This document shows, piece after piece, positions 1 through 64,000 of a stretch of DNA of 64,000 nucleotides. The first letter of the stretch is position 1; the number at the start of each line of letters is the position of its first letter. A program made the position numbers and the translations under genes. A model generated the notes under the pieces. That model was not told where the DNA came from, made no database searches, and worked only from the letters and a program-made list of their open reading frames with translations. The stretch comes from a virus: IMG/VR virus record IMGVR_UViG_3300025327_000022, positions 1 through 64,000 of that record; one strand, 5' to 3'.

Positions 1-982
1 GGTCAGAGGGGTCAGCGAAACGGCCGTCAACGTGGAAGTGTGGTGGATTCTCACGACCTGCTAGAGCTAAGCCGTGTTCCTGATTAGTCTTGCGCCTAAT
101 TTGATACTCTCGCCAGACGTAAACATTATCGGAGGGATCGACCATAACGTCCAAGCATACAAAGGGATCAGCGAAACCAAAGTCAAACCACTGATAGCTC
201 CTCCAGAACGGGTTGTATACAAGATCCTTGACGTGGATCTCTCTATCAAACTCGTCATAGATACGGCCTTCGAGTGCGGTGAATTCTGCGCAATATTCCT
301 GTAGCCAGTGGTATTTGCTGACTCGCGCTTTGATCGCTACCAATTCAGGCTGCTTGTCACCAAGTGGAAATTTAGCAGTATTCGCCCATGTTGGAAAACG
401 CCAAGACTCGAATTCATCGAACGCTGGATCTTGCCCCAACAACCACATATCCTCATACCAATTGTGGCCTCTTGGGGTCGAAATCATATCAGCGGAGCCG
501 CGTTTATCGAGTAACGCTGGCTCAATAAACATTTCCCATGTATCACGTTTATGAATGGCAGCCTCAGCTATAATACAATGATCGAGACCTTCGCCAATAA
601 GCGAATCCTGCTTGTCAGCGGATTTTACTTCTAGTATGGTGTTCCAGGGCATTTGAATACGCATGTTGCCCTGGTCAATGTTGTACGATTTTCTAATTCC
701 TTTATAGCTACCCATTCCGAGCTTTCTAAAAATATCCTCAAAAACAACCCTAAACTCCTTCTCGCCAGATGAATAGGTTTCACCAACAATCCAGTACATC
801 GAATCAGGAACAAACATGCGCGCAGTCATGTGATGCCCAACCATGAAACTTTTTCCGAAACGTCTACCGCAGCAGGCGATCTTATACTTTGCCTTGGAAT
901 CGTGATAAAGCTGTTGGGCAGGGTGTGGCTTGTAGCCCAGTTCTTTGAAGAGAGTTTCTTTTGAAATATTAAGTTCAGTCAT
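1..982 (-). CDS. terL: terminase large subunit, cut by the left window edge
   Basis: The ATPase-nuclease motor that pumps phage DNA into procapsids. Only the first 327 codons are present; the reading frame is open at base 1. Seen: P-loop GRRFGKS at residues 39-45, a Walker B-like strand DHCIIAEAA in which the usual Asp is Ala but the catalytic Glu is kept, a coupling motif STPRGHNWY, and the beginning of the RNase H-fold nuclease (DFGFADPFVCLDV). The ATG at 982 overlaps the stop of the small upstream membrane gene by 4 bases (ATGA), suggesting coupled translation. Family assignment is firm; the rest of the nuclease domain lies outside the window. Confidence 0.95.
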   Translation of the reverse strand, partial: MTELNISKETLFKELGYKPHPAQQLYHDSKAKYKIACCGRRFGKSFMVGHHMTARMFVPDSMYWIVGETYSSGEKEFRVVFEDIFRKLGMGSYKGIRKSYNIDQGNMRIQMPWNTILEVKSADKQDSLIGEGLDHCIIAEAAIHKRDTWEMFIEPALLDKRGSADMISTPRGHNWYEDMWLLGQDPAFDEFESWRFPTWANTAKFPLGDKQPELVAIKARVSKYHWLQEYCAEFTALEGRIYDEFDREIHVKDLVYNPFWRSYQWFDFGFADPFVCLDVMVDPSDNVYVWREYQIRRKTNQEHGLALAGRENPPHFHVDGRFADPSD

Positions 983-1113
983 ATAAGGCGAATGAATTGC
1001 ATAATGACGATGACGGAAAGGAGAGCTAGAAGCCACCTTAAGGTTGTGTCTATTGTTACCAATCTATCTCGTATGCGTTCGAGCACAAATAGGATTCTAG
1101 GATCTTCAGTCAT
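979..1113 (-). CDS. 44-residue predicted membrane protein before terL
   Basis: A short gene with a charged N-terminal half (MTEDPRILFVLERIRDRL) followed by one strongly hydrophobic helix (LLALLSVIVIMQFIRLI). It would be a single-pass membrane peptide with its N-terminus in the cytoplasm. Its TGA overlaps the terL ATG in an ATGA, the arrangement used by the neighbouring genes. The ribosome binding site is weak. No family recognised; a holin or lysis-accessory role is only a guess. Confidence 0.55.
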   Translation of the reverse strand: MTEDPRILFVLERIRDRLVTIDTTLRWLLALLSVIVIMQFIRLI

Positions 1114-1189
1114 CGATCTATGGAAGTTTCTGCGAAGTCCCGCAATTGGTGGTCGAGGACACCCTCCGCACTCACCACGCGGGACGGAA

Positions 1190-1408
1190 CTATGCAGCTT
1201 CTCTTTCGAACGTTACGGTATAGGCTTCGCCTTCCGCGAACTGTTCTGCTGCTAGTTCATTCTTGATCGTCAGCCGAATCATCCCGGCCGGAGTCGCTTC
1301 TGCCCATTCAGCATTACGACCCTGCGCGTAGTCTGGTACAAGTTCGACTTCATGCGCCCAACCCATATCGGATTTCCGCGAGACCTTGAACTTCGCAGTA
1401 ACAACCAT
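1190..1408 (-). CDS. hypothetical protein, 72 aa
   Basis: Small acidic-basic mixed protein (starts MVVTAKFKVSRKSDMGW, later GMIRLTIKNELAAEQF, EAYTVTFE), with alternating beta-strand-like segments. The ATG sits 5 bases after an excellent AAGGGGGTGAG ribosome binding site, which fixes the start. It lies in the leftward structural operon, 30 bases below the zinc-binding gene. Function not recognised. Confidence 0.8.
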   Translation of the reverse strand: MVVTAKFKVSRKSDMGWAHEVELVPDYAQGRNAEWAEATPAGMIRLTIKNELAAEQFAEGEAYTVTFEREAA

Positions 1409-1422
1409 TTCTCACCCCCTTT

Positions 1423-1659
1423 CTATTCATGCCTTAGAGTTTTTAGGAGAACGCCTTTATAATCGTGAGTTTCATGGTAATTTCCTGGGCAACCATCTAC
1501 CGCATGATCTACAGATACCCGGCCATTCCATTGATCCTCATCAAGATAAGCCCACTCTCCACAGCGGGGGCACTCGAATTGCCAGGTATCAACGAACGGT
1601 GTAAAAGGGTCATTGGACACCCTACGGAAATGTCCGAGCGGCGTCCAGATACTAGTCAT
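1423..1659 (-). CDS. small zinc-ribbon-like protein, 78 aa
   Basis: Contains CPRCG followed 20-odd residues later by GCPGNYH, a pattern that could hold one zinc ion. A longer reading frame exists upstream, but the ATG at 1659 is preferred because the region above it is occupied by the preceding gene in another frame; the two overlap by 8 bases (ATGACTAG). Function unknown; its place suggests a structural or packaging accessory. Confidence 0.7.
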   Translation of the reverse strand: MTSIWTPLGHFRRVSNDPFTPFVDTWQFECPRCGEWAYLDEDQWNGRVSVDHAVDGCPGNYHETHDYKGVLLKTLRHE

Positions 1660-1972
1660 CAACTCTAAAGGTAAATGGCCCAAGCCTGGGAACTTCAGGG
1701 AGACTAGTAAACTTGAGGAAACAGTTGTATTCTCCTTCTGGAATAAGATCAATAGGTGGAGCCCCACCATCCGTAAGATTGGTATCAATGAGCGGTAGCG
1801 CAATCATCCCATCATTGAGCGTAGATTGATTTGCGTATACAAGCGTCTCAGCCTCATCAGCTTTGTAGAGATCGTGTGTGAGCCCAAGCCCGTCAAGGGT
1901 CTGCACGTTTTCAAGCGCGTCCAATATCTTGATTGGTAGAAACTCTTTCGTGCCCTTCGTTAGCGTAACCAT
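1652..1972 (-). CDS. structural-module protein, 106 aa, paralogue of 7240-7560
   Basis: Begins MVTLTKGTKEFLPIKILDA and ends PRLGPFTFRVDD. The protein at 7240-7560 begins MAIRLTEGTKEYVPVTVFD, ends SPRLGPVVIQVKDE, and is also 106 residues long, so the two are paralogues. That match is why the ATG at 1972 is chosen over an upstream TTG. The beta-rich composition suits a tail or appendage protein. The copies bracket the repeat proteins, suggesting a duplicated block. No named family recognised. Confidence 0.75.
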   Translation of the reverse strand: MVTLTKGTKEFLPIKILDALENVQTLDGLGLTHDLYKADEAETLVYANQSTLNDGMIALPLIDTNLTDGGAPPIDLIPEGEYNCFLKFTSLPEVPRLGPFTFRVDD

Positions 1973-3762
1973 CTGCGATACATAGCCCCCTTCCAATGCC
2001 TATCAAATAGCATTGCCGAAAAGACCCCAAGAATAAAGAAAGTGCCCGGCGTGAGCTTTAGATACACGAGTTGGGCATCTTCACCCCCTGCAATTGCTCC
2101 TGGGGTGAATATGAGCACTACTGTTGCCACATCGACGTACTCTGCGACATCAACGGATGTAGGAGTAAAGACTAAAGGCACCACAAATGCATCGGAAAGT
2201 TCCGCTATGTCAGCCGATAGCGCTTCCAAATCAAGATAGGCAGTGCTCGCATCTGCAAATTCAGCGATGTCAACTGAAGTGATCTGTAGAAGCAAATCTA
2301 TGGTCGCCTGGTCCTCATTGGTGCCACCCATAAATTCTGTCCCTGAAGCTTCTAAATCGAGGTACATCTCCTGTGCCTCGATATAGTCGGCAATGTCGGC
2401 ACCGCTTGGTAGAAGGCCAAGTGGCACCGTTTCTGAGTCAACCAAATCAGCTAGGTCAACCGAGCTAGGGGTGAGGATGAGGTAAGTAAGCGCCTCATCC
2501 ACGAACTCTGTTACTTCTACAGATGCCGGTTGCAGATTCAATGGAACGGTCTCAGCATCGTATTGCTGTCTTTCCTCAAATGTTGAGATTGCTTCTAGAT
2601 CCAGGTAGACAGTGTCAGCGTCATACTGCTGACGTTCCTCATCTGTGGTAATTGGTTGCAAGTCTAGATAGATTTCGCTGGCATCAACGTATTCAGCAAG
2701 CTCTACCCCAGACGCTTCGAGATCGAGATATATCGTCGCGGCATCAGTAGTAATCCCGGTCTCGGCAGGTGGAATTTGCAACCAAACATCGGCAACTTCA
2801 AAGACAGTAGAATCTCCCTCAGAAGCCCAACCACGGATGCGCAACTCTAGGTTCGAGTAGTCCGTGATGATAGCCGCGTCTCCATCAGCGATAGCAAGTT
2901 GATAGCTGGCTAGGGAGGTTGAGAGATTGGAAGTCTCAAGCTCGGGGCCAATAGGGTTCGCGCCTTCATAAAGCCTCGCGCGAATTGTCCCGGTATGCGC
3001 GCCATTTGTCTTACGAGCGCGAATCCAAATCTTGTGGTCGATTTGAACTTCGGGAAAATCACCGCTTGCAAGGCTCAATCTTGCGTAATCAGTACGCTTT
3101 GGAAAGACATCGACACCTGATGGAGTGAGGAGCAGATAAACAGTATCAGCGTCGGTATATTCTGCTAGTTCGGCAGAAGACGCTAACAGCCCGATGTATA
3201 CTGTATCAGCATCAAAGGTAGTATGCTCCTCAGTGCCGGATGGAGTAAATAGAACCGGAACTGTCGCTGAATCAGTGTATTCGGTGCCGGATAGATCAGG
3301 TATTTCTAGTTCAGCCCAAGAAACTGCACCGCCGCGTCGTGCGGCGGGCGAACCGCCCGAAGCTGAGGTCAAGAACTCAAGCCGCAGGTCAGTATAGTTA
3401 GTAATTGCATCGGCCTCACCACTTGTTAGGGTGTAGGCATATTGCGTCCACGTTCCGGTCGCTGTCTGCGCCACGTCGGTCGCGATCTGCGTCGTGCCCT
3501 GCATTAATCTCGCAGTGACAGTGACGGCGTTTCCGCCTCCATCGACTACACCCGCATTGGTCTTCGCGATCCGGTAGCGGAAGGTATGTCCCGAGGAACT
3601 GACTGGATCGGTGACATTGGAGAGACTAACTTCTAGTTCATCAGCTTGATTGTTATCTCCCCACCAAAAATCAGAATCAGAGGGCGTCGTCTCGTCGATG
3701 TCTGCGAAGCCGCCATTCCCGGTGTTGGTGATATCACCATCTGGGCGCGCTAACTGTGCCAT
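1960..3762 (-). CDS. repeat-rich tail/appendage protein, 600 aa
   Basis: Starts with a beta-sandwich-type domain (residues 1-150: LARPDGDIT, then FRYRIAKTN and WTQYAYTL), has a second similar domain near residues 220-325 (KIWIRARKTNGAH, LELRIRGWA), and otherwise consists of units of about 20-24 residues of the form DADTVYLDLxxSGVDIAEYV. Such repeated strands suggest an elongated fibre or tail-surface protein. The start abuts the stop of the gene above (TAA-ATG). The C-terminus ends in a different, basic stretch (MLFDRHWKGAMYRRWLR). Known: LRPD-type domains and these repeats occur in predicted phage tail proteins. Exact role is inferred. Confidence 0.85.
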   Translation of the reverse strand: MAQLARPDGDITNTGNGGFADIDETTPSDSDFWWGDNNQADELEVSLSNVTDPVSSSGHTFRYRIAKTNAGVVDGGGNAVTVTARLMQGTTQIATDVAQTATGTWTQYAYTLTSGEADAITNYTDLRLEFLTSASGGSPAARRGGAVSWAELEIPDLSGTEYTDSATVPVLFTPSGTEEHTTFDADTVYIGLLASSAELAEYTDADTVYLLLTPSGVDVFPKRTDYARLSLASGDFPEVQIDHKIWIRARKTNGAHTGTIRARLYEGANPIGPELETSNLSTSLASYQLAIADGDAAIITDYSNLELRIRGWASEGDSTVFEVADVWLQIPPAETGITTDAATIYLDLEASGVELAEYVDASEIYLDLQPITTDEERQQYDADTVYLDLEAISTFEERQQYDAETVPLNLQPASVEVTEFVDEALTYLILTPSSVDLADLVDSETVPLGLLPSGADIADYIEAQEMYLDLEASGTEFMGGTNEDQATIDLLLQITSVDIAEFADASTAYLDLEALSADIAELSDAFVVPLVFTPTSVDVAEYVDVATVVLIFTPGAIAGGEDAQLVYLKLTPGTFFILGVFSAMLFDRHWKGAMYRRWLR

Positions 3763-4715
3763 TTAAACAGCCGTCGCAGTTATGATCGTCCCATCGGACT
3801 CATCATTCACCTTCGAAAATAGAGGGGCAGTAGTCCAGGAATCAGCATCGATATCTGCGTCAGGTCGAAGAAATTGGACAACCCCAGGTTCTTCAGTTCC
3901 AGATGGTTGCAAGTCGAGATAAACTGTTGCAGCATCGGAGGCTTCAAGAATATCCGCTGACACTATTTGGAGACTGAGCAATATCTCTTGCGCATCAACA
4001 TATTCTGCTAATTCAGTCCCGCTTGCTTGAAGATCGGTAAGAACTTCAGCAGCATCAAAGGTAGTATATTCCTCAGTGCTACTGAATTGCAGATCAAGGT
4101 AAACTTCTTGCGTATCTATGAAATCAGCGATGTCCGTAGAAGTTGGAGAAAAGCCGAGCAAAACTTCAGCAGCGTCGTATTGCTGTCGCTCCTCAACAGA
4201 TTGTGCTTCGAGGTCAAGATAGGTTACGTCCGAATCTATGAACTCTGCGATATCAGTCGTGGAAGTCGTCAGATCAAGATAGATGGTGTCTGCGTCCTCA
4301 GTTGCACCCTGGGCATATTCATCCGTACCCGACGGCTGTAAATCAAAGTAGGTTTCTTGCGCTTCAGTAGCCTCTAATATGTCTGCGCTCGCAGGACTAA
4401 AAAGAAGCCCCACCGTTTGAGAATCCACAAACTCAGCAATGTCAACGCTAGAGGGAGCGAGACTAAGAGGTACGGTTTCCGAATCGACATATTCTGCAAT
4501 GTCTACTCCTGACGCCTGAAGGTCAAGATATACCTCCGCTGAATCATATTGCTGGCGTTCCTCATCTGTAGTGATGGCTTGCAAGTCAAGGTAGACTTCA
4601 GCGCTTTCAATAGCTTCGATAAGTTCAACACCGGATGCTTGAAGATCAAGATATATGGTCGCAGCATCGGTATATTCTGCGCCCGCCGCAGACTGAATCT
4701 GTGCCCCGCCGGGCA
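2060..4715 (-). repeat. protein-level tandem repeats (about 20-24 codons each)
   Basis: Two genes share dozens of degenerate units coding (D/E)AxTVYLDLxxSGxDIAEY(V/I). The same unit also appears at the end of the LamG protein near 7690-7860 (AEIYLDLQPSGVELAEYIDA). DNA identity between units is moderate, so this is an old expansion, not a recent slippage tract. Confidence 0.8.
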
Positions 4716-4740
4716 GAAGTGGGCCATAGAGCGGGTGCAT
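3763..4740 (-). CDS. repeat-rich tail/appendage protein, 325 aa
   Basis: Almost entirely made of the same 20-24-residue units as its downstream neighbour (for example EVYLDLQASGVDIAEYVDS). It ends with LRPDADIDADSWTTAPLFS and a few more residues, which look like the beginning of the LRPD beta-sandwich domain found complete at the start of the next protein; here it is cut short by a stop. The ATG overlaps the preceding stop by one base (TAATG). Probably acts together with the 600-residue protein; a split or duplicated ancestral gene is likely. Confidence 0.85.
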   Translation of the reverse strand: MHPLYGPLLPGGAQIQSAAGAEYTDAATIYLDLQASGVELIEAIESAEVYLDLQAITTDEERQQYDSAEVYLDLQASGVDIAEYVDSETVPLSLAPSSVDIAEFVDSQTVGLLFSPASADILEATEAQETYFDLQPSGTDEYAQGATEDADTIYLDLTTSTTDIAEFIDSDVTYLDLEAQSVEERQQYDAAEVLLGFSPTSTDIADFIDTQEVYLDLQFSSTEEYTTFDAAEVLTDLQASGTELAEYVDAQEILLSLQIVSADILEASDAATVYLDLQPSGTEEPGVVQFLRPDADIDADSWTTAPLFSKVNDESDGTIITATAV

Positions 4741-5087
4741 TAAGCTACCTTACGAATTGACCAATCGACCGTAATCGTGCCGCCCGTAAGGGCAGCCAGA
4801 GTTACGTCCCAACCGTGCAAAAGAATCATCGTTGGCGACACCCATACCGGGGTTGCCTGCGCACCCACGAGAATGAACTCCTCGATAATGCGCTGTGTCG
4901 AGGCCGAACCCACCTTCTCGTAAAAGCGGATCTGAAGTTGGTCACCTGCGACCATATCCGACACATCGAGAAAGACTTGATAGATGCCATCATCGGTTTG
5001 CACGTCCGGCCCGGCGGTGTCCGTCGTAAGCGACCACTCGGTCGTCGAGACTGCTTCTGAGCCCGCGAATGCCTCACTGATCGCCAC
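4740..5087 (-). CDS. tail-associated protein, 115 aa
   Basis: GTG start 6 bases after GAGGAGAAG. Begins MAISEAFAGSEAVSTTEWSL and ends TVDWSIRKVA, with a central VWVSPTMILLHGWDVTL. Small beta-rich proteins of this look recur next to repeat proteins in tail-fibre regions of uncultured phages, as I recall; no function is known to me. It sits between two other structural-type genes with almost no spacing. Confidence 0.8.
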   Translation of the reverse strand: MAISEAFAGSEAVSTTEWSLTTDTAGPDVQTDDGIYQVFLDVSDMVAGDQLQIRFYEKVGSASTQRIIEEFILVGAQATPVWVSPTMILLHGWDVTLAALTGGTITVDWSIRKVA

Positions 5088-5279
5088 TTATACTTCTCCT
5101 CGGATTCGTGTAAATTCGGTCTGAAGCTCCGTTATCAAGGCCAGTAGCTTGCTCCGCAAGTTCGCCCGCGTGGTAAAGGGGACGACAAACTCCGCTATAT
5201 CCACACCGTTGCTATCCCTGATGTGAATATGAGTGACCCGCTTGGTATCCGAGACTGTGTATATCGCCGTGATAGCCAT
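5088..5279 (-). CDS. hypothetical structural-module protein, 63 aa
   Basis: Compact protein (IYTVSDTKRVTHIHIRDSNG, then a helical C-terminal half LRSKLLALITELQTEF). It follows the stop of the gene above by one base and is followed directly by the next gene, so it is one link of the operon. No family recognised. Confidence 0.7.
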   Translation of the reverse strand: MAITAIYTVSDTKRVTHIHIRDSNGVDIAEFVVPFTTRANLRSKLLALITELQTEFTRIRGEV

Positions 5280-5280
5280 A

Positions 5281-6120
5281 TCAATAGAGACAGTAGACGC
5301 CTACATCGTACGCTTCGGCTGCTGAGGGCTGCTCGGCTCGAACTTGCATCTGCGTTCCAGAGGGCAATTCACGCATTACGGGACAAGCAGGTATCGGGCC
5401 GTTTACCCACTCACTTGTCGAAGGCCCCCAATACCATTCACCAAGCTTTATCGAAGAGTAGCCAACCTCCCATTGCACCGGATTTGCTGACATTGTGGTA
5501 TCGCCCATCGTTCCTTGGGGAACGACGATGACGCCTTTGTAATTACGAGAAAGCGTCGAGCCGATATTCGCCCAGGTTGACTCTACACCCACACCAGGCG
5601 TATGAGATGTGCCGATGGAATTGGCGGTGTCGATCCCGTAATCATCCATCCCGGCGCAGATGGGGAATCCTAGATTGCCCATTCCCTCCACGAGAACGAT
5701 TTGAACGCTAAGCGTATCGGAAGCGATAAGAGCCTGAAGCCGAGCCGAAACGCGAAGACCCTTTGGAATAAAGATAGGTAGAAAAAAGCGCCTTCCTAAG
5801 CCCATGTTTGCAGCACCGTTGTTGGTCGCGCTCCACCCGCTGACGAGGTTAGAGACGATCACCTGCTCGGAGCCACCACCTATCGGCCCAATGCCGATAT
5901 CGAGAAGTTGATCCGTGCGCGTAGCGGTCGCAGAGGAGTTGCTGAGCCAGAGCCAGAAGCCGAAGGCATCGAAGTCCGTTGAGAGTCCAAGTGATGTCCA
6001 TGAGCCTTTTGTATGGATCGTCCCCGACGCAGTAACGGTCGTGCCCGGATTATTCACAGGTACGTCCGCGTCGTTCGATTCCCATATTGCGTTGGCCGGA
6101 ACAGGAAGTGCAAGTGACAT
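5281..6120 (-). CDS. putative tail/appendage protein, 279 aa
   Basis: Start chosen at the ATG at 6120 because GAGGTAAT lies 4 bases before it; ten more codons are open upstream but overlap the preceding gene. The protein is rich in small and aromatic residues (FWLWLSNSSATATRTDQLLDIGI, YSSIKLGEWYWGPS), as expected for a beta-structured virion surface protein. No transmembrane or signal segment. Function inferred only from composition and position. Confidence 0.8.
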   Translation of the reverse strand: MSLALPVPANAIWESNDADVPVNNPGTTVTASGTIHTKGSWTSLGLSTDFDAFGFWLWLSNSSATATRTDQLLDIGIGPIGGGSEQVIVSNLVSGWSATNNGAANMGLGRRFFLPIFIPKGLRVSARLQALIASDTLSVQIVLVEGMGNLGFPICAGMDDYGIDTANSIGTSHTPGVGVESTWANIGSTLSRNYKGVIVVPQGTMGDTTMSANPVQWEVGYSSIKLGEWYWGPSTSEWVNGPIPACPVMRELPSGTQMQVRAEQPSAAEAYDVGVYCLY

Positions 6121-6125
6121 GCTTA

Positions 6126-7220
6126 TTACCTCGGCGCTACGTCGCGCCATGTTTTAGTTGCTGGATTCCAACGCTGACAAGTCACATTGGTAAATGTAAA
6201 CAGACTTGTTCTTAGGCAAGGATCGGAGGCGAAGTAAGGAGTGCATTTAGGATCGCTTCCGTCATTACGTCCTGTGCGAAACTTCGCATCAACTACGACG
6301 TTACCCGGCTGAGTCTGTCCACCACCGAAGAATCCATGATTGCAAGAGACGTATTCCCCACCATATACGTCCACGTCATAATCGTTCGACCAGAAGATTA
6401 CTCCACCTGCACCGATGCACGTCGAGGTTCCAGCGTTCCAGTTTCCCGACGTACCATTCACGATGTCGAGTCTCGCAGGCCGCCAGTTAGGATGAAACTG
6501 CCATCCATCCTGATGAGCACCAGAACTTCCAAGCGGGCCACAATCGAAGTTACCAGTGATTTGAATGTCAACGGGGCCAGCGGTACGGAACTTGCCTGCC
6601 CCACCAGCGGCTCCAACAGTTGCACCATTCGCGTTCGAAGCCACAATTACGTCAATGGTATCGCTATTACCGTCGCCCCGGCAACCGTTGATAAAGTCTA
6701 GATGCCCTTGATCGCCAAAGTCAGGATTACCAGTGAAGTTCCAGACGAGCTTAAGTGGCAATGGCCCATAGTTCGCCAATGGCTGTGAACAACGGAACTG
6801 CTGATTCGTGAAGTTGAGTTGTGTTCCGAAGGCACAGTCCGTTCCTGCAAGCGCCCACTGGCTACGATTGGAAACGAGGCAGTTGCCCAACGGAGGAGGA
6901 GGCGGCGGCGCATTGAATTCGTCATCGTCAGCCGCATCGACACAACCAGGATCGGCTAGATCGATCAACAGATCACCATCATTGTCCTTCAGATCCGAAC
7001 ATTGCGTTAATGGTGGTGGTGGTGGTAAAGGATCGGTTTCATCATTATCTAGTGCATCCACACAGCCTGGGTCAGCTAGATCGACTAGCAAATCGAAATC
7101 GTTGTCTAGCAGATCCGAACATTGCGGGAAAGAGCCAAAGCCTCCACCTGCAAAGGCCGCTCCACTCAGTCCGACAGCTAGACCGATCGTTGCGATTATA
7201 GTAGCGATGATGTACTTCAT
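6126..7220 (-). CDS. secreted protein with two calcium-binding-type repeats, 364 aa
   Basis: A clear signal peptide (MKYIIATIIATIGLAVGLSG, cleavage near AFA) is followed by two copies of CSDLxDND.DLLxDLADPGCxD, each followed by a proline run (PPPPP). These acidic repeats resemble thrombospondin type 3-like calcium-binding repeats of bacterial secreted proteins. The rest (about residues 115-364) is Gly/Asn rich with NVTC, GAHQDGWQF and CIGAGGVIFWSNDYDV, suggesting a beta-helix. RBS AAGGAG 7 bases before the ATG. A signal peptide inside a virion gene block is odd; it may be exported during infection or acquired from a host surface protein. Confidence 0.85.
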   Translation of the reverse strand: MKYIIATIIATIGLAVGLSGAAFAGGGFGSFPQCSDLLDNDFDLLVDLADPGCVDALDNDETDPLPPPPPLTQCSDLKDNDGDLLIDLADPGCVDAADDDEFNAPPPPPPLGNCLVSNRSQWALAGTDCAFGTQLNFTNQQFRCSQPLANYGPLPLKLVWNFTGNPDFGDQGHLDFINGCRGDGNSDTIDVIVASNANGATVGAAGGAGKFRTAGPVDIQITGNFDCGPLGSSGAHQDGWQFHPNWRPARLDIVNGTSGNWNAGTSTCIGAGGVIFWSNDYDVDVYGGEYVSCNHGFFGGGQTQPGNVVVDAKFRTGRNDGSDPKCTPYFASDPCLRTSLFTFTNVTCQRWNPATKTWRDVAPR

Positions 7221-7239
7221 CTGACGACTCCTTTACAGA

Positions 7240-7560
7240 TTACGGTTCATCCTTTACCTGAATAACAACCGGCCCGAGTCTAGGTGATTCGCCTCCAACC
7301 GTAAACTCCACGAATAGGCGAAGTCTAATCGGTGCCGTCAAATAACCATCCGGGCCACCAGACGAGATATCGATGAGGCAATTGACTATCATCAAAGAGG
7401 CGGTCGCGGCCTGATCTTGGTAGAGATATGTATCATCATCATACTGGACATCAAACTTGATGCTAGTAGCTTGTGCGTCAAGATTAGTGATTTGTCCTGA
7501 TCTATCGAAGACTGTAACGGGTACGTATTCCTTCGTACCTTCAGTCAGCCTTATTGCCAT
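7240..7560 (-). CDS. structural-module protein, 106 aa, paralogue of 1652-1972
   Basis: Begins MAIRLTEGTKEYVPVTVFD and ends PRLGPVVIQVKDEP, matching the downstream paralogue at both ends and in length. Its ATG overlaps the stop of the LamG gene by one base (TAATG), so the two are probably translated together. Beta-rich; function unknown, likely a tail or appendage component. Confidence 0.8.
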   Translation of the reverse strand: MAIRLTEGTKEYVPVTVFDRSGQITNLDAQATSIKFDVQYDDDTYLYQDQAATASLMIVNCLIDISSGGPDGYLTAPIRLRLFVEFTVGGESPRLGPVVIQVKDEP

Positions 7561-8564
7561 TATAGCCGACCCCTAACTGACAATACGAACCTCGTTTGGG
7601 CTGTTCCTCTCCATTTGTTCCCTTCGATTTGGAACCATTTATTTTCACCCTCCGGCAGAGGGTCCCACCAGGGAATAAGCGGGGAGAAGATGTCGAAGCC
7701 AGATGGTTGCAAGTCGAGATAAACTGTTGCAGCATCAGTACGCTCTAGTCCTTCAATACCACTTGGCGTAAAAGCAAGAGGCACTGTAGCAGCATCTATA
7801 TATTCTGCTAGTTCTACCCCAGACGGCTGAAGATCAAGATATATCTCTGCCGCGTCGTTAAATCCCGGAAGCACAGGGCCATACCTACTAGGCGGCATCG
7901 GAAGGACGAACGGCATAACGGGCGCATGTCTATCACCGGCGTTGACCGTTCCGTTCATCGTAGCGGCATTTCCTTGACCGGAATAATCCCGTTCAGGTGA
8001 TCCAGTTCCCCATAGGGGCCAATATCCCTTTAGACTCTGCGGCCTAATAAGCAGGGGGCTTACGCCTTTTGCTAGGGCAGCAATCTCAGCAGGTGACAGA
8101 TCGATATTCCAGATACCGATTTCAGCTATCAAACCATCCCAAGGAGCTGCCGTTCCGATATACCTTCCGACTAACAACGGCGTGGTCGTATTTATCATTG
8201 TTCGAATATTTGTGGCTGAGGCATCTTGAACACCGTTGAGATAGATGTAACGGTTGGTAGCTGTCTGGTATCCGCAAATATGCTGCCAGACCCCAACACT
8301 TAACGTAGTGGCTCCAATTGTAAAGGCGGCAGACGAACCGTTCGCTGTAGCAAATGCAGGCTTACCAGCGCTCGTCATTTCGAGCGTATACTGTCTCGTA
8401 GGCTGCGCGGCCGTATCGTACTTCGTGACGATTGCCTTCTCAGCGTTGTTCACATCGGGCCTAACCCATGCGCTCACGGTGATTGGCAGACCCGTAATAT
8501 CGATGGCTGCCACGTCACCAATATCGAGATAATTCGCGCCGTCGTTGTCGAATTCTCTAGACAT
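7560..8564 (-). CDS. LamG/concanavalin-like protein with C-terminal repeats, 334 aa
   Basis: Residues 1-175 form a LamG-type jelly roll (SREFDNDGANYLDIG, VSAWVRPD, WQHICGYQTATNRYIYLNG, LIAEIGIWNIDLSPAEIAAL), a fold used by phages to bind glycans. It is followed by a linker and three of the DAATVYLDLQPSG units seen in the long repeat proteins. The shared units suggest that these proteins assemble into one appendage. The start overlaps the upstream gene by 8 bases. Carbohydrate binding is inferred from the fold. Confidence 0.9.
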   Translation of the reverse strand: MSREFDNDGANYLDIGDVAAIDITGLPITVSAWVRPDVNNAEKAIVTKYDTAAQPTRQYTLEMTSAGKPAFATANGSSAAFTIGATTLSVGVWQHICGYQTATNRYIYLNGVQDASATNIRTMINTTTPLLVGRYIGTAAPWDGLIAEIGIWNIDLSPAEIAALAKGVSPLLIRPQSLKGYWPLWGTGSPERDYSGQGNAATMNGTVNAGDRHAPVMPFVLPMPPSRYGPVLPGFNDAAEIYLDLQPSGVELAEYIDAATVPLAFTPSGIEGLERTDAATVYLDLQPSGFDIFSPLIPWWDPLPEGENKWFQIEGNKWRGTAQTRFVLSVRGRL

Positions 8565-9081
8565 CGGCGTATTCGAAAGTTAGCTCAAACACGTATGCAC
8601 GACCGGCCATCGTATCGGCAGCGTCAACACCATCGCGTCCGAAGAAGAACTCCACGATGTCATCGACAGCAAAGTTGCCTGCCGTTAGAGCAGCAGTAGC
8701 AAATAGCTTACGCCGCGCTGTTGCGGGTGCAGCGTCAGTTACGGTTACGCTCTGTTGCCAGGCGGCAGGGTCGAGCGTTTCAGCGTCGTTCCCACCGACA
8801 GCATTGTAATCGAAGTCGAAAACCACATCGCCAGTTGTCAGGGTAGCCGACCACTCGATGATTACAACAGACGATCCGACGTAGTTCTTAGGAACGCGGA
8901 ACGCTCCATAGACTCCGTGCTTTACCGTTGGCTCTGCCGCCAGTGCATTTCCCAACACAAGCACGAACTGTCGCGCCAGATCATTCGTACCGAAGTTCAG
9001 GTCGGCAGGCTCAAACCAACAAGCGCCTGTATCGTCAGGGCGAGTAGCGAACCCCAAGATTGGGATTCTATGCGCTGCCAT
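8557..9081 (-). CDS. putative tail/appendage protein, 174 aa
   Basis: Start fixed by GAGGAGGGG 8 bases before the ATG. The protein is beta-rich (VIIEWSATLTTGDVVFDFDYN, then FELTFEYADV at the C-terminus) with a central ARRKLFATAALTAGNF. It lies just upstream of the LamG gene and overlaps it by 8 bases. A virion surface role is likely; family not recognised. Confidence 0.8.
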   Translation of the reverse strand: MAAHRIPILGFATRPDDTGACWFEPADLNFGTNDLARQFVLVLGNALAAEPTVKHGVYGAFRVPKNYVGSSVVIIEWSATLTTGDVVFDFDYNAVGGNDAETLDPAAWQQSVTVTDAAPATARRKLFATAALTAGNFAVDDIVEFFFGRDGVDAADTMAGRAYVFELTFEYADV

Positions 9082-9114
9082 ACAGCTAACCCCTCCTCAG
9101 TTAAGTAGTAGGGG

Positions 9115-9618
9115 TTATCCAGCTTTAAGAGTAGCCGTGACCTTTTCCGTGTCTCCGTTAGCAAAGGTTCTGGTTGCTGCGGTATCCGCAGCGAAGTACG
9201 GGTTGCCTGCGTTTAGAGTAGCTCCATCGGTCATAACCCAGGAGTTCGCACCGTTTATGTCAGGTGCTCCTGTAAATGCGCCGAACGTCACCTGGTCGGC
9301 GGTAGCAGACTGTCCGCCTGTTGCAAAGGTGTTATCAAACGTCGAAGCTTGCCAGTCGATACCGCCCTGCGCAATCGTGCGTGCAATCGTCTGCCGTGCA
9401 TAACCATTGGCGGTTACTGCACCAATCTCGTTGATATTCGTCCCCGATACGGTTGCAGACCACACAGAGTCACGCGCATAGTCAGATGCGCCGCCTGACC
9501 CTACATTGGTAGCCGCAAGCCCCATCGTCCACGAGGAAGGGGGTACAATCGTACCTGAGTTACCGAGAACGTAATCGGTAACTAGCTGTGACAGTCTTTG
9601 GAACGCAATTGTTGCCAC
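9115..9618 (-). CDS. putative tail/appendage protein, 167 aa
   Basis: Probable GTG start at 9618 (GGTGAG upstream); a GTG at 9627 is equally possible and would add three residues. Ser/Thr/Gly/Ala-rich (SSWTMGLAATNVGSGGASDY, TFANGDTEKVTATLKAG), with strand-like alternation typical of virion decoration or tail proteins. It begins within the end of the preceding gene. No named family. Confidence 0.75.
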   Translation of the reverse strand: MATIAFQRLSQLVTDYVLGNSGTIVPPSSWTMGLAATNVGSGGASDYARDSVWSATVSGTNINEIGAVTANGYARQTIARTIAQGGIDWQASTFDNTFATGGQSATADQVTFGAFTGAPDINGANSWVMTDGATLNAGNPYFAADTAATRTFANGDTEKVTATLKAG

Positions 9619-9619
9619 T

Positions 9620-10057
9620 TTACTCACCGTCCTTCGATGGTGATGCAGCCGCCTTCTCAATTGCATCTGCTTCAATAACCCTATCCTCTGGCATCTTGAA
9701 GTTGGAGTCATGCGGTGCTGATTCTCTTAGCATTGGATGTGAAAGAGCGCGTACCTCTGAGGCAAGACGCCCCACAGAGACTACGCCATTGGGATCTTCT
9801 AGTGCTTTGACAAGATTTGGAAGTTCTTTTAGAAGCTCGTCTGCTGTCAATGCGTCTGCTGTGTTATAGTTGTCTGGGTGCTGGTCATAGACGTAAGCGG
9901 CCACAATTCTCTCCGCTGGATGACCTGTAGGGCCACCCTGTCCCCCCGCCTTAGCTCTGCGATGCTGCTCGCCTGCACCGCGTAGATATTCCTCGTCGTC
10001 CTTTGCATAGGCGACCGATGATCTTCCATTTTCGAAGATCGTCTCGTAAAATGGCAC
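9620..10057 (-). CDS. hypothetical structural-module protein, 145 aa
   Basis: GTG start behind GGGAGGTAAGTA. N-terminal third is charged with KAGGQGGPTGHPAERIV; the middle has a helical LTADELLKELPNLVKALED. Position between small operon members suggests a virion assembly factor. No recognised domain. Confidence 0.75.
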   Translation of the reverse strand: MPFYETIFENGRSSVAYAKDDEEYLRGAGEQHRRAKAGGQGGPTGHPAERIVAAYVYDQHPDNYNTADALTADELLKELPNLVKALEDPNGVVSVGRLASEVRALSHPMLRESAPHDSNFKMPEDRVIEADAIEKAAASPSKDGE

Positions 10058-10060
10058 TAC

Positions 10061-10267
10061 TTACCTCCCTTTCCTATGTTCGCGCCTCAACCGATCTTCG
10101 TGAAGGCGTGCAAGATTAAGTTGGTCGATCGTCTTTTGAACCGCCTCTCTACTTTCAGCCACTATTCCGACGTTTCCAGACTTGCTCGCATGGAAGAAGA
10201 ACTCATCGGTGCTAACCGAGTCTAGCATGCCTTCCCATACTGTTTTATTGTCTTGGTTAATGACCAT
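10061..10267 (-). CDS. hypothetical protein, 68 aa
   Basis: Starts MVINQDNKTVWEGMLDSV and ends in a basic helix (LHEDRLRREHRKGR). AAGGA lies 5 bases upstream of the ATG. It stands between a single-pass membrane peptide gene and the 145-residue gene. Function unknown. Confidence 0.7.
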   Translation of the reverse strand: MVINQDNKTVWEGMLDSVSTDEFFFHASKSGNVGIVAESREAVQKTIDQLNLARLHEDRLRREHRKGR

Positions 10268-10277
10268 CTATGTCCTT

Positions 10278-10397
10278 CTAACCTAACCAGAGCCAGAAGA
10301 AAGCTCCGGCTAATGCCCATATGACGACAATTGCCGCCACCGCTAAACCTAGCTTAAACTCTTCATAGGTAACCAACGGTTGCCAATCGCTACCCAT
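10278..10397 (-). CDS. 39-residue single-pass membrane peptide
   Basis: Codes for MGSDWQPLVTYEEFKLG followed by one long hydrophobic helix (LAVAAIVVIWALAGAFFWLW). A perfect AGGAGG stands 6 bases before the ATG, inside the end of the preceding gene, and the genes overlap by 8 bases, so it is very probably expressed. Conserved tail-assembly or lysis peptides can look like this; no specific family identified. Confidence 0.75.
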   Translation of the reverse strand: MGSDWQPLVTYEEFKLGLAVAAIVVIWALAGAFFWLWLG

Positions 10398-10776
10398 CTA
10401 CGTCCTCCTGTGGTGCTCTCGGAGCGGTTGCGGCTGCATGAGCAACTTCCTCGCTCACTACCATATCCTGTATAGGATAGATGCCTAGAGGCACTAGTCG
10501 TATCGCTGCCTCAGGCGTCAAAAAGCATCCGCTCGCTCGCAACTTACGGCTTTCTGCATCGGAATGCCTCTTATTGTGAGTGTCGGCCCAATCTTTCAAA
10601 AGAATCTCTACAGCCCACTTTACTTCGGGGTCAGTAAGCCACTCGACGGCGCGGGCCAGTGGAGGCTGGAAGGAATCTCCGCAAATGCGGCAATGCCTTG
10701 CTGGTCTTTCGGGATTGTACTCTAGACCTTCGAGGCTCGACAGCCCAATAGGAGTGACCTCAAAGTAGAGACTCAC
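10390..10776 (-). CDS. hypothetical protein with CxxC, 128 aa
   Basis: Contains ARHCRICGDSF near residue 28, half of a possible zinc site with nearby histidines (DTHNKRH), and a helical segment WLTDPEVKWAVEILLKDWA. GTG start overlapping the stop above (GTGA). Second gene of the leftward operon, next to the small-terminase-like gene, so a packaging role is possible but unproven. Confidence 0.75.
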   Translation of the reverse strand: MSLYFEVTPIGLSSLEGLEYNPERPARHCRICGDSFQPPLARAVEWLTDPEVKWAVEILLKDWADTHNKRHSDAESRKLRASGCFLTPEAAIRLVPLGIYPIQDMVVSEEVAHAAATAPRAPQEDVDG

Positions 10777-11153
10777 TCCGTTGCGCTCTCATCATTAGTC
10801 TCTTCGAGCACTGGGGTGGCTTGTAGGCGCTTGAGAAGGGCCATAGCCTTGTCCTCTTCTGCGAGAGTAGGATCGCGGCCGAGCGTCTTGTCAATGATCG
10901 TCTGCGCGGCCTTAAGGCGTACCGACTCAGATGAGGCCATCGTGCAAAGTTCTACGAGGGTCTTGACCGCATACGGCAATGCCTGTGTGAGCATCTCGCG
11001 AGTCTTCTCAGCTTGAAGCTCACTTACGGCATTATCCTCTAGCAGAGAGTTATTGCCAAGAAAGTCATTTAGTTTTTCGAAGTTTTGATTGTATTCCTCT
11101 AACTTGCGCTGAAGATCATCAGGCAAGTCACTGCCCATTGGAACCATATCCAT
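10773..11153 (-). CDS. small terminase-like protein, 126 aa
   Basis: First gene of the leftward operon. All-helical; the middle reads YAVKTLVELCTMASSESVRLKAAQTIIDK, a HEAT-like pattern common in phage small-terminase and related DNA-binding proteins, followed by LGRDP. AGAGAG precedes the ATG. The assignment is tentative because the DNA-binding part is not obvious and the large terminase is about 9.8 kb downstream. Confidence 0.55.
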   Translation of the reverse strand: MDMVPMGSDLPDDLQRKLEEYNQNFEKLNDFLGNNSLLEDNAVSELQAEKTREMLTQALPYAVKTLVELCTMASSESVRLKAAQTIIDKTLGRDPTLAEEDKAMALLKRLQATPVLEETNDESATE

Positions 11154-11999
11154 ATCGTCTCTCTTTTCGTAAGAATAGAGCGCCGATCTACTAGTCGCGC
11201 AGGATAGCTGTCAACGGGGTTAGTAACGGCCGCCACTTGACAAGTTGTGCAAGGTCTATTGTTGTCAAAAGTGGCAACGAGCTATTTTAGAAATTGAGAT
11301 AGGTATGGACACTCGAAGTCTGTTCGGGCAACAGAGTGTTACAGTCCCTCGTTGGCGTGTGACAGCCGGCTGACGAGTTCGGGGTAGCTGCCGGCAGGGG
11401 TGACGGCTTGGGGTAGGGCTGACGGCGGGCATACCCCGTAGTGGCGCTTGTAGTGCCCCGTAGGGGGATGCAAGCGTCCGGCATAGCTGCTACGCTCCGC
11501 GAGTGCTCAGCGAACGGGAGAGGCGCCTATAGAGAGGCGTAGGGGCATCGCCCCCTAACCACCTGCGAGCGATGCCACGCGACGCAGGCATAAACCCGAT
11601 ACGTGTCGGCAGAATCCGAACGCTGCTAAGAACGGGCAACCGGCGGATACGTCATCGATGACTCGACCTACGGCCGCGAATAGCACAGCGAGCACCGTAA
11701 CTATCGAGGGAGCACGCCTACCATCTGCGACGACAGTGGCGGTATGCCCGCACAGTGTCGAACGAACAGCGCGAAGCGGTAGCGGTCTAGCGTGAGCGAA
11801 AGGTGACGCAAGCAAGGGGTCATACGCGAAACGAGCAATCCTCGAAGCGACCGTAAGCCGTGAGCGAAGTGAGACACGTAGCAGCGGGAACGTCATAACG
11901 CCGAGTGTCGCGGGGGAGCCTATAGAGACGGTTCGGCGTGCTCGTCCCTGGTAAGGGGACAGTGTAAGCCTATGCGCACACACGAAAGGAACACACAGC
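11154..11999. other. divergent GC-rich spacer without a supported gene
   Basis: 846 bases between the leftward and rightward transcription units. It holds an inverted repeat at 11232-11275 (GCCACTTGACAA against TTGTCAAAAGTGGC) with TTGACA on both strands, a plausible operator/divergent promoter; a strong hairpin at 11540-11557 (TAGGGG/CCCCTA); and the 11-mer GCCTATAGAGA twice (about 11525 and 11919). Possible reading frames here lack ribosome binding sites and have unlikely composition. It may carry regulatory sites, an origin or an unknown RNA. Confidence 0.6.
11232..11275. promoter_or_regulatory. inverted repeat, candidate operator/divergent promoter
   Basis: GCCACTTGACAA and TTGTCAAAAGTGGC face each other across 18 bases, just above the first leftward gene. 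Both arms contain TTGACA, a perfect -35 sequence, but no good -10 follows at 17 bases on either strand. A repressor-binding site is the simplest reading. Confidence 0.4.
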
Positions 12000-12353
12000 A
12001 TGGCGTTTCTCACTGACATCGATCGTTCTAACTACGTCGTCCACCCGTTCCGCACGAATGGCGAAACCCTCGCGGACTTCCGCGCGTTCGTCGCGGGGGA
12101 CATGGCGCAGGCGTTCGTCCGCTGTTCGTCGCAATCGGCCAAGACTGCAATGCAGAGGGTCGCGGAGACGAACGGGTGGGAGAAATACCTTGGTAAGAAA
12201 GGCAAGAACCTCCGCAAGGCAACCTACTCGGCCGAAGGGTTTCACCGCGCGGTGACTAAGCTCGCGGAAAGTGGAATCGTCGTCACTCGTCTCGCGAATA
12301 CGTCCGACGATTCCGACGTTATCTTCGAGCTATCCCGCTCGACCGTTAGCTAA
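12000..12353 (+). CDS. hypothetical protein, first rightward gene, 117 aa
   Basis: Opens the rightward region after GAAAGGAA. Basic helical protein (SAKTAMQRVAETNGWEKYL, KKGKNLRKATYSAEGFHRAV) with codons biased to G/C-ending forms compared with later genes, which hints at high early expression. Could bind nucleic acid; no family recognised. Confidence 0.75.
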   Translation: MAFLTDIDRSNYVVHPFRTNGETLADFRAFVAGDMAQAFVRCSSQSAKTAMQRVAETNGWEKYLGKKGKNLRKATYSAEGFHRAVTKLAESGIVVTRLANTSDDSDVIFELSRSTVS

Positions 12354-12417
12354 GCAACTACACACTCCGCGCATAGGCTCACAGTGTCCCCTAGCTAGGC
12401 GGAAAGGTGGTGAACCA

Positions 12418-12501
12418 TGCCGCAGTATCCCTCGCAACAGTCGCGCGGGCTGTTACTGCTACTTGTGCTATGGACACGCGACTATGGCTCGAAAGGCTAA
12501 G
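12418..12501 (+). CDS. possible 27-residue hydrophobic leader peptide
   Basis: Very short frame, MPQYPSQQSRG then LLLLLVLW, preceded by a strong AAGGTGGTG. It overlaps the next gene, which has no ribosome binding site of its own, so translation of this peptide might drive the next gene. Small size makes it uncertain. Confidence 0.3.
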
Positions 12502-12735
12502 AGTCGCGGTAGGAACTTGCGCCGCACCGAAACGCAAGCGGCGTTAGATACCGCGCGCTACGTATCAGGTGAACGTGGACGTTCGCCGGGAATGGAGCGG
12601 ATTGCAATATCCGCGTCGGCGCCACGATTGCCGCGCAAGTTTCCGCGAACGCGTAAGACTCTCGCGGTCGTAGCACCGAACGGAGAACTAGCACACATGG
12701 TGACGTACTACGTAGACCCCGCATCGTTGCGATAG
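12484..12735 (+). CDS. basic hypothetical protein, 83 aa
   Basis: Starts MARKAKSRGRNLRRTETQAA; the first 65 residues are rich in Arg/Lys and the C-terminus is a beta-like VVAPNGELAHMVTYYVDP. The ATG at 12484 is chosen over longer frames because they run through the preceding gene and a short hydrophobic frame. A nucleic-acid-binding role is plausible. Ends before a terminator hairpin. Confidence 0.6.
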   Translation: MARKAKSRGRNLRRTETQAALDTARYVSGERGRSPGMERIAISASAPRLPRKFPRTRKTLAVVAPNGELAHMVTYYVDPASLR

Positions 12736-12772
12736 AAAACTTCTCGCGCATGGATTCTTCGCGCGGCAATAC

Positions 12773-12800
12773 AAAGAGAGCGGAAACGCTCTTTTTGTTT
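12773..12800 (+). terminator. intrinsic terminator
   Basis: AGAGCG-GAAA-CGCTCT stem with a GNRA-type tetraloop, extended by A-T pairs and followed by TTTTTGTTT. It ends the first three-gene group. Confidence 0.8.
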
Positions 12801-12845
12801 GGCTGCGATCCAAAACCGAAATTTTTACGAAAGGGGGTGAGTAAG

Positions 12846-13046
12846 ATGACAACGCAGGAGTTGCAGTCGGAGTTCGAGCGGAAAAAGCACACGCTCGACG
12901 AGCTTGCAATGCAGGGTCTCATTACGCATGAAGCGTATGAGAGCCTGCTCGAACGTGTGAAGGACGAGACGTTCTTCGCAGTAAGTGTCCAGTGCGACAT
13001 CGATGCACTACCCGTTACAGTCTTGCGGAATGGACGGGCCTACTAG
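12846..13046 (+). CDS. SHOCT-like small protein, 66 aa
   Basis: The ATG at 12846 follows AAGGGGGTGAG by 5 bases, so longer upstream frames are rejected. Sequence LQSEFERKKHTLDELAMQGLITHEAYESLLERV resembles the short helical SHOCT pattern (L..L...GLIT..EY). Role unknown. Confidence 0.7.
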   Translation: MTTQELQSEFERKKHTLDELAMQGLITHEAYESLLERVKDETFFAVSVQCDIDALPVTVLRNGRAY

Positions 13047-13062
13047 TAGAAAGGACGCCACA

Positions 13063-13338
13063 ATGGACGAAGTGACGCTCACGCAAGAGGAGGTCGCAGA
13101 TATTGCGCTGGCGCTTAGCTATGACCAGCGATATGCGAACTTCACAAATCTTGCGAACAAGCGCGCCGTACAGAAGGAGTGCAAGAGAATTGGACTCCGC
13201 ACGTTTTCGCGAACGGCGCATGGTTCGCTGCTCGATCCGCGCTATACCGTCGAGGGACGAGACATTCCTGATCGCGGTCTAGCGAACGACTACAGGCACT
13301 ACACTCCGAAGTTGTACGTCCTCGAAGTCGAGCGGTAA
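13063..13338 (+). CDS. hypothetical protein, 91 aa
   Basis: Start at the ATG after GAAAGGACG. Helical N-terminus (TLTQEEVADIALALSYDQRYANF) followed by basic NKRAVQKECKRIGLR. It begins 16 bases after the preceding stop. No family recognised. Confidence 0.75.
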   Translation: MDEVTLTQEEVADIALALSYDQRYANFTNLANKRAVQKECKRIGLRTFSRTAHGSLLDPRYTVEGRDIPDRGLANDYRHYTPKLYVLEVER

Positions 13339-13347
13339 GGAGGGATG

Positions 13348-13437
13348 ATGCAAAAACTGCTCGATATGTTCCGTTGCATTCTTTGCGGCGGGCCGCATCC
13401 GTACCGTTACTGCCCCCATAAGGAAAAGGAGGAATGA
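13348..13437 (+). CDS. 29-residue zinc-knuckle-like peptide
   Basis: MQKLLDMFRCILCGGPHPYRYCPH: CxxC plus CPH, enough ligands for one zinc. TAAGGAGGG lies directly upstream and its TGA overlaps the next ATG. Same style as the many zinc microproteins downstream. Confidence 0.55.
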   Translation: MQKLLDMFRCILCGGPHPYRYCPHKEKEE

Positions 13438-13610
13438 TGCATCTTTTCGAGCCAATCCAAGACGAAGGGAAGCTCGAAGCGGCAATCTTCAACGCTTCGA
13501 AGTTGCCGACCGCAAACGGAAGCATGATCGAAGCGTTTGCGAAGGCTCTCGAAGTCAAGAAACTGCAATCTGAGCCGATGGATGGCAACCTTCGCAAAGC
13601 TTTCTGTTGA
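13437..13610 (+). CDS. hypothetical protein, 57 aa
   Basis: ATG overlaps the previous TGA (AATGATG) behind AAGGAGG. Helical (EGKLEAAIFNASKLP, MIEAFAKALEVKKL). Last plus-strand gene before a convergent minus-strand gene. Function unknown. Confidence 0.65.
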   Translation: MHLFEPIQDEGKLEAAIFNASKLPTANGSMIEAFAKALEVKKLQSEPMDGNLRKAFC

Positions 13611-13686
13611 ATCACGCAGGAAGTTTAGTGATACATCGAGTTGCCTAGGCATGAGATTCGGTGTATCGCTATGTTTCCTGATCTTT

Positions 13687-13708
13687 ATGAATAGCGAGGG
13701 CTATTCAT
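13687..13708. terminator. bidirectional hairpin between convergent genes
   Basis: Perfect 9-bp stem ATGAATAGC/GCTATTCAT with a GAGG loop, overlapping the stop of the minus-strand gene. A longer imperfect hairpin (about 13618-13680) lies just before it. Together they probably stop transcription from both sides. Confidence 0.6.
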
Positions 13709-13991
13709 CTGGTGGTTTTCCGTATTTGGCTATGGTTTCTTTTACCTGTTTGTCAAGTTCGGAGTCTCTAGCCTTTGTCAAGCCTTTTCGCTGTCTCCAG
13801 TGAAATGCGCGTTCGATGTAAAAGCCTGCGATATTTTGTGGGCATTTTGAGGGAGATTGCCGAACGCGCAGGGCTATTGTTTTAAGCGCAGTTTCGAGCG
13901 TAGCCCTGTCCAACCATTCCTCGGTTATCTCTTCTCCTTCTTCATCAAGCCATATAACGTAAAATCCCTCGTAATCGGACTGTTGCAGCAT
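13701..13991 (-). CDS. isolated minus-strand gene, 96 aa
   Basis: Starts MLQQSDYEGFYVIWLDEEGEEI behind GAGAGGAG. It stands alone against the direction of the neighbours, with its own hairpin terminator and a TATACT hexamer and an inverted repeat (CGTGAT/ATCACG, 14029-14051) upstream. This lone, separately controlled layout fits a moron or regulator. No domain recognised; no membrane segment. Confidence 0.75.
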   Translation of the reverse strand: MLQQSDYEGFYVIWLDEEGEEITEEWLDRATLETALKTIALRVRQSPSKCPQNIAGFYIERAFHWRQRKGLTKARDSELDKQVKETIAKYGKPPDE

Positions 13992-14514
13992 TATCCATTC
14001 TCCTCTCGATAGGGGGTGTCATAGTATAACGTGATTCTCTCGGCCGATCACGTAACAGATTTACGGTTTGTTACTTAGCCTCGAAGCTCGGAGGAAACCC
14101 GATCCGCGTTTCTCCTGCTAACCTCCCCTTTCCTCTAAGTAACTAACTAACAACTACTACTACTAACTACTACTACGTACTGTAGAGGCAATCTGAGTTT
14201 CGCAACAATTGACTAAAGTCACGGCATAGTTTTCCAATTAGTTTCTACCTGCAAAACGGCCGCTTTCACGTAGGCAAACGGAAACCTCGTTGCCTAGTTG
14301 AAAACGACCGACCGCAAACCCTTTATCCATGCGGGCCGTTCTTTAGACTTCCTTTACAATGCGTTCACGAGAACGGCTCTCATTATCGCCTAAGTAACGT
14401 TGCACCCGCAAGTGATTGCCTTCGCAGCAAACGGAAAGTGCCCGTTTGGAAAACGAGCGGGATTCTTCTACAATCGGCAGGAACGCGAGGCGTTCGCAGA
14501 GAGGAGGTAAGCGT
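13992..14514. other. 523-bp spacer with low-complexity tract
   Basis: No supported gene. Contains an inverted repeat CGTGAT/ATCACG (14029-14051), GTAACA/TGTTAC, a run of ACT/AAC triplets at about 14136-14178 (ACTACTACTAACTACTACT), and several small hairpins. It could hold promoters for both flanking units or an origin; nothing is decisive. Confidence 0.5.
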
Positions 14515-14649
14515 ATGACGCTCGAACAGATTGACGGTGCGATTGCAACAGTGCATATCGCATTGTCGATTGCTCGAAGAGACGGATTACCATTCCGTGT
14601 CTCTTCGCAGCGTGCTCTACAAACTCGGCTTCACAGAGATCGAAGCTGA
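14515..14649 (+). CDS. short frame, 44 aa, probably 5' part of a shifted gene
   Basis: ATG behind AGAGGAGGTAA gives MTLEQIDGAIATVHIALSIAR, which looks like real protein, but after about residue 22 the frame becomes basic and uninteresting and stops. Convincing coding signal continues in the +1-shifted frame (14590-14800). Either a frameshift mutation/assembly error joined them, or two overlapping genes exist. Confidence 0.5.
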   Translation: MTLEQIDGAIATVHIALSIARRDGLPFRVSSQRALQTRLHRDRS

Positions 14650-14800
14650 TGAGGTCATAGTCGACGTAGCAGCACGCGGTTTCGATTACTGCATCGACAG
14701 TATTATCCTTCACGGCGACGGACAAAGATGCCCAGGTTTCGCAACCTATTGGGGGCCGGATCAACTTCGCTCCCGACTCAACAGCATTAGGAGCCGATGA
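14531..14800 (+). CDS. hypothetical protein, overlapping frame, up to 89 aa
   Basis: The stretch EETDYHSVSLRSVLYKLGFTEIEADEVIVDVAARGFDYCID from about 14580 onward is clearly protein-like. No good start codon or ribosome binding site is in frame: the only candidates are TTG at 14531 or codons inside the preceding frame. Probably the C-terminal part of the protein that starts at 14515. Ends with ATGATG coupling to the next gene. Confidence 0.55.
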   Translation: MTVRLQQCISHCRLLEETDYHSVSLRSVLYKLGFTEIEADEVIVDVAARGFDYCIDSIILHGDGQRCPGFATYWGPDQLRSRLNSIRSR

Positions 14801-14988
14801 TGGAAATGTCCGAGAAGATCGAACTCGGAAAGATGATCGTACAGACCGCAGAGTTTTTCAATCAGCGCATTACACAGTTGATTGAGAACGCGGTTACTGA
14901 GGAGGGTGCCACTATGTCCTCGATGTTCTACACAACCGACGAAGAGTTGCGCGATGCAATACGCGCATACATCGGAAGGCACGCATGA
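14797..14988 (+). CDS. hypothetical helical protein, 63 aa
   Basis: Starts MMEMSEKIELGKMIVQTAEFF, all-helical, overlapping the previous stop. Ends TTDEELRDAIRAYIGRHA. No family recognised. Confidence 0.65.
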   Translation: MMEMSEKIELGKMIVQTAEFFNQRITQLIENAVTEEGATMSSMFYTTDEELRDAIRAYIGRHA

Positions 14989-15107
14989 AGCATCAACGTA
15001 AGACAAACCGGCCCATAGGTTTGTCAAAGAAAGCAATCCGCAAGATGGCAGCGAAAGCGAGGAAGGATGCGAGACTACTCCACGCTCAAGAAGCTTCGAG
15101 CGGGTGA
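14985..15107 (+). CDS. 40-residue strongly basic protein
   Basis: MKHQRKTNRPIGLSKKAIRK then MAAKARKDARLL; likely nucleic-acid binding. ATG overlaps the previous stop (ATGA). Comparable in kind to the basic 49-residue protein at 28448. Confidence 0.5.
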   Translation: MKHQRKTNRPIGLSKKAIRKMAAKARKDARLLHAQEASSG

Positions 15108-15321
15108 GATCGTAGAAGTCGATGGGATCAGTCTTCGCATGATCGAAGGAGAAATCGAACCCGGAGATTTCTACGTCGGAGAAAGAAATCAGGGGGCGAA
15201 ACTAGCAATCTGTCGCGAAGTGGTCTATAGCGGCGGATTTCCAGACTACATCCATGCCGAAGATCCCTACATCTATAGCTACGATTACAACGAGTGCGTG
15301 AAAGTCGAGGAGGCATGCTAA
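15067..15321 (+). CDS. hypothetical protein, 84 aa
   Basis: GCGAGGAAGG precedes the ATG; it overlaps the basic 40-residue gene by 41 bases in another frame. Beta-like protein (AGEIVEVDGISLRMIEGEIEPGDFYVGE) ending YSYDYNECVKVEEAC. Possibly a small SH3-like/regulatory barrel; not recognised. Confidence 0.7.
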   Translation: MRDYSTLKKLRAGEIVEVDGISLRMIEGEIEPGDFYVGERNQGAKLAICREVVYSGGFPDYIHAEDPYIYSYDYNECVKVEEAC

Positions 15322-15533
15322 CGCTCAATGAAGCAAAGAATCTCCAACGCGGGGATATCCTCATCGACCGTCAGAACAAACGGTGGAAAGTGAACGGAAT
15401 GGTCAAACTTTGGAAGCGTGATGCATCCCGCATACGCATTCCATTGAAGCACGGACTTTACTCTTACGATGCAATAACCGGCGCGGATTTCGACCGCGAA
15501 GGAAACTGCGAACTGCTCACGAAGGAGGCATGA
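15315..15533 (+). CDS. hypothetical protein, 72 aa
   Basis: ATG at 15315 after GAGGAGGC. Sequence AKNLQRGDILIDRQNKRWKVNGMVKLW is typical of small beta-barrel phage proteins. Overlaps the preceding stop by 7 bases. Unknown function. Confidence 0.7.
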   Translation: MLTLNEAKNLQRGDILIDRQNKRWKVNGMVKLWKRDASRIRIPLKHGLYSYDAITGADFDREGNCELLTKEA

Positions 15534-15721
15534 TGGACGACCCGGTTGGGCATCTTGCGGAGGTTTGGTACAACAATCCTAACCACGATCCTATCGACCG
15601 CGCCGGAGAACTTCTCGGAAAAGCGTTCGCTACGTGGTGTGAACGGATCGCGAAAGACATTGAGGCTGGAGATTTCCAGCATCTTTGGCACATCTATTAC
15701 GACCGCAACTACGCATCGTAA
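15530..15721 (+). CDS. hypothetical protein, 63 aa
   Basis: ATGATG start overlapping the previous TGA, with AAGGAGGC upstream. Helical, acidic (GHLAEVWYNNPNHDPIDRAGELLGKAF). The gene ends 8 bases before a tRNA gene. Confidence 0.7.
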   Translation: MMDDPVGHLAEVWYNNPNHDPIDRAGELLGKAFATWCERIAKDIEAGDFQHLWHIYYDRNYAS

Positions 15722-15729
15722 AACTTTAT

Positions 15730-15800
15730 GCGCCGCTGGTGTAACGGGAGCATACTAGGCTGTAACCCTACAGGACGAGGTTCAAATCCTCGGCGGCGCA
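15730..15800 (+). tRNA. tRNA-Tyr (GTA)
   Basis: 71-nt cloverleaf: acceptor GCGCCGC/GCGGCGC with A as discriminator, a D-arm with G-rich loop (AACGGG), anticodon loop CTGTAAC with anticodon GTA, a 4-base variable loop, and T-arm CGAGG-TTCAAAT-CCTCG. The anticodon stem has one C-C mismatch at its base. No CCA is encoded. Bacterial tRNA-Tyr normally has a long variable arm; this one does not, which is unusual. Confidence 0.85.
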
Positions 15801-15854
15801 TTTGTGTAACTCACAATGAGTTGCCAATCTACGCACAAAGAAAGGAGGGTAGAC

Positions 15855-16283
15855 ATGAAAGTCGTAGGTTATACGTATGACGCGGACACTCACTGTCCAG
15901 ATTGCACGAAGGAATATGTCGAGAGCTTATCAATCAACGACGAGCCCGAATATTCCTGGGAGGAACTAGTCGAGAACGAAGTCGCAACGGATTCAGAGAA
16001 CAATCCGATTCATCCGTTGTTCTATACGGATGAAGCCGGAGATTCTCCCGACCACTGTTCGGATTGTGGCGCGTTCATCGACACGTCATGGACTGGCGAG
16101 ACGATGAACTACGCAATCGAAGCACTCGCAGAGTACGCGCTGAACGGTGAAGGAAACACCGAAGCACTTGATGAATGGCGCAAAACGCTGTACTGGTGCG
16201 TCGGTGCTACAACCGTTCAAGAAGCTGCAATCATAGCGTTCGACAACCGCAGAGAAGTAGAGAAGGATGCAACTACAGCTTGA
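15855..16283 (+). CDS. zinc-ribbon protein, 142 aa
   Basis: ATG at 15855 after AAAGGAGGGTAG. Two CxxC pairs: HCPDC near residue 12 and HCSDCGAF near residue 65, with the linking segment NPIHPLFYTDEAGDSPDHC. Small proteins with HP.F.TDE...HC..CG recur in phage genomes as conserved hypotheticals. C-terminal half is helical. Role unknown. Confidence 0.8.
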   Translation: MKVVGYTYDADTHCPDCTKEYVESLSINDEPEYSWEELVENEVATDSENNPIHPLFYTDEAGDSPDHCSDCGAFIDTSWTGETMNYAIEALAEYALNGEGNTEALDEWRKTLYWCVGATTVQEAAIIAFDNRREVEKDATTA

Positions 16284-16317
16284 AATCCCAATCGTCACAA
16301 CGTGGGGAAGGAGGAAA

Positions 16318-16527
16318 ATGGCCCTCAAGATTGTAAAGACGAGGGAATTTGAGCATGTCGGTGGAGAAGCAACTACCGTTCGGCTCTTTCCAAAAGATAC
16401 TCTCGTCGTCGAAGTGATGGCGGAGGATGACGATACCTCTGTCGTTGAAGAGATTGAGATTAAGTGGGATGGGCAATCTCGCGCAGAAATCTCACTCTCT
16501 AATGGAAATGCGACTATCTACACCTAG
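16318..16527 (+). CDS. hypothetical protein, 69 aa
   Basis: ATG follows GGAAGGAGGAAA. Beta-rich, acidic (TVRLFPKDTLVVEVMAED, EIKWDGQSRAEISLSNG). Longer upstream frame rejected because of this binding site. Unknown. Confidence 0.7.
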   Translation: MALKIVKTREFEHVGGEATTVRLFPKDTLVVEVMAEDDDTSVVEEIEIKWDGQSRAEISLSNGNATIYT

Positions 16528-16541
16528 GAAGGAGGAATGAA

Positions 16542-16724
16542 ATGGAAGCAACCGTAACACTCAAGCTTTCAGTTTCCGAGCTTGACACCATTCGAGACGC
16601 ACTCGAACGCTATCGGAACCTCCAGCATGCTCAGGGTCGAAATGAGCGTCTGAACCCGGCCGAAAAGCATGAGGCGCGAGCACTCGAAGCAAAAGCAGCC
16701 GAACTACTCGCAAAGCTGAGGTAA
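16542..16724 (+). CDS. helical hypothetical protein, 60 aa
   Basis: AGGAAGGAGGAATGAA precedes the ATG. LSVSELDTIRDALERYRNLQ and EKHEARALEAKAAELLAKL form two long helices, possibly a coiled-coil hairpin. Unknown function. Confidence 0.7.
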   Translation: MEATVTLKLSVSELDTIRDALERYRNLQHAQGRNERLNPAEKHEARALEAKAAELLAKLR

Positions 16725-16790
16725 GACGTGGAAAACAAATGGTTCGAATTCAACATCGGTTTGTACGTTGAAGCGCGGAGCCATAAGTAA

Positions 16791-17150
16791 ATGGACATTC
16801 GTGGTCTGACTGTGATCCCCGATGTTGCCAATGCACATTATGGCGGCGAAGAGATACCGGAAGTAGTTATCCACCCCGATACCGGCGAAGAAATCGGACG
16901 GGTTGGCTATCACTCAATCGACGGTTGGCGAGGTTACAATGAAGTCGAACCGCTCGACGGATGGAGAAAGGTAGGTGAAGGTTGCAACTGCGGTGATTGG
17001 AACGACACACCGCCTGGAACTTCAAACGACGAATGCGAAGCTCAGATCCGCGAACTTGCAGACGAGTATGGAGAAATCGTACTCGTGCTATGCGGAGGCA
17101 GTAACGTCTTTGCAATGCAATACGACGTACTAGCAAGGGAGGAGGAATAG
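16791..17150 (+). CDS. hypothetical protein, 119 aa
   Basis: Acidic protein with a GCNCGDW cluster near residue 64 and YGEIVLVLCGGSNVFAMQYD near the C-terminus. Ends with a GTG/TAG overlap into the next gene. No family recognised. Confidence 0.75.
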   Translation: MDIRGLTVIPDVANAHYGGEEIPEVVIHPDTGEEIGRVGYHSIDGWRGYNEVEPLDGWRKVGEGCNCGDWNDTPPGTSNDECEAQIRELADEYGEIVLVLCGGSNVFAMQYDVLAREEE

Positions 17151-17374
17151 TGCTACTAGACGCACAAGATCCATTCGGCGCATGGTCACGTGCGCATAAT
17201 GGGCAGTTCGATGTTGTTGGATTCATCATCGACTTTGAGAGCGGAGAGCTTTCAGACGATGAGTTGATCGAAGGTTTCCAACACCTAATCGACACTGGCA
17301 CAGTGTGGCAATTGCAGGGTTTCTACGGTCGCACAGCACAAACCCTAATCGACGCTGGACATTGCCACGTCTAA
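17150..17374 (+). CDS. conserved phage protein, 74 aa
   Basis: GTG start overlapping the preceding stop. DVVGFIIDFESGELSDDELI and HLIDTGTVWQLQGFYGRTAQ are a pattern I recall from many actinobacteriophage hypothetical proteins. Function unknown. Confidence 0.8.
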   Translation: MLLDAQDPFGAWSRAHNGQFDVVGFIIDFESGELSDDELIEGFQHLIDTGTVWQLQGFYGRTAQTLIDAGHCHV

Positions 17375-17388
17375 AGAAACGAGGATAA

Positions 17389-17580
17389 ATGGACAAGTAC
17401 GAGGTAATTATTCGGGACAAGCAGACCGGAAACCGTTGGTCGATGATCTTCGATGCGGACGACTTTGGACATGCGGAAGATCAAGCGCGTGAGATTTCCG
17501 CCGATGGTCAGGTTTCATATTTGGCCGAGGATGACGAAATTATCCGCATCGACAAGGAGTACGAGGTAATCTACAGATGA
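17389..17580 (+). CDS. hypothetical protein, 63 aa
   Basis: Starts MDKYEVIIRDKQTGNRWSMI; alpha-beta protein with acidic patch (DADDFGHAEDQAREI). Overlaps the next gene in ATGA. Confidence 0.7.
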   Translation: MDKYEVIIRDKQTGNRWSMIFDADDFGHAEDQAREISADGQVSYLAEDDEIIRIDKEYEVIYR

Positions 17581-17846
17581 GAGGGAAAGAAACCACACGA
17601 GCGAATAAGGTTGTCCGAACGTGGGGAGGCGTGAGGTTTACGCTAAAATTCGCGTGGGATCTCCGACTCGGAGATATCTACATCGAAGGTGCTCAACGCA
17701 ACCCGGTCGATTGCATGCAAGTGCATGATTTCGATTGGGAAACGGACACTCTTACGATGCGAGACAGAAAGCAGATTGCCCGTGACTTCGAGGATTGGCT
17801 TCTCGACAACGGCGCAAGCTACATCGCAGAACTTCCCTATCTATAG
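17577..17846 (+). CDS. hypothetical protein, 89 aa
   Basis: ATGA overlap with the gene above. Beta-rich N-terminus (VRTWGGVRFTLKFAWDLRLG) and ending ASYIAELPYL. Not recognised. Confidence 0.7.
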   Translation: MRGKETTRANKVVRTWGGVRFTLKFAWDLRLGDIYIEGAQRNPVDCMQVHDFDWETDTLTMRDRKQIARDFEDWLLDNGASYIAELPYL

Positions 17847-17860
17847 AAAGGAGGGTAGAC

Positions 17861-18457
17861 ATGAAAGTTTGGGGAGTAACTGAAACGCAGCTTATCGAGT
17901 GCGCAGAAGGAATCGGAGTGAAGTTGCACGAGCTTCGCACAGAGGGTCGCGCGCTACGCTTTACACTCCGACCTACCGGACAGAAGATCGACGGTGACCA
18001 TAAGTACCAGCGCACGAGTGCATCGGGTTTCCATCCTGATCGAAGGGTGCATGCTGTCTGCTGGCACGGTCATCGCGATTTCATGCTCGCAGTATTCGAG
18101 AGAAATCCTGCCGCACGAATCAAGACGATGTGGTCGGACTACAAAGGTCGTGATGACTTCCTCGAAAACTACGAGATGACTGGCTACAAGCAAGTGGGCG
18201 CCGCGTTTGCTCCAATGCAGGCGCGCGAAGTCTGTAACTGCGCTAACGGAGGTTGGCTCATTGACTTGAGCCTGCGCCATGATGTTCATGCGTATCAGAT
18301 CAAACAGTCAACGTTCCTCGGTTGCCCCTTCTACATCATGGACACTTCGCACTATCGCGCAGACGGAACCTGCAAGTGCGACGATCCAGCCGAACAAGAG
18401 CGAATGATCCGCGAGTGGGAATACACTCGCGAAGACTTCGAGAAAGCAGGTGTGTAA
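17861..18457 (+). CDS. conserved phage protein, 198 aa
   Basis: ATG at 17861 after AAAGGAGGGTAG, the same leader as the 15855 gene. The protein starts MKVWGVTETQLIECA and contains RTSASGFHPDRRVHAVCWHGHRD and RIKTMWSDYKGRDDFLEN, patterns I recall from actinobacteriophage hypothetical proteins, then Cys-rich VCNCANGGW and CKCDDPAEQ. Zinc binding is possible. Unknown role. Confidence 0.8.
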   Translation: MKVWGVTETQLIECAEGIGVKLHELRTEGRALRFTLRPTGQKIDGDHKYQRTSASGFHPDRRVHAVCWHGHRDFMLAVFERNPAARIKTMWSDYKGRDDFLENYEMTGYKQVGAAFAPMQAREVCNCANGGWLIDLSLRHDVHAYQIKQSTFLGCPFYIMDTSHYRADGTCKCDDPAEQERMIREWEYTREDFEKAGV

Positions 18458-18460
18458 AGA

Positions 18461-18652
18461 ATGGACGACCGAGAACTTCGTGCAACTGTTCGTTCGCAAT
18501 TGACCGAAGTAAGCCTCTTTATCGAGTCGTTGCTTGTAGCTGAGAAAGGAGAGGACGGTACTTACGAAGTCTCCGCAGTCGAGATCGAGATTTCAGAACT
18601 AGAGGATTGGCGCAATAAAATCCTCAATTGCAAGGACGCGCTGACTTATTGA
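18461..18652 (+). CDS. hypothetical protein, 63 aa
   Basis: Helical protein (RATVRSQLTEVSLFIESLLV). Starts 3 bases after the preceding stop. Unknown. Confidence 0.7.
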   Translation: MDDRELRATVRSQLTEVSLFIESLLVAEKGEDGTYEVSAVEIEISELEDWRNKILNCKDALTY

Positions 18653-18667
18653 AACGGGAGGCGAGAA

Positions 18668-18982
18668 ATGTCTCATAGATACCATCCTGATTCTTCGGAT
18701 GAGTATAACGACGATACAGAGGCGATCCTCTTCGATGAGTGCGATGATTGTGAGCGACATTCTCATGGTTTGGGTCTTACGCTCGACCAGAGAAATTGGT
18801 GGGCGATGTGGGTTCGGATGCTCGCTGTCGAGATCGAAGAGACAGAAGCATATCGCTCTACGAACGAAGCAAACCTAGGGAGGCAGATGTATTACGTCTA
18901 CGTCGCTCTAGAACGCCATACGAGGATTGTAGATCCCTCTCTGAGAAGTCTCGCGAAGCTTCCGCGTCGTCCTTTCTACTAA
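18668..18982 (+). CDS. hypothetical protein, 104 aa
   Basis: ATG after GGGAGGCGAGAA. Acidic N-terminus with FDECDDCERH, then aromatic helix LDQRNWWAMWVRML. Unknown. Confidence 0.7.
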   Translation: MSHRYHPDSSDEYNDDTEAILFDECDDCERHSHGLGLTLDQRNWWAMWVRMLAVEIEETEAYRSTNEANLGRQMYYVYVALERHTRIVDPSLRSLAKLPRRPFY

Positions 18983-19023
18983 GGCAGAACACAGAATCGC
19001 ATAGTAGTTACTTAGGAGGAATG

Positions 19024-19224
19024 ATGGACAAAATCTCGGAACTGCTCGATGATTATGGTTGGGCAGAAGGTGACGATCTACGCAAAACGACTCTGCTCAA
19101 ATGGATGACCGAAGCAACTAACCGCATCCAAGAGCTTCAACACAAGGTTGATAATATCGAGAACCTAGAAAGAGGACTCTTCGAGGATCTCGAAGCCAAG
19201 CTAATCGAGAAAGGAGTTCTCTAG
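19024..19224 (+). CDS. coiled-coil protein, 66 aa
   Basis: Second ATG of ATGATG chosen, 4 bases after AGGAGG. Heptad-like LKWMTEATNRIQELQHKVDNI then LERGLFEDLEAKLI. Its stop overlaps the GTG of the next gene. Confidence 0.7.
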   Translation: MDKISELLDDYGWAEGDDLRKTTLLKWMTEATNRIQELQHKVDNIENLERGLFEDLEAKLIEKGVL

Positions 19225-19532
19225 TGCTAAAGAAAGACGTACAGATCGGCGCGCTCTATACCGCAAAGATTTCCAACAAGCTTACGAGTGTGCGTATCAG
19301 TTCAGTATGCTCATACGGAGGGTGGTGGGGTATCAATCTCACTACAGGCCGAAGCGTGAGAATCAAGTCCGCTGCGAAACTCCAGCCGATGCCATATACA
19401 CAACTACGCTGCAATCATTGTGGTCGCGAATTCCGTAATGGCGAGCACCCTCTCGTTTGGGCACCGATGGAAGAAGTCGGTGAACCCGAAGACCAACAGC
19501 TAGTTTGTTATGGATGTGAACACGAGCTATAG
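19224..19532 (+). CDS. zinc-ribbon protein, 102 aa
   Basis: GTG start. N-terminal barrel-like part (DVQIGALYTAKISNKLTSVRI) and a C-terminal ribbon RCNHCGREF...VCYGCEHEL with two CxxC pairs. Function unknown. Confidence 0.75.
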   Translation: MLKKDVQIGALYTAKISNKLTSVRISSVCSYGGWWGINLTTGRSVRIKSAAKLQPMPYTQLRCNHCGREFRNGEHPLVWAPMEEVGEPEDQQLVCYGCEHEL

Positions 19533-19569
19533 CCACCAGGATTCACGAACTATTCGGAGAGTAATGCTA

Positions 19570-19630
19570 GGGCCGGTAGCCCAACTGGTAGAGGCATCCG
19601 ATAAGTGAGGGTTCGAATCCCTCCCGGCCT
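19570..19630 (+). ncRNA. tRNA-like element lacking the anticodon arm
   Basis: A 7-bp acceptor (GGGCCGG/CCGGCCT, one G-U pair), a D-arm with canonical AACTGGTA loop, and a perfect T-arm GAGGG-TTCGAAT-CCCTC. Only 11 bases (ATCCGATAAGT) lie where the anticodon arm and variable loop should be, so no anticodon loop can form. A decayed tRNA or a deliberate tRNA mimic. The intact T-arm and acceptor argue against recent free decay. Confidence 0.65.
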
Positions 19631-19666
19631 ATTCAGTGTCAAACTAAGGAGAGGAGGTGAAAGGAA

Positions 19667-19786
19667 ATGTGGTTTACTATAAAGGCGAATGTCCGGTATT
19701 ACTTCCGCCGCGTAGTACGCCTCGTTCGTTATGGGCATTGGCGTGACGATGGCGGAGAGGAAGCTTATCGTGAACTGAAGGGCTAG
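19667..19786 (+). CDS. basic hypothetical protein, 39 aa
   Basis: GAGGAGGTGAAAGGAA precedes the ATG. MWFTIKANVRYYFRRVVRLV suggests an amphipathic, possibly membrane-touching or nucleic-acid-binding helix. Confidence 0.55.
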   Translation: MWFTIKANVRYYFRRVVRLVRYGHWRDDGGEEAYRELKG

Positions 19787-19862
19787 GTTGACGTTTGCGG
19801 AGAATGACCTTTATTACGGGCTCCGCATTCTTGAGTCAAGTCCAATGGAAAGGAGGTGAAAA

Positions 19863-20543
19863 GTGAAAGACATCTACATTGTCTCCGACGTGCATGGAAA
19901 CTACGAGGGCTTGCGGAAGGCTCTTTTTTCCGCTGGTTTGTTCGATAACCACGGAGTAAAAGATCCTAATGCATTCATCGTGCAGATCGGAGACTTGGCA
20001 AACTGCGTCTATGGATCGCGCGAGGATGATCTCCGTTGCCTCGATATGGTCGGAAAAGAAATCGACCTTATGCTAGTCGGCAACCACGAGATTCCTTACT
20101 TCGATCCTGAAAACACGTTCTCGGGATTCCGTTTCAACTTCGACATTTCCCAGACTCTCTGGGCGCACTATGCTAATGGGCTGCTCACTTCATCGTATTG
20201 TGAAGACGATAGCTGGCTCGTCACGCACGCTGGAATCTCACAGTCGCAGTTGAACTTTGGGACGGGAACTACGCCTCTGCTCGTGAATGACAAGTTACAG
20301 CATGAGTGGAAGGAAAAGAACTTCGCGCACTATCTCTTTCGCGATTGCGGTCGTGTAAGGTTTGGGGATGCGAAGGTCGGTGGAGTGCTATGGTGCGACT
20401 TCGATAGGGAGTTCGAGCCGACAGAATTCCCGCAGATAGTTGGGCATACCCCCGGAGTCCTGCGACAGAAAGGAAATGCGCTTTGCATAGATACTGGAGC
20501 GAAGTTCGGAGGAATACCAACAGTCCTAAAGTTGGAGGTCTAA
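19863..20543 (+). CDS. calcineurin-like metallophosphoesterase, 226 aa
   Basis: A two-metal phosphatase of the PPP type, related to lambda protein phosphatase and ApaH. Metal and catalytic motifs are all present: DVHGN near residue 9, GDLAN, GNHE, THAGIS and GHTPG. GTG start after AAAGGAGGTGAAA. Length matches the family. Substrate unknown: phosphoprotein, nucleotide or RNA ends are all possible; an RNA-end role would fit a genome rich in RNA elements but is speculation. A GCGGAG/CTCCGC hairpin lies in the leader (19796-19832). Confidence 0.92.
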   Translation: MKDIYIVSDVHGNYEGLRKALFSAGLFDNHGVKDPNAFIVQIGDLANCVYGSREDDLRCLDMVGKEIDLMLVGNHEIPYFDPENTFSGFRFNFDISQTLWAHYANGLLTSSYCEDDSWLVTHAGISQSQLNFGTGTTPLLVNDKLQHEWKEKNFAHYLFRDCGRVRFGDAKVGGVLWCDFDREFEPTEFPQIVGHTPGVLRQKGNALCIDTGAKFGGIPTVLKLEV

Positions 20544-20546
20544 AAG

Positions 20547-20783
20547 GTGTACGTTGTAGTCCAGATTGAAAATGAGTCGGATTTTCCGGGGATCGTGGAG
20601 GTCTATGGGCTGTTCTCTTGGTATGAGGACGCCACCGAGTACGCGGAGCACCTACTCAAATTGCGTAAGGATTGGGAAAGGGGTAAGGATTTGCAAATAA
20701 GCCGCCTGAATACGATCCCTCTCGATTACCCGGCTGATTGGAGGAGTAGTGAGCAAGCTGCGAAATGCGCTAAGCGAAGATGA
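20547..20783 (+). CDS. hypothetical protein, 78 aa
   Basis: GTG start 4 bases after the phosphoesterase stop. Begins MYVVVQIENESDFPGIVEVY, an alpha-beta pattern repeated in the gene at 21068 (ADLYVVLVDTKTDWPDCVFV), so the two may be distant paralogues. Overlaps the next gene by 35 bases. Confidence 0.7.
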   Translation: MYVVVQIENESDFPGIVEVYGLFSWYEDATEYAEHLLKLRKDWERGKDLQISRLNTIPLDYPADWRSSEQAAKCAKRR

Positions 20784-21063
20784 GATCATCGCTCAGGCGC
20801 GTAAGGCGTTTGGAGCAGAGAATGAAGCACCATTCGCATTAGTAGATGCGCTCGAAGCGTTCTACATGAATGGATGCGCCGATGACCAAGACGGTGACAC
20901 CGATACGTTCGGACACTTCTACCGTGTCCACCGCTGGATCGTCTGGACAGACGGCCAAGGCTTCCATTATGTCGAAACCCACGATACAGAGGAGGAAGCT
21001 ATAAAGGCATTCAGGCAGTCGCAGGAAGAGTATGACGATCTCCTAGTGAGCGGAGGGGAATAG
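20749..21063 (+). CDS. hypothetical protein, 104 aa
   Basis: GTG start after GGAGGAGTA. Acidic, helical N-terminus then FGHFYRVHRWIVWTDGQGFH and a helical ETHDTEEEAIKAFRQSQEE. Unknown. Confidence 0.7.
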   Translation: MSKLRNALSEDEIIAQARKAFGAENEAPFALVDALEAFYMNGCADDQDGDTDTFGHFYRVHRWIVWTDGQGFHYVETHDTEEEAIKAFRQSQEEYDDLLVSGGE

Positions 21064-21067
21064 ATAA

Positions 21068-21268
21068 ATGCAATCGGAGGCTGATCTTTACGTTGTTCTA
21101 GTCGATACAAAGACGGACTGGCCCGATTGCGTCTTTGTTGGTTCGTGGGAAGACGCTTCCCAATTCGACAAGAGCATCTCCCACGATTACCATACTTCGG
21201 TTCAGGCCGTTGTAACGATGAATGATGTTGATGAACTAACCGCAGAAATGAGGCGGTGGGGAGAATGA
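21068..21268 (+). CDS. hypothetical protein, 66 aa
   Basis: Starts MQSEADLYVVLVDTKTDWPD, similar in pattern to the start of the protein at 20547. Overlaps the next ATG. Unknown. Confidence 0.7.
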   Translation: MQSEADLYVVLVDTKTDWPDCVFVGSWEDASQFDKSISHDYHTSVQAVVTMNDVDELTAEMRRWGE

Positions 21269-21597
21269 ACTACACGGCTTTGCAGTCAGAGACAGACTGC
21301 GACGGTACAACGTTTTGGGCAAAGCGCTACGCAACGAAAGAGGAAGCGGAAGCATCCTCAGATACGTATGAGGTAATGCTCGAAGCGCACTTTGTCTGCA
21401 CCGAACAGTTCCACAACCTCGATGAATGGGAGCGTGCTTATTACAGACGTGTGGGCTATTGTAGTCTCGGAGCACGATGGAATCCTTGGGCTGGACCGAA
21501 TGGAGACGACACCATCGGAATCCCCGCTCTCGATACGCGCTACGACGATCCAATCTATTCAGACGATGACATCGAGATGATGCAGATGGGGACCTAA
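21265..21597 (+). CDS. hypothetical protein, 110 aa
   Basis: ATG at 21265 in an ATGA overlap behind GGGGAGA. NYTALQSETDCDGTTFWAKR, then tryptophan-rich GARWNPWAGPNGDD and a very acidic C-terminus. Unknown. Confidence 0.7.
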   Translation: MNYTALQSETDCDGTTFWAKRYATKEEAEASSDTYEVMLEAHFVCTEQFHNLDEWERAYYRRVGYCSLGARWNPWAGPNGDDTIGIPALDTRYDDPIYSDDDIEMMQMGT

Positions 21598-21789
21598 ATG
21601 AAATCTGCGCTCGAACTATCTAGCGAACTGTGGGATCACGAAGATTGCGTATACGTCTTTGTGCTAGTCCGCGATGACATCGAGAACTACGATCCTGCAA
21701 AGAAACGCTCATTTCGAAAGACAATGGATAATCTCATAAGCGAGGACTGGCGCGAAGCCGTCGAGCTTATCTTCGGAGAGGAGGAATGA
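21598..21789 (+). CDS. hypothetical protein, 63 aa
   Basis: Starts directly after the preceding stop. Acidic (LWDHEDCVYVFVLVRDDIENY). Unknown. Confidence 0.65.
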   Translation: MKSALELSSELWDHEDCVYVFVLVRDDIENYDPAKKRSFRKTMDNLISEDWREAVELIFGEEE

Positions 21790-21792
21790 GAA

Positions 21793-21954
21793 ATGGCTAG
21801 GGAACTTGTCTACTCCTGCGATTCATGCGGGAAGTCTGGAATAGCGCAAAAGGATATTTGGAAAGTAACTGCGGTCAGTGGTAAGCAGCGTAGAAGTGGC
21901 GAGCTTTGTGACGAGTGCGCCTCAAGGCTTCGCCTCGGAAGAAAGGCAAAGTAA
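21793..21954 (+). CDS. zinc-ribbon microprotein, 53 aa
   Basis: ARELVYSCDSCGKSG and ELCDECASRLRLGRK give two CxxC pairs about 24 residues apart, a minimal zinc ribbon with a basic tail, as in small nucleic-acid-binding phage proteins. GGAGGAATGAGAA precedes the ATG; the stop overlaps the next start (TAATG). Confidence 0.7.
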   Translation: MARELVYSCDSCGKSGIAQKDIWKVTAVSGKQRRSGELCDECASRLRLGRKAK

Positions 21955-22199
21955 TGGCACAGTTCTACGCGAAGATCGTAGGCAGTCGAGGCGATGCTTC
22001 ACGCGTGGGTAGTAAAGAATCTGGTATCTGGTCTCATACTCGCGGCTGGAATGCAGGTGTCGAGGTCATTGGCTACGTCGATGACGAAGGCCGCGATTGC
22101 TTCGAGGTTTGGACAACCGGCGGTTCTATTGCGCCTTCTAATGGGAGGCGAATGATCGGTACTCTGATCGAAGGTGTCGGCTTCGCATTCACAGCATGA
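21954..22199 (+). CDS. hypothetical protein, 81 aa
   Basis: MAQFYAKIVGSRGDASRVGS; beta-rich with GWNAGVEVIGYVDDEGRDCFEVWTT. Conserved-looking small phage protein, function unknown. Overlaps the next gene in ATGA. Confidence 0.75.
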   Translation: MAQFYAKIVGSRGDASRVGSKESGIWSHTRGWNAGVEVIGYVDDEGRDCFEVWTTGGSIAPSNGRRMIGTLIEGVGFAFTA

Positions 22200-22342
22200 G
22201 AAAGATATGTGCGTGTAATTGCGGCTGCGAAAATTCCCTCGATTGGCATAGAGAGATTCGCTGCGCATGTCACGACCCAAACGTGTGTGATTGTGTCCCT
22301 CTCTGGCAGAGGATACTCATTCGCATGGTCGGAAAGAGGTAA
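22196..22342 (+). CDS. cysteine-rich microprotein, 48 aa
   Basis: MRKICACNCGCENSLDWHRE followed by CACHDPNVCDC: eight cysteines and several histidines in 35 residues, enough for two metal ions. ATGA overlap with the gene above. No family recognised. Confidence 0.65.
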   Translation: MRKICACNCGCENSLDWHREIRCACHDPNVCDCVPLWQRILIRMVGKR

Positions 22343-22343
22343 T

Positions 22344-22517
22344 ATGATTGAATACGCAAACATGGTGAGAATCCCGAAGGATCTCTTTGCTCGCTTGATC
22401 GCAGCAATTGAGACTCCTGATGATCTTACTAGGCAGGAACGTACTGAGCTACTAGAAGATGCAGACCAGTGGTATCCTTATGAAGCGGAGGATGCACATG
22501 ACTTGCGTAATTTGTAA
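22344..22517 (+). CDS. hypothetical protein, 57 aa
   Basis: ATG after AAAGAGGTAAT. RIPKDLFARLIAAIETPDDL is helical. A longer frame upstream starting at a GTG is rejected because it runs through the cysteine-rich gene. Confidence 0.65.
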   Translation: MIEYANMVRIPKDLFARLIAAIETPDDLTRQERTELLEDADQWYPYEAEDAHDLRNL

Positions 22518-22752
22518 TCTCTTACCTTATGGGAAATGCGACTATCACATGAAGTTTCAAGACAAGGTAGACGACATTTGTGATCTCGTCTGCGATCCTG
22601 AATCCGAGTTCTACTCCCTCGCAAGTTGGGATGAATCAGGGCGGGAGGCTACATACGTGACATTCAATGCGCCAATCGCGAAAGAGATCGCGGAAGTCGT
22701 GCGAGGGACGGAAGCTCTCGATGCACACGAATTGAGGGTGCCATGCCAATGA
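22498..22752 (+). CDS. hypothetical protein with CxxC, 84 aa
   Basis: Begins MTCVICNLLPYGKCDYHMKF (CxxC plus C..H, possible zinc) and overlaps the preceding gene by 20 bases. Ends with a helix. Unknown. Confidence 0.65.
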   Translation: MTCVICNLLPYGKCDYHMKFQDKVDDICDLVCDPESEFYSLASWDESGREATYVTFNAPIAKEIAEVVRGTEALDAHELRVPCQ

Positions 22753-22931
22753 GATTTTACCTCGTAAGTGTGATGGAGCAATGGAGCCAGAGAGTTTTAA
22801 TCGAAGCTGAATCTCCTAAGCAGGCAATCGAGAGGGTGCGAGAAGGTGACGGAGAATATCTCAACAATAGTCTAGAGCACGTGTCTACTCTCGATACGGA
22901 AACGTGGTCAGTAGAGGAAAGCGATGTTTAG
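22743..22931 (+). CDS. hypothetical protein, 62 aa
   Basis: MPMRFYLVSVMEQWSQRVLI then ESPKQAIERVREGDG, an alpha-beta pattern common in phage small proteins. Overlaps neighbours on both sides. Unknown. Confidence 0.65.
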   Translation: MPMRFYLVSVMEQWSQRVLIEAESPKQAIERVREGDGEYLNNSLEHVSTLDTETWSVEESDV

Positions 22932-23136
22932 ATGCCCAAACTCTAAAGAACACAACGAGTTTGAGGTTTACCCCCTGGGCGTAGAAATCGGTGTGCTTGT
23001 AGATCGCGAGGGTTGTGCTACGAATCGGTGGGCTGACGGCACAATCGGTGTAAACCGCGAGCTACTGCGAGACGCTGAAGAAGAAACCGAAGCCGTATGC
23101 GCCCAATGTGGCAGCTACGTACAGTGGGGTCATTGA
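22924..23136 (+). CDS. zinc-ribbon-like protein, 70 aa
   Basis: RCPNSKEHNEF at the start and VCAQCGSYVQWGH at the end supply four to five metal ligands. Overlaps the gene above by 8 bases. Unknown. Confidence 0.65.
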   Translation: MFRCPNSKEHNEFEVYPLGVEIGVLVDREGCATNRWADGTIGVNRELLRDAEEETEAVCAQCGSYVQWGH

Positions 23137-23138
23137 GC

Positions 23139-23333
23139 ATGAATCTCCGGCAGTTGATTGTTGACGAACTGAACGTGGAGATTCTCGACGGAAATCAAGT
23201 GGCCCTCAAAGACCTAGAGATGTATGTGCTCCATCTCTACCGTGAAGGGAGATGCTATCACGTAGATCACGTCTACACAGAGGTCCACGAGAAAGCAGTT
23301 GTGGTCGATCTATTTGAAGGGGAAAGAGCGTGA
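23139..23333 (+). CDS. hypothetical protein, 64 aa
   Basis: MNLRQLIVDELNVEILDG; ends VVVDLFEGERA. Its TGA overlaps the GTG of the next gene. Unknown. Confidence 0.65.
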   Translation: MNLRQLIVDELNVEILDGNQVALKDLEMYVLHLYREGRCYHVDHVYTEVHEKAVVVDLFEGERA

Positions 23334-23545
23334 CCAAGAAAGATGGCGACAAGTTACGCAAGATGCAGAGCGATCTCTATGACATGGCAGAGCAGTACGA
23401 AGGGGGGAGCCTAACGCATCGGGACATTACGAAGGTCGCTGCTACCATCGGTGCTACACTACGGGGGCAGAAGTTCTCGGTGATAGGGGTAAATATCAGC
23501 GAGGAATTCCGAAAGCATAAGGACTCAAAGAGGACGGTGGGTTGA
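23330..23545 (+). CDS. hypothetical protein, 71 aa
   Basis: GTG start (GTGA overlap). Helical and basic (DKLRKMQSDLYDMAEQY, then EEFRKHKDSKRTVG). Unknown. Confidence 0.65.
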   Translation: MTKKDGDKLRKMQSDLYDMAEQYEGGSLTHRDITKVAATIGATLRGQKFSVIGVNISEEFRKHKDSKRTVG

Positions 23546-24214
23546 GTGGACACCAAGATTGAGGAATTCGAGCACGCTGGACTAACGTGCGAGATTCATT
23601 GGGAAGAGGATGGCGAGTTTTGCAATCCTCGCGACAATGACAATCTCGGCATCATGCTCTGCTGGCACCCTGACTATATCCTCGGGGATAAGCAATTCAC
23701 GAATCCAGACGGTCGGGGTGGCGTAAAGGAACGCTTCCACAGGGATGATTTCGAATCGATGGAAGTTCTGAGTAGATACCTTACACTCGTAGAGAAGGCA
23801 GTTGTCGTTTTGCCGCTATCGATCTACGATCACTCTGGTATCACGATGTTTGTCGGTCATCGATATCCATTCGATTCCCAGGGATGGGATACTACGACGG
23901 TTGGGTTTATCTACACAACCACCGAGAGAATAATCGAGTGCTTTCCTATGGATCAACCGCTGCCTGATGAAAGCGTGATCGAAGGAGCTTTGCGTCAGGA
24001 GGTAAAGGTCTATGACGAGTGGCTTTGCGGTGAGGTCTACTGGTGGTGCGTTCGCGATAGCGAAGGTGAGATGATTGAGTCCTGTGGAGGATACATCGGA
24101 GACATCGACTACGTGAAGGAGGAAGCGAAGGAATCAGCAGAAGCTCTTGCGAAAGACATCCTCATCAATCAGGAGCCTACTGACATCGCAGAAATTCTAG
24201 GGGGCATGTCGTAA
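23546..24214 (+). CDS. conserved phage protein, 222 aa
   Basis: GTG start directly after the preceding stop. Contains ICSI-free landmarks LGIMLCWHPDYILGDKQF, VVVLPLSIYDHSGITMFVG and VGFIYTTTERI, which I recall from large conserved hypothetical proteins of actinobacteriophages. C-terminus acidic and helical. Enzymatic role unknown. Confidence 0.8.
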   Translation: MDTKIEEFEHAGLTCEIHWEEDGEFCNPRDNDNLGIMLCWHPDYILGDKQFTNPDGRGGVKERFHRDDFESMEVLSRYLTLVEKAVVVLPLSIYDHSGITMFVGHRYPFDSQGWDTTTVGFIYTTTERIIECFPMDQPLPDESVIEGALRQEVKVYDEWLCGEVYWWCVRDSEGEMIESCGGYIGDIDYVKEEAKESAEALAKDILINQEPTDIAEILGGMS

Positions 24215-24414
24215 TGAATCACGCGATTATTGACAATGGAATAGACAGCACGATTACCGAGCAACGTGCGAGAGAGCTGCTAGCAATTGAGGCGATCTAT
24301 GAGTGTGGGGAATGCGAAACGCTCGAAAGTGAGCACGTTTATCACGTTTGGCCTAATTCAGAACTTGAACGTCAGTATCAAGAGGCGATTGGACCATTCG
24401 CGTTCCTCGCATGA
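24214..24414 (+). CDS. hypothetical protein, 66 aa
   Basis: ATG overlaps the previous TAA by one base. Has ECGECETLESEHVYHVW, a single CxxC with histidines. Unknown. Confidence 0.65.
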   Translation: MNHAIIDNGIDSTITEQRARELLAIEAIYECGECETLESEHVYHVWPNSELERQYQEAIGPFAFLA

Positions 24415-24488
24415 CCGTCGAAATGATCTCCGCGTTCATCATAGTAGGCGTCGTAATCGCACTATATCTTCTAGCGAGCGGGGGTTAG
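24411..24488 (+). CDS. 25-residue membrane peptide
   Basis: MTVEMISAFIIVGVVIALYL and a short tail: one transmembrane helix and little else. ATGA overlap with the gene above; the next gene starts immediately after its stop. Coupling supports expression. Confidence 0.5.
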   Translation: MTVEMISAFIIVGVVIALYLLASGG

Positions 24489-24653
24489 ATGACAATCGAG
24501 CAAGCAAGAGATTATCTTAGGGAGGCTGAGGACATTCTTGATCTTGTAAGGAGATCAATTGAAAACTGGCCCCAAAGTTTCGAAGTTGACGCCGCTCTAA
24601 AGTCCCTCAATATGGCGCGAGACGCTACAGAGGAAGCGAGGACTTGGCTGTGA
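24489..24653 (+). CDS. helical hypothetical protein, 54 aa
   Basis: MTIEQARDYLREAEDILDLV; two amphipathic helices. Starts immediately after the preceding stop. Unknown. Confidence 0.6.
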   Translation: MTIEQARDYLREAEDILDLVRRSIENWPQSFEVDAALKSLNMARDATEEARTWL

Positions 24654-24668
24654 CAAAGGAGGCTTGCA

Positions 24669-24809
24669 TTGATAGTCTGGCTCCTAAGTAAACGCACAAG
24701 ACGATACCTCTATCTAGCTCTTGCGCTGATAGTGCTAGACCTGACTATCGGTCCAATACTCCTAGCCTGGGAGCTACGCCTATTGAAAGGATACATTGAT
24801 GGCAGTTAG
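24669..24809 (+). CDS. 46-residue membrane protein with TTG start
   Basis: TTG 6 bases after AAGGAGG. MIVWLLSKRTRRYLYLALAL then IVLDLTIGPILLAWEL: positive charges between two hydrophobic stretches. Overlaps the next gene. Role unknown. Confidence 0.55.
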   Translation: MIVWLLSKRTRRYLYLALALIVLDLTIGPILLAWELRLLKGYIDGS

Positions 24810-24996
24810 GCTCTCAGACTATGACCGTGCTCATATGGCCGAGATTCTCGTAGGGCGAGGCACTTGGTTTAGCGCAAAGTTGCTGCGGCTCATTTCCGAT
24901 GCGGATTTTGAGAATCGCGCACGATTGCGACTAGGTTTTCCAGATCATGTCCAGGCATATCTCGACTACGTGAACGGGAAAGGAGTAGAAAGGTGA
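24799..24996 (+). CDS. hypothetical protein, 65 aa
   Basis: ATG after GAAAGGATACATTG. LSDYDRAHMAEILVGRGTWF and FPDHVQAYLDYVNGKG; looks like a small helical phage protein. Overlaps the next GTG start. Unknown. Confidence 0.65.
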   Translation: MAVRLSDYDRAHMAEILVGRGTWFSAKLLRLISDADFENRARLRLGFPDHVQAYLDYVNGKGVER

Positions 24997-25214
24997 ACTT
25001 CGATAGCATCGAGTATTCGGGGGATGATAAAATCCTAACTATCCGCATGAAGGGGCATCCTAGCGATGTAATTCAAAACGCACATGCACTGGCAAACTCG
25101 GTGCTCGCATTGGAAGGTCGATGGCGTTTTACAACCGTCGAGGGGAGCATCCGGGAAGATGAATATTACGACTCCAACATGCAGTGGCATATCATTGCAG
25201 AAGTGAAGCGATAA
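24993..25214 (+). CDS. hypothetical protein, 73 aa
   Basis: GTG start in a GTGA overlap. SGDDKILTIRMKGHPSDVIQ; alpha-beta. Unknown. Confidence 0.65.
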   Translation: MNFDSIEYSGDDKILTIRMKGHPSDVIQNAHALANSVLALEGRWRFTTVEGSIREDEYYDSNMQWHIIAEVKR

Positions 25215-25215
25215 A

Positions 25216-25404
25216 ATGCCAACGATTGAAGAACTCCGCGACGAAGCAGAGAAGTTTCTCCCTGATATTGCATTCCGCAGTTGTTGGGACTGCAACTCAG
25301 CGCATGAACACCTAAAGCAAATGCCCTATCCATTCCTGTGCTTCGTTTGTGGCAAATTCTTCTACAAGGGCCAAGATATAACCGTCTACGAAGAGGAGGA
25401 ATAA
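25216..25404 (+). CDS. zinc-ribbon microprotein, 62 aa
   Basis: Helical start MPTIEELRDEAEKFLPD, then SCWDCNSAHEHL and LCFVCGKFFYKG, two CxxC pairs. Unknown. Confidence 0.7.
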   Translation: MPTIEELRDEAEKFLPDIAFRSCWDCNSAHEHLKQMPYPFLCFVCGKFFYKGQDITVYEEEE

Positions 25405-25664
25405 TGCAGCCCGAACTCTACTTCAATGGAGAAAAGGTCTCCGAGGAGGAATTCGAGCGCCTTACGGATGAAGCGAACGAGGCGATGGCCTCATACGAGC
25501 GAGAGATCGCTGCTAAGTTTGGAGTCTCCGATCAAACCGCAAGCGCGATTGCATACCTCCGCTCACGTTCACGGTGGACTGAGGAAAAGGAATTCGAGCT
25601 AATCCAGATGGACAAAGCTGGAAATCCTATTCCTCTGTCAACCGTATTGTCGGGGGAGTTTTAA
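25404..25664 (+). CDS. hypothetical protein, 86 aa
   Basis: ATG at 25404 behind GAGGAGGAATA. EEEFERLTDEANEAMASYER, then TASAIAYLRSRSRWTEEKEF. Helical. Unknown. Confidence 0.7.
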   Translation: MQPELYFNGEKVSEEEFERLTDEANEAMASYEREIAAKFGVSDQTASAIAYLRSRSRWTEEKEFELIQMDKAGNPIPLSTVLSGEF

Positions 25665-25829
25665 ATGACTGACTTTGCGACGGAAGCTGTTGCACTCTTA
25701 CAATCGCGAAGGGAGTTGAAAATCCAGGGAGCTACCGAGGACGTTGCGATGCTCTGGGTAATGGAAGCGATCGCGTATGCACTACTTGAAGTCGGCAAGC
25801 AAATCTCGATGCTGAATGGAAAGGAATGA
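25665..25829 (+). CDS. helical hypothetical protein, 54 aa
   Basis: MTDFATEAVALLQSRRELKI then a hydrophobic helix VAMLWVMEAIAYALLEVG. Starts right after the preceding TAA; ends in an ATGA overlap. Confidence 0.6.
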   Translation: MTDFATEAVALLQSRRELKIQGATEDVAMLWVMEAIAYALLEVGKQISMLNGKE

Positions 25830-26062
25830 TGGCTAGATTCAGATGGATAGGTTGGTTCGACGGTGCGGAAGATTGCGAACCTCCTGAGCCTGGAAAGTTC
25901 TGGATTGAGATTCAGGACGGGTTTGAGGAATATGCAATTATCGTTCATAGAACCTCAAAGGAATTCGATCAACTCGACGACACGGTTCTACAGAAAGAGC
26001 GAGACGCGCGGCATATCGTAGATTGTCTCAACTATATGGAAGGAAGGACTATCAATGTCTGA
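25829..26062 (+). CDS. hypothetical protein, 77 aa
   Basis: MARFRWIGWFDGAEDCEPPE, beta-like start; C-terminal helix with RDARHIVDCLNYME. AAAGGA upstream. Unknown. Confidence 0.65.
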   Translation: MARFRWIGWFDGAEDCEPPEPGKFWIEIQDGFEEYAIIVHRTSKEFDQLDDTVLQKERDARHIVDCLNYMEGRTINV

Positions 26063-26249
26063 GAAGCAGCGTGCAGTAGTCACCCATGAGGTAGACCCAC
26101 ATGGCGATCCTGATGAGCCTGTCATCCGCTTAGAGGATGGACGCACTACCCGCCCAATTTGGTGCGACAGGTACGTGCTTTTGGGCACAGAAGGATGGGC
26201 AGAATTTGTTACCGACCGTAACGCGTGGAGGTTCACGCCTGATGAATAA
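26055..26249 (+). CDS. hypothetical protein, 64 aa
   Basis: MSEKQRAVVTHEVDPHGDPD, then WCDRYVLLGTEGWAEFV. Overlaps neighbours on both sides by 8 bases. Unknown. Confidence 0.65.
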   Translation: MSEKQRAVVTHEVDPHGDPDEPVIRLEDGRTTRPIWCDRYVLLGTEGWAEFVTDRNAWRFTPDE

Positions 26250-26445
26250 TGACACCTGGACTTGCCATGTCTGCGGAAAGGAACGCCCTGACAATAAAAT
26301 CTCCGTGTATTCCAGCATTCGATACATTGGAGATTTACCCTTTACGCAAAACGTGCGTTACTGTAATGACTATCATTCTTGCATTGAAGGAGCCAGGCAT
26401 GTAAACTTCCTGCGATCTGTCGAGGAGGAACCTCGTGGAGCCTAG
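26242..26445 (+). CDS. zinc-binding microprotein, 67 aa
   Basis: MNNDTWTCHVCGKERPDN and RYCNDYHSCIEGARH give CxxC plus C...C/H ligands. ATG at 26242 overlaps the gene above. Unknown. Confidence 0.65.
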   Translation: MNNDTWTCHVCGKERPDNKISVYSSIRYIGDLPFTQNVRYCNDYHSCIEGARHVNFLRSVEEEPRGA

Positions 26446-26650
26446 TGAAAAGAGTCCACAGTGGGGGAAGTTCCTCGAAGAGAACTTCGGACGTACAACT
26501 GCAATCACAGGAGGCAACTGTGTACCACCGCCTATCGGATGCGGTAAGCCAGTAGAAGGTTTCCGCGATAGACTTTCGGAAAAGGAATACACAATCTCAG
26601 GTCTGTGCCAGAACTGCCAAGACGAAATCTTCGGAGTAGATGATGAGTAG
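26435..26650 (+). CDS. zinc-binding microprotein, 71 aa
   Basis: GTG start after GAGGAACC. NCVPPPIGCGKPV and LCQNCQDEIF supply four cysteines. Ends in overlap with the next ATGATG. Unknown. Confidence 0.65.
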   Translation: MEPSEKSPQWGKFLEENFGRTTAITGGNCVPPPIGCGKPVEGFRDRLSEKEYTISGLCQNCQDEIFGVDDE

Positions 26651-26870
26651 TTACTTTGCAATCGGTAACGATGAGTTGAACGAATCGCCCCCGCTCAAGA
26701 TTGGCGATGCAATTCTGTGCCCGAACTGCGGGGGCAGTCATATCGTGTTTGGGGGCACGAATGCTAAGACGGGTGAGGAAACCGACGAGCTTCTTGCCTA
26801 CAAATGCGGCGATCAACCATACCTTGCCGGTGTAGTGGGTAAGAATGTCATGCGGAGGTTTATGAAATGA
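26640..26870 (+). CDS. zinc-binding protein, 76 aa
   Basis: LCPNCGGSHIVFGG then LAYKCGDQPYLAGVVG; one CxxC and a third cysteine. Starts inside the previous gene. Unknown. Confidence 0.65.
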   Translation: MMSSYFAIGNDELNESPPLKIGDAILCPNCGGSHIVFGGTNAKTGEETDELLAYKCGDQPYLAGVVGKNVMRRFMK

Positions 26871-26900
26871 AGTGGAGGCTAAACTAATGGAGGCGGCAGG

Positions 26901-27134
26901 ATGGAAATGAAAATCTGCTCCGTTTGCGGACAAGGAGAATGAGGACGTTGGCTATGTTATTTGGATCGCTTTGAGAAGGCGAAGTTAGCTGTATGCGTGA
27001 CCGCGGACGAATGGTGTTGGGAATCGAGTAACGAAACCGAACGGAAGCTGAGGGACGCTGTGGCAGAATGGCGTACTGCGTTAGGCTTGCTTAGACTACA
27101 TGAATATACAAAGTACGAGGGAAGGATAGATTGA
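26901..27134 (+). pseudogene. zinc-binding protein gene with an in-frame TGA
   Basis: GGAGG precedes ATG 26901, which starts MEMKICSVCGQGE and meets TGA at 26940-26942. The same frame then stays open for 64 codons with convincing protein (GRWLCYLDRFEKAKLAVCV, later KLRDAVAEWRTALGLLRLHE) and ends in an ATGA-type overlap with the next gene. In such CxxCG proteins a Trp or similar would fit at the TGA, so TGG to TGA is likely. Either a nonsense mutation or readthrough; other genes use TGA as a normal stop. Confidence 0.55.
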
Positions 27135-27472
27135 TGATCCCCTGTCTAGGTTGCGGACAACTCGAAGGCATCGAGGAGTATGACGACGCACTTTGGGATC
27201 TCTATCACAGATGGGACGGTGGAGGCAGGCAATATCAAGAGCCTCTTGTATTTACAGGTGATTGGCTAGCAGAGAATATCTACGACGATGACGACGTTGC
27301 GGCGGTCAAACTAGCGATGGAAAAGAACATGGACGAGCGTGGTCTCTGCACCGAATGTGGCAGACCAGATTTGCGTGGCCTAACCGATAAAGATTTCCTC
27401 TCAGAAGAGAATGCTCGTGAAATCGCAGATATGTATGCGGAAATGGCGGCCGAAAGGAGGATGGGCGCATGA
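27134..27472 (+). CDS. zinc-ribbon protein, 112 aa
   Basis: MIPCLGCGQLEGIEEYDDAL at the start and LCTECGRPDLRGL near residue 80 form a two-part ribbon around an acidic middle (ENIYDDDDVAAVKL). The ATG overlaps the stop of the interrupted gene. Unknown. Confidence 0.75.
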   Translation: MIPCLGCGQLEGIEEYDDALWDLYHRWDGGGRQYQEPLVFTGDWLAENIYDDDDVAAVKLAMEKNMDERGLCTECGRPDLRGLTDKDFLSEENAREIADMYAEMAAERRMGA

Positions 27473-27609
27473 AATATCTTGCAGCAATTCCTGTGATCTT
27501 AGGATTTATGATCCTTGACATCGTGTTGTGCCTTCCCGCGATGTTCATAGAAATCGGTAGTTGGCCTTGGTCTTACAATTTCGCTCGCCAGGTCTGGGGA
27601 TTGAAATGA
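27469..27609 (+). CDS. 46-residue membrane protein
   Basis: MKYLAAIPVILGFMILDIVL with CLPAMFIEIG: one to two hydrophobic segments, then SWPWSYNFARQVWGLK. ATGA overlap with the gene above, AAAGGAGGAT upstream. Unknown. Confidence 0.6.
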   Translation: MKYLAAIPVILGFMILDIVLCLPAMFIEIGSWPWSYNFARQVWGLK

Positions 27610-28064
27610 CCTATGAGGAGTACAGGGAAACTCTGGTTACAGGCGATTATCCGTGGTTTGTAGCAAGAAAGTTGAGGCAAGGTGAGTCCTGCGTAATCGG
27701 CTATGCACCACAGAACGGCACCAACTACACGCTCGTATTCACGCCTGTAGTGGTTCATCCTGATTTGCTAGTCGAGCTTCCGACTGATAGACCGGGGGGA
27801 GAAGCAGTAATCTCTAACTTCGGTTTTCCCGAAGGTATGACTGGAATTAGCAAGTCGATGATCCAAGAGGGGAGTACATGGGCGTATGTTAGTTGGATGA
27901 ATCACGGTTGCTATCTTTTCCGACTTGGAGGTTTTGCTCATTGGAGCTATATCGCTGAGAAGTTCGACATTCGTGAGAGCACAATCGGAGATGCATTTGC
28001 ACTCGCGGCCCTATTCGAAGATATCGCAAAGGAGCTAGTCAGAGATGAAGTACAAGCATCGTGA
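27606..28064 (+). CDS. hypothetical protein, 152 aa
   Basis: ATG overlaps the membrane peptide stop. MTYEEYRETLVTGDYPWFVA, then beta-rich YTLVFTPVVVHPDLLVELP. Overlaps the next gene by 20 bases. Unknown. Confidence 0.75.
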   Translation: MTYEEYRETLVTGDYPWFVARKLRQGESCVIGYAPQNGTNYTLVFTPVVVHPDLLVELPTDRPGGEAVISNFGFPEGMTGISKSMIQEGSTWAYVSWMNHGCYLFRLGGFAHWSYIAEKFDIRESTIGDAFALAALFEDIAKELVRDEVQAS

Positions 28065-28455
28065 TGAACTGGTCGAAGGTTTGCGAGCACTCGCAGATTT
28101 CATCGAAGAGAAAGGTTTGGAACTGCCTATTGATACTCCATACCTAGCACTTGAAGAGTACATCTACCAGAACTATTCCTCTAGTCGGCATCCGCGTACA
28201 CAGCGACAAGAGTTGCAACGTGCCGCTATTACATTGGGCCGTGCAGAAAAGGAGTTCGAATACAACTTTACGCTTACTCGCAACTTCGGCGAGTTTGTAA
28301 AGCTTCGGTTCTCTGTTCCTCGCGAGACTGTTTGCAAGCGCGTCGTAAAGGGCAAGAGGCATATCCCTGCGCAAACGACCGAAGCCTATGATGAGGAAAT
28401 TGTGGAATGGATCTGCACCGACCCAATTCTCGTAGGAGTTTCTAAGGATGAGTAA
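28045..28455 (+). CDS. hypothetical protein, 136 aa
   Basis: Helical N-terminus HRDELVEGLRALADFIEEKG, then a beta-rich part with LTRNFGEFVKLRFSVPRETV and VVKGKRH. Patterns like this recur in phage hypothetical proteins. Unknown. Confidence 0.75.
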   Translation: MKYKHRDELVEGLRALADFIEEKGLELPIDTPYLALEEYIYQNYSSSRHPRTQRQELQRAAITLGRAEKEFEYNFTLTRNFGEFVKLRFSVPRETVCKRVVKGKRHIPAQTTEAYDEEIVEWICTDPILVGVSKDE

Positions 28456-28597
28456 GGCTCGGAGAAATCGGAAGATTCGCGAGGAGGCTCGTGAATTGAA
28501 TCCCAAAAAGATCCGTTCGATTGCGAGACGCATTCGCAGGAATCGAAACCCATCTAAGTACGACGAGAAGAGGATCGATGCTGATTCTGGCGATTGA
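28448..28597 (+). CDS. basic protein, 49 aa
   Basis: MSKARRNRKIREEARELNPK and IRSIARRIRRNRNPSKYDEK: about one third Arg/Lys, probably nucleic-acid binding. Overlaps genes on both sides. Confidence 0.55.
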   Translation: MSKARRNRKIREEARELNPKKIRSIARRIRRNRNPSKYDEKRIDADSGD

Positions 28598-28739
28598 GGA
28601 ACAGCCTGGGGTGCCAAAAACCTACAAAGTAATCGTAGATGGAAAGGTCGTCTCAGAGCATCCTTATAGGGGTACGGCATTGATGCAGCTTGCGGAAGAA
28701 CTTGACAAAAAGATGTTCCCTCGAAGATATGGAGACTAG
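28578..28739 (+). CDS. hypothetical protein, 53 aa
   Basis: MLILAIEEQPGVPKTYKVIV; ATG chosen over a longer frame because the basic gene covers the upstream part. Unknown. Confidence 0.6.
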   Translation: MLILAIEEQPGVPKTYKVIVDGKVVSEHPYRGTALMQLAEELDKKMFPRRYGD

Positions 28740-28742
28740 CTA

Positions 28743-28982
28743 ATGAATTCTCTACGTGAAGCGGCAGAGAAGGAACTTGTAGGCCACATTCAGAAGTGCT
28801 TTGAGACTACAACTGCCATTCGAGATGAGTTGCGCAAGTTGCAGGGAGTGACCGACTTCTCTGAGCTTCCCGATGAAGAATTGGTACAGTACAATGAGTT
28901 CTTGAAAGGGAGCAATGCTAATCTACCATTTCTTCATATAATAACTCTTATCTTGTCTAAGAGAGCTAAAGTCGATGCCTGA
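28743..28982 (+). CDS. helical hypothetical protein, 79 aa
   Basis: LREAAEKELVGHIQKCFETT; ends HIITLILSKRAKVDA. Overlaps the next gene by 8 bases. Unknown. Confidence 0.65.
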   Translation: MNSLREAAEKELVGHIQKCFETTTAIRDELRKLQGVTDFSELPDEELVQYNEFLKGSNANLPFLHIITLILSKRAKVDA

Positions 28983-29433
28983 AATAGGCTTCACCGGCAC
29001 GCGCAAGGGGCTGACTCTTGACCAGCGAGAGACAGTCAGAGACATTCTTGCGCACTTCTTTGTACCTGATACCGGGTGTGAATTTCATCATGGAAACTGC
29101 ATAGGCGCAGACGAACAAGCCCTAGAGATTGCTAGAGCTATTGGCTATTGGATCGTTGCCCACCCTGCTAAGGAACTGGATAAGTACCAGCTCGATATCT
29201 TTACCTTTGCCTCCGATGAAGCTCGGAATTACAAACTTCCACTCAGGAGGAACAAGGATATCGTAAATGAGACTGATTATCTAATTGCTTGCCCAAACGA
29301 ACATTCAGAACCTAAGCCCGCTCGTGGGCAAGGCACATGGTCAACGGTCAGGTATGCAAGGAACTGTCGCTATGGCTATCCATTTGTGATAGTATGGCCC
29401 GATGGTACGTTCGTAGAGGAGGGGGCCGAGTGA
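28975..29433 (+). CDS. SLOG/DprA-like Rossmann protein, 152 aa
   Basis: Starts MPEIGFTGTRKGLTLDQRET; FHHGNCIGADEQALEIARAI and WIVAHPA match the nucleotide-binding SLOG fold (DprA, YspA type), where the first Gly-rich loop and the HGxxxGAD motif bind nucleotides or their derivatives. C-terminus has YARNCRYGYPFVIVWPDG. Such stand-alone phage proteins are predicted to sense or process nucleotide signals; the ligand is unknown. Confidence 0.75.
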   Translation: MPEIGFTGTRKGLTLDQRETVRDILAHFFVPDTGCEFHHGNCIGADEQALEIARAIGYWIVAHPAKELDKYQLDIFTFASDEARNYKLPLRRNKDIVNETDYLIACPNEHSEPKPARGQGTWSTVRYARNCRYGYPFVIVWPDGTFVEEGAE

Positions 29434-29627
29434 AGAACCCACAAGAGTACGTCGATCTGATGCAGGAATTCATCGAGACGAGACACAAGGCAGTAAAGAT
29501 CGACAAGGCCACTAAGGAGGACGCAGCCTGCCTCACAATGGTCGCATACCTAAAGGAGCTTCCCGTTGAAGTCCTTAATCGAAAAGGAATCGTTGCACTA
29601 AGGAGACTAGATGCTTCAGAAGATTGA
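29430..29627 (+). CDS. hypothetical protein, 65 aa
   Basis: GTG start (GTGA overlap) after GAGGAGGGGG. Helical KNPQEYVDLMQEFIETRHKA. Ends within the start of the DUF2786 gene. Confidence 0.65.
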   Translation: MKNPQEYVDLMQEFIETRHKAVKIDKATKEDAACLTMVAYLKELPVEVLNRKGIVALRRLDASED

Positions 29628-30309
29628 AGCCCTACTTAGAAAGGCTGAATCCACTCCCTATGAAGAGGAGGCTGCGCTCTTTTATGCAAAAGCTCAAGAG
29701 CTTATGGAGCGCTACGCCATTTCCGAGGAGGCCCTCTGGCAGCTAGATCCTTCGAAGACTGAGAAGCCGATCATTGAGTCGGTGGAGATAAAGGGCGATG
29801 CCTCCTGGGAGAAGTTCTCACTATTCTCTGTACTAGCCGATTGTAATCGCTGCAAAGCCTGGAAGGATACTGGGAGGGACTATCGAGGAAGAACATACTA
29901 CGTAAGGATCGCGGGATATCCATCAGACGTTGCATTTGTAGAGGCAATGTATGCTTCACTCCTGCTACAGATGGATCTTGCCTGTGTAATTGCGGAGGTA
30001 GAGGAGAACTACGTCGAGTCTCTACGGACATGGCGAATTTCGTTTACGGAAGGATTTGTTGCACGAGTCGAGCGCCGCCTGAGGGAACAGCATAAAAGGC
30101 GAAACCCCTCCACAGGAGGTAAAGAACTCGTCCTCGCTCGCGAAAAGAAAGTAGATGATTTCGTCGATGCACAGGGTATTTCCTTCAGCCCGCTTAGCTT
30201 TAATCGGAATTCCTACGACGAAGTTGCCTACGAAGCAGGTTCCAAGGCGGGGGATTCCGCCGATATCGGTAACGTCAGACTTCCCGGAAGGAGGAAAGAA
30301 CTTGGATAA
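29611..30309 (+). CDS. DUF2786 protein, 232 aa
   Basis: N-terminal MLQKIEALLRKAESTPYEEE and AKAQELMERYAI are the hallmark of DUF2786, a domain common in phage and bacterial proteins of unknown function. The middle (YYVRIAGYPSDVAFVEAMYA) and basic RVERRLREQHKRR match full-length family members. Role unknown. Confidence 0.85.
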   Translation: MLQKIEALLRKAESTPYEEEAALFYAKAQELMERYAISEEALWQLDPSKTEKPIIESVEIKGDASWEKFSLFSVLADCNRCKAWKDTGRDYRGRTYYVRIAGYPSDVAFVEAMYASLLLQMDLACVIAEVEENYVESLRTWRISFTEGFVARVERRLREQHKRRNPSTGGKELVLAREKKVDDFVDAQGISFSPLSFNRNSYDEVAYEAGSKAGDSADIGNVRLPGRRKELG

Positions 30310-30499
30310 CGATTCAGGATACGAACTTTCCGATCCAAAGCATCCAACGTTCTATGAGAGGATAGTAGATGTGTGGGACAATCGAGAGAAGATCGAAGCT
30401 CCTCGATGTCCGTATTGTGGTCGAGTAATGAGCAACCGAGAAAAAGCAGAGCAAGGAGCATGCAATGACTGCTATGGAGGAGCATGGATTCCATGCTAG
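30302..30499 (+). CDS. zinc-ribbon microprotein, 65 aa, TTG start
   Basis: TTG 7 bases after AAGGAGG. RCPYCGRVMSNREKAEQG and ACNDCYGGAWIPC form a clean two-CxxC ribbon. Starts before the DUF2786 stop (8-base overlap). Confidence 0.65.
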   Translation: MDNDSGYELSDPKHPTFYERIVDVWDNREKIEAPRCPYCGRVMSNREKAEQGACNDCYGGAWIPC

Positions 30500-30849
30500 C
30501 TGAACAGTTCTTTCACACTCTAGACGATAGCGATCTTGAGCGTTTGCATTGGGCAACTGCCCAAGAGATCGACAGGAGAGGAGGTCATGTGGATAGCTAT
30601 GCAGCCCCGCACATCTGGAATCTGGTCGCAAAGATTCTACGTGAGAACTACTCTGTGGAGCCATCTATAACAGATACGGATCTAATTGATAAGCTTGCAA
30701 GCAGGCGTGCCGTAGAAGAAATCGCGCTTGCGTTTGCTAGAAGGTTCGCTGAAGATGAAGGCTTTGATCCGATTGCGTGGCTCGACAAGTGCAGCCCCGA
30801 TCCAGAAGCATTCCCGTTTAGCGAGCTATGGGAGGAAGTCGAACTATGA
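30484..30849 (+). CDS. hypothetical protein, 121 aa
   Basis: ATG after GGAGGAGC. Helical: MLAEQFFHTLDDSDLERLHW, AVEEIALAFARRFAEDEGFD. Unknown. Confidence 0.7.
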   Translation: MDSMLAEQFFHTLDDSDLERLHWATAQEIDRRGGHVDSYAAPHIWNLVAKILRENYSVEPSITDTDLIDKLASRRAVEEIALAFARRFAEDEGFDPIAWLDKCSPDPEAFPFSELWEEVEL

Positions 30850-31019
30850 ATGAAGGAGCGATAGTTCGCAAAACTCTCTTTGTCGTGCAGATATCATACA
30901 ACGAAATGCTAGTGGAAGACGTGTCGCAAGGAGAGCCGGGACAGGGATACTACATCATCCGTGCTGTAAATGACGGTCAGGACGCAATGTTTAATGTCAA
31001 ACGACTAGTGGAGAAATGA
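30846..31019 (+). CDS. hypothetical protein, 57 aa
   Basis: ATGA overlap with the gene above. MNEGAIVRKTLFVVQISYNE, beta-rich. Unknown. Confidence 0.6.
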   Translation: MNEGAIVRKTLFVVQISYNEMLVEDVSQGEPGQGYYIIRAVNDGQDAMFNVKRLVEK

Positions 31020-31345
31020 TGGACTTCGAACTACACTATTTTGGTCTGAACAGTCTGATTCAGTTCCTCGAAAATAACGGTGATAAACTCCTCCGCGTAG
31101 GGTTTTCCAATCCACATTCTTATCGGGGGTACTACGAGCAGTTAGCGTTCGAACCTATTACAAGTGGTGCGCAGTCATGCGCCCACGCTCTCGAAATAGT
31201 GCGACCGTGCCTTGGGCAAGTCTTCGAAGGCTACAAAGGGAGCGAATACACAATGCATGGGTATACCGAGTGCTGGTTCGCCTGGTACGGTCAAAGCGGG
31301 GGGCAGCAGATTGGGGATATGCTAATGGAGTTGCTTGTGATGTAG
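31016..31345 (+). CDS. conserved phage protein, 109 aa
   Basis: NPHSYRGYYEQLAFEPI is a motif I recall from many phage hypothetical proteins; later EGYKGSEYTMHGYTECWFAW. Starts in an ATGATG overlap. Unknown role. Confidence 0.8.
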   Translation: MMDFELHYFGLNSLIQFLENNGDKLLRVGFSNPHSYRGYYEQLAFEPITSGAQSCAHALEIVRPCLGQVFEGYKGSEYTMHGYTECWFAWYGQSGGQQIGDMLMELLVM

Positions 31346-32443
31346 ATGCCTATTCGTAAGGACGTAAACGAAGTTCTCGACATGCTTCGAAGTCTTGGCC
31401 TTGAGCCAGTAATGGAGTCTGGTCGAGGACATTACAAAGTCCGCGATCCTAGAACGGGGGTATTTCTATTTGGAGTAAGCTCTAGTCCTTCAGATCCGAA
31501 TTGGCGCTGGATGATTATGCGCCATCTCCGGCGTTTGGGCTTGCTACGAAAAGGAGAATACAAGAAGTACAAGAAAGGCGGTAACATAAGACGAGGCAAG
31601 CCTGCGATCGATCTTGTAGCTTTAAAGAAAGCACAGGATGCCGCCGCAGCAGCAGGGCAGAGGATTCCAACTCTCGATGATTTGGAAGACTCTACTGAGT
31701 TCTTTACCAGGATCAAAGAAGCATCCAATGTCACCCATTATTCACCAGAAGCACAAGAGGAGGCAATAGAGATAATGGCCGCAACAGCAGACGCACCAAG
31801 AGTAAACTACGTGATCCAGCGTCTTCGAAAGCTGTTTGATGAAAAGTCAGATGAGTTGGAAGCGTTGGGGAGAGAACGCCAAATAGCTAAGATGGGGCAC
31901 GCAAGAGGCTTGGGCGGTGGCAGAGGCAGCCGTGCTGAATTTGTCCGCATCGCAATTGAGGACGTTGCACCGAAGCGGAAGCTGCGGGCATGGAAGACTG
32001 AAAGCTCGGGTCAGCAAACGCTTCATTCTATCTTAGATAAAGACCAGAAAGGTCTCTCCGTATGGGTTCTGACCCTGCTTGAGGCTACAATGGATCATAT
32101 CGATGGTCTTAAGTGGGGTGAAATCGATGAGTCTCGTATAGCTCCACCACCCGAGACACAGTTTGCTCCTAAAAGCCCATTTCCTCAGCCGCCTCTTGAG
32201 AGCGAAGAAAAGGGATTGCTGCCTGATAAGGAGATCCCTGGCAAGCCTGCCGATATCGAAGTAGAGGAAATTCCTGCTCGTCCTTGGCCCGCTCTCTTTA
32301 CTCCCGCAGTAGAGCTTGTAAGCGACGATCAGATCAAGGAGAAGTATGCAGAGATTCTTCTTGAGCATCTTCGCAACAGCAGTCCTGATAAGCTCCCGAA
32401 GGAAGTCCTCGAACGTCTAGATAGGATGGTGGGTCTTGCCTAA
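31346..32443 (+). CDS. protein with HicA-like N-terminus, 365 aa
   Basis: Residues 1-75 (VNEVLDMLRSLGLEPVMESG, HYKVRDPRTGVF, WRWMIMRHLRRLGLL) resemble the HicA double-stranded-RNA-binding-like fold. The His near residue 29 is where HicA toxins keep their active site, so RNA binding is possible. The rest is charged and partly disordered (GHARGLGGGRGSRAE; proline-rich PPPETQFAPKSPFPQPP), possibly a scaffold or transcription-linked protein. Starts directly after the preceding stop. Confidence 0.7.
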   Translation: MPIRKDVNEVLDMLRSLGLEPVMESGRGHYKVRDPRTGVFLFGVSSSPSDPNWRWMIMRHLRRLGLLRKGEYKKYKKGGNIRRGKPAIDLVALKKAQDAAAAAGQRIPTLDDLEDSTEFFTRIKEASNVTHYSPEAQEEAIEIMAATADAPRVNYVIQRLRKLFDEKSDELEALGRERQIAKMGHARGLGGGRGSRAEFVRIAIEDVAPKRKLRAWKTESSGQQTLHSILDKDQKGLSVWVLTLLEATMDHIDGLKWGEIDESRIAPPPETQFAPKSPFPQPPLESEEKGLLPDKEIPGKPADIEVEEIPARPWPALFTPAVELVSDDQIKEKYAEILLEHLRNSSPDKLPKEVLERLDRMVGLA

Positions 32444-32618
32444 ATCTGTATTAATCGGAGAGATCGAAGGCTTTGTCAGGGTAGTTCAGGAGCAGGATGC
32501 CATCCAGATTGGTGAGGACGAATTCGATGTAGAGTTCCTTGCGGAATGGGTAAGCAACAATCTACCAGCGGAGGGACAATACGTGCGCATCATAGTCATG
32601 GCTTTTCCAGGAGCTTGA
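32436..32618 (+). CDS. hypothetical protein, 60 aa
   Basis: TTG start after GGATGGTGGG, overlapping the gene above by 8 bases. Acidic beta-rich (QEQDAIQIGEDEFDVEFLAE). Unknown. Confidence 0.6.
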   Translation: MPKSVLIGEIEGFVRVVQEQDAIQIGEDEFDVEFLAEWVSNNLPAEGQYVRIIVMAFPGA

Positions 32619-32619
32619 T

Positions 32620-32853
32620 ATGATCGAGGAATCTCCGTTCAGACTTTTCGAATTGACTATACGTGTTCATGTCTCTAGGCACCGAACGAGGCTCCCGCAT
32701 ACATTTGCAGAGTGGATCGAAGTGGCGTTTGGGATATCGGAGGATCAATTAAGCGCAAGCGGGACAAGTCTTGAGCTTATCAAAGAGCTAAGATATCCAC
32801 TGGCAGAGGATGTAGTTGAATACAGGCGAAGCGACGACAGGAGGTATTGGTGA
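32620..32853 (+). CDS. hypothetical protein, 77 aa
   Basis: MIEESPFRLFELTIRVHVSR; mixed alpha-beta, ends in basic YRRSDDRRYW. Unknown. Confidence 0.65.
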   Translation: MIEESPFRLFELTIRVHVSRHRTRLPHTFAEWIEVAFGISEDQLSASGTSLELIKELRYPLAEDVVEYRRSDDRRYW

Positions 32854-33389
32854 ATGCCGCTCAGTTGTACGATGGTGAGCTGTACGCCTACTTCGAAGAC
32901 CCCCCTCGGGGTCGTACCCCTTTGGGGGCGGCCAAGGTTAGACTTCGAGGATCTGAGACTCGAAAGTCAACGTGGGACACCAATCGTAGAACCTATGCTA
33001 TGGTCACTGTTGTCGAACCTGGCAACATAGAGGGGTCCTACAGTCGGGGGCTACATACGAGAGTCAGAGTGGGGCAGGAGCTTACCGTCCCCGCTAGACA
33101 TCTGATCGATTTCTGGTCAGACTATGAGGCTGAAGCTAATCTCCTGCGCCAAGAGCGTGATGAGCGCAAGACCAAAGCGCGCAGACATGCTCTACGAGAG
33201 CAGGTCATTAGCAGTCTGGTTACTTGGAAGCTTCAGCATGAAAAGGGAATTCACATTCCCATTGCAATCCTCGATGTGTATGAGGACGGTTCAGGCTTTG
33301 TGAAGTTCCAGCTAAAAGAGATAATGGACTGGCTAGAGATAGACCCCGAAGCAATCGAAGAGAAGATCGATGAGCTGATGGAGGCTTGA
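32850..33389 (+). CDS. conserved phage protein, 179 aa
   Basis: GTG start after AGGAGGTATTG. Begins with a barrel-like part (LYDGELYAYFEDPPRG, VRVGQELTVPARHLIDFWSDYE) and continues as a basic helix and an acidic helical C-terminus. The barrel-plus-helix layout recurs in phage hypothetical proteins. Codons near 32898-32940 form a strong C/G hairpin. Unknown. Confidence 0.75.
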   Translation: MNAAQLYDGELYAYFEDPPRGRTPLGAAKVRLRGSETRKSTWDTNRRTYAMVTVVEPGNIEGSYSRGLHTRVRVGQELTVPARHLIDFWSDYEAEANLLRQERDERKTKARRHALREQVISSLVTWKLQHEKGIHIPIAILDVYEDGSGFVKFQLKEIMDWLEIDPEAIEEKIDELMEA

Positions 33390-33635
33390 GTGGATAGGGC
33401 TACAAAGCACCATAAGTGGGAGGGCTGGCAGAGCAGACTTGGAACGTCCGCTCTAGATCCGCTACAGGTCATGGACATGCAGGAGGCAATTCGCAAGCGT
33501 CGCAAGTCTGTGATAGTACAGGGTAAAGAGTTCCTACTTACGTACTACGGTGACAATCATGTCTACTATCGGCCAGGGGATGACAGCTTCGCTCCTGCTG
33601 GTCATCTGAATATCAAACGATTCCTGGAGGATTAG
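33390..33635 (+). CDS. hypothetical protein, 81 aa
   Basis: GTG start. KWEGWQSRLGTSALDPLQVM, then beta-rich FLLTYYGDNHVYYRPGDD. Unknown. Confidence 0.65.
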   Translation: MDRATKHHKWEGWQSRLGTSALDPLQVMDMQEAIRKRRKSVIVQGKEFLLTYYGDNHVYYRPGDDSFAPAGHLNIKRFLED

Positions 33636-34088
33636 GTGGGACTTGATACGACGCATGATTGTTGGCATGGAGCATATTCGGCATTCAATCGATGGCGGAA
33701 CAAACTAGCTCTAAGTGCGGGTTATATGCTCTACAAGCATGGTGCAGGAGGACCAGGAATAGATGCTGACCTACTAATCTATGAGTCGGCTTTAATCGAT
33801 TGGGGCCTAGTACGCGCAAAGGAACTAGAGGGTGATTGGGACGCGATCCCTGTTCGTATAGACGGTACGCCTGACCCCTTGCTGTTGCTCCTAGCACATT
33901 ACGATTGTGAAGGCTATCTAAAAGTGGAGCATCTGGAGCCGCTCGCATTAAGGCTCCAAGAGCTGTTGCCTTCGCTCGGTGATGACGAAGGAGGCGGCCA
34001 TATTGGACTGTATAGAGAAAAGACACAGACATTTATCGATGGGCTGCGCAAAGCAGCCGAAGCGAGGGAAAGGGTGGAGTTTCATTAA
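33636..34088 (+). CDS. conserved phage protein, 150 aa
   Basis: GTG start. GLDTTHDCWHGAYSAFNRWR is a strongly conserved N-terminus in hypothetical proteins of actinobacteriophages, as I recall; later LLLLLAHYDCEGYLKVEHLEP with conserved-looking H and D. A metal-dependent enzyme is possible but unproven. Confidence 0.8.
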   Translation: MGLDTTHDCWHGAYSAFNRWRNKLALSAGYMLYKHGAGGPGIDADLLIYESALIDWGLVRAKELEGDWDAIPVRIDGTPDPLLLLLAHYDCEGYLKVEHLEPLALRLQELLPSLGDDEGGGHIGLYREKTQTFIDGLRKAAEARERVEFH

Positions 34089-34291
34089 TGGCACACTTTC
34101 TAAGAAAAACAATCGGTAGCTGGTCGGCTGGTACTCGCGTTGAAGTTTGGGAGCAATATGAAGGCGAAGAAACTGATATGCGGAAAGTTACCATACTAGC
34201 CGGTGATAAGCCCGTCATGGAAATCCATAAGGACGACCTAGTTTGGCGCAAGTCGAGAGTACTAGAGGAGGAGCATGAAGGAGCTATCTGA
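34088..34291 (+). CDS. hypothetical protein, 67 aa
   Basis: TAATG overlap. MAHFLRKTIGSWSAGTRVEV, small beta barrel-like. Overlaps the next gene by 17 bases. Confidence 0.65.
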   Translation: MAHFLRKTIGSWSAGTRVEVWEQYEGEETDMRKVTILAGDKPVMEIHKDDLVWRKSRVLEEEHEGAI

Positions 34292-34523
34292 AGAGGAATT
34301 GGAGGCTGTCCTTAAAGCCCCGCAGCCTAAGCCACGCAAGTCTAAAAAGATTGAACGTACCTATCGAGACTGGTTCTATAGCATTAGAACTGAACTTGGC
34401 GCATGTGACAATCCAGAATGTCTCGATGATCGTGGAAAGTCTCTTATCCACGTCTGGATGCATCCAAGCGGTATAAATATGTGCCGCTTCTGTTGGCTCG
34501 TAGGCTGGTTGGGGGAAGAATGA
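34275..34523 (+). CDS. zinc-binding protein, 82 aa
   Basis: Basic N-terminal helix (APQPKPRKSKKIERTYRDWF), then ACDNPECLDDRGK and NMCRFCWLVGWLGEE, a CxxxxC...CxxC site. ATG after GAGGAGC. Unknown. Confidence 0.7.
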   Translation: MKELSEEELEAVLKAPQPKPRKSKKIERTYRDWFYSIRTELGACDNPECLDDRGKSLIHVWMHPSGINMCRFCWLVGWLGEE

Positions 34524-34732
34524 ACGAGGAGTGGTCACTCCGCGCAGAGATTCGGATGGGGCAGCCAATGTATACGGCTGACAATCGCAAGCTCTACCCG
34601 ATATATCTACATCGGGAGGATGAGAAAACCATCAAGAAATTCATAACTCCTGGGGAAGCAGCAATCCTAGTATCGAATCTCCTCCGCTTATTCGAGGAAT
34701 GCGATTATATATCAAGCATGCGGGAGGTTTAA
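34520..34732 (+). CDS. hypothetical protein, 70 aa
   Basis: ATGA overlap. MNEEWSLRAEIRMGQPMYTA, ends FEECDYISSMREV. Unknown. Confidence 0.65.
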   Translation: MNEEWSLRAEIRMGQPMYTADNRKLYPIYLHREDEKTIKKFITPGEAAILVSNLLRLFEECDYISSMREV

Positions 34733-35157
34733 TGCCTATTCCAATCAATGAAACTCTCGCTATCCATATCCTTGCCGTTTACAAGGCTATGCAGGAGGAC
34801 TCTGTAGAACAAGAGAATCATCGCGTCTATGTAGGCAAGCTGTCTCAGCTTGTCAGTGGCCTTGGTATCTCATCTACGTACTACTCGAAAATCTTTCGGG
34901 CACTCTATGACGGCAGCTACGCCGTGCTAGAGGATCGGGGTGCCAGGGGCAAGCCCTCCACAGTGATCCTTCTGCGGGAGCCGACGAAGGACGAGCTATT
35001 GGGCTTGACAACCTCGAACCCAGGCCCTATAATCTCTCTCGTGAAGCAGGTCGAGGCAATCAACGCGAGTCTAGGAGGTATGTATGTGGCAGGCACCTTG
35101 AAGGAGTTTGAACGTCGCTTGACCGATTTGGAAGAGACAATCAAGGGCCGGAAGTAG
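34732..35157 (+). CDS. winged-helix-like protein, 141 aa
   Basis: ATG after GGGAGGTTTA. The N-terminal 85 residues (LAIHILAVYKAMQ, VYVGKLSQLVSGLGISSTYYSK, GSYAVLEDRGARGKPSTVILL) read like a winged helix-turn-helix with a basic wing, followed by a helical, possibly dimerising tail. Likely a DNA-binding regulator or replication accessory. Inferred from pattern only. Confidence 0.7.
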   Translation: MPIPINETLAIHILAVYKAMQEDSVEQENHRVYVGKLSQLVSGLGISSTYYSKIFRALYDGSYAVLEDRGARGKPSTVILLREPTKDELLGLTTSNPGPIISLVKQVEAINASLGGMYVAGTLKEFERRLTDLEETIKGRK

Positions 35158-35165
35158 GAGAGGTA

Positions 35166-35555
35166 ATGGCAAGGCCGAGAAAGGCACCAACATCATCCGA
35201 AGGATCTAACACTCTAGGAGAGGAGAACGACAAGATGGCAACTGATCGTGGTTCACTGACTAAGCTCGCAATGGTCTCGGTTTCCGAGGAGGAACTCGAC
35301 GCGGCGCGCGGTGGTCGTGGTCATGGAGCGTATGACGCATTCATCGACGAGTTTCTGACCGAGGGCATCCGTGGTACGGGTGTGGACTTCGCGGGAGTCG
35401 AGGCACAGTCCGTCAAGACGGGCCTGAAGGGTGCAATCGCTCGTGCAGTCGAGGCCAAAAAGGTTGCGAAGGACGAGCTACAGATCCGTGGTAAGGACAA
35501 GCGGGTCTATCTCGTCAAGGTTCCGCAAGCTGAGGCTGAGGCTGAGGCCGCGTAG
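35166..35555 (+). CDS. putative DNA-binding/nucleoid-type protein, 129 aa
   Basis: Basic N-terminus (MARPRKAPTSSEGSN), then EEELDAARGGRGHGAYDAFI and KTGLKGAIARAVEAKKVAKD ending VYLVKVPQAEAEAEAA. From about 35230 the codons are GC-rich and strongly biased, unlike the neighbours, suggesting high expression. A hairpin follows. Function unknown. Confidence 0.7.
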   Translation: MARPRKAPTSSEGSNTLGEENDKMATDRGSLTKLAMVSVSEEELDAARGGRGHGAYDAFIDEFLTEGIRGTGVDFAGVEAQSVKTGLKGAIARAVEAKKVAKDELQIRGKDKRVYLVKVPQAEAEAEAA

Positions 35556-35569
35556 GACGTTTCAGGATT

Positions 35570-35594
35570 GGGGAGTGCAAGCTAGCTCCCCTTT
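35570..35594 (+). terminator. hairpin after the 35166 gene
   Basis: GGGGAG/CTCCCC with a 10-base loop and TTT behind; a weak intrinsic terminator or attenuator in front of the AP2 gene. Confidence 0.5.
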
Positions 35595-35600
35595 CCTGAG

Positions 35601-35798
35601 ATGTATCGCGGAGTAACTAAGACCGATGATGGACGCTATGAGGCTCGCATCTTCAAGGATGCGCAAGAGTCTCGCATTGGGGTGTATGACTCCGCAGTCG
35701 ATGCTGCAATTGCGTATGACATTGTGGCCGAGGCATCTCTTGGAGAGTTTGCGGCCCCGGTGCTCAACTTCCCGGATATTCAGGAGGAATCCCCATAA
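35601..35798 (+). CDS. stand-alone AP2-domain protein, 65 aa
   Basis: YRGVTKTDDGRYEARIFKDA and IGVYDSAVDAAIAYDIVAEA make a complete AP2 DNA-binding domain (three strands and a helix), ending in the typical A.LNFP. In phages AP2 domains are usually fused to HNH nucleases; here no nuclease is attached. It could be a remnant of a homing endonuclease or a regulator of the RNA locus that starts just downstream. Confidence 0.85.
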   Translation: MYRGVTKTDDGRYEARIFKDAQESRIGVYDSAVDAAIAYDIVAEASLGEFAAPVLNFPDIQEESP

Positions 35799-35918
35799 CG
35801 GGCTATAGTGCTATTCATACTAGGCTACAGCGATAGTGTCATACGTGGTATGATAAGCGGCCGGATCTGTTTTGCTCTGGCAACCGCTGTTGCCGAGCCA
35901 GACAACGAGCGCTCAGTC

Positions 35919-35947
35919 TTGACAGGCCCCGCGCGAGAGAGTAAGCT
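35919..35947 (+). promoter_or_regulatory. promoter for the Y RNA array
   Basis: TTGACA at 35919-35924, a 17-base spacer, TAAGCT at 35942-35947. Transcription would begin near 35954, two bases before the first RNA module at 35956. This agreement between -35/-10 spacing and the RNA end supports it. Confidence 0.6.
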
Positions 35948-35955
35948 GCCGAGAG

Positions 35956-36025
35956 CAGGCCGGTGCGCCGAGTAGGGTTACTTCTTCATCGGGACGAACA
36001 CCTTGCTCATCTAGTTCTCGGTTTG
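35956..36025 (+). ncRNA. Y RNA module 1, minimal
   Basis: Outer helix CAGGCCG/CGGTTTG (35956-35962 with 36019-36025, two G-U pairs), strand GUGCG at 35963, GGGUUACUUC at 35975-35984, return strand CCUUGCUCAUCUAGUUCU at 36001-36018, second helix GAGUA/UGCUC. Only 16 bases lie between the two halves, so it is the shared core with almost no effector domain. Ro60-binding RNA is inferred from the core and the nearby Ro60 gene. Confidence 0.65.
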
Positions 36026-36042
36026 CATTGATCTTTGACAAA

Positions 36043-36132
36043 TCTGAGCTGCGCTATCTAGGCGCTTCCATACCGAGAGGATGGTCGGAGTATTGCGTAT
36101 ACACAAAGGCATACTTTGCAGCGTAGCTCAGA
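36043..36132 (+). other. multibranched RNA-like structure between modules 1 and 2
   Basis: Closed by TCTGAGC/GCTCAGA. Inside are GCGC/GCGC with a 7-base loop, CCAT/ATGG, and AAAG/CTTT hairpins. It may be a separate RNA, a spacer fold in a common precursor, or a processing signal. Confidence 0.4.
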
Positions 36133-36156
36133 CCCTAGTGCCTTGAGGGGCACGTA

Positions 36157-36300
36157 CTGTGCAGGTGCGTAGGAATGGGTTACTTCTCATTGGTGAGAGA
36201 GGTCGCAGGTTCGAGTCCTGTCATGGTGTGGCACCGGCCCACCATGTAGCTCAGTTGGCAGAGCGCTTACGTTACCTTTTCCGCCTTGTCCTCTGCACAG
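36157..36300 (+). ncRNA. Y RNA module 2, tRNA-mimic
   Basis: Outer helix CTGTGCAG/CTGCACAG (36157-36164, 36293-36300); core strands at 36165-36186 and 36275-36292; second helix GGAA/TTCC. The insert is a tRNA in permuted order: linking stem GTGAG/CTTAC, T-arm GCAGG-TTCGAGT-CCTGT (36205-36221), acceptor CATGGTG/CACCATG closed by an 11-base loop, and D-arm GCTC-AGTTGGCA-GAGC (36249-36264). The anticodon stem continues into the Ro60-type stem. Known: bacterial YrlA-type Y RNAs carry such tRNA-like domains. Confidence 0.75.
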
Positions 36301-36309
36301 TTAAAGTTT

Positions 36310-36385
36310 GGAGTGTGCGTATGGTGTGCAGGGAGATCCTGCAACAGGTTGCGCCTTCGCGCCACGATGAAACAAAGCACACTCC
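36310..36385 (+). other. structured RNA-like element after module 2
   Basis: GGAGTGTG/CACACTCC closes two hairpins: TGCAGG/CCTGCA and GCGC/GCGC. A short reading frame begins inside its 3' part. Role unknown. Confidence 0.4.
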
Positions 36386-36501
36386 AAGAACTTGACAAAT
36401 TGAATGATGTACTGGCGACGAATACTCGCATCTCTAGCAGCCGTTGTCTAACTGAGATGTGGGAACGGCTCGGTCAGTACATCATTGAGTTTGTAACGTA
36501 G
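36367..36501 (+). CDS. possible 44-residue protein inside the RNA locus
   Basis: ATG 36367 codes MKQSTLQELDKLNDVLATNT and ends WERLGQYIIEFVT, a plausible helical protein, but there is no clear ribosome binding site and both ends overlap structured RNA. Confidence 0.35.
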   Translation: MKQSTLQELDKLNDVLATNTRISSSRCLTEMWERLGQYIIEFVT

Positions 36502-36605
36502 CGATGCGATGTTCGTGGGTTACTTCTCACCGCAGCACGTAGGTTAGAGAAACCTACAATCAGATTACATCTGACCGACCTTCGACAACTTGTTCTCGCT
36601 ACGTT
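36495..36605 (+). ncRNA. Y RNA module 3, non-tRNA insert
   Basis: Outer helix AACGTAGCG/CGCTACGTT (36495-36503, 36597-36605; one further pair possible). Core: AUGCG, GGGUUACUUC at 36517-36526, return strand CCUUCGACAACUUGUUCU at 36579-36596, second helix TGTTCG/CGACA with a bulge that explains one extra base. The insert holds two hairpins, GTAGGTT/AACCTAC and TCAGAT/ATCTGA, with no tRNA arms. Confidence 0.65.
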
Positions 36606-36612
36606 AGAATTT

Positions 36613-36759
36613 GATGCCGGTGCGATGAAGTGGGATACTTCGTACATTGGTTCGAATCCAATACCAGATTGCGGTCTGGTTGGCAGAGTGGCTTAATGCT
36701 ACGGGAATGCAAAAGTTCCCTATACGGGAAAATGCCTACTTCGCTTGGTTCTCGGCGTC
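36613..36759 (+). ncRNA. Y RNA module 4, class-II-like tRNA mimic
   Basis: Outer helix GATGCCG/CGGCGTC (36613-36619, 36753-36759); core GUGCG, GGGAUACUUC at 36632-36641, return strand at 36735-36752, second helix GAAGT/ACTTC. The insert in order: T-arm ATTGG-TTCGAAT-CCAAT, acceptor ACCAGA/TCTGGT closed by TTGCGG, a serine-type D-arm (GCA/TGC around GAGTGGCTTAA), an anticodon-like arm GGGAA/TTCCC with an 8-base loop TGCAAAAG. The open end lies where a long variable arm would be. Confidence 0.7.
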
Positions 36760-36766
36760 AATGAAC

Positions 36767-36856
36767 GTCTCCATCATGGGACGATAAATCCCTCTCAACT
36801 CAGTGGTCGGCGTGTGGGTATGACATCCCCGGACAAGCTGAGGGCGCGATGGAGAC
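36767..36856 (+). other. structured RNA-like element between modules 4 and 5
   Basis: Perfect 9-bp closing stem GTCTCCATC/GATGGAGAC, with GGGA/TCCC (7-base loop), CTCAG/CTGAG and GGG/CCC inside. It ends 2 bases before module 5. Unknown role. Confidence 0.45.
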
Positions 36857-36857
36857 T

Positions 36858-36989
36858 CAGTCAGGTGCGTAGATGTGGGTTACTTCATGGAGCAAGCAGT
36901 CGGTGTAAAAAGCCGGTTGCGATAGGGTTCAAATCCCGCAGTTGAAAAAATACTGCACTTGTTACCTTCGTCGCCTAGTTCTCTGACTG
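36858..36989 (+). ncRNA. Y RNA module 5, tRNA-like insert
   Basis: Outer helix CAGTCAG/CTGACTG (36858-36864, 36983-36989); core GUGCG, GGGUUACUUC at 36877-36886, return strand CCUUCGUCGCCUAGUUCU at 36965-36982, second helix GATG/CGTC. The insert has a T-loop-like GGG-TTCAAAT-CCC, a GCAGT/ACTGC stem, a hairpin CGGT/GCCG with loop GTAAAAA, and CAAG/CTTG, which can be drawn as a permuted tRNA opened in the D-loop or as a three-way junction. Confidence 0.65.
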
Positions 36990-37054
36990 ATTAATTCCAA
37001 GTTATAGAAAGGGGTGATCGCATGCGGAATCCAACCTAATAGGGAGGGATCTGC

Positions 37055-37207
37055 ATGGCACGGAAAGGCGATCAGTCTACGTCGATGAAGATCGCAGCGT
37101 ATATGCGAGCATTGGGTATTGAGCGCACTACTGGAAGATGCGCGCTCTGCTACAAGATCATTAGCATCGAAGGCCCGAAGTCTCGCTATACGCACAAGTG
37201 TTGGTAA
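37055..37207 (+). CDS. zinc-binding microprotein, 50 aa
   Basis: Starts MARKGDQSTSMKIAAYMRAL and contains RCALCYKII plus YTHKCW at the end, a CxxC...HxxC site. AGGGAGGGATCTGC precedes the ATG. A GGGTTCA/TGAACCC hairpin follows at 37221-37246. It sits between the RNA array and Ro60, so RNA binding is possible. Confidence 0.65.
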   Translation: MARKGDQSTSMKIAAYMRALGIERTTGRCALCYKIISIEGPKSRYTHKCW

Positions 37208-37287
37208 GCCTCTAGCGCGAGGGTTCATGTGTGGTACGGTGAACCCCCGAACGGCGTATGTGCCACAACAAAGAGGAGGGAGAGGGC

Positions 37288-37536
37288 ATGGGCTATAAGG
37301 TCGATGGGCCTATGACAACTCTTGGCAAAGAAGCGGCACTAGCTGCTCTTAGACAGAGGAGGGAGAATAAACCCACTCCCATTGATGATACCAGCTTACC
37401 GGCAGGATCACCGATGCACTTCTATTGTATATCCTGCGGACACATAGCAGAGGTAGCGCCCGAAAGTTATACATGGGCGCCAAAGAAGCTATGCGGCGAA
37501 TGTAAAGCCCTACAGGATTTGGATTGGCTAGAGTAA
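37288..37536 (+). CDS. zinc-ribbon protein, 82 aa
   Basis: ATG at 37288 after GAGGGAGAGGGC. MHFYCISCGHIAEV and LCGECKALQDL form a two-CxxC ribbon in the C-terminal half. Unknown role. Confidence 0.7.
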   Translation: MGYKVDGPMTTLGKEAALAALRQRRENKPTPIDDTSLPAGSPMHFYCISCGHIAEVAPESYTWAPKKLCGECKALQDLDWLE

Positions 37537-37554
37537 CAAGGAGAGGAGGAAATA

Positions 37555-37647
37555 GTGATTCGAAGATTGCAAAGTGCATGGCATTACTGGCGCTGTAAGA
37601 ACTGCCGCGAAGCAGGCGAACATTGGGCCGCATTGTTTGATAGATAG
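37555..37647 (+). CDS. 30-residue CxxC microprotein
   Basis: GTG start behind GGAGAGGAGGAAATA. MIRRLQSAWHYWRCKNCREA: basic with one CxxC and histidines. Ends 15 bases before Ro60. Confidence 0.5.
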   Translation: MIRRLQSAWHYWRCKNCREAGEHWAALFDR

Positions 37648-37662
37648 GAGAGGAGTAGATAA

Positions 37663-39213
37663 ATGCCTAAGTTCTCGGGAGGAAAGACGCGCCCTAACGT
37701 GACTTCTCCGATGCGAACCACCGGAGTACAGGGTACTACGTATGAAGGTGGCCTTGGTTTTGAGCGTGATGCAAAGACAGAACTTTTCCTGCTTGCGGTC
37801 ACGAACATGGTCAAGGAAGATACTTTCTACGAGGCCGCTAGTGAGCGCGACAAGCGGTTCAAGGATCTAGCGCATACCGTGGTTGCGGAGGATTCTGCAT
37901 GGGTACGCGAGTTCATTCCATACCTTCGCAACACGATGCAGATGCGCTCCGCATCGATCGTGCTCGCTGCACATTACGTGCATGCGAAGGGAGAGAAGTC
38001 TCGTCAGGTTGTTGATTCCGCAATGTCGCGAGCGGACGAGCCCGCCGAGATCCTTGCGTATTGGGCGCAGGAGTATGGAAAGAACTTTCCACAGCCTCTA
38101 AAGCGTGGAGTCGCTGATGCTGTGGAACGGTTGTATACGGAGCGCTCGGCACTGAAGTATGATGGACAGTCTCGCGCATGGCGCATGGGCGATGTAATCG
38201 ACCTTGTGCATCCTAAGCCATTGACTGCTGAGCAGTCTGCTCTATATCGCTACCTACTCGATACGCGGCACAAGCGCGAATCTACGAATACTCTTGATCT
38301 ACCGCTTATTCGTGCTTGGCAGTTTGCGAATGACATCCCTGTCGAACTGCGACGAGCCCGGATGCTAACACACGGCATCCCACAGGGGATGACGTGGGAG
38401 TCGCTTTCGGGATGGTTGCAGGGGCCGATGGACGCCGAGGCATGGGAAACCGTAATCCCGCAGATGGGATATATGGCGCTTCTGCGCAATCTGCGCAACT
38501 TCGAGGATGCTGGAATCTCGAAGGAAACGGTCGAGTACATTCATGCAAAGATCAGCGATCCTGATGAAGTTGCAAAGTCTCGACAGTTTCCAATTCGCTT
38601 CTATTCCGCATGGAAGGCTACTGATTCCTTGCTATGGAGCCGAGAATTAGAGTATGCGCTCGATCATTCGGTAAGTAACGTGCCGAAGCTTGAAGGTCGA
38701 ACGCTCATCCTAGTAGACGTTTCTGGCTCGATGTATGATCGCATGTCTTCGCGGTCTACTGTGGATAGGTGGGAGCTTGCTGCTGTCTTCGGGGCAGCGC
38801 TAGCAAAGGCTAACCGTGGAAGCTCCGATCTTGTAGCGTTTTCGACTGATAGCTATCCAATTGATCCTGCACGCTCCATTTTGCAAACCGTCGATAAGAT
38901 TCGAGGGATTGGTGGCGGCGGCACAGATACATGGGGAGCCTTCAACCAGCACTACAATGACCATGACCGTACTATTATCCTTACCGATGAGCAGGCACAT
39001 CCTGGCAACATTCTTAGGGGGCAGGATAGGAGCGCACCGATCTATACCTTCAACCTTGCTGGATACAAGATGGCACACTCCGAACAGGGTGAGAAGGGTA
39101 GCTACGTATTCGGTGGTCTGACGGATGCAGGGTTCGTGCTTCTAAAGGCGATTGACGAGCTACAGCACGGCCGCTGGCCCTGGGAGCTTGACAGCGGCCC
39201 TGAGCGAGCGTAA
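37663..39213 (+). CDS. rsr: Ro60/Rsr-like TROVE protein, 516 aa
   Basis: Ring-shaped RNA-binding protein; in bacteria it binds Y RNAs and is tied to RNA decay and quality control. Residues 1-340 are the helical TROVE ring (RFKDLAHTVVAEDSAWVREF, LPLIRAWQFANDIPVELRRA). Residues 345-510 are a von Willebrand A domain with an intact metal site: DVSGSM near 351, a GGTDTW loop near 423 and ILTDE near 443. AGGAGAGGAGTAG precedes the ATG. The five RNA modules directly upstream are its likely partners. It ends at a strong terminator, so this is a self-contained unit. Confidence 0.95.
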   Translation: MPKFSGGKTRPNVTSPMRTTGVQGTTYEGGLGFERDAKTELFLLAVTNMVKEDTFYEAASERDKRFKDLAHTVVAEDSAWVREFIPYLRNTMQMRSASIVLAAHYVHAKGEKSRQVVDSAMSRADEPAEILAYWAQEYGKNFPQPLKRGVADAVERLYTERSALKYDGQSRAWRMGDVIDLVHPKPLTAEQSALYRYLLDTRHKRESTNTLDLPLIRAWQFANDIPVELRRARMLTHGIPQGMTWESLSGWLQGPMDAEAWETVIPQMGYMALLRNLRNFEDAGISKETVEYIHAKISDPDEVAKSRQFPIRFYSAWKATDSLLWSRELEYALDHSVSNVPKLEGRTLILVDVSGSMYDRMSSRSTVDRWELAAVFGAALAKANRGSSDLVAFSTDSYPIDPARSILQTVDKIRGIGGGGTDTWGAFNQHYNDHDRTIILTDEQAHPGNILRGQDRSAPIYTFNLAGYKMAHSEQGEKGSYVFGGLTDAGFVLLKAIDELQHGRWPWELDSGPERA

Positions 39214-39268
39214 GCTCGTCTGATTGCGCCTACAGACCATAGGCTGAAGCTTCCCCTCTCCCCTGACC

Positions 39269-39304
39269 GAGAGAGCGGCCCCGATCCCCTCGGGCCGCTC
39301 TCTC
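39269..39304 (+). terminator. strong hairpin after Ro60
   Basis: 13-bp stem GAGAGAGCGGCCC/GGGCCGCTCTCTC with a 10-base loop, followed by a C run and TTT. Confidence 0.75.
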
Positions 39305-39315
39305 CCCCCTTTACA

Positions 39316-39415
39316 GGATTGTATTGAAGCTATCTACTGTGGATTAACCTATCGTAACGGGCTATGCTGCCTTGTATCCAGTGACCCCGTGCAGTAGATA
39401 GCTTCAATACAATCC
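39316..39415. ncRNA. 24-bp perfect inverted repeat with 52-base loop
   Basis: The 24 bases from 39316 (GGATTGTATTGAAGC...) are the exact reverse complement of 39392-39415. The loop contains TAACGGGCTATG, close to a TAACGGGCTATAG just before the Y RNA array at 35797. A transcript would be a long RNA hairpin: a stable ncRNA, an RNase III site, or recombination-derived palindrome. Confidence 0.5.
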
Positions 39416-39474
39416 CGTACCCTCATCTTTTCTATGAGGAGGTAATGTAATCAACTAGGAGGTTTACTCTTAGC

Positions 39475-39801
39475 TTGAGACGGCTTGCGACTTTAGCCAT
39501 CGTGTTTGCTTTAATTTTAGCAACAGGAGAGGAATCAAACGCAAGTCAGGAGAGAAGCGTTCAAGTTACGATATGTTCGACTTTTGGACGCTACTGCTAT
39601 GAAGCACTCCAAGTTTCATGGTGCGAATCTAGATGGAATGTGAACGCAAGAAATGGGCAGTATCTTGGGTTGTTCCAAATGGGTTATTGGGAGAGGCATA
39701 AATATGGACATGGCCGAACCGCACTTGCACAGTCATCGGCAGCCTACCGATACTTTACCAAATCAGGGCGAGACTGGTCTCCCTGGAGTTGTAGACCCTG
39801 A
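39475..39801 (+). CDS. secreted lysozyme/transglycosylase-like protein, 108 aa
   Basis: TTG start. A signal peptide (MRRLATLAIVFALILATG) is followed by a mini lysozyme-fold domain: YCYEALQVSWCESRWNVNAR with the catalytic-type Glu in WCESRW, then GQYLGLFQMGYWERHKYGHG and SAAYRYFTKSGRDWSPWSC. This is the transglycosylase-like signature (E, GLFQ, A..Y..) of Rpf/SLT-type proteins. It would cut peptidoglycan outside the membrane. It is far from the main lysis genes. Confidence 0.8.
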   Translation: MRRLATLAIVFALILATGEESNASQERSVQVTICSTFGRYCYEALQVSWCESRWNVNARNGQYLGLFQMGYWERHKYGHGRTALAQSSAAYRYFTKSGRDWSPWSCRP

Positions 39802-39973
39802 GAAATTCATTGGTTGGGACGAGCCTGGTTCTGACCCTATTGCAGATATAAAGCAAATGCTTGAAAAGCAAAAGACATACAAGCCATATAACTGCTTTGC
39901 CGAAGGTCACATAGTAAGTCGATACGGCTTTTGTATCGTGTGTTTTAGGCAAGTGGAGATTGCGATCCGCTGA
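39704..39973 (+). CDS. hypothetical protein with Cys cluster, 89 aa
   Basis: ATG 7 bases after GGGAGAGG, inside the lysozyme-like gene (98-base overlap, other frame). The unique part contains DPIADIKQMLEKQKTYKPY and CFAEGHIVSRYGFCIVC, a likely zinc site. The long overlap makes the N-terminal third uncertain; it may start later. Confidence 0.5.
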   Translation: MDMAEPHLHSHRQPTDTLPNQGETGLPGVVDPEKFIGWDEPGSDPIADIKQMLEKQKTYKPYNCFAEGHIVSRYGFCIVCFRQVEIAIR

Positions 39974-40445
39974 AGTTCATCGAAATGATGAACTGTGCCC
40001 GCAATGTGGGAACTTCGTAGACGAACTAGACGACGAAACAGGGTGGTGCTTTGAATGTAGCGGAACTTCAGAAGCTCGTTGTCTGGCATGTTCTCGACCG
40101 TTCATCAAAGACCAATCCCATCGTAAGCTGTGCCCTGCTTGCCGTGAGGAACGCTGGCTCCAAAGGCACGCTGACGAGCTTGAGATGTACTTATCTTATG
40201 GGGCACGGATAAGTTTCGCTAGGCGACAAATCTATTATGAAAACCGCCCCATTTGTATTGCGTGCAGCAATCCGATCAAGGGTGCAGCAGATGGGGCGAT
40301 ATTTTGTACTCGCACAATAGAATGCCGTAGATGGAGGAGGCGCTATAGAACACTGAGAGAAAAGTACGGGGATCAAAAGAAAGCCTTGGCGGAAGTTTCC
40401 GCCGAAATCTTCGCTGCACAGCATAGAATGGGGTTGAAGACTTGA
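39960..40445 (+). CDS. multi-zinc-finger protein, 161 aa
   Basis: TTG start. Five to six Cys pairs: LCPQCGNF, WCFECSGT, RCLACSRPF, LCPACREE, ICIACSNPI, FCTRTIEC, alternating along the chain, with a basic end (RRWRRRYRTLREKYG). Likely binds nucleic acid. Family not identified. Confidence 0.75.
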   Translation: MRSAEVHRNDELCPQCGNFVDELDDETGWCFECSGTSEARCLACSRPFIKDQSHRKLCPACREERWLQRHADELEMYLSYGARISFARRQIYYENRPICIACSNPIKGAADGAIFCTRTIECRRWRRRYRTLREKYGDQKKALAEVSAEIFAAQHRMGLKT

Positions 40446-40759
40446 CATCGGAGGAAAAGCAAGCATTTGCTAATGAAGCTGAGAAGGCTCTCTCGCATCC
40501 TCTTGTCGAGGAAGTAGTAGACGAAGCTCTTGAGAATCATGGAGGCGATAAGCAAAGTCTTCTCTATTACTCCTTTATGAAGATAGCGATGTATACAGCT
40601 AGTGTTGCTCGCGCGCAGGCGCTTGGTATTGACCCTGGTGATCTTCGCAACACACGCGAGGAATCAATCGAACAGATGCTTGGTCGTGCTCGCCGCCTAG
40701 TAGCGAAAGGCATGCCCGTGATACGTATTGACGAGCGCGGCGCTACAAGGCTAGACTAA
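40442..40759 (+). CDS. hypothetical protein, 105 aa
   Basis: TTG start overlapping the preceding stop. Acidic helical protein (TSEEKQAFANEAEKALSHPL), ends VIRIDERGATRLD. Unknown. Confidence 0.7.
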   Translation: MTSEEKQAFANEAEKALSHPLVEEVVDEALENHGGDKQSLLYYSFMKIAMYTASVARAQALGIDPGDLRNTREESIEQMLGRARRLVAKGMPVIRIDERGATRLD

Positions 40760-41010
40760 TGATCCTTGATGATATACAGGCAGAAGTCGAGAGGCATGCC
40801 GAAGAGATGGAAATCGAAGGTATTGACGCGCTCGGCTATTGGGCGCGGAAGCTTGATATAACAGAGGATGAACTGTACGACTTCGCGGAGGATCGTGCGA
40901 AAGAAATGTATGCGGTTGGAATGAGTGGAAGGGGGGTGAAGCAAACTCTGATGAGCGGTTGGATGGACGGTTTCGTGAAGGGGTATTACCTGGGATTGAG
41001 GAGAGGGTGA
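40759..41010 (+). CDS. hypothetical protein, 83 aa
   Basis: TAATG overlap. LDDIQAEVERHAEEMEIEGI, helical; ends MDGFVKGYYLGLRRG. Unknown; probably translated together with the helicase below. Confidence 0.7.
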   Translation: MILDDIQAEVERHAEEMEIEGIDALGYWARKLDITEDELYDFAEDRAKEMYAVGMSGRGVKQTLMSGWMDGFVKGYYLGLRRG

Positions 41011-42575
41011 TGACGCAACTGGCATTCACAAAAGATGCCCCAGAGAAGTTTTCCGTACAGGATTGGCAACGGCATGATCTAGATTTCCTAGACCAGCTTA
41101 ATTATTCTGCTAATTGGGGGTCGATGGGAACATATAAAACGTCTACAGGTCTGTGGTTAATCGAGCGCAAGCTTGCAGATAGTCCTGGCAATGTCCTAAT
41201 CGTGACTACTAAGTCTGGAAAAGGGGCATACTTCGACTGCATCCCCTCCTGCCTTGACTACGAAAACTGGCACGTCTTCAATGTTGGCACTCGAAAGGTC
41301 GAAGAGGTCATTCTGCATGACCTTCGAGTCGAGTCTGATCTTGACGATTTAATCACGCAGTTAATGCAGAGAACTAGAAAGACGATCGTGCTAGCGCATT
41401 ATCATTGCTTCGAGAACAAGTATCCGATGAATGAGATTCTCGTAATGGGCAGTGAGTCTGGGAAGATCGTATGGGACTTCGTATTACTCGACGAGGCCCA
41501 TAGGACGAAATCCAAAGACGTACAGTGGACACGCAACCTGAAGAAAATCGCGAAGGAGGCTCTTAATCGGCACGTTATGTCGGGAACGGGGTTTGTTAAC
41601 AACCCATCGGAGATGTGGTCACTCGTTAACTTCCTAGACCCCGATAGATTTCCGTCATATTGGCGATTCCGCCGCAGTTTTTGTGAAGAAGAGAATTGGA
41701 CTGGATACTGGAAGATTGTCGGGCTCAAAGAGGATAAGGTTCAGGAATTCATCGATATCCGAAAGTCTCTTGGGCCGCGCAGAACAATGCAGGAGGTACA
41801 TAAGAACGTGACCGAACCAATCTATACCGAGTACGAAGTTGATCTAAACCCACCGCAGCGGCGCATGTATAAGGAGATCGTCGCTGAGCTTAGGATGCTT
41901 GACCAGAAGGGTTTTAGGATCGATAGCCCTAACGTGGTCTCGCAGCTTCAGCGTCTTCGGCAAATCTCCGTGGCGACTCCTGAGCTTGTCGCTACGTATT
42001 ACGACGAGAAGCTGGATCGCCGGGTGCAAAAGGTTAGACTCGTTGAGCCATCGAGCAAACTCGATGTTGTGATGGAACTAATTGAGGGTCTTGAATGGGA
42101 CGTAGTTGACTCATCAGAGTCACTACGGCAGCAAATGATTGTATTCTCGAACTTCAGAGATCCTCTTGAACTTTTGAAGACGAGACTTGATGCTCAGTAC
42201 GATAAGAACGGCAAGCTGCAACGAGAGGCCATTTCCTATATCCACATGGAGCAGAAGGATTCAGAGCAGACTCGCTTTGAAAAGTGGCATGAGACCTTTC
42301 CTCGTAAGGAACATCAAGTCTTTCTCTCGACCATCGACCTTGGGGGAGAATCGATTAGCTTAGCAACTGCACAGTATTGTGTCTTTCTAGATAGAAGCTG
42401 GAGTCCAGCCAAGAACGCGCAGGCTGTGGGTCGCATTTATCGCCCCGGTCAGACGGGAGTTGCAGAAATCATACACATCAACGCAAAGCACACAGTAGAC
42501 AAGAGAGTGATGGATCTCACCAATCTAAAGACAAGCTGGTTTAAGCGGTTGTTCGATGATGAAGGAGAGGAATAG
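41010..42575 (+). CDS. SNF2-type DNA helicase/translocase, 521 aa
   Basis: ATP-driven DNA motor of helicase superfamily 2. Motif I is GSMGTYKTSTG (a variant P-loop), motif II LLDEAHRTKS near residue 162, motif III MSGTGFVNNPSEMW, then the C-terminal RecA lobe with IVFSNFRDPL, STIDLGGESISLATAQ and motif VI QAVGRIYRPGQT. Phage SNF2 helicases usually act in DNA replication or recombination. ATG at 41010 overlaps the preceding TGA. Confidence 0.92.
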   Translation: MTQLAFTKDAPEKFSVQDWQRHDLDFLDQLNYSANWGSMGTYKTSTGLWLIERKLADSPGNVLIVTTKSGKGAYFDCIPSCLDYENWHVFNVGTRKVEEVILHDLRVESDLDDLITQLMQRTRKTIVLAHYHCFENKYPMNEILVMGSESGKIVWDFVLLDEAHRTKSKDVQWTRNLKKIAKEALNRHVMSGTGFVNNPSEMWSLVNFLDPDRFPSYWRFRRSFCEEENWTGYWKIVGLKEDKVQEFIDIRKSLGPRRTMQEVHKNVTEPIYTEYEVDLNPPQRRMYKEIVAELRMLDQKGFRIDSPNVVSQLQRLRQISVATPELVATYYDEKLDRRVQKVRLVEPSSKLDVVMELIEGLEWDVVDSSESLRQQMIVFSNFRDPLELLKTRLDAQYDKNGKLQREAISYIHMEQKDSEQTRFEKWHETFPRKEHQVFLSTIDLGGESISLATAQYCVFLDRSWSPAKNAQAVGRIYRPGQTGVAEIIHINAKHTVDKRVMDLTNLKTSWFKRLFDDEGEE

Positions 42576-42850
42576 TGCGGGCAATTTACAAATATCCACT
42601 ATTCTATGACCAGGCGCAGGCAGTTAGGATGCCTAAAGACGCAATTGTCCTATCGGTCCAGGAGCAACGAGGAATCTTATGTCTGTGGGCGATTGTAGAT
42701 ATCGAGGCTGAAGAGGAGGAGCGTCACATTGTTATTTACGGATCTGGTCATCCTCTCCCTGATGGATATGATAGAGAGAACTACATAGGCTCGGTTCTTG
42801 TTGACGACGGCTCTTTCGTTTGGCATATCTTTGAACATCTCAAACTATGA
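42575..42850 (+). CDS. hypothetical protein, 91 aa
   Basis: GTG start overlapping the helicase stop. MRAIYKYPLFYDQAQAVRMP then QEQRGILCLWAIVD: short beta-rich proteins with YP...Q.V..P..A..L.VQ.Q.G..CLWA recur in phages. Unknown function. Confidence 0.75.
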   Translation: MRAIYKYPLFYDQAQAVRMPKDAIVLSVQEQRGILCLWAIVDIEAEEEERHIVIYGSGHPLPDGYDRENYIGSVLVDDGSFVWHIFEHLKL

Positions 42851-43365
42851 AGACCAAGCTTAAACTCTCTCTTAGATCAGACTTCGAATTGCTGCCGATC
42901 GGTACGAGAGTAAGCTATCATCATCGCGCCGGTATTGCTCGCTTCAAGAAGCAAACTAACTACGAGGACGAGCGCAAGGGCTGGATACTTGTCGAGGGTA
43001 CGCTGCCTGGCCCCGAGTTAGTCAAAGCGGACAGTGATCCAGTATGGATCGATGGCTACAACTGGAATCGTGTCAAGGATATGTTCTTCGATTGGCCGCA
43101 AGCGCGGACACCGTACACTTCACTTGAGAAAGTTAACAAAACGATCATGGTATGGCCCGAAGATGGTTTTGGCTGGATCATCGGAATTAAGCGCAAATCA
43201 ATCGGAGTTTCATCACCGGGGTATGCTAGGGGACCAGAGTACGAATCTGGCTATCACTCCACGCTCATGTATGTCGATCTGTACGTTGTTAAGCCGTGGT
43301 ACGAGGGTGTTGACTACGTTCTTTGCCCCCTGTGGGCGGTAAAGGAGGTCAAAGATGACGAGTAA
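42847..43365 (+). CDS. hypothetical protein, 172 aa
   Basis: ATGA overlap. Beta-rich with many aromatics (GTRVSYHHRAGIARFKKQ, GYNWNRVKDMFFDWPQ). Unknown. Confidence 0.7.
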   Translation: MKTKLKLSLRSDFELLPIGTRVSYHHRAGIARFKKQTNYEDERKGWILVEGTLPGPELVKADSDPVWIDGYNWNRVKDMFFDWPQARTPYTSLEKVNKTIMVWPEDGFGWIIGIKRKSIGVSSPGYARGPEYESGYHSTLMYVDLYVVKPWYEGVDYVLCPLWAVKEVKDDE

Positions 43366-44104
43366 GAAGATCGCTGAGAAGAATCTCATAATGCTAGGCA
43401 TAGTCGGCTCGACTTTGCATGGCTTAAACGTGCTTGGACAGGACGATCACGATGAGATGGGGATTTGCATCGAACCGCCCGAATACGTGATAGGGCTTAA
43501 ACAATTCGAACAGCACGTATTCCGTACTAAGCCTGAAGGAATAAGGAGCGAAGCTGGAGATACAGACCGTACTATCTACAGTCTTCGCAAATATGTACGA
43601 CTCGCACTTAAAGGCAATCCTACAGTACAGCTTCTTCTTTATCACCCAACTCCCAATCCGATTCTGCCTCCTGCAATTGAACTCCAAAGAAACGCATGGA
43701 GATTCATTTCGCGCAGAGCAGGTCAGGCTTTTCTTGGTTATCTCGTTGCGCAAAAACAACGCCTGCTTGGCGAGCGTGGTCAGATGGATATACACCGCCC
43801 TGAGTTAGTTGAGAAATACGGTTACGACACTAAGTACGCAATGCATATGCTTAGGCTTGGCTATCAAGGTGTTGAGCTGCTTGAAAACCGACTAATCTCG
43901 CTGCCGATGCGCGAACCGGATCGCAAATTCATCTACGATGTTCGCTGTGGGAAGCATGAATTGGACACGGTGTTTACTAGGACAGGGCAGCTAGAGAAAG
44001 ACATCGAGGATTTGCTAGATACTGTGCCCTCTGAGCCAGATTACGAATGGGCAAATTCCTATCTCATTCGGACATATCTAGAATGGTGGAATATCTATGA
44101 ATGA
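43355..44104 (+). CDS. predicted nucleotidyltransferase (COG3541/RlaP-like), 249 aa
   Basis: GIVGSTLHGLNVLGQDDHDEMG carries the polymerase-beta-superfamily G-S...G...D.D signature; the following parts (YSLRKYVRLALKGNPTVQLL, GYDTKYAMHMLRLGYQGVEL) are the typical helical tail. Known: these enzymes add nucleotides to unknown acceptors, in some cases linked to RNA ligases. An RNA-end role would suit this genome but is inference. Confidence 0.85.
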   Translation: MTSKKIAEKNLIMLGIVGSTLHGLNVLGQDDHDEMGICIEPPEYVIGLKQFEQHVFRTKPEGIRSEAGDTDRTIYSLRKYVRLALKGNPTVQLLLYHPTPNPILPPAIELQRNAWRFISRRAGQAFLGYLVAQKQRLLGERGQMDIHRPELVEKYGYDTKYAMHMLRLGYQGVELLENRLISLPMREPDRKFIYDVRCGKHELDTVFTRTGQLEKDIEDLLDTVPSEPDYEWANSYLIRTYLEWWNIYE

Positions 44105-44348
44105 GCAAATGGTAAGAAACCTCGATCTAAAGGCGACTGCTGTTGAAATCGGCGGAACTATTATGGTCTCCATAACTCTTGGAGAAGAGATAATCTTCTA
44201 CTATCAACCCGGAACTGGTCATCACGACTTAGCCCTGCGGGATGCAGAAGACAAACTCGCTAAAGTTCTTAGGTATATGCTAATCAATGCCTTTCCCGAT
44301 AGTCTTACACGTTTTTATCCGATAGTTGGTCCCGCGTTGCCAGGCTAG
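44097..44348 (+). CDS. hypothetical protein, 83 aa
   Basis: Overlaps the transferase stop. VRNLDLKATAVEIGGTIMVS, beta-rich then helical. Last gene before a GC-rich promoter gap. Confidence 0.65.
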   Translation: MNEQMVRNLDLKATAVEIGGTIMVSITLGEEIIFYYQPGTGHHDLALRDAEDKLAKVLRYMLINAFPDSLTRFYPIVGPALPG

Positions 44349-44372
44349 ACGAAACCCCTGCAAACGCGGCTC

Positions 44373-44402
44373 TTGACACCTGGCCCACAGGGGGGATAGG
44401 AT
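44373..44402 (+). promoter_or_regulatory. sigma70-type promoter
   Basis: TTGACA (44373-44378), 18-base GC-rich spacer, TAGGAT (44397-44402), in a 204-bp gap. A perfect 10-bp hairpin CCGCAAACTT/AAGTTTGCGG lies downstream at 44500-44522 and could be an attenuator or operator for the next operon. Confidence 0.6.
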
Positions 44403-44499
44403 GGCTCCTGCACGGCCACGAGGGGCGGTCTTCGATCCCGCCTCACGGGACTGACGGCGCGACGGGGGGGCATACGCTCATCAGGTGCCTCAACGAAAT

Positions 44500-44522
44500 C
44501 CGCAAACTTGCCAAGTTTGCGG
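44500..44522. promoter_or_regulatory. perfect hairpin/palindrome in the leader
   Basis: 10-bp arms around a GCC loop, 30 bases before the GTG of the next gene. No U-run follows, so an operator or RNA control element is more likely than a terminator. Confidence 0.45.
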
Positions 44523-44552
44523 CTCTCCAATAAAGAAGGAGGGAGTCCCATA

Positions 44553-44711
44553 GTGACCGACAATAGCATACAACGTGATCTGTGGAGACAAGTCTTTAAT
44601 ACTCTGGTTGCTCATAATTACAGGGTGGCATGGAGCAATAGTCGCTTCCTTATTGGAATGTGGATTGGCGGATTTTCTGAAGCAACCCGCGGAAGTTTAA
44701 AGGCGCGATAA
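44553..44711 (+). CDS. hypothetical protein, 52 aa
   Basis: GTG start after AAGGAGGGAG. DLWRQVFNTLVAHNYRVAWS with a hydrophobic RFLIGMWIGGF. First gene after the promoter. Unknown. Confidence 0.6.
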   Translation: MTDNSIQRDLWRQVFNTLVAHNYRVAWSNSRFLIGMWIGGFSEATRGSLKAR

Positions 44712-44914
44712 TGCCTACGTTTCTGGATCGGGAAACAATGAAGCTCGTGACCGTGCCGGGACGTAAGCGCACACTTGCAGATGCCAAGGCGCATCTAGAG
44801 TTCTTACAGCGTGAATGGGGCTATTCGTTCGGGGCAACTCCGTTGGAATACGTCGCGTGGCTCAAGATGGCGCAACGAGAAGTAGCGCGACTTGCGGAGC
44901 TTTCGCCACGGTGA
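44711..44914 (+). CDS. hypothetical protein, 67 aa
   Basis: TAATG overlap. PGRKRTLADAKAHLEFLQRE, helical. Unknown. Confidence 0.65.
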   Translation: MPTFLDRETMKLVTVPGRKRTLADAKAHLEFLQREWGYSFGATPLEYVAWLKMAQREVARLAELSPR

Positions 44915-44988
44915 GCGAACTTTTCGAAATCTGGCTCGCACTCGAACACAATTATCGAGTGGGACTCGCATGCTCATGCCTGACGTAA
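44911..44988 (+). CDS. possible 25-residue peptide
   Basis: GTG start in a GTGA overlap: MSELFEIWLALEHNYRVGLA. Very short; supported only by tight coupling. Confidence 0.35.
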   Translation: MSELFEIWLALEHNYRVGLACSCLT

Positions 44989-45158
44989 TTAAGCTTCCCG
45001 ATCAGATGCCAACGATTGCGGCGAATTTCGAAAGCCGCTGCTTAATTTGTGACGAGCAGATATATGAAGGAGATCCCATTACTCTTTGCGAAGGGGAATG
45101 GTGCCACGCGGAATGCGTTGCCGAGGAACTTGGATATGGAAACCCAAATGAACGCTAG
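44970..45158 (+). CDS. zinc-finger microprotein, 62 aa
   Basis: RCLICDEQIYEGDPITLCEG with WCHAECVAEEL: a LIM/treble-clef-like CxxC...C..H..C arrangement. Overlaps the neighbours. Confidence 0.65.
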   Translation: MLMPDVIKLPDQMPTIAANFESRCLICDEQIYEGDPITLCEGEWCHAECVAEELGYGNPNER

Positions 45159-45354
45159 GAATCCTATTCTGGCTCGATGGCAAGCTGCGAAACTAGACGA
45201 GCGAATTCAAGCGGTTAAGAAAGTGGTCGATGAGCAAGCTGAGGATGAAGGTCTTTGGTTTTTTGCACAGACGGCACCAGAGGCATATTTGCAGCAAGAG
45301 CTTAGGAGGCTCCATACTGTGTTTGAGACTGGAATAGACCCTAGAAATGATTGA
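45136..45354 (+). CDS. hypothetical protein, 72 aa
   Basis: ATG 45136 (GAGGAAC upstream); 45148 is an alternative. Helical (LARWQAAKLDERIQAVKKVV, PEAYLQQELRRLHTVF). Unknown. Confidence 0.6.
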   Translation: METQMNARNPILARWQAAKLDERIQAVKKVVDEQAEDEGLWFFAQTAPEAYLQQELRRLHTVFETGIDPRND

Positions 45355-45841
45355 GCGACCTTACGACTCCCGGCCCGATACGTGGGAGCATATCGCGAAG
45401 GTGCAGAAATTTCTGCATAGAGCAGTTATAAATCTCGGCCATCGCTCCGCTGTTCACGACGATTCCAAGCTAATTGAGCCGGAACTTGCAGCCTTTGACA
45501 TAGCAACTCCAAAGCTGGCTGAGTTAGAGTACGGCTCCGAGGAATACAAGCAATCACTAAAGGATCTTGGCCCTGCTCTACAGCACCACTTCGAGCATAA
45601 TGACCATCATCCCGAGTTCTATGTTAACGGCGTTCGAGGTATGTCGCTGCTAGCACTAATCGAAATGCTGTGCGATTGGCGTGCAGCTTCGGAGAGAGTG
45701 AAGCAGCGCACGGACGATCCCGATAAGGTCAAAACATTCCGGGATGGCTTGCAACATAATAAGGAACGCTTTGGCATTTCGGATGAATTGTTCGCGATCC
45801 TCGATAAGACCTGTGTAGAGCTTGGATTCTATGAAGACTAA
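45347..45841 (+). CDS. DUF5662-type protein, 164 aa
   Basis: VHDDSKLIEPELAAF, ALQHHFEHNDHHPEFY and SLLALIEMLCDWRAASER match the family: a helical protein with histidines and aspartates placed as in HD-type metal enzymes. A phosphohydrolase activity is possible; none is proven. Common in phages. Confidence 0.8.
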   Translation: MIERPYDSRPDTWEHIAKVQKFLHRAVINLGHRSAVHDDSKLIEPELAAFDIATPKLAELEYGSEEYKQSLKDLGPALQHHFEHNDHHPEFYVNGVRGMSLLALIEMLCDWRAASERVKQRTDDPDKVKTFRDGLQHNKERFGISDELFAILDKTCVELGFYED

Positions 45842-45992
45842 CGCTACGCTTATGCAGTTTAACGAGGGCCGCTGTAAGGAATGCAATGGTATTCTTCGTG
45901 AAGCTCCCTACGTTGGTGGCGATCACGATCCTATTGCGGAATGCGTCAACTGCGGAAAGCATTATGGCTGTTGGGAATGCGACAAACGATGA
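45831..45992 (+). CDS. zinc-ribbon microprotein, 53 aa
   Basis: GRCKECNGIL, ECVNCGKHYG and CWECDKR give three CxxC-type pairs. Starts inside the DUF5662 gene and overlaps the nuclease start. Confidence 0.65.
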   Translation: MKTNATLMQFNEGRCKECNGILREAPYVGGDHDPIAECVNCGKHYGCWECDKR

Positions 45993-47260
45993 CTCAGCAG
46001 CTTCTCTCGCCGCCAGAAATACCCTCAAAGTATGACATCATTCCGATTCACCAATCGGATATTGCTTCGTTCCTGCGCTGTAGACGGTATTGGTCTTGGT
46101 CATCGCCGGCAAGAAACAATCTAAGGCGTAAAGTTGAATTGTTCGGGATCAAGCCCGAACTATGGTTTGGCTCCGGGATACATTACGCGCTAGAGCATTA
46201 CTATAATCCGCTCTTGAAGCGCGACCCCGTAGAGACGTACCAAACATGGTGGCAGGCACAGTGGCATGGTGGTGTGGTCACAGAAGATATTGTCGAGACA
46301 TCTTACGATGCGCACCCTCGCCTAGTTGCTGAGCATGACGAACTTGTATTGGGCGGGTCGGTGTCTCATAAGTATCCTCTTAACTACGAGATCCGTGGTC
46401 TACAGGATCTTTTGCCCGATCCCAATGAAGAGGAGTTTCTAGAGTTTCGCGAGCTAGGCGTTGGGATGATGAATTTCTATAAAGAGTATGCGGCGAAGAA
46501 CGATGACTTTGAGGTAGTCGCTGCTGAATCGAAGTTCTCTATTCCGCTTGAATTTGAGGCAATAGAGATTCGGGAAGACTCGCCGAATTTTGGAAAGAAG
46601 CTTGAGGTTCATCTTCGTGGTAAGCGCGATATGATCGTTTACTACCCTGAGCGAAAAGACCCCCGTTTGCAGTATGGGCTGGTGGATCACAAAACCGCTG
46701 GTCGAGTAGACGATGATTACTTCCTGAAGCTTGAAAACGATGCTCAATGTACGACCTACATAGTCGCCTCAATCAAGGAAGCCGAGGCTAATGATCTTCC
46801 CTGGACAACAATCCAGGACGTTCTTTATCAGGCGCTTAGGAAAGTATATCCTCGCCCGCCTACTATCACGACTCGCGGCTTTCCTTCCCTCGATAGGCAG
46901 AAAGAATCTGCTACCGCCGAGATGTTCTCACAAGCCATTATCGAGCTTGGCCTAGTAGACTGGTTTCACAACGATCCAAAAGCTCAAGGCTATTACGAAT
47001 ACCTCCTAGAGGAAGGGGACAAAGTATTCATCCAGCGCGACCATGCAGTTCGCAATCCGCACCAGGTCAAGGTTGCGTTTGAGGAATTGCAGATGATCGC
47101 AAAAGAAATGCTCGATCCGAACGTGCATATCTACAAGCATCCCTCCGGCATGAGCTATTGTACTCGCTGCCAATTTCGCGATCCATGTCTAGCTAAGGAC
47201 GATGGCTCAGACTGGATGGAGATGCTTGTCCAAGGATACGAACAGAATAGAGACAGATGA
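45989..47260 (+). CDS. RecB/Cas4-like PD-(D/E)XK nuclease, 423 aa
   Basis: Exonuclease of the RecB/Cas4/AddB group. Seen: QSDIASFLRCRRYWSWSSPA at the start, GSGIHYALEHYY, the catalytic core RGKRDMIVYYP...GLVDHKTAG (D and DxK), and a C-terminal cluster MSYCTRCQFRDPCLAK that with an N-terminal Cys can hold a 4Fe-4S cluster. Probably processes DNA ends for recombination with the Sak4-like ATPase downstream. Confidence 0.9.
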   Translation: MTQQLLSPPEIPSKYDIIPIHQSDIASFLRCRRYWSWSSPARNNLRRKVELFGIKPELWFGSGIHYALEHYYNPLLKRDPVETYQTWWQAQWHGGVVTEDIVETSYDAHPRLVAEHDELVLGGSVSHKYPLNYEIRGLQDLLPDPNEEEFLEFRELGVGMMNFYKEYAAKNDDFEVVAAESKFSIPLEFEAIEIREDSPNFGKKLEVHLRGKRDMIVYYPERKDPRLQYGLVDHKTAGRVDDDYFLKLENDAQCTTYIVASIKEAEANDLPWTTIQDVLYQALRKVYPRPPTITTRGFPSLDRQKESATAEMFSQAIIELGLVDWFHNDPKAQGYYEYLLEEGDKVFIQRDHAVRNPHQVKVAFEELQMIAKEMLDPNVHIYKHPSGMSYCTRCQFRDPCLAKDDGSDWMEMLVQGYEQNRDR

Positions 47261-47502
47261 AGATGAAAATTGAATCGGTTTTGAAAGGAACGGACAGCGA
47301 GCAGCTTGCACATGAAGTTCTCAGAATCGCAAGCTATCTAGATGGTGAGGATAGTAGAATCGTTCGCCAACTGTGGGCGGACCGAGAGTATTTGGCTCTG
47401 CGCCTAAAAATTATTGCCGAAGATTGCGAAACCGAGGGCGACCATAATTCTCGCCAAGAGATAGGACGATGGGCGCGTGAAGCTTACGAAGAAGTTATGT
47501 AA
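47257..47502 (+). CDS. hypothetical protein, 81 aa
   Basis: ATGA overlap. LAHEVLRIASYLDGEDSRIV, helical. Ends TAATG. Unknown. Confidence 0.65.
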   Translation: MKMKIESVLKGTDSEQLAHEVLRIASYLDGEDSRIVRQLWADREYLALRLKIIAEDCETEGDHNSRQEIGRWAREAYEEVM

Positions 47503-47639
47503 TGAAAACTTTTCTAGAAACTAAAACAACGCTAACGCCTGAACAAGGAAGAGATGTTTTTTGGTTCGGAATCGTAGTAATTGTTGCTGGACTAGTGATC
47601 GCGTTTGCGCTTGGCCTACTTACTGGAATATTGTTATGA
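47502..47639 (+). CDS. 45-residue single-pass membrane protein
   Basis: MKTFLETKTTLTPEQGRDVF then WFGIVVIVAGLVIAFALGLL. Overlaps genes on both sides (TAATG, ATGA), so expression is likely. Unknown. Confidence 0.6.
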   Translation: MKTFLETKTTLTPEQGRDVFWFGIVVIVAGLVIAFALGLLTGILL

Positions 47640-47836
47640 CTGATGACGAGCCTGACTTTGAGGTTCCTGATTTTGAAGAATTCCGCGCCTTTGCAAATAT
47701 GGGAAAGATGGGCCTATCAATTTATCGTGCAGTAATTCGCGATGGAGGCTCAGAAAACGAGGCGTTCTCTGTTACGGCGGCATTCTTCGCCGGAATGACC
47801 AAGGGTATGCAAAGCGACGATCCCGATGAAGATTGA
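47636..47836 (+). CDS. acidic hypothetical protein, 66 aa
   Basis: MTDDEPDFEVPDFEEFRAFA, ends GMTKGMQSDDPDED; a small acidic helical protein. Unknown. Confidence 0.65.
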   Translation: MTDDEPDFEVPDFEEFRAFANMGKMGLSIYRAVIRDGGSENEAFSVTAAFFAGMTKGMQSDDPDED

Positions 47837-47996
47837 CAAGCCGAAAGTATCACTAGCCGAGGCGATGGTCAGGACGCGTCATGCCTTCGAGCGGTTACGC
47901 GAGGAGCAAGAGCGGATTGCAAGAGAGGAACGTCGTAGGCGCGAGTTGAACGCCGTTCGTAGTCGAGGCGCTGGCGCGCGACGCGATTACCCATGA
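47826..47996 (+). CDS. basic helical protein, 56 aa
   Basis: LREEQERIAREERRRRELNA: one long, highly charged helix with a basic tail. Overlaps neighbours. Possibly nucleic-acid binding. Confidence 0.6.
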   Translation: MKIDKPKVSLAEAMVRTRHAFERLREEQERIAREERRRRELNAVRSRGAGARRDYP

Positions 47997-48304
47997 AGAT
48001 TGAAGCTCTACCAGATGACTTCATTGAGGAACTCATTGCCGAGCCTCAAAGCGTTCCGGTCGGTCTTACATGCGATTGTGGATGGAAACTGGACAATGGA
48101 TACTGCCGCAATCCAGATTGCCCGTGGGATGCACCAGTCGAGACATTCTCCTGCGAATGGTGTGGCAACTGCGAAGATCCAGAGCATTGCGTTTGGTCAG
48201 TAACTTGCCCTGTTTGCAGCTCCCTTCCTAAAAAACTATGTATGGAAGGAAATAAACTAGTCGGACTTCACCAAGAGAGATGGGACTATGCAGGATCTCG
48301 CTAG
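47993..48304 (+). CDS. cysteine-rich zinc protein, 103 aa
   Basis: GLTCDCGWKLDNGYCRNPDC, SCEWCGNCEDPEHC, TCPVCSSLP: about 12 cysteines in three groups, probably two or three zinc ions. Unknown. Confidence 0.7.
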   Translation: MKIEALPDDFIEELIAEPQSVPVGLTCDCGWKLDNGYCRNPDCPWDAPVETFSCEWCGNCEDPEHCVWSVTCPVCSSLPKKLCMEGNKLVGLHQERWDYAGSR

Positions 48305-48566
48305 CATGCGATTAGAGATGCAGAAGTTCATAAGAACTAGTGCTATGGATTCGCTTATCGTTTTGGGAGATTTGCTCGCAGAACATCTGCGTAAGCGTAG
48401 TAACGACTATCCGGCTAATTCTAAAATGTCCGTAGAAATTGAATTTCATCTTTCGCGTGTTGAAGCAACCGCGTACTTCGAAACTGATGAGGTTACAATC
48501 AATTTTCGTTTAGCTAATGACGGTGAATGGCTTGTAACTTCGATAGGATCAAGACCCTTCTTCTAA
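48288..48566 (+). CDS. hypothetical protein, 92 aa
   Basis: Helical first half, beta-rich second (VEIEFHLSRVEATAYFETDE, VTINFRLANDGEWLV). Overlaps the gene above by 17 bases. Unknown. Confidence 0.65.
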   Translation: MQDLASMRLEMQKFIRTSAMDSLIVLGDLLAEHLRKRSNDYPANSKMSVEIEFHLSRVEATAYFETDEVTINFRLANDGEWLVTSIGSRPFF

Positions 48567-49319
48567 GTGGCTCCTCCGCGTAAATCCCCACTAGAGGATC
48601 AGGTAACGACTCCCGATACAATCGAGTACCTTAACCTGCTCGTGTACGGAGAAGTTGGAGTTGGAAAGACATTCCTTTGTGGAACGGCACAAGATCACAA
48701 AATGACGAGCCCGATACTTTTCCTTGACGTTGAGGGCGGGACAGTTACGTTGCGTCGCCGTAAAGACATTCACGTTATCCAGCTTCGTTCGCTGGAGCAA
48801 ATTCAAAAAATCCACGAGGATCTGAGGGTGAATAATGACGGTTACTACAAGACCGTCATTATTGACTCTCTGACAGAACTGGCTGATCTTGAGATGCGCG
48901 AAGTTATGAAGAAGATGCTTCGCCAGCGCCCTGATCGCGATCCCGACGTGGCCGATAAGCGGGAATGGGGTATCGTCAGAACGCATATGCGGCGGATTGT
49001 TCGAGCATTTAAAGACTTGCCGATGAACACAATAATGACGGCGCTCTTGCTGCAAGATAAGGATGATGTTACTGGTAGGTCTACTTTCTATCCATCTCTG
49101 TCAGGCAAACTGAAGACTGAGGTTCCCGGCTTTTTCGATGTAGTTGGGTATATGTCATCGCGAATCAATGGGGAGGAGACTATACGATCGATTCAATTCT
49201 TGAAGACAGAAAAGGTCACGGCCAAGGATCGAACATCATCATTTGGCTCAATGCTGGAAAATCCAACAATACCGATGATGTGGGATCTTCTACACTCAGA
49301 TGAAAAAGGAGCAAAATGA
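48567..49319 (+). CDS. Sak4-like RecA-fold ATPase, 250 aa
   Basis: Single-strand annealing/recombination ATPase. Walker A GEVGVGKT near residue 29, Walker B VIIDSLTEL near residue 97, a helical insertion with REWGIVRTHMRRIVRAF, and a PGFFDVVGY segment typical of phage AAA_24/Sak4 proteins. GTG start directly after the preceding stop. Coupled to a probable SSB by an ATGA overlap, the usual Sak4 partner. Confidence 0.9.
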   Translation: MAPPRKSPLEDQVTTPDTIEYLNLLVYGEVGVGKTFLCGTAQDHKMTSPILFLDVEGGTVTLRRRKDIHVIQLRSLEQIQKIHEDLRVNNDGYYKTVIIDSLTELADLEMREVMKKMLRQRPDRDPDVADKREWGIVRTHMRRIVRAFKDLPMNTIMTALLLQDKDDVTGRSTFYPSLSGKLKTEVPGFFDVVGYMSSRINGEETIRSIQFLKTEKVTAKDRTSSFGSMLENPTIPMMWDLLHSDEKGAK

Positions 49320-49795
49320 GCATTCTCGATCTTAGCGATGCTGATACTAGTGGATTTCAGCCCATTCCGGCAGGTTCATACAATGCAACCGTCTTCGAGA
49401 CTGACCAAGTTGAGACGCAAGGCGGGCCTGACGCGAAGTTGCCCGCTGGAGTCAAGATGGCAAAGATTCGCTTTGCCGTGCAGGACGAGCCACACGTCGG
49501 ACATCCTCTGTTCACAAACTACCCTCTACCCAATGAAGAGGAACAGCCTGACGCGCAGAAGCGTGCTCGTTCTCTTGGTAGTTTCGTGAACTTCTTGGTT
49601 GCACTCGGCTACGACGAGGCTAAGATTAAGTCTAAGGGCTTCGATCTCGAAAACCTCAGTGAGCTTGAGGGCAAGGAATGTGTAGTCCGCGTCGCTATTG
49701 GGAGCTATCAGGACGAACCTACTAACGTCGTGAAGGGTGTCAAGCCCGCCGGATCTCCCACAAGTTCGGCACAGCCCGACTCAGGAATTCTTTAG
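49316..49795 (+). CDS. probable single-strand DNA-binding protein, 159 aa
   Basis: PIPAGSYNATVFETDQVET, MAKIRFAVQD, SFVNFLVALGYDE and a Ser/Pro-rich acidic tail ending DSGIL: the pattern of DUF669/SSB-type proteins found beside Sak4 or RecT in phages. The C-terminal acidic tip would recruit partners. DNA binding is inferred. Confidence 0.8.
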   Translation: MSILDLSDADTSGFQPIPAGSYNATVFETDQVETQGGPDAKLPAGVKMAKIRFAVQDEPHVGHPLFTNYPLPNEEEQPDAQKRARSLGSFVNFLVALGYDEAKIKSKGFDLENLSELEGKECVVRVAIGSYQDEPTNVVKGVKPAGSPTSSAQPDSGIL

Positions 49796-49816
49796 CCCAG
49801 ATATCCGTCGTGCGTG

Positions 49817-49886
49817 CTATTCTTAAATAGCGGCGGATCGAATAGAGGGGGTAGATGCACTTTGCGCGTACCAAAGCTACCCCCTC
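49817..49886. other. two hairpins before the primase unit
   Basis: GCTATT/AATAGC (49817-49832) and a 10-bp GAGGGGGTAG/CTACCCCCTC (49845-49854 with 49877-49886). No U-run. They may separate the recombination and replication units or act as an RNA control element. Confidence 0.5.
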
Positions 49887-49904
49887 CTCGCCCTTGGAGG
49901 AAAA

Positions 49905-50054
49905 ATGGAAGCTAGTCAACAGGAGCAGATTGGACAAGCAATCTCTGAGCTAAAGAAACTCTATCCAAACATGAGCGCTTGTGAACGTGCCGACCTTGTA
50001 CTCTCGAATAAATTTCTAACATTGGCTGTGAATAACGGACGTAAGTGGCGGTAG
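49905..50054 (+). CDS. helical hypothetical protein, 49 aa
   Basis: ATG after GGAGGAAAA. QQEQIGQAISELKKLYPNMS and CERADLVLSNKF. Overlaps the primase start by 10 bases. Confidence 0.6.
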   Translation: MEASQQEQIGQAISELKKLYPNMSACERADLVLSNKFLTLAVNNGRKWR

Positions 50055-52195
50055 TAAGCGATCAAGAATTACGAGTTGACTTCTTCAAATTTCTGTTCGG
50101 GAGCAAACGCGGTTACATTTGCATAGCTACTGACGCTGCCGTAAAGGGCGATTTCAAACAGCGATTTTTTCAATGGCCGACTGAAGAGTCGGCTATGCTG
50201 ACCCATATTGCAAAGGCGCGTCATAACAGAAATGTTTGGTTCTGCGTTAATCTTCTGAAACGGAAAGATCGAGGGAAGGAAGCTTGTCTTGCGGGGAACC
50301 TGCTATGGGCAGACCTTGATGAATGCCCACCGGATATCATCGAACCCCATCCACAGGTGGTCATTGAATCATCGCCCGAGCGATACCAAGCGATCTGGCT
50401 TGTAGATGAGGAGCTTGAACCGCAGATCGCCGAAGACTATTCAAGGCGTATATATACACAGTATAAGGACAACGGCGTCGATTCAGGTTGGGCACTTGGC
50501 AAACTCCTCCGCGTACCCTACACATACAATCTCAAGTACGATTCCAAACCGCTCGTTACTCTCAATCGCACTCTCAATGCATTGCTTCCTCCTGAGCTAT
50601 TCGAAGCTCTTACAAAAACTCCCGATATCATTGCAGAGGATGAAGGTCTGCCGGAGCTTCAGGATGCAGACGAAATCATCGCAAGACATTTCGTGCAACT
50701 GCGGGAGCATCATTTCTCAGGGGTATGGGGCTATGAAGCCACAGAGGACGATGATTGGTCGGGGCTTCTCTGGAACCTCATTCATATCTGCTTTGAGGCA
50801 GGACTTACAACTGAGGAAACTTATTCCGTTGCGAGCGCCTCTACTCTTAACAAGTACCGGCGCGATAATAGACCCGCACGTTATCTCTGGCGCGACGTTA
50901 CTAAGGCTGCCAAGCTGCAAGAGGGTCTCAATGCGTTCTCGCGTCCTTTTGACATGCCTGAGCTTATTCCTGGAGAGCGCTATAAGCTCGGGCAGAGAAC
51001 GTTTGTTGAGGAGTATGCCGCATGGGGCCGTGAAGCCACCGACGCCTGCCCACAATACCATGATCTCACAGCGTTCATGCTGCTCTCTTCATTGCTTGCG
51101 GGCAACATCAAACTGGAAACATCATATGGCAAGATCAGGCCGAATCTATGGGGGTTAATTCTTGGAGACTCTACACTTACCCGTAAGTCCACAGCAATGC
51201 GCATGGGAATGGATGTCATCGACTTCATTGATCGTGATATCTTACTCGCCACCGATGGCTCTGTTGAGGGACTCCTATCAGGGCTGCAAGGTAGGCCCGG
51301 TCGCACTTCAATGTTCTTTAGGGACGAGATCGTTGGGTTCTTTGATTCCATCCGAAAAAAGGATTATCTCGCTGGAATGCCCCAGATGCTTACGCAGCTT
51401 TATGATGGAGGCTATATCGCTCGAAGATTACGAAAAGAGCTTATCACCGTCTCTGATCCCATCTTCATCTTCTTCGGGGGCGGTATAAAAGACCAGATGT
51501 ATACCGCTGTAGAGGAATCGTTTGTATATTCGGGATTTCTTCCGAGATTTCTCATTGTATCTGGCAATACCGATCTAAACCAGTATCGAGCTGAGGGACC
51601 GCCGACTCCTGAGATTATCGAGAAGCGGCAGAAGATTTACAATCGTCTCCACAATCTCTACCACAATTATGTCGCGATGAAAGATGTGGAAATTCTTGGT
51701 GAAACCGCACAAATGCCGCAAGATGTAGAGGCCGTGCTCACGAAGGATGCGTGGAAGCTTTACAATGAGATCGAGCGCCGCGTGATCGAAGCGGCGACGC
51801 TTTCACCTAATCCTTCGTTGATCCTTCCTACTTTTGAGAGGCTGGTGCAATCGATGCGAAAGATGGCCGTTCTTATAGCAGCATCGAGCCACGATCCTGC
51901 GGATGGAAATATTGAAGTAGGTGAGAAAGACATTCGCAGGTCAGCGAAATACGCGCAAGAGTGGGGAAACTACACCATTGAGGTTCTCCTGAATATCGGT
52001 CAAACGGTTGCTCAGCGAAAGCTCGATAGGGCGCTCACCTATATTGTAGAGCGCCCTGGGGTCACGAGAAGTGCCGTAATGCGAGCACTCAATCTCTCTA
52101 AGAGAGAGATGCAGGAAATTGAAGAGACGCTCGATGCGAGAGGACAACTGCAAGTTGCCTCACAAGGTCGCGCAAGGCTCTATACCGCATTATGA
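50045..52195 (+). CDS. primase-helicase, 716 aa
   Basis: N-terminal RepB/AEP-like primase: NLLWADLDECPP (metal-binding DxD) near residue 90, SSPERYQAIWLVDEEL, and basic GWALGKLLRVPYTYNLK. Middle is a DUF3987-type helicase with P-loop LGDSTLTRKSTA near residue 378 and a DEIVGF Walker B-like strand. The C-terminus (ALTYIVERPGVTRSAVMRAL) is a winged helix. GTG start. This would unwind and prime at the replication fork. Confidence 0.85.
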   Translation: MAVVSDQELRVDFFKFLFGSKRGYICIATDAAVKGDFKQRFFQWPTEESAMLTHIAKARHNRNVWFCVNLLKRKDRGKEACLAGNLLWADLDECPPDIIEPHPQVVIESSPERYQAIWLVDEELEPQIAEDYSRRIYTQYKDNGVDSGWALGKLLRVPYTYNLKYDSKPLVTLNRTLNALLPPELFEALTKTPDIIAEDEGLPELQDADEIIARHFVQLREHHFSGVWGYEATEDDDWSGLLWNLIHICFEAGLTTEETYSVASASTLNKYRRDNRPARYLWRDVTKAAKLQEGLNAFSRPFDMPELIPGERYKLGQRTFVEEYAAWGREATDACPQYHDLTAFMLLSSLLAGNIKLETSYGKIRPNLWGLILGDSTLTRKSTAMRMGMDVIDFIDRDILLATDGSVEGLLSGLQGRPGRTSMFFRDEIVGFFDSIRKKDYLAGMPQMLTQLYDGGYIARRLRKELITVSDPIFIFFGGGIKDQMYTAVEESFVYSGFLPRFLIVSGNTDLNQYRAEGPPTPEIIEKRQKIYNRLHNLYHNYVAMKDVEILGETAQMPQDVEAVLTKDAWKLYNEIERRVIEAATLSPNPSLILPTFERLVQSMRKMAVLIAASSHDPADGNIEVGEKDIRRSAKYAQEWGNYTIEVLLNIGQTVAQRKLDRALTYIVERPGVTRSAVMRALNLSKREMQEIEETLDARGQLQVASQGRARLYTAL

Positions 52196-52368
52196 CGGAT
52201 AATGCAAGCAGAGAATTGGCTTGTTCTTTAGGGCAACACGAGTGGACCGTAGATCCTGAAGATATCCGCTTTCGTGAATGTGTATTCTGTGGAACAACTG
52301 AGTATCTTGGGAAGGAGGTCAAAAAGAGTGATACCGGAGACAAGAAAAAGCGATCTGGAAAAGATTGA
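52192..52368 (+). CDS. zinc-binding microprotein, 58 aa
   Basis: LACSLGQHEWTVDPEDIRFR then ECVFCGTTEYLG: C..H and CxxC. Basic tail KKSDTGDKKKRSGKD. ATGA overlap with the primase. Confidence 0.65.
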   Translation: MTDNASRELACSLGQHEWTVDPEDIRFRECVFCGTTEYLGKEVKKSDTGDKKKRSGKD

Positions 52369-52696
52369 AGCTGAGCTTAAGAAGGAAGTAGAAGCATGGA
52401 ACGAACTTGGAATGTCCCTTGATGGAACAGTTCACGTTCCAGCCTCAATCTATTTCCTAAAGATGCAAGTGCAGACGATCATTAACTTTATGTTAGAGAA
52501 AGAGATTGCCGCCAATGAAGAATTTAATCTTGAGTTCAAGACGCTAATTTTGAACGATATGCGCAGAATGCGCGAAGAGAATGAGCCAAACATCAAAGAA
52601 GCAAGAAGGCAAGCAATTGTAGGAGGAGCTAAACCACAGATCGCGGTGCCAAAGATCAGGGTTCTTGGCAAAGATGGAAGAGAGTTGGACATATGA
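52328..52696 (+). CDS. hypothetical protein, 122 aa
   Basis: GTG after AAGGAGG; longer frames upstream rejected. Helical (SDLEKIEAELKKEVEAWNEL), ends in a beta-like AVPKIRVLGKDGRELDI. Unknown. Confidence 0.7.
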   Translation: MIPETRKSDLEKIEAELKKEVEAWNELGMSLDGTVHVPASIYFLKMQVQTIINFMLEKEIAANEEFNLEFKTLILNDMRRMREENEPNIKEARRQAIVGGAKPQIAVPKIRVLGKDGRELDI

Positions 52697-53310
52697 GCTT
52701 TCAGAGCCCTGCGCGTTGTAATCAAACCGTTCAGGTCACTGAAAATATGTTTGCCCCGTGTCATCTCCCGATGGGCCATGAAGGAGCGCACGAATCGCCA
52801 CCACTTCCACAACAGGTGATGGAAACATTAGGGAAGGTATCTAGGGTGAGCGCTGAGGACGTGCGGCTCGTGCGGGAGGCACAACGTCTCACGCGGGAGT
52901 GGTTCGCGGACTGGACACTGCATCAGAAGGACGACTGGCGTATCCGCTTACAACAGATCATGCCTGCCCTTGATGCTAGTGATGCTGCCCTCGCCCGCCT
53001 CGAAGCCCGCCTCGCGGAGGCTGAGCGGGAGCGGGACGACGCGGAGCAATCGTGGTCGATGTATGCAAAGGAGGCCGAAGACGCGAATACTCGCGCAGAA
53101 GAAGTCGAAGTCCGCCTCGCGCGGCTGGAGCGGATCGAGTCAAGAGCATGGGCGATTTTCAATCCTGATGGGACATTGGATCACGTTGAAGTTGCGAAGC
53201 TCAATGCTGACCTTCGCGTCCTCACCGCCACCAAGGAAGGACTGCGCCTAACTCCGGGACAACGCAAGACGATAGAGCGCGCCGCCGCCGAGGAAGGAGC
53301 CGAAGATTAA
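52693..53310 (+). CDS. coiled-coil protein with CxxxH-type start, 205 aa
   Basis: Begins with ARCNQTV...APCHLPMGHEGAHESP, a small metal-binding-like head common in phages, then a long heptad-rich helix (LARLEARLAEAERERDDAEQ). Bases 52840-53310 are markedly more GC-rich than the flanks, suggesting this coiled-coil part was acquired separately. Confidence 0.7.
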   Translation: MSFQSPARCNQTVQVTENMFAPCHLPMGHEGAHESPPLPQQVMETLGKVSRVSAEDVRLVREAQRLTREWFADWTLHQKDDWRIRLQQIMPALDASDAALARLEARLAEAERERDDAEQSWSMYAKEAEDANTRAEEVEVRLARLERIESRAWAIFNPDGTLDHVEVAKLNADLRVLTATKEGLRLTPGQRKTIERAAAEEGAED

Positions 53311-53679
53311 GTGGACATAGCAGAGTACCAAGCAGGTACAGCCGAGACAGTCATCTATCGAGATGGTATTGAAATTGCCATATTAAGTCCTCACGTCCTG
53401 AAATCCTGGCTAGCCCTTGATTACTGCACGGACAAGCTAGTTAGCGAGGCTGCTGAACTCTCACAAGAAGTCTCGAAGGCATTGCGAGATGACGCCGCAA
53501 TCATAACAAGCGAGCGCAAGGAAAAGATTTTCAAGGAGCTTGGTGACAATCAATGGTATGCTTCGCAAATTTGCAACGAGCTTGGCTTCAAACTTGAAGA
53601 TGTGATGTACGTCAATCTAGCTAAACTCCGAGATCGCAAAGAGCGTGACATGCTTCAGGGCAGTGGCAGTAGTCGCTAA
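53311..53679 (+). CDS. MazG-like nucleotide pyrophosphohydrolase, 122 aa
   Basis: Helical MazG fold: SEAAELSQEVSKALRDD with the E..E metal ligands, then ELGDNQWYASQICNELGF with the second E..D pair and MYVNLAKLRDRKER. Phage MazG proteins are thought to lower alarmones or remove odd nucleotides. GTG start directly after the gene above. Confidence 0.9.
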   Translation: MDIAEYQAGTAETVIYRDGIEIAILSPHVLKSWLALDYCTDKLVSEAAELSQEVSKALRDDAAIITSERKEKIFKELGDNQWYASQICNELGFKLEDVMYVNLAKLRDRKERDMLQGSGSSR

Positions 53680-53995
53680 ACTATCCGAGCCGGTCAAGTA
53701 TTGGAGGAACGAGAAGGGCAATTGGGTTCTCACCGATGAGTGGAAAGAATGGATCAAAAAGCGACGTGCAGCGGAATCCAGGCCCAAGCCTGCCAAACGA
53801 AGCAACAAAGTAACCGTTGAGAATCATAAAGCCGCATGGAGGGAAGTAGCCTATCATCCAGATAGCGGGAAAAGGATTTACTTTTGCGGTTGTATGAGCA
53901 TGCATGGCGATCCTTATAAGGGGTGCGGGGCAGTAGGAATTCAGCAAACACGTACATCGCAAATAATCGAGGTTAAAGGGTCGAGGTTTGAATGA
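53663..53995 (+). CDS. hypothetical protein, 110 aa
   Basis: Start uncertain (GTG 53663 or 53645). Basic KEWIKKRRAAESRPKPAKRS, then YFCGCMSMHGDPYKGCG, a possible metal site. Unknown. Confidence 0.6.
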   Translation: MAVVAKLSEPVKYWRNEKGNWVLTDEWKEWIKKRRAAESRPKPAKRSNKVTVENHKAAWREVAYHPDSGKRIYFCGCMSMHGDPYKGCGAVGIQQTRTSQIIEVKGSRFE

Positions 53996-54204
53996 GCGTT
54001 GAGTACGCGGACGGTACGCATGAAAATGATAGGCAGTTTTATACAATTTATGATGATATGCAAATGACGACCGTTGCAGCAAGGTTGGTTACGATCCCTA
54101 TTTGTCCTGACCTTCTTGAGTACAACATGATCGGAGAAGCAGACAACACGCGAGGCAGAACCGTTCGAGCATTCTTTTGGGTGATGAAGCTATGGCCCGT
54201 CTAA
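53992..54204 (+). CDS. hypothetical protein, 70 aa
   Basis: ATGA overlap. MSVEYADGTHENDRQFYTIY, beta-rich. Overlaps the kinase by 13 bases. Unknown. Confidence 0.65.
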   Translation: MSVEYADGTHENDRQFYTIYDDMQMTTVAARLVTIPICPDLLEYNMIGEADNTRGRTVRAFFWVMKLWPV

Positions 54205-54743
54205 TCGGATTTACAGGTGTAAAGGGTTCCGGCAAAGATACTGCGGCCCAATTCCTCGTAGATCGGGGGTTCCAACGCATAGCGTTTGCCGGCAAACTCA
54301 AGGAGGCAGTAGCAAATCTATTCGGTTTGCCAACAGAGAGGATAGATCCGCTGAAGGAGATGAGCATTGTCTCTGGTCTTCCGGTTTGCGAAGTAATCCT
54401 TCAACAGTATAACATTACGGAGTATGCTTATTCAATGCGTGAGTTCTTGCAACGTTTCGGAACCGAAATGGGTCGCAATACGTTTGGGCAAGATTTCTGG
54501 ATCGATCTTGTGCTCTCTGACTTCCCGCGTCAAGACACGGTGTTCACCGACGTTCGTTTCGATAATGAAGCCACAAGAATCATTAGGTTTGGTGGTTGCG
54601 TATATGAGATTGTCCGCCCAGGGTATGAATCGGACGGCCATGCTTCAGAGGAACCAATCGATCGCAACCTTATAGAAGGAACGATTCAAAACGACGGCTC
54701 TATAGAAATCTTTAGGGAACGAATATTGGACGAGTGTCTATGA
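54192..54743 (+). CDS. deoxynucleoside monophosphate kinase, 183 aa
   Basis: P-loop GFTGVKGSGKDTAA near residues 5-18; FAGKLKEAVANLFG, LQRFGTEMGRNTFGQDFWID and TDVRFDNEATRI match phage dNMP kinases (T4 gp1 type). It would turn dNMPs from host DNA into dNDPs for replication. ATG at 54192 chosen as the first residues before the P-loop strand. Confidence 0.9.
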   Translation: MARLIGFTGVKGSGKDTAAQFLVDRGFQRIAFAGKLKEAVANLFGLPTERIDPLKEMSIVSGLPVCEVILQQYNITEYAYSMREFLQRFGTEMGRNTFGQDFWIDLVLSDFPRQDTVFTDVRFDNEATRIIRFGGCVYEIVRPGYESDGHASEEPIDRNLIEGTIQNDGSIEIFRERILDECL

Positions 54744-54979
54744 CTTCAAAAGACATTACCGATAGAGAGGTCCTAACCGAAGCGATCCGTCAGACAGAAG
54801 CCGATAGTGTCCTTGTCGGTTGGGTAATAATTGCCGAGTTTATCGATGAGGAGGGTAATCGTACTCTTAGAAGGCTTGACTCCAACGCGAGCGGCGAAGG
54901 CTTGGTAGACTGGATACGCTCGGGTTATCTATATGACGCTCTCTTTAGTGGCGGATGGGAAAGCGAAGACGATGAGTGA
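54740..54979 (+). CDS. hypothetical protein, 79 aa
   Basis: ATGA overlap. DSVLVGWVIIAEFIDEEGNR then GLVDWIRSGYLYDALF. Small conserved-looking phage protein. Unknown. Confidence 0.7.
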   Translation: MTSKDITDREVLTEAIRQTEADSVLVGWVIIAEFIDEEGNRTLRRLDSNASGEGLVDWIRSGYLYDALFSGGWESEDDE

Positions 54980-55163
54980 AGCAGAAAAAGTCTTCAAAAA
55001 AGCCGTGCAAGATTGCATCAGGTATGGCATTTATCCTGGTCCCCAGACGCTAAATGAGCTGATACATGGGCATCGAGGACGAAACATCAATGGAAGAGAA
55101 TGCAGATGGAGACGTGAAATCTGCAAGGAGCTAGGATTTAAGCTGCATGGCTACAACTATTAA
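54972..55163 (+). CDS. hypothetical protein, 63 aa
   Basis: SEAEKVFKKAVQDCIRYGIY, PGPQTLNELIHGHRGRNING, then basic RRE: small helical protein resembling short helix-turn-helix phage proteins. Overlaps the polymerase start by 17 bases. Confidence 0.65.
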   Translation: MSEAEKVFKKAVQDCIRYGIYPGPQTLNELIHGHRGRNINGRECRWRREICKELGFKLHGYNY

Positions 55164-57519
55164 ACGCAAGCATCCACTTGCTGAGTGCGAAGTCTGCCCT
55201 CTCTATGAGAAGCCCTGTGCGAAATCACTGATTCCTGCTAATCCTGTGGCTGCGGTTGTGGCTCGCTCACCAGGTTGGAAAGAGGCTAAGACAGGCGAGC
55301 CATTTACCGGACTCTCAGGGAGGGTTCTCAATCATTTGTTGGAACAGAACGGAGTTAAACGCGAGGAGGTATTGCTTACCAATGTTGTCCTTTGTGCGCC
55401 AAATGAAGGTGAAGTACCGGGAGCGGCGATTAAAGCGTGCGCTCCACGCCTACGAGCGGAGTTGTCCGATTGTTCGCTTATTATTGCCGCTGGAAGAGAG
55501 GCGGTTAATCTGCTTGTCGGTAGAGGAGCTATCGATCGTCACCGTGGATATAGGATTGCATCCAATGGAAAGACTCTTATTGCTACGAACAATCCCGCAC
55601 TTGTCCTCAGAGACGACTCGACCTTTCCAAACCTCAGAAAAGACTTCAAGAGGGCATTCCATCCTATCCCCGAACCCACTCTGCCACGAGTAGAGGTAAT
55701 AGAAGATGCCGAGACCGCAGCAGCTTTCCTTAAAGATGTCCCGCCCGGTTCTGTCGCGGCAGATATTGAGTCTCGTGGCGGACTTTCTCATAGGGCCGAA
55801 CTTGTATCCTTTCAAATTGCAATTGATGGAGGACTTGCAACTGTCTTCGGAGAGCGGGGAGGGCTATGGTTCGATACCGCTTTCATTAGAGATCACTTTC
55901 GACCCTTCCTCGAATCCAAAAACCACCGTTTCATTTGGCACAACGGAAAGTTCGACGTTAAAGTCCTCAGACATACCTATGGAATCCGAGCAAGAATAGA
56001 TGAAGATACCATGCTGCTATCCTATGCGCTTGATGAGCGCTCGGGACAATCGGAGAAGCAGCACGGTGGATATCATAAGCTAGAATACCTGCTAGCCGAG
56101 GAGTTTGGATGGCCCAATTATGAGCCAGAATCCGTCAAACAGTTTAAGAAAACCGGCATTGTTACCAATTACGACGAGTTACACACTTATGCCGGGAGGG
56201 ATGCTAGTGGGACATATCAATTGTTTGAGCTTCTACCCGGACGAGTCAAGTCTGAAGAAACTGAACGTCCTTACCGAGAATTACTACTCGAAGGTGCGGA
56301 GGCTTGCTCGCGAATCGAAGTTGCAGGCTTTCGATACAACATAGTGGCGGCAGCCGATTTGATGGAAGAGGAAGTTCAGCCTGAGCTTGAGCGCAGGACT
56401 AAGAACATGCGGATGATTATTGATGATCCGCTTTTGAATCCGCGCTCGCCCAAGCAGATTTCCAACATCTTTTACAATCGCTGGAAGCTTCGACATGAGA
56501 TGCAGTCTCGCCCTAATATGAAGGAATCTACCGACGATGCCACGCTTAATGAGCTTACTGCCGGGCGTTTCGTGTCTAGGGCGGATGCTGACGTTACTAC
56601 AATCAAGACTTTTGCTAAGGAGCTTAAACGCTTCAGAGAGCTTTCGAAGCAGGCGGATACCTATATTGTCGCGTTGGTCGAGAGGGCAGTTAATGACCCT
56701 GAGAATAGGCTCTATACGGATCTCCTTCTACATGGTACTACTAGTGGGCGGCTATCGTCGAGGAATCCAAATCTTCAGAATATCACCCGGACCAAACCCG
56801 GATTACCTGATATTCGACGCCTATTCCTTCCATCACGGGGACGCCAGATTATACAGGCTGATTATAGCCAAGCTGAACTTCGTTGTATTGCGCACTTTTC
56901 TCAGGACAAAGAACTCCTACGAGTCTACACTGAAGACCTCGATCTCCATTCGGTAGCTGCTGAGAACTTCTATGGCCCTGACTTTATCCCTGAGCAGCGT
57001 AACCGCGCTAAGAACATGAACTTCGGTGTAGCTTACGGGCAGGGTGCTGCAACCTTCCAGGAGAAACATGAAATCCCTGAGAGAGAAGCGCAGAAGTTCA
57101 TTGATTGGTGGTGGAGATACTTCTCAGGCGTAGCCGACTGGAAGCAGGAGATTATCAAGGAGATGCGGACGGGGTATGTAACGTCCCCGTTTGGAAGAAG
57201 GCGGCGTTTCTATCTTATCACGCCTGAGAACAAGAACGCAATGATCCGTGAGGCCGTAAATTTCAAACCCCAATCCACAGCGGGTGACTTTACCCTACGA
57301 TCTGTAATTCTGCTAGTAAAAGAGATCGATTGGAAGAAGGCAGCCATCGTCATCACAGTTCACGACAATATCGTGGGGGATGTGAAGGAGAGCTATATTG
57401 ATGAGTACAAGGCCATTTGTGAGCAGATAATGGTGAGCCGTCCTAGAGACGAGCTAGGTTGGACAATACCTTTCAAGATCGACATAGGAGTCGGGCCAAA
57501 TTGGGCAGAAGCAAAATAG
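55147..57519 (+). CDS. UDG-DNA polymerase I fusion, 790 aa
   Basis: Residues 1-180 are a family-4-type uracil-DNA glycosylase fold: cysteines 14, 17, 83 and 98 for a 4Fe-4S cluster, GEPFTGLSGRVL, TNNPALVLRDDSTFP; but the catalytic GEAPG loop reads ARSPG, so glycosylase activity is doubtful. Next is a 3'-5' exonuclease with DIES, HNGKFDVKVL and YAGRDASG intact, then a family A polymerase: DYSQAELR (A), KNMNFGVAYG (B), VHDNIVGD (C, with Asn after the catalytic Asp where Glu is usual). Main replicative polymerase. UDG-Pol fusions are known in phages. Confidence 0.93.
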   Translation: MATTIKRKHPLAECEVCPLYEKPCAKSLIPANPVAAVVARSPGWKEAKTGEPFTGLSGRVLNHLLEQNGVKREEVLLTNVVLCAPNEGEVPGAAIKACAPRLRAELSDCSLIIAAGREAVNLLVGRGAIDRHRGYRIASNGKTLIATNNPALVLRDDSTFPNLRKDFKRAFHPIPEPTLPRVEVIEDAETAAAFLKDVPPGSVAADIESRGGLSHRAELVSFQIAIDGGLATVFGERGGLWFDTAFIRDHFRPFLESKNHRFIWHNGKFDVKVLRHTYGIRARIDEDTMLLSYALDERSGQSEKQHGGYHKLEYLLAEEFGWPNYEPESVKQFKKTGIVTNYDELHTYAGRDASGTYQLFELLPGRVKSEETERPYRELLLEGAEACSRIEVAGFRYNIVAAADLMEEEVQPELERRTKNMRMIIDDPLLNPRSPKQISNIFYNRWKLRHEMQSRPNMKESTDDATLNELTAGRFVSRADADVTTIKTFAKELKRFRELSKQADTYIVALVERAVNDPENRLYTDLLLHGTTSGRLSSRNPNLQNITRTKPGLPDIRRLFLPSRGRQIIQADYSQAELRCIAHFSQDKELLRVYTEDLDLHSVAAENFYGPDFIPEQRNRAKNMNFGVAYGQGAATFQEKHEIPEREAQKFIDWWWRYFSGVADWKQEIIKEMRTGYVTSPFGRRRRFYLITPENKNAMIREAVNFKPQSTAGDFTLRSVILLVKEIDWKKAAIVITVHDNIVGDVKESYIDEYKAICEQIMVSRPRDELGWTIPFKIDIGVGPNWAEAK

Positions 57520-57581
57520 AGGCTCAACTAACTATATTAATCGAGCAGTTGATTGGAGCCAAAGCGAGGATGCTTAAGTGA
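57501..57581 (+). CDS. possible 26-residue peptide
   Basis: TTG start, MGRSKIEAQLTILIEQLIGA, ending in a GTGA overlap with the next gene. GGAG stands 11 bases upstream. Weak case. Confidence 0.3.
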   Translation: MGRSKIEAQLTILIEQLIGAKARMLK

Positions 57582-57796
57582 AAATTATTGATTGCCCTGA
57601 CTGTGGTAGCGAAGTAGTCGAGTGCGATAATAATGTTTACCTTGATTATCCATCCGTGTCCTATGATGAAGTTAAGGCACCTTGGACGATAATGCGGTTT
57701 AGCTCAATGGGAATAGCATCTGTAGGCGATCCATCACTGGATGGGAAAGGTCATTCGCTACACGGGCATCAGCCGACTGGGGGTGTTATGGCATGA
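57578..57796 (+). CDS. zinc-ribbon-like protein, 72 aa
   Basis: GTG start. MKIIDCPDCGSEVVECDNNV at the N-terminus (CxxC plus a third Cys). His-rich C-terminus GHSLHGHQPTG. Unknown. Confidence 0.65.
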   Translation: MKIIDCPDCGSEVVECDNNVYLDYPSVSYDEVKAPWTIMRFSSMGIASVGDPSLDGKGHSLHGHQPTGGVMA

Positions 57797-58146
57797 AGTA
57801 TCGCAAGAAGCCGGTAGAAGTTGAAGCATTGCTCTGGGATGGGACTTTGGGGAAAGAAAAGGCGATTAGAGCATTTGCCCAAGAAGCCGAGATGCAGTCG
57901 AGCGAGGCCGTCCTATGGTTCTCTTATGAGACTATTCATATTCGAACTCTAGAGGGTGTTATGAAGGCTAATCTGGGCGACTGGATCATCAAGGGTATCA
58001 AAGGAGAGCTATATCCTTGCAAGCCAGATATTTTTGAGGCAACTTACGAGCCTGTGATGGAGTACGCTACGAAGATGGTAGAGATTGCTCCTAATGTTTA
58101 TCGGCCAGAGCGAGTTCCTATTGAGGAGCTGAACAGGAATGACTAA
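57793..58146 (+). CDS. widespread phage protein (MKYRKKPVEVEA type), 117 aa
   Basis: MKYRKKPVEVEALLWDG, HIRTLEGVMKANLGDWIIKG and KGELYPCKPDIFEATYEPV form the well-known pattern of a small phage protein found in many hosts; its role is unknown. ATGA overlap. Confidence 0.85.
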   Translation: MKYRKKPVEVEALLWDGTLGKEKAIRAFAQEAEMQSSEAVLWFSYETIHIRTLEGVMKANLGDWIIKGIKGELYPCKPDIFEATYEPVMEYATKMVEIAPNVYRPERVPIEELNRND

Positions 58147-58510
58147 GCCGCTTAATACATCAGGACTACCGCCCGAACTTCATCTGGTAGGGATGCTAGG
58201 CGAGGGATATATCGAGCGCCAGGAGGCTACTGGACAAGCCGAGATGGTACTCAGCGACGTTCTACCCGTGAAGATTGGCTACGACGAGTCAGAAGAGGAT
58301 TATGAAGCGCTTGGTATAAAGCTCGGAGCGGTTATCGATGCTGATCCGATCTTTCGCGATGCGACTCTCCCCGAAGGATGGAGTAGGCATGGCACTGACC
58401 ATTCAATGTGGTCCTACATCGCGGACGAGAGTGGCAGGGAACGAATTGCGATCTTTTATAAAGCTGCTTTCTACGATCGTCGAGCTAACATGAGGATTGT
58501 AAGGGAATGA
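58139..58510 (+). CDS. hypothetical protein, 123 aa
   Basis: GLPPELHLVGMLGEGYIERQ, then acidic, ending in beta-like WSYIADESGRERIAIFYKAA. Overlaps neighbours by 8 and 4 bases. Unknown. Confidence 0.7.
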   Translation: MTKPLNTSGLPPELHLVGMLGEGYIERQEATGQAEMVLSDVLPVKIGYDESEEDYEALGIKLGAVIDADPIFRDATLPEGWSRHGTDHSMWSYIADESGRERIAIFYKAAFYDRRANMRIVRE

Positions 58511-58647
58511 ATCGAAACCTATCACTCGGTTGGCCTTGGACGCTGACTTCTATCTACAGTTCGTTTTGTCGGCTCTACCCGCATGAAGTAGCTACTCAAT
58601 GGGGTGAAGCAACTTGGACGGCGCGCGATCTGTGGGAGGTTAAATGA
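58507..58647 (+). CDS. hypothetical protein, 46 aa
   Basis: ATGA overlaps on both sides. MNRNLSLGWPWTLTSIYSSF, aromatic-rich. Unknown. Confidence 0.5.
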   Translation: MNRNLSLGWPWTLTSIYSSFCRLYPHEVATQWGEATWTARDLWEVK

Positions 58648-58982
58648 AAGTTCTCATCGTTGATAACTTTCCATCATTTACGATAGACATTTATGTTTAT
58701 GGCGATCACATGAATCAGGTCGCGGAGTATAATTCAGAGCATCCACATCATTTGGATTGGCTTCCTTTTCAAGAGGGGACTATTCCAGAGCGACCTACTC
58801 TGAGTTTTGGCAAAGAAGTATGGGCAGCAATCATGGAGGAAGCTCTTGGTCCGGCACCGTCCGAAGAAGTCCTCAAAGACACACGCATGGTTAGAGATAG
58901 ACTTCTCGCGCTAATAGAGAAGGATCACGAGCGGATGGAAAAGCAGGCAGACGTAATGTTCAATCACCTTTTAGGGTCTTGA
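58644..58982 (+). CDS. hypothetical protein, 112 aa
   Basis: ATGA overlap. MKVLIVDNFPSFTIDIYVYG, alpha-beta; C-terminal helix RMVRDRLLALIEKDHERMEK. Last gene before a GC-rich stretch. Confidence 0.7.
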   Translation: MKVLIVDNFPSFTIDIYVYGDHMNQVAEYNSEHPHHLDWLPFQEGTIPERPTLSFGKEVWAAIMEEALGPAPSEEVLKDTRMVRDRLLALIEKDHERMEKQADVMFNHLLGS

Positions 58983-59160
58983 CAAGTTTGCTACATGAGA
59001 AGTTTCCCGGCCTTCTCCCGAGGGCCAGGATCGGGGCGACTCCGGGGTCGCGGTGGTGGCTCCGAGGGCCGCAGGGGATTGTTGGTAATTGTTGCTTAGC
59101 CCTCTCGCGATCCGCCGAGCGCAGCCGGGAGCGCCGGGGGCTAAGAAAGAATCGAGGGAT
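58983..59160. other. GC-rich island before the HNH gene
   Basis: About 180 bases of very high GC with short G and C runs, unlike either side. CTTAGCCC (from about 59095) and GGGGCTAAG (to about 59145) can pair and enclose further stems. Frames here lack support. May be a structured RNA or part of a mobile insertion carrying the HNH gene. Confidence 0.5.
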
Positions 59161-59165
59161 CTACT

Positions 59166-59456
59166 ATAAGTAGCGGGGAATGGTTAAAGCGGTTTTGGGA
59201 TAAGGTATTTATCCCTGAGGATGAGAGTGAATGTTGGCTGTGGTGCGGCACGATAACTGACGCTGGATACGGCGTATTTTCAATCAAAGGGCAAACTTAT
59301 ATGGCGCATCGATTAATGTATATGATCGCATTTGGCATCGAGCAGGGTGAACCCGTGCATCATCGCTGCGAGAGGCATCAATGCGTCAATCCATCCCATC
59401 TTCAGCAACTCGCCTATAGTGAGCATGGCAAGATACATTGGGAGGGCCGACGATGA
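59166..59456 (+). CDS. HNH endonuclease without a normal start codon
   Basis: The frame codes GEWLKRFWDKVFIPEDESEC, WLWCGTITDAGYGVF, AHRLMYMIAFG, VHHRCERHQCVNPSHLQQL, a complete phage-type HNH nuclease with its zinc/His residues. No ATG, GTG or TTG stands before the domain; only ATA at 59166 (GAGGG 8 bases upstream) is suitable, and the first ATG (59301) would delete half the domain. Either an unusual start or a 5'-damaged homing gene. The stop overlaps the resolvase start. Confidence 0.7.
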   Translation: MSSGEWLKRFWDKVFIPEDESECWLWCGTITDAGYGVFSIKGQTYMAHRLMYMIAFGIEQGEPVHHRCERHQCVNPSHLQQLAYSEHGKIHWEGRR

Positions 59457-59944
59457 TGATAGTTCTAGCACTTGATCCTGGTCAATGCACAGGCTATGCA
59501 TTAGCTGCGAAGGATGATGGGACCTTCGATATATGCTATGGGCAAGAGAGCTTCAGTCATCGGGAGCTTTACGATTTTATCCCTCCAAATGTCGAGCACG
59601 TAATTTGTGAGAGTTTCGAATTCAGGCAAGGAAGGCAATTAGGCGTGGATCTATATCCATGCGAATTGATCGGTGTCGTCAGCTTGTGGTATCAATATAG
59701 CAGCCTAGCGTTGGATCTTACGATGCAGCCCGCATCCATACAAGGGAAGAAAGCCTACTTCTCAGACGCTCGGCTCAAGGATATGGATTTATATCAGAAG
59801 GGTATAGAGCATGGTCGTAGCGCAGTGAAGCACTTGCTACAATGGTTCTATTATGGGGCGGGGTATCAATATCTCACTACTGATCAAGATCCCGAGCTTG
59901 TCGAAGAGGATTGGTTTAGGTCGAAGTACCTCGAAGGGGGGTGA
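59453..59944 (+). CDS. RuvC-like Holliday junction resolvase, 163 aa
   Basis: RNase H-fold nuclease: MIVLALDPGQCTGYALA with the first catalytic Asp, HVICESFEF with the Glu, and a C-terminal part with HGRSAVKHLLQWFYYG. Phage RuvC-like enzymes debranch recombination intermediates before packaging. ATG overlaps the HNH stop. Confidence 0.85.
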   Translation: MMIVLALDPGQCTGYALAAKDDGTFDICYGQESFSHRELYDFIPPNVEHVICESFEFRQGRQLGVDLYPCELIGVVSLWYQYSSLALDLTMQPASIQGKKAYFSDARLKDMDLYQKGIEHGRSAVKHLLQWFYYGAGYQYLTTDQDPELVEEDWFRSKYLEGG

Positions 59945-60123
59945 TGAATTATAGAGCCCTCTGAGGGGCTTACATAGATGCGGGGGGTAATCGTCCGGTG
60001 CCAGGAGAGGAAAATGCACTGGAGATTACCCCCCGTCCATGTCTAACTAGTCAGCCCTTGGTGGACAACTACCCCACATGCTCGCGGGCCGCAGTTAGAC
60101 AGGCTTATGCAGACGACTTGTTA
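59945..60123. other. convergent spacer
   Basis: Between plus-strand early genes and minus-strand lysis genes. Holds GAGCCCTC/GAGGGGCTT at about 59955 and the strong stem described separately. No supported gene. Confidence 0.6.
59981..60035. terminator. bidirectional terminator-like stem
   Basis: Perfect 12-bp CGGGGGGTAATC/GATTACCCCCCG around 31 bases, exactly between converging transcription units. No U-run, so an RNA-processing or factor-dependent site is also possible. Confidence 0.5.
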
Positions 60124-60336
60124 TTATGGCGATGCCTCGCCTCGCGACGGCGTAGCCACGTAGGGGATGCCGAACACGCCGCCAGCGGAGCCAAGCCCAA
60201 AGACGGCTGCCGATAGCCACTGTCCGTCAGTAATATCGCCAAATCCAACGTCACCGACCATCACAGTCATAAGCGAGCCCCCGAACGTAACTGCAAAGGC
60301 GAATGCGGCCTTCCCAAACTGACCGAGAATTCTCAT
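60124..60336 (-). CDS. holin-like membrane protein, 70 aa
   Basis: Two hydrophobic segments (AAFAFAVTFGGSLMTVMVGD and LSAAVFGLGSAGGVFGIPYV) separated by GDITDGQW, short charged ends: the shape of a small phage holin that forms pores to release endolysin. GGAGGTATAG precedes the ATG. Directly downstream of the endolysin. Confidence 0.8.
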   Translation of the reverse strand: MRILGQFGKAAFAFAVTFGGSLMTVMVGDVGFGDITDGQWLSAAVFGLGSAGGVFGIPYVATPSRGEASP

Positions 60337-61839
60337 CTATACCTCCAATAGTGGTGGACGAACTACGAATAAGAACTCACTAGGATACCGGCTGTACTTC
60401 GATAGCACGACTAGCTGAGGGCCACCATCCCATCCGTGCGAAACCCACTCGGCGGTTTGGTAGTCGCCTGGTTTGATGCACATGATGACATGGCGAGACG
60501 ATTCGAAGTGTGCTAGATCGCCGATGCGGTATGGAGCTGATACTTTAGGGTGATCGTCTTCGTACCAATCTGTATTTCCATAACCTGACCACTTCTGCTT
60601 AGCAGGATCAGGCACTTCCAAATCGGTCTTGCGCTTGGCATATGCGTAGCCTTGAATCACCGTGCCTGAGCAGTCCGAGGAGAACTTCGAGTTAGGATCG
60701 ATGTCTACCTTCACGGGGCGTGCCTGCGAGTAGCTAATGCTCGGCTCGTTAGCGATGATTGCGTAACCCCACTCGGCTAGCGCTTCCTGCACTTTCTCCT
60801 CATTGCGCGAGACTGCGGTGATCTTTGCCTCGTTCTGAATAAGCCTACGTGCGTATGGATCAAACGCATAGAGCTTCTTGCCATCTTTCCTATACGTTGC
60901 CGCACGTAGTTTTTCCCACGCCTTGTTACCATAGGTTCCGTCGTGGGCTAGACCGACAGATTTCTTGAAGTCGGCCATAGCTTCCCACAGGAGAAGATCG
61001 TAGTCCTGATTGAAATCTCCCCACGGAAGCAGCTTCAGGTGGCCCATTGCGCGCTTTAGTGCTTCTGCTGTTGGCCCTTTTGATCTGTGTTTGCTGGTTG
61101 GTAGCCCATACGGGCCAGTGTACGGAACCTGCTCGGCTGTTAGTGCCATTCCCCCTCCTGTGGTTGGTTTGCACCCTGCAAAGCCTATGAACGTTGGTGC
61201 CCAATTGGGCAGCGTAAACGACGCCATTACGGGGTCGCCAGTGAACAACGAGTATGGCGCTTGCAGCTTGAAGTCCGACGGCTTCATACCGCCGTAAGTA
61301 CCATAGGTCATATAGACGCAGCGTACTCCGTAATTCCACCACATCTCTCTAATGACTATGGGATCGTAGTTTTGTTGCTGCTCAGCAGGGAAGATTTGTG
61401 GGTGGACGGTTAGCTGCGCGGCTACAGACCAATTAATGTCGGCAAATGGTATAGGCTGCACGCTTAATCCGAAGTCGCGAGGGCCAATCTTCTTTACGGT
61501 GTAATCGAGTGCGGCTTGATCACCGTCGATTTCCTTCTCTGGATTGATCAGCCCAGGCGATTCCCATTTGTCAGAGGTCGCTACAACCCTGTCAACGATA
61601 GTGGGATCGAATTCGGGGTTGTTTGGATCGCCTTTGGCCGGTCTACCCCAAGGCCCACAGAACAGTCCATATGATAGGGCACGCGGACGGACTATCGCTT
61701 CCCACTGCTCAGGCTCGAAAGCGTGGACGTTGCAGAGCACACCCTTTATCCAGGGACAATTCTGCTTTAGCCAAGCAATGTCCTCTACTCCACCGTTGGG
61801 GTTATCTAGGAATAGAAAACATTGGTTGAAAGCTGTCAC
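60337..61839 (-). CDS. endolysin with peptidoglycan-binding and NlpC/P60-like domains, 500 aa
   Basis: Residues 1-230 form a TIM-barrel-like domain (FLFLDNPNGGVEDIAWLKQN, GVRCVYMTYGTYGGMKP) possibly of glycosidase type. Residues 250-325 (AEALKRAMGHLKLLPWGDFN, AMADFKKSVGLAHDGTYGNK) are a peptidoglycan-binding domain. The C-terminus is NlpC/P60-like with nucleophile in FSSDCSGTVIQGYAYA and His in SSRHVIMCIKPG. It would cut cell-wall peptides and perhaps glycans. GTG start overlapping the upstream stop. Confidence 0.88.
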   Translation of the reverse strand: MTAFNQCFLFLDNPNGGVEDIAWLKQNCPWIKGVLCNVHAFEPEQWEAIVRPRALSYGLFCGPWGRPAKGDPNNPEFDPTIVDRVVATSDKWESPGLINPEKEIDGDQAALDYTVKKIGPRDFGLSVQPIPFADINWSVAAQLTVHPQIFPAEQQQNYDPIVIREMWWNYGVRCVYMTYGTYGGMKPSDFKLQAPYSLFTGDPVMASFTLPNWAPTFIGFAGCKPTTGGGMALTAEQVPYTGPYGLPTSKHRSKGPTAEALKRAMGHLKLLPWGDFNQDYDLLLWEAMADFKKSVGLAHDGTYGNKAWEKLRAATYRKDGKKLYAFDPYARRLIQNEAKITAVSRNEEKVQEALAEWGYAIIANEPSISYSQARPVKVDIDPNSKFSSDCSGTVIQGYAYAKRKTDLEVPDPAKQKWSGYGNTDWYEDDHPKVSAPYRIGDLAHFESSRHVIMCIKPGDYQTAEWVSHGWDGGPQLVVLSKYSRYPSEFLFVVRPPLLEV

Positions 61840-62237
61840 GATTCTAGCCTCTTTGTCACTGCGTCAAACGCCTTGAGAACTTTCTCATGTCGCTCCTGTG
61901 CTCGGTGCTCATGTGCTTCGTGGCTTGCTATTAGGCGTTCCTCCGTTTCTATGATCGACCTTTGAATATGCGTTATTTCAGCTTTAACAGCTAATACTGC
62001 TTGCTCACGTCCCTCCGAAACGTCCTTAGATAGTGCAGACAGGTCAGTACGTATTTCCAGTTCACGTACACGTTGCAGTGCTTCCTTCTCGCGCTGTTGC
62101 GTCTCTTTTAACGCTACTTCGCGTTCTTCGGCCATATCCTTCCATAGAGAACCACGCCGTTCTAGTAACTGTGGCAGACCGATGAAGACGCCTGCTAGTA
62201 TGGCTACAACAATCACGATGATTTCAGTGGTATCCAT
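61836..62237 (-). CDS. membrane-anchored coiled-coil protein, 133 aa
   Basis: N-terminal anchor (IIVIVVAILAGVFIGLPQLL) then a long heptad coil (REVALKETQQREKEALQRVR). Its place beside endolysin and holin and its shape suggest a spanin-like or lysis-timing protein. Starts right at the upstream stop (TAA-ATG). Confidence 0.75.
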   Translation of the reverse strand: MDTTEIIVIVVAILAGVFIGLPQLLERRGSLWKDMAEEREVALKETQQREKEALQRVRELEIRTDLSALSKDVSEGREQAVLAVKAEITHIQRSIIETEERLIASHEAHEHRAQERHEKVLKAFDAVTKRLES

Positions 62238-62939
62238 TTAAGTTGGCCCAGGCGCACCTGTATAAGGACCAAGCCAGATGGCATATAGCCATTTGCCACC
62301 TACATTCCGATTACTCCCTGAGTCTTGGAAGAACCACAAGTATAATTCATCGTCGTATGGTGGGATGATCCAGGGCACCGTAATTCGAGAAACGGGGTCC
62401 CACTGAAGCGAAGAGATACTGGCTTTGTTGAGAGTCAGTGGGCTTTCTCCCCAAAGAGCAGCACCCGATAGCTCTTTATCGATGCGTACTGCTATCCCTC
62501 CGTCCCACTCGCCTATCCATCTTCCGAGGGCCATTAGTAGCCAGAATCCCGGCTTTATTAGTTTTATGCCATCCGTAATAAGTTGCGCATCGGCGGAATT
62601 GGACGTTGCGCCGTGTGACATGACGGCTTTGGTATATGTCTCGTCTGGACAAACGGTGGCGGGATCAGTTCCAGAGATGGTTCGCCAGATCCAAGCAAGA
62701 GGAGAGGGAGGAATATCTCGCCATTCTTGGTTGCTATGGTACTTTATGGCTTCGGTTTCAGAGTCTACAATTATTTGCCCCTCTTGCGGAACGGTTATAT
62801 CGCTAGTCCTCGCGCGTTCCATAAGAATTGGGTGCGTTCTGCGTAGGTCATCGATCTCGGCGTTCAATCTCGCTTGATCCGCAAGGATCTGCTCAATCAA
62901 ATCACTCGCAATCGGATCTTGTATTCCTCTAGTACCCAT
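62238..62939 (-). CDS. tail/baseplate-type protein, 233 aa
   Basis: ATG at 62939 overlaps the stop of the tail gene above (TGATG). Short coil (LIEQILADQARLNAEIDDLR) followed by a beta-rich part with many tryptophans (WIWRTISGTDPATVCPDETY, ELYLWFFQDSGSNRNVGGKW) like virion surface proteins. Role inferred from neighbours. Confidence 0.75.
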   Translation of the reverse strand: MGTRGIQDPIASDLIEQILADQARLNAEIDDLRRTHPILMERARTSDITVPQEGQIIVDSETEAIKYHSNQEWRDIPPSPLAWIWRTISGTDPATVCPDETYTKAVMSHGATSNSADAQLITDGIKLIKPGFWLLMALGRWIGEWDGGIAVRIDKELSGAALWGESPLTLNKASISSLQWDPVSRITVPWIIPPYDDELYLWFFQDSGSNRNVGGKWLYAIWLGPYTGAPGPT

Positions 62940-64000
62940 CAAAACTGGTAAATCTGTTGTAGGCCGAGATCGCAGAGCCAGTTTCCCGCTACGTCTACAT
63001 GGAAGTTCTGGCTTATGATATAGAATACCCCAAAGATCATATATACCGGATCTATAAAGTAATCCACATCTATGACGTAACCACATAGATTCAAGAATCC
63101 CGTTTCCTCATTAATCGGGTCTAGCTTATCGGGATAAATCACCAGGGTTAAGTCCTTTTGTGGAAACTTATCAGCGAAAGCCAGTGTCCCTTTTTTAATC
63201 TGTTCCCGCGTAAGATAAACTTGGCCTCTTGACCCGAGCGTATGGCTAGATCGCCAACGCCTGAATTTCTCTTCGGACTCAATATCTCTTGACGTAAACC
63301 ATTTCGGCATGGAGCCGACGCCCCATCCTGTTACATAGGTCGCAATTGGGCCATGATGCCCCCAATCAATATGATGAATTACTGTTTCATCGCTTACAAG
63401 GAAGTCAGGAACGATATCAAGTCCTGGGTCTTTGTTTTTCATAAAGAAAAAGTCGAGCGACTTATCAGGCCCGCATCTAAAGTTTGGCACCCAGGGATCA
63501 TTTAGTGTAGATATGTTGGCTATGTGTTGTCGCACCGGAGATACATCAAAAGGACCGATTGTGAAAGTCTCTCCGCCTGGTAATCCCTCCAATTCTCCTG
63601 GGACATTTACCCAATTGCTGCCACTGAAGCTAACACTGAAAGCGATCGCATCAGGCCCGTCTTCTAGTGCGGCGATAAGATCGCCAATGATAACTTTTTG
63701 GTTGACTCCGTTTCCGTTATTCTCCCAATCATATGCTGAGGTTGGGAGTCCGATGAATGCAGCAGTAAGCAGGTCTTTATCAGCTAGCAACGCTCCCTGA
63801 GAGATTTCTCTATCCTGTGGGAAGGGATTGTCAAGCCACGCAGACCAATCTACTCCTGCAAACTGTACTCCAAATTCCTCTGAGTCAAAGCCGGCGTCCC
63901 ATAGGAATCCGCCCTGAAGATCGAGAAATGTTTGCGCCCCGTCGTTCGTCCATTTTAGCATGTAATCGTTTCGCTTTGGTGCAACAATACTTCGCGTGAG
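62939..64000 (-). CDS. minor tail/baseplate protein, cut by the right window edge
   Basis: An ATG exists at 63961, but the frame stays open to base 64000 with plausible protein (RSIVAPKRNDYMLKW), so the gene most likely continues outside. Visible part: WTNDGAQTFLDLQGGFLWDA, FRRWRSSHTLGSRGQVYLTR, LVIYPDKLDP, YFIDPVYMIFGVFYIISQ. The ending of a large phage tail protein just before the lysis genes is the usual order. Confidence 0.75.
   Translation of the reverse strand, partial: LTRSIVAPKRNDYMLKWTNDGAQTFLDLQGGFLWDAGFDSEEFGVQFAGVDWSAWLDNPFPQDREISQGALLADKDLLTAAFIGLPTSAYDWENNGNGVNQKVIIGDLIAALEDGPDAIAFSVSFSGSNWVNVPGELEGLPGGETFTIGPFDVSPVRQHIANISTLNDPWVPNFRCGPDKSLDFFFMKNKDPGLDIVPDFLVSDETVIHHIDWGHHGPIATYVTGWGVGSMPKWFTSRDIESEEKFRRWRSSHTLGSRGQVYLTREQIKKGTLAFADKFPQKDLTLVIYPDKLDPINEETGFLNLCGYVIDVDYFIDPVYMIFGVFYIISQNFHVDVAGNWLCDLGLQQIYQF

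What the first reader, a model, noticed from the sequence alone, without database searches (positions are those of the whole stretch)
35956..36989. Five tandem, divergent RNA modules with covarying stems upstream of a phage Ro60 gene: a Y RNA array
Seen: the same two-strand core five times. Outer helices differ in sequence but always pair: CAGGCCG/CGGTTTG, CTGTGCAG/CTGCACAG, AACGTAGCG/CGCTACGTT, GATGCCG/CGGCGTC, CAGTCAG/CTGACTG. A second inner helix covaries too: GAGTA/TGCTC, GGAA/TTCC, TGTTCG/CGACA, GAAGT/ACTTC, GATG/CGTC. The left strand has GUGCG then GGGUUACUUC; the right strand is exactly 18 nt every time. Known: Ro60 binds Y RNAs through an end-stem, and Y RNAs are encoded near Ro60 in bacteria and phages. 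Inferred: a five-member Y RNA family for one Ro60, each with a different effector domain.
Basis: partly seen in the sequence, partly recalled or inferred. Interest (0 to 1): 0.92.

Follow-up and report, generated by a model that had tools for sequence, protein, structure and literature searches.

The report
Phage array of five Y RNAs
A virus, probably of actinobacteria, carries beside its gene for the RNA-binding ring protein Ro60 five different small RNAs of the Y RNA family, one clearly shaped like a transfer RNA, interleaved with other structured RNAs whose roles are unknown.

Summary
Five RNA modules (35955-36990, + strand) share a two-strand core and differ inside; the core occurs five times in the 79-kb record, only here. 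A covariance model built only from 24 Y RNAs on bacterial genome contigs finds M2, M4, M5 and M1 in the window (E 1.2e-23 to 5.6e-6), and M3 only with filters off on a short stretch (E 2.1e-5). The same model finds such RNAs at 79 of 80 bacterial-genome and 84 of 86 viral Ro60 loci: a lineage-wide actinobacterial type that Rfam's YrlA model does not report at threshold where tested. The protein is Ro60 by Pfam, PDB profile and fold. M2 is a circularly permuted tRNA mimic in YrlA order; M4 and M5 carry tRNA-like parts; M1 and M3 do not. Other viral Ro60 loci also have 4-8 Y cores (16 of 87 including the window). Ro60 binding, transcription and function are untested. Verdict: new variant of a known kind.

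The parts
35955..36026 (+). Y RNA module M1, short form without tRNA-like domain
   Evidence: R2 model 32.4 bits, E 5.6e-6; fold z -3.0
36157..36300 (+). Y RNA module M2, permuted tRNA mimic: T-arm, closed 7-bp acceptor, D-arm (YrlA order)
   Evidence: R2 106.5 bits, E 1.2e-23; Rfam YrlA 35 bits, E 2.4e-5, below gathering 69; acceptor 4 of 7 pairs changed on both sides against L005; z -3.2
36496..36604 (+). Y RNA module M3, effector of two hairpins
   Evidence: R2 22.9 bits, E 2.1e-5 in 1.3 kb with filters off, not reported at E<=1 in the 64-kb default search; fold z -4.1
36612..36760 (+). Y RNA module M4: T-arm, closed acceptor, D-arm-like element with 3-bp stem, extra hairpin
   Evidence: R2 45.8 bits, E 3.7e-9; T-arm detected, full mimic test not passed; acceptor and D-arm type read by eye; z -2.5
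36857..36990 (+). Y RNA module M5: hairpin, degenerate T-arm-like hairpin, closed stem
   Evidence: R2 43.2 bits, E 1.5e-8; T-arm test not met in M5, met in its L005 counterpart; z -2.5
36043..36132 (+). X1, other structured RNA between M1 and M2
   Evidence: 13-nt arms, z -3.8; syntenic X1 in L005 with 8 of 13 outer pairs changed on both sides
36308..36387 (+). X2, member of an unnamed phage RNA family
   Evidence: 11-bp perfect outer stem, z -4.3; exact 23-nt core in 24 IMG/VR stretches, 3 of them copies of this phage and 1 the L005 contig
36403..36486 (+). X3, other structured RNA between X2 and M3
   Evidence: arms, z -4.4; no relative at E<=0.05 in the loci then held, copies of this phage excluded
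36767..36856 (+). X4, possible structured RNA between M4 and M5
   Evidence: 9-bp perfect arms, z only -1.8; no relative at E<=0.05 in the loci then held
37663..39213 (+). Ro60 (TROVE plus vWA domain), 516 aa
   Evidence: PF05731 3e-17, PF25045 1.4e-4 but below its cut-off; PDB profile hits; AlphaFold pLDDT 84.4 and Foldseek

Best explanation
The locus encodes one phage Ro60 and five Y RNAs. Each Y RNA folds its two ends into a basal stem with a conserved internal loop (RUGCG on the left, about GUUCU on the right) that is the likely Ro60-binding part; what lies beyond differs between the five. M2 is a tRNA mimic whose acceptor stem is closed by a loop, so it should not be chargeable; M4 and M5 are partial or divergent mimics; M1 and M3 carry plain hairpins. 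By analogy with Deinococcus and Salmonella, Y RNAs gate the Ro60 ring and tether a partner that recognises tRNA-like RNA, such as PNPase. Having five Y RNAs lets one ring protein form several RNPs with different partners or substrates during infection. Shown here: identity of the protein, covarying stems, family membership of the five RNAs, tRNA-like anatomy of M2. Inferred: expression, binding, tethering and the use to the phage.
For: R2, trained on 24 sequences from bacterial genome contigs, recovers all five; its alignment has double changes in 23 of 34 pairs; the same RNA accompanies Ro60 at 79 of 80 bacterial-genome loci (55 of the 56 that gave no training sequence) and 84 of 86 viral ones; the two viral misses, L047 and L091, have only 69 and 2 bases before the gene. 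T-arm plus closed acceptor plus D-arm at tRNA spacing in 118 of 286 candidate modules against 1 of 375 control stretches. Ro60 fold, and D352, S354, S356, the DxSxS of a MIDAS (label recalled), invariant in both alignments. Passages of a review on YrlA, PNPase, DusA and TruB (PMC8394870).
Against: No expression or binding data. No promoter signal above chance in the region (1 found, 1.9 expected). M3 is missed by the default 64-kb search. Only M2 of the five passes the strict tRNA-mimic test. PNPase tethering rests on other organisms; I did not look for a phage or host PNPase.
Confidence: 0.62

Rival explanations
1. The Y RNAs act mainly as tRNA decoys: they occupy host nucleases or tRNA enzymes that attack or modify tRNA, protecting phage translation, and Ro60 only stabilises them.
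For: M2-type mimics keep D, T and acceptor arms. Hughes et al. [quoted passage not shown] An RlaP gene (RNA repair pathway family) lies at 43355-44104.
Against: Canonical anticodon arms are not a feature of the family: 89 of 220 stem-confirmed modules matched a 5-bp/7-nt pattern, but 15 of these have a loop that is not TTCRA; of the 15, by eye, 3 are T-loop variants and 7 close a GC-rich stem, leaving 5, a small excess over the 1.4 expected from shuffles. M1 and M3 are not mimics by the strict test. RlaP is frequent in phages without regard to Ro60 (469 records, most of them Mycobacterium and Gordonia phages).
Confidence: 0.15
2. The modules are 5' leader elements that regulate Ro60 synthesis (binding of Ro60 to its own leader), not free RNAs.
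For: They lie upstream of Ro60 on the same strand in most loci.
Against: Some arrays lie downstream of Ro60: L087 and L072 and most of L010; in the window about 670 nt with small ORFs separate array and gene; a leader does not need five copies with tRNA-like domains.
Confidence: 0.08
3. The modules are decayed or scrambled tRNA genes of a phage tRNA cluster.
For: Some relatives sit among tRNA genes; deposited annotation labels some modules tRNA, and Rfam's tRNA model matches one genome Y RNA just above threshold (L117).
Against: T-arm precedes acceptor and D-arm, the acceptor is closed and kept by double changes, and the flanking core is conserved; ARAGORN calls no tRNA in the array.
Confidence: 0.02

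Closest known systems
YrlA (Rfam RF02553), Salmonella-type bacterial Y RNA with tRNA-like domain
   Same: Ro60-linked RNA; order T-arm, closed acceptor, D-arm in M2, found by the Rfam model at E 2.4e-5
   Different: Below the Rfam gathering score (35 against 69); only model positions 24-84 of 114 match, not the ends; several RNAs per locus
Deinococcus radiodurans Rsr-Y RNA-PNPase (RYPER)
   Same: Ro60 orthologue (2nvo matched) with Y RNA
   Different: PNPase link not shown for the phage; five RNAs, against the few known there (recalled)
Ro60 loci on bacterial genome contigs (Streptomyces, Amycolatopsis, Nonomuraea and others)
   Same: Same covariance model and core; most have two hits (47 of 80 loci), often one long tRNA-like and one short of about 72 nt
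   Different: 1 to 4 hits per locus at E<=1e-4 (0 in L130), against five in the window and up to 8 strict cores in viral contigs; no X2 hit at E<=1 in the 80 genome loci
Ro60 of Thermus phage phiLo (PDB 9l5y)
   Same: Phage Ro60 with the same fold
   Different: 25% identity in the Foldseek alignment; its RNAs were not examined here

Membership tests
Ro60 (TROVE plus vWA) | TROVE domain over the curated cut-off | tested here: met
   63.4 bits against 23
Ro60 (TROVE plus vWA) | vWA domain with DxSxS | tested here: met
   D352, S354, S356 invariant; Pfam vWA_Ro60 E 1.4e-4 but 22.3 bits against a cut-off of 27.7; whole-length fold match to Ro60 structures
Bacterial Y RNA | Encoded beside a Ro60 gene | tested here: met
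   window (about 670 nt away); 79 of 80 and 84 of 86 loci
Bacterial Y RNA | Ends paired in a basal stem with conserved internal loop | tested here: met
Bacterial Y RNA | Bound by Ro60 | not testable with these tools
   needs pull-down or gel shift
Bacterial Y RNA | Published consensus GNCGAAN(0-1)G in the binding stem (recalled from Chen 2014) | not tested
   the paper is not held
YrlA RF02553 | Rfam gathering score | tested here: not met
   35 bits (window) and 33.1 bits (L005) against 69; no YrlA at gathering in the window, 10 and 14 further viral loci and 9 genome loci
YrlA RF02553 | T-arm, closed acceptor and D-arm in permuted order | tested here: inconclusive
   met by M2 only under the strict test; M4 by eye; not met by M1, M3, M5

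The most novel reading that the evidence does not exclude
The phage runs a combinatorial Ro60 system: five Y RNAs that imitate different tRNA classes or tRNA parts (M2 a class I tRNA; M4 with a Ser/Leu-type D-arm; M5 a T-arm half) aim one ring protein at several tRNA-handling host enzymes, as counter-defence against tRNA-cleaving immunity, and the interleaved X RNAs are further members of the same RNA-based arsenal.
Probability: 0.15. Interest if true: 0.85.

Novelty: new variant of a known kind. Interest (0 to 1): 0.6.

Why it matters
Why one Ro60 may have several Y RNAs, and what phages use Ro60 for, are open as far as I could read. A compact phage locus with five natural Y RNAs of different effector domains beside one Ro60 lets effector function be tested by deleting or exchanging modules in one genetic background. 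It also shows that a lineage-wide actinobacterial Y RNA type is missed by current annotation: Rfam does not report it at threshold in the loci tested, and deposited phage records label some modules as tRNAs or proteins.

Tried and rejected
Anticodon-arm mimicry as a family feature: tested with a strict 5-bp/7-nt pattern and dropped; after setting aside T-loops and stem-closing loops by eye, 5 of 220 modules remain against 1.4 expected from shuffles. The first pairing test, with free search for the partner strand, had an inflated null (mean 6.9 against 8.5 observed) and was replaced by anchored and sequence-selected tests. A pattern with a fixed 8-nt gap found M3 only. X modules as further Y RNAs: rejected, R2 gives E 1.3 or worse there. 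RlaP co-occurrence (12 of 30 records; 7 of 7 named complete phage genomes, 5 of 23 IMG/VR records) was not used as evidence because RlaP is frequent in phages. A consistent gene next to X2 was looked for in 15 loci, by ORF only without family search, and not seen. Promoter scan uninformative. The key Y RNA papers (Chen 2014, Sim and Wolin 2018, Sim 2020) and an RNA-repair survey were not held, so it cannot be excluded that multi-Y-RNA arrays are in print; paper searches run.

Full report
What was checked. The window is bases 1-64000 of a 79,214-base virus record. The shared left core pattern occurs five times in the whole record, never on the other strand and never in the reversed control.

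Is the pairing more than chance? Among 286 candidate modules from 127 of 167 loci (the regex is loose and includes false ones), outer stems at anchored sites pair 7 of 7 in 155 against 5.5% with swapped flanks; 66 have no stem of 6 or more. In the window clade 23 of 39 candidates pair 7 of 7 against 3.0%, with 5 of 5 in the window and 6 of 6 in L005. When right strands are chosen by sequence alone, only 43 of 253 left cores have one (42 distinct), and these pair at 82% of positions against 50% permuted (maximum 57%); the inner helix pairs at 78% against 52% (maximum 62%). Between the window and L005, M5's outer helix has 5 of 7 pairs changed on both sides, M2's outer 3 of 9, M2's acceptor 4 of 7, M4's acceptor 3 of 6, M3's outer 1 of 9; M1 and M4 outer have none, and one pair each is broken in M3 and M4 outer.

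What it is. I aligned 24 modules from bacterial genome contigs, chosen from 52 with a tRNA-like domain and a confirmed stem, and built model R2. I did not check whether any of these contigs is a plasmid or prophage stretch. RNAalifold gives 34 pairs, 23 with at least one double change. In the window R2 finds M2 (106.5 bits, E 1.2e-23), M4 (3.7e-9), M5 (1.5e-8) and M1 (5.6e-6); the only other row at E<=1 lies in the second tRNA at 0.33, and M3 is missed. With filters off on 1.3 kb, M3 appears at 22.9 bits, E 2.1e-5, and nothing beyond the five is better than 1.3. E-values of this short calibration are rough. At E<=1e-4 R2 hits 79 of 80 genome loci (L130 has none; 24 of the 80 gave training sequence) and 84 of 86 viral loci (L047 and L091, with 69 and 2 bases before the gene, have none), always on the Ro60 strand (recounted). 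Some viral loci are near-duplicates (L055 and L056, L066 and L067, L073 and L077), and some IMG/VR contigs look the same as genome contigs (L039 and L124, L036 and L115). Two of these hits, L009:2126-2206 and L163:704-783, match only model positions 31-112 and 33-112 and look like tRNA genes; they are not in the recount. At E<=0.01 there are more of that kind. Genome loci have 1, 2, 3 or 4 hits in 11, 47, 17 and 4 cases; viral loci 1 to 6 in 14, 42, 16, 7, 4 and 1.

The protein. ORF 37663-39213 matches TROVE (3e-17) and, below its cut-off, the Ro60 vWA model. A profile of 11 phage relatives finds Rsr of D. radiodurans, two vertebrate Ro60s and two TROVE structures. An AlphaFold model (mean pLDDT 84.4) has only TROVE/Ro60 structures in its first 13 Foldseek rows, including Ro60 of Thermus phage phiLo. 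tblastn finds relatives in 91 of 50,697 phage records.

The effectors. Rfam's YrlA model matches M2 at 36198-36267 with 35 bits, E 2.4e-5, below its gathering score of 69. By a strict geometric test (T-arm, then a 7-nt strand pairing with the strand two bases before a D-arm) 118 of 286 candidates have the full permuted mimic, 64 a T-arm alone, 104 neither; in 375 random 150-nt stretches of the same loci, tRNA genes not excluded, 1 and 12. In the window only M2 passes; M4 has the T-arm and, by eye, a 6-bp closed acceptor and a D-arm-like element with 3-bp stem as in Ser/Leu tRNAs (my reading); M5 has a T-loop-like hairpin with three pairs, and its L005 counterpart passes the T-arm test. M1 and M3 have none. 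A search for canonical anticodon arms left 5 of 220 modules against 1.4 expected once T-loops and stem-closing loops are set aside by eye, so I make no claim of anticodon mimicry.

Array size. With the strict RTGCG core, 59 of 87 viral and 63 of 80 genome loci have at least one; duplicate modules were collapsed, so duplicates of a contig count as none. 16 viral loci have 4-8 (window 5, L005 6, L018 8); one genome locus has 4 and eight have 3. These are lower bounds, as the R2 counts show. Arrays can also lie downstream of Ro60 (L072, L087, most of L010).

The other RNAs. Between the Y RNAs lie X1, X2, X3 and X4, closed by arms of 9 to 25 nt, with fold z-scores of -3.8, -4.3, -4.4 and -1.8. They do not match R2, nor Rfam at E<=10 beyond chance-level rows. 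X1 has a syntenic counterpart in L005 (z -5.5) with a different but paired outer stem. X2's 23-nt core is found exactly in 24 IMG/VR stretches, 3 of them copies of this phage, and a relaxed form in 44. Of 42 read, the hairpin loop is GAGAN in 41, and one stem pair is A-T in 37, G-C in 4 and unpaired in 1; 31 have AAACAAA downstream; outer-stem pairing is only moderately above shuffled partners (59% against 30% with 7 or more pairs, 22 distinct). The L005 X2 stretch that I folded, which cut the 3' arm short, has z only -1.3. A model of X2 hits, outside the two sequences it was built from, only L055 weakly (E 0.0038) in 86 other loci searched with the window, and nothing in the 80 genome loci. 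L005 has, between its M4 and its last Y RNA, an Rfam manA RNA (57.4 bits, gathering 55.2).

Known background. PMC8394870 (passages) describes YrlA as basal stem plus D, T and acceptor-like arms, binding Rsr and PNPase, and modified by DusA and TruB. PMC7790460 (passages) suggests YrlA could compete with an anticodon nuclease. [quoted passage not shown] So Y RNAs in phages are known; the primary papers were not held and I cannot say whether arrays of five are in print.

Conclusion. The finding is real: five Y RNAs near one phage Ro60, part of a lineage-wide actinobacterial Y RNA type. The mechanism (gating and tethering) is inferred from other organisms.

Noticed in passing
36308-36387; L175-L198, L204-L223: X2, an apparently unnamed phage RNA family: closing stem, ATGGTG, hairpin TGCRGG-GAGAN-CCYGCA, ACA, variable hairpin, ATGAAACA. 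Only tRNA matches at Rfam gathering in 14 loci scanned, 13 of them with X2; in 5 of 34 loci next to a tRNA-Arg(tct).
   Followed up: partly
L005:4680-4856: Rfam manA RNA (RF01745), described from marine metagenomes and cyanophages (PMC2864571 passages), lies inside a Y RNA array.
   Followed up: partly
L008:3769-3843, L009:3774-3847, L013:3632-3703, L014:3745-3835; L011:3439-3849: Deposited phage records annotate Y RNA modules as tRNAs (Arg, Ser, Arg, Pro) and, in Gordonia phage Neville, as hypothetical proteins gp88-gp90. Rfam's tRNA model likewise matches a genome Y RNA, L117:3816-3887, at 30.1 bits.
   Followed up: yes
43355-44104: RlaP, RNA repair pathway polymerase beta family (PF10127, 6.8e-24), about 4 kb after Ro60; also in 7 of 7 named complete Ro60 phage genomes searched and 5 of 23 IMG/VR records, but frequent in phages.
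   Followed up: partly
L018:1590-2300: After eight Y cores, long stretches with repeated motifs (GGGCAGAT, GAGCCTA, TAATCGAGATG) that by eye look like two large structured RNAs; no Rfam match at gathering.
   Followed up: no
39312-39419: 28-nt inverted repeat (96% identity in BLAST) shortly after the Ro60 gene, with a GC-rich hairpin before it.
   Followed up: no
L095-L174: Actinobacterial genome Ro60 loci often pair one long tRNA-like Y RNA with one short form of about 72 nt like M1.
   Followed up: partly
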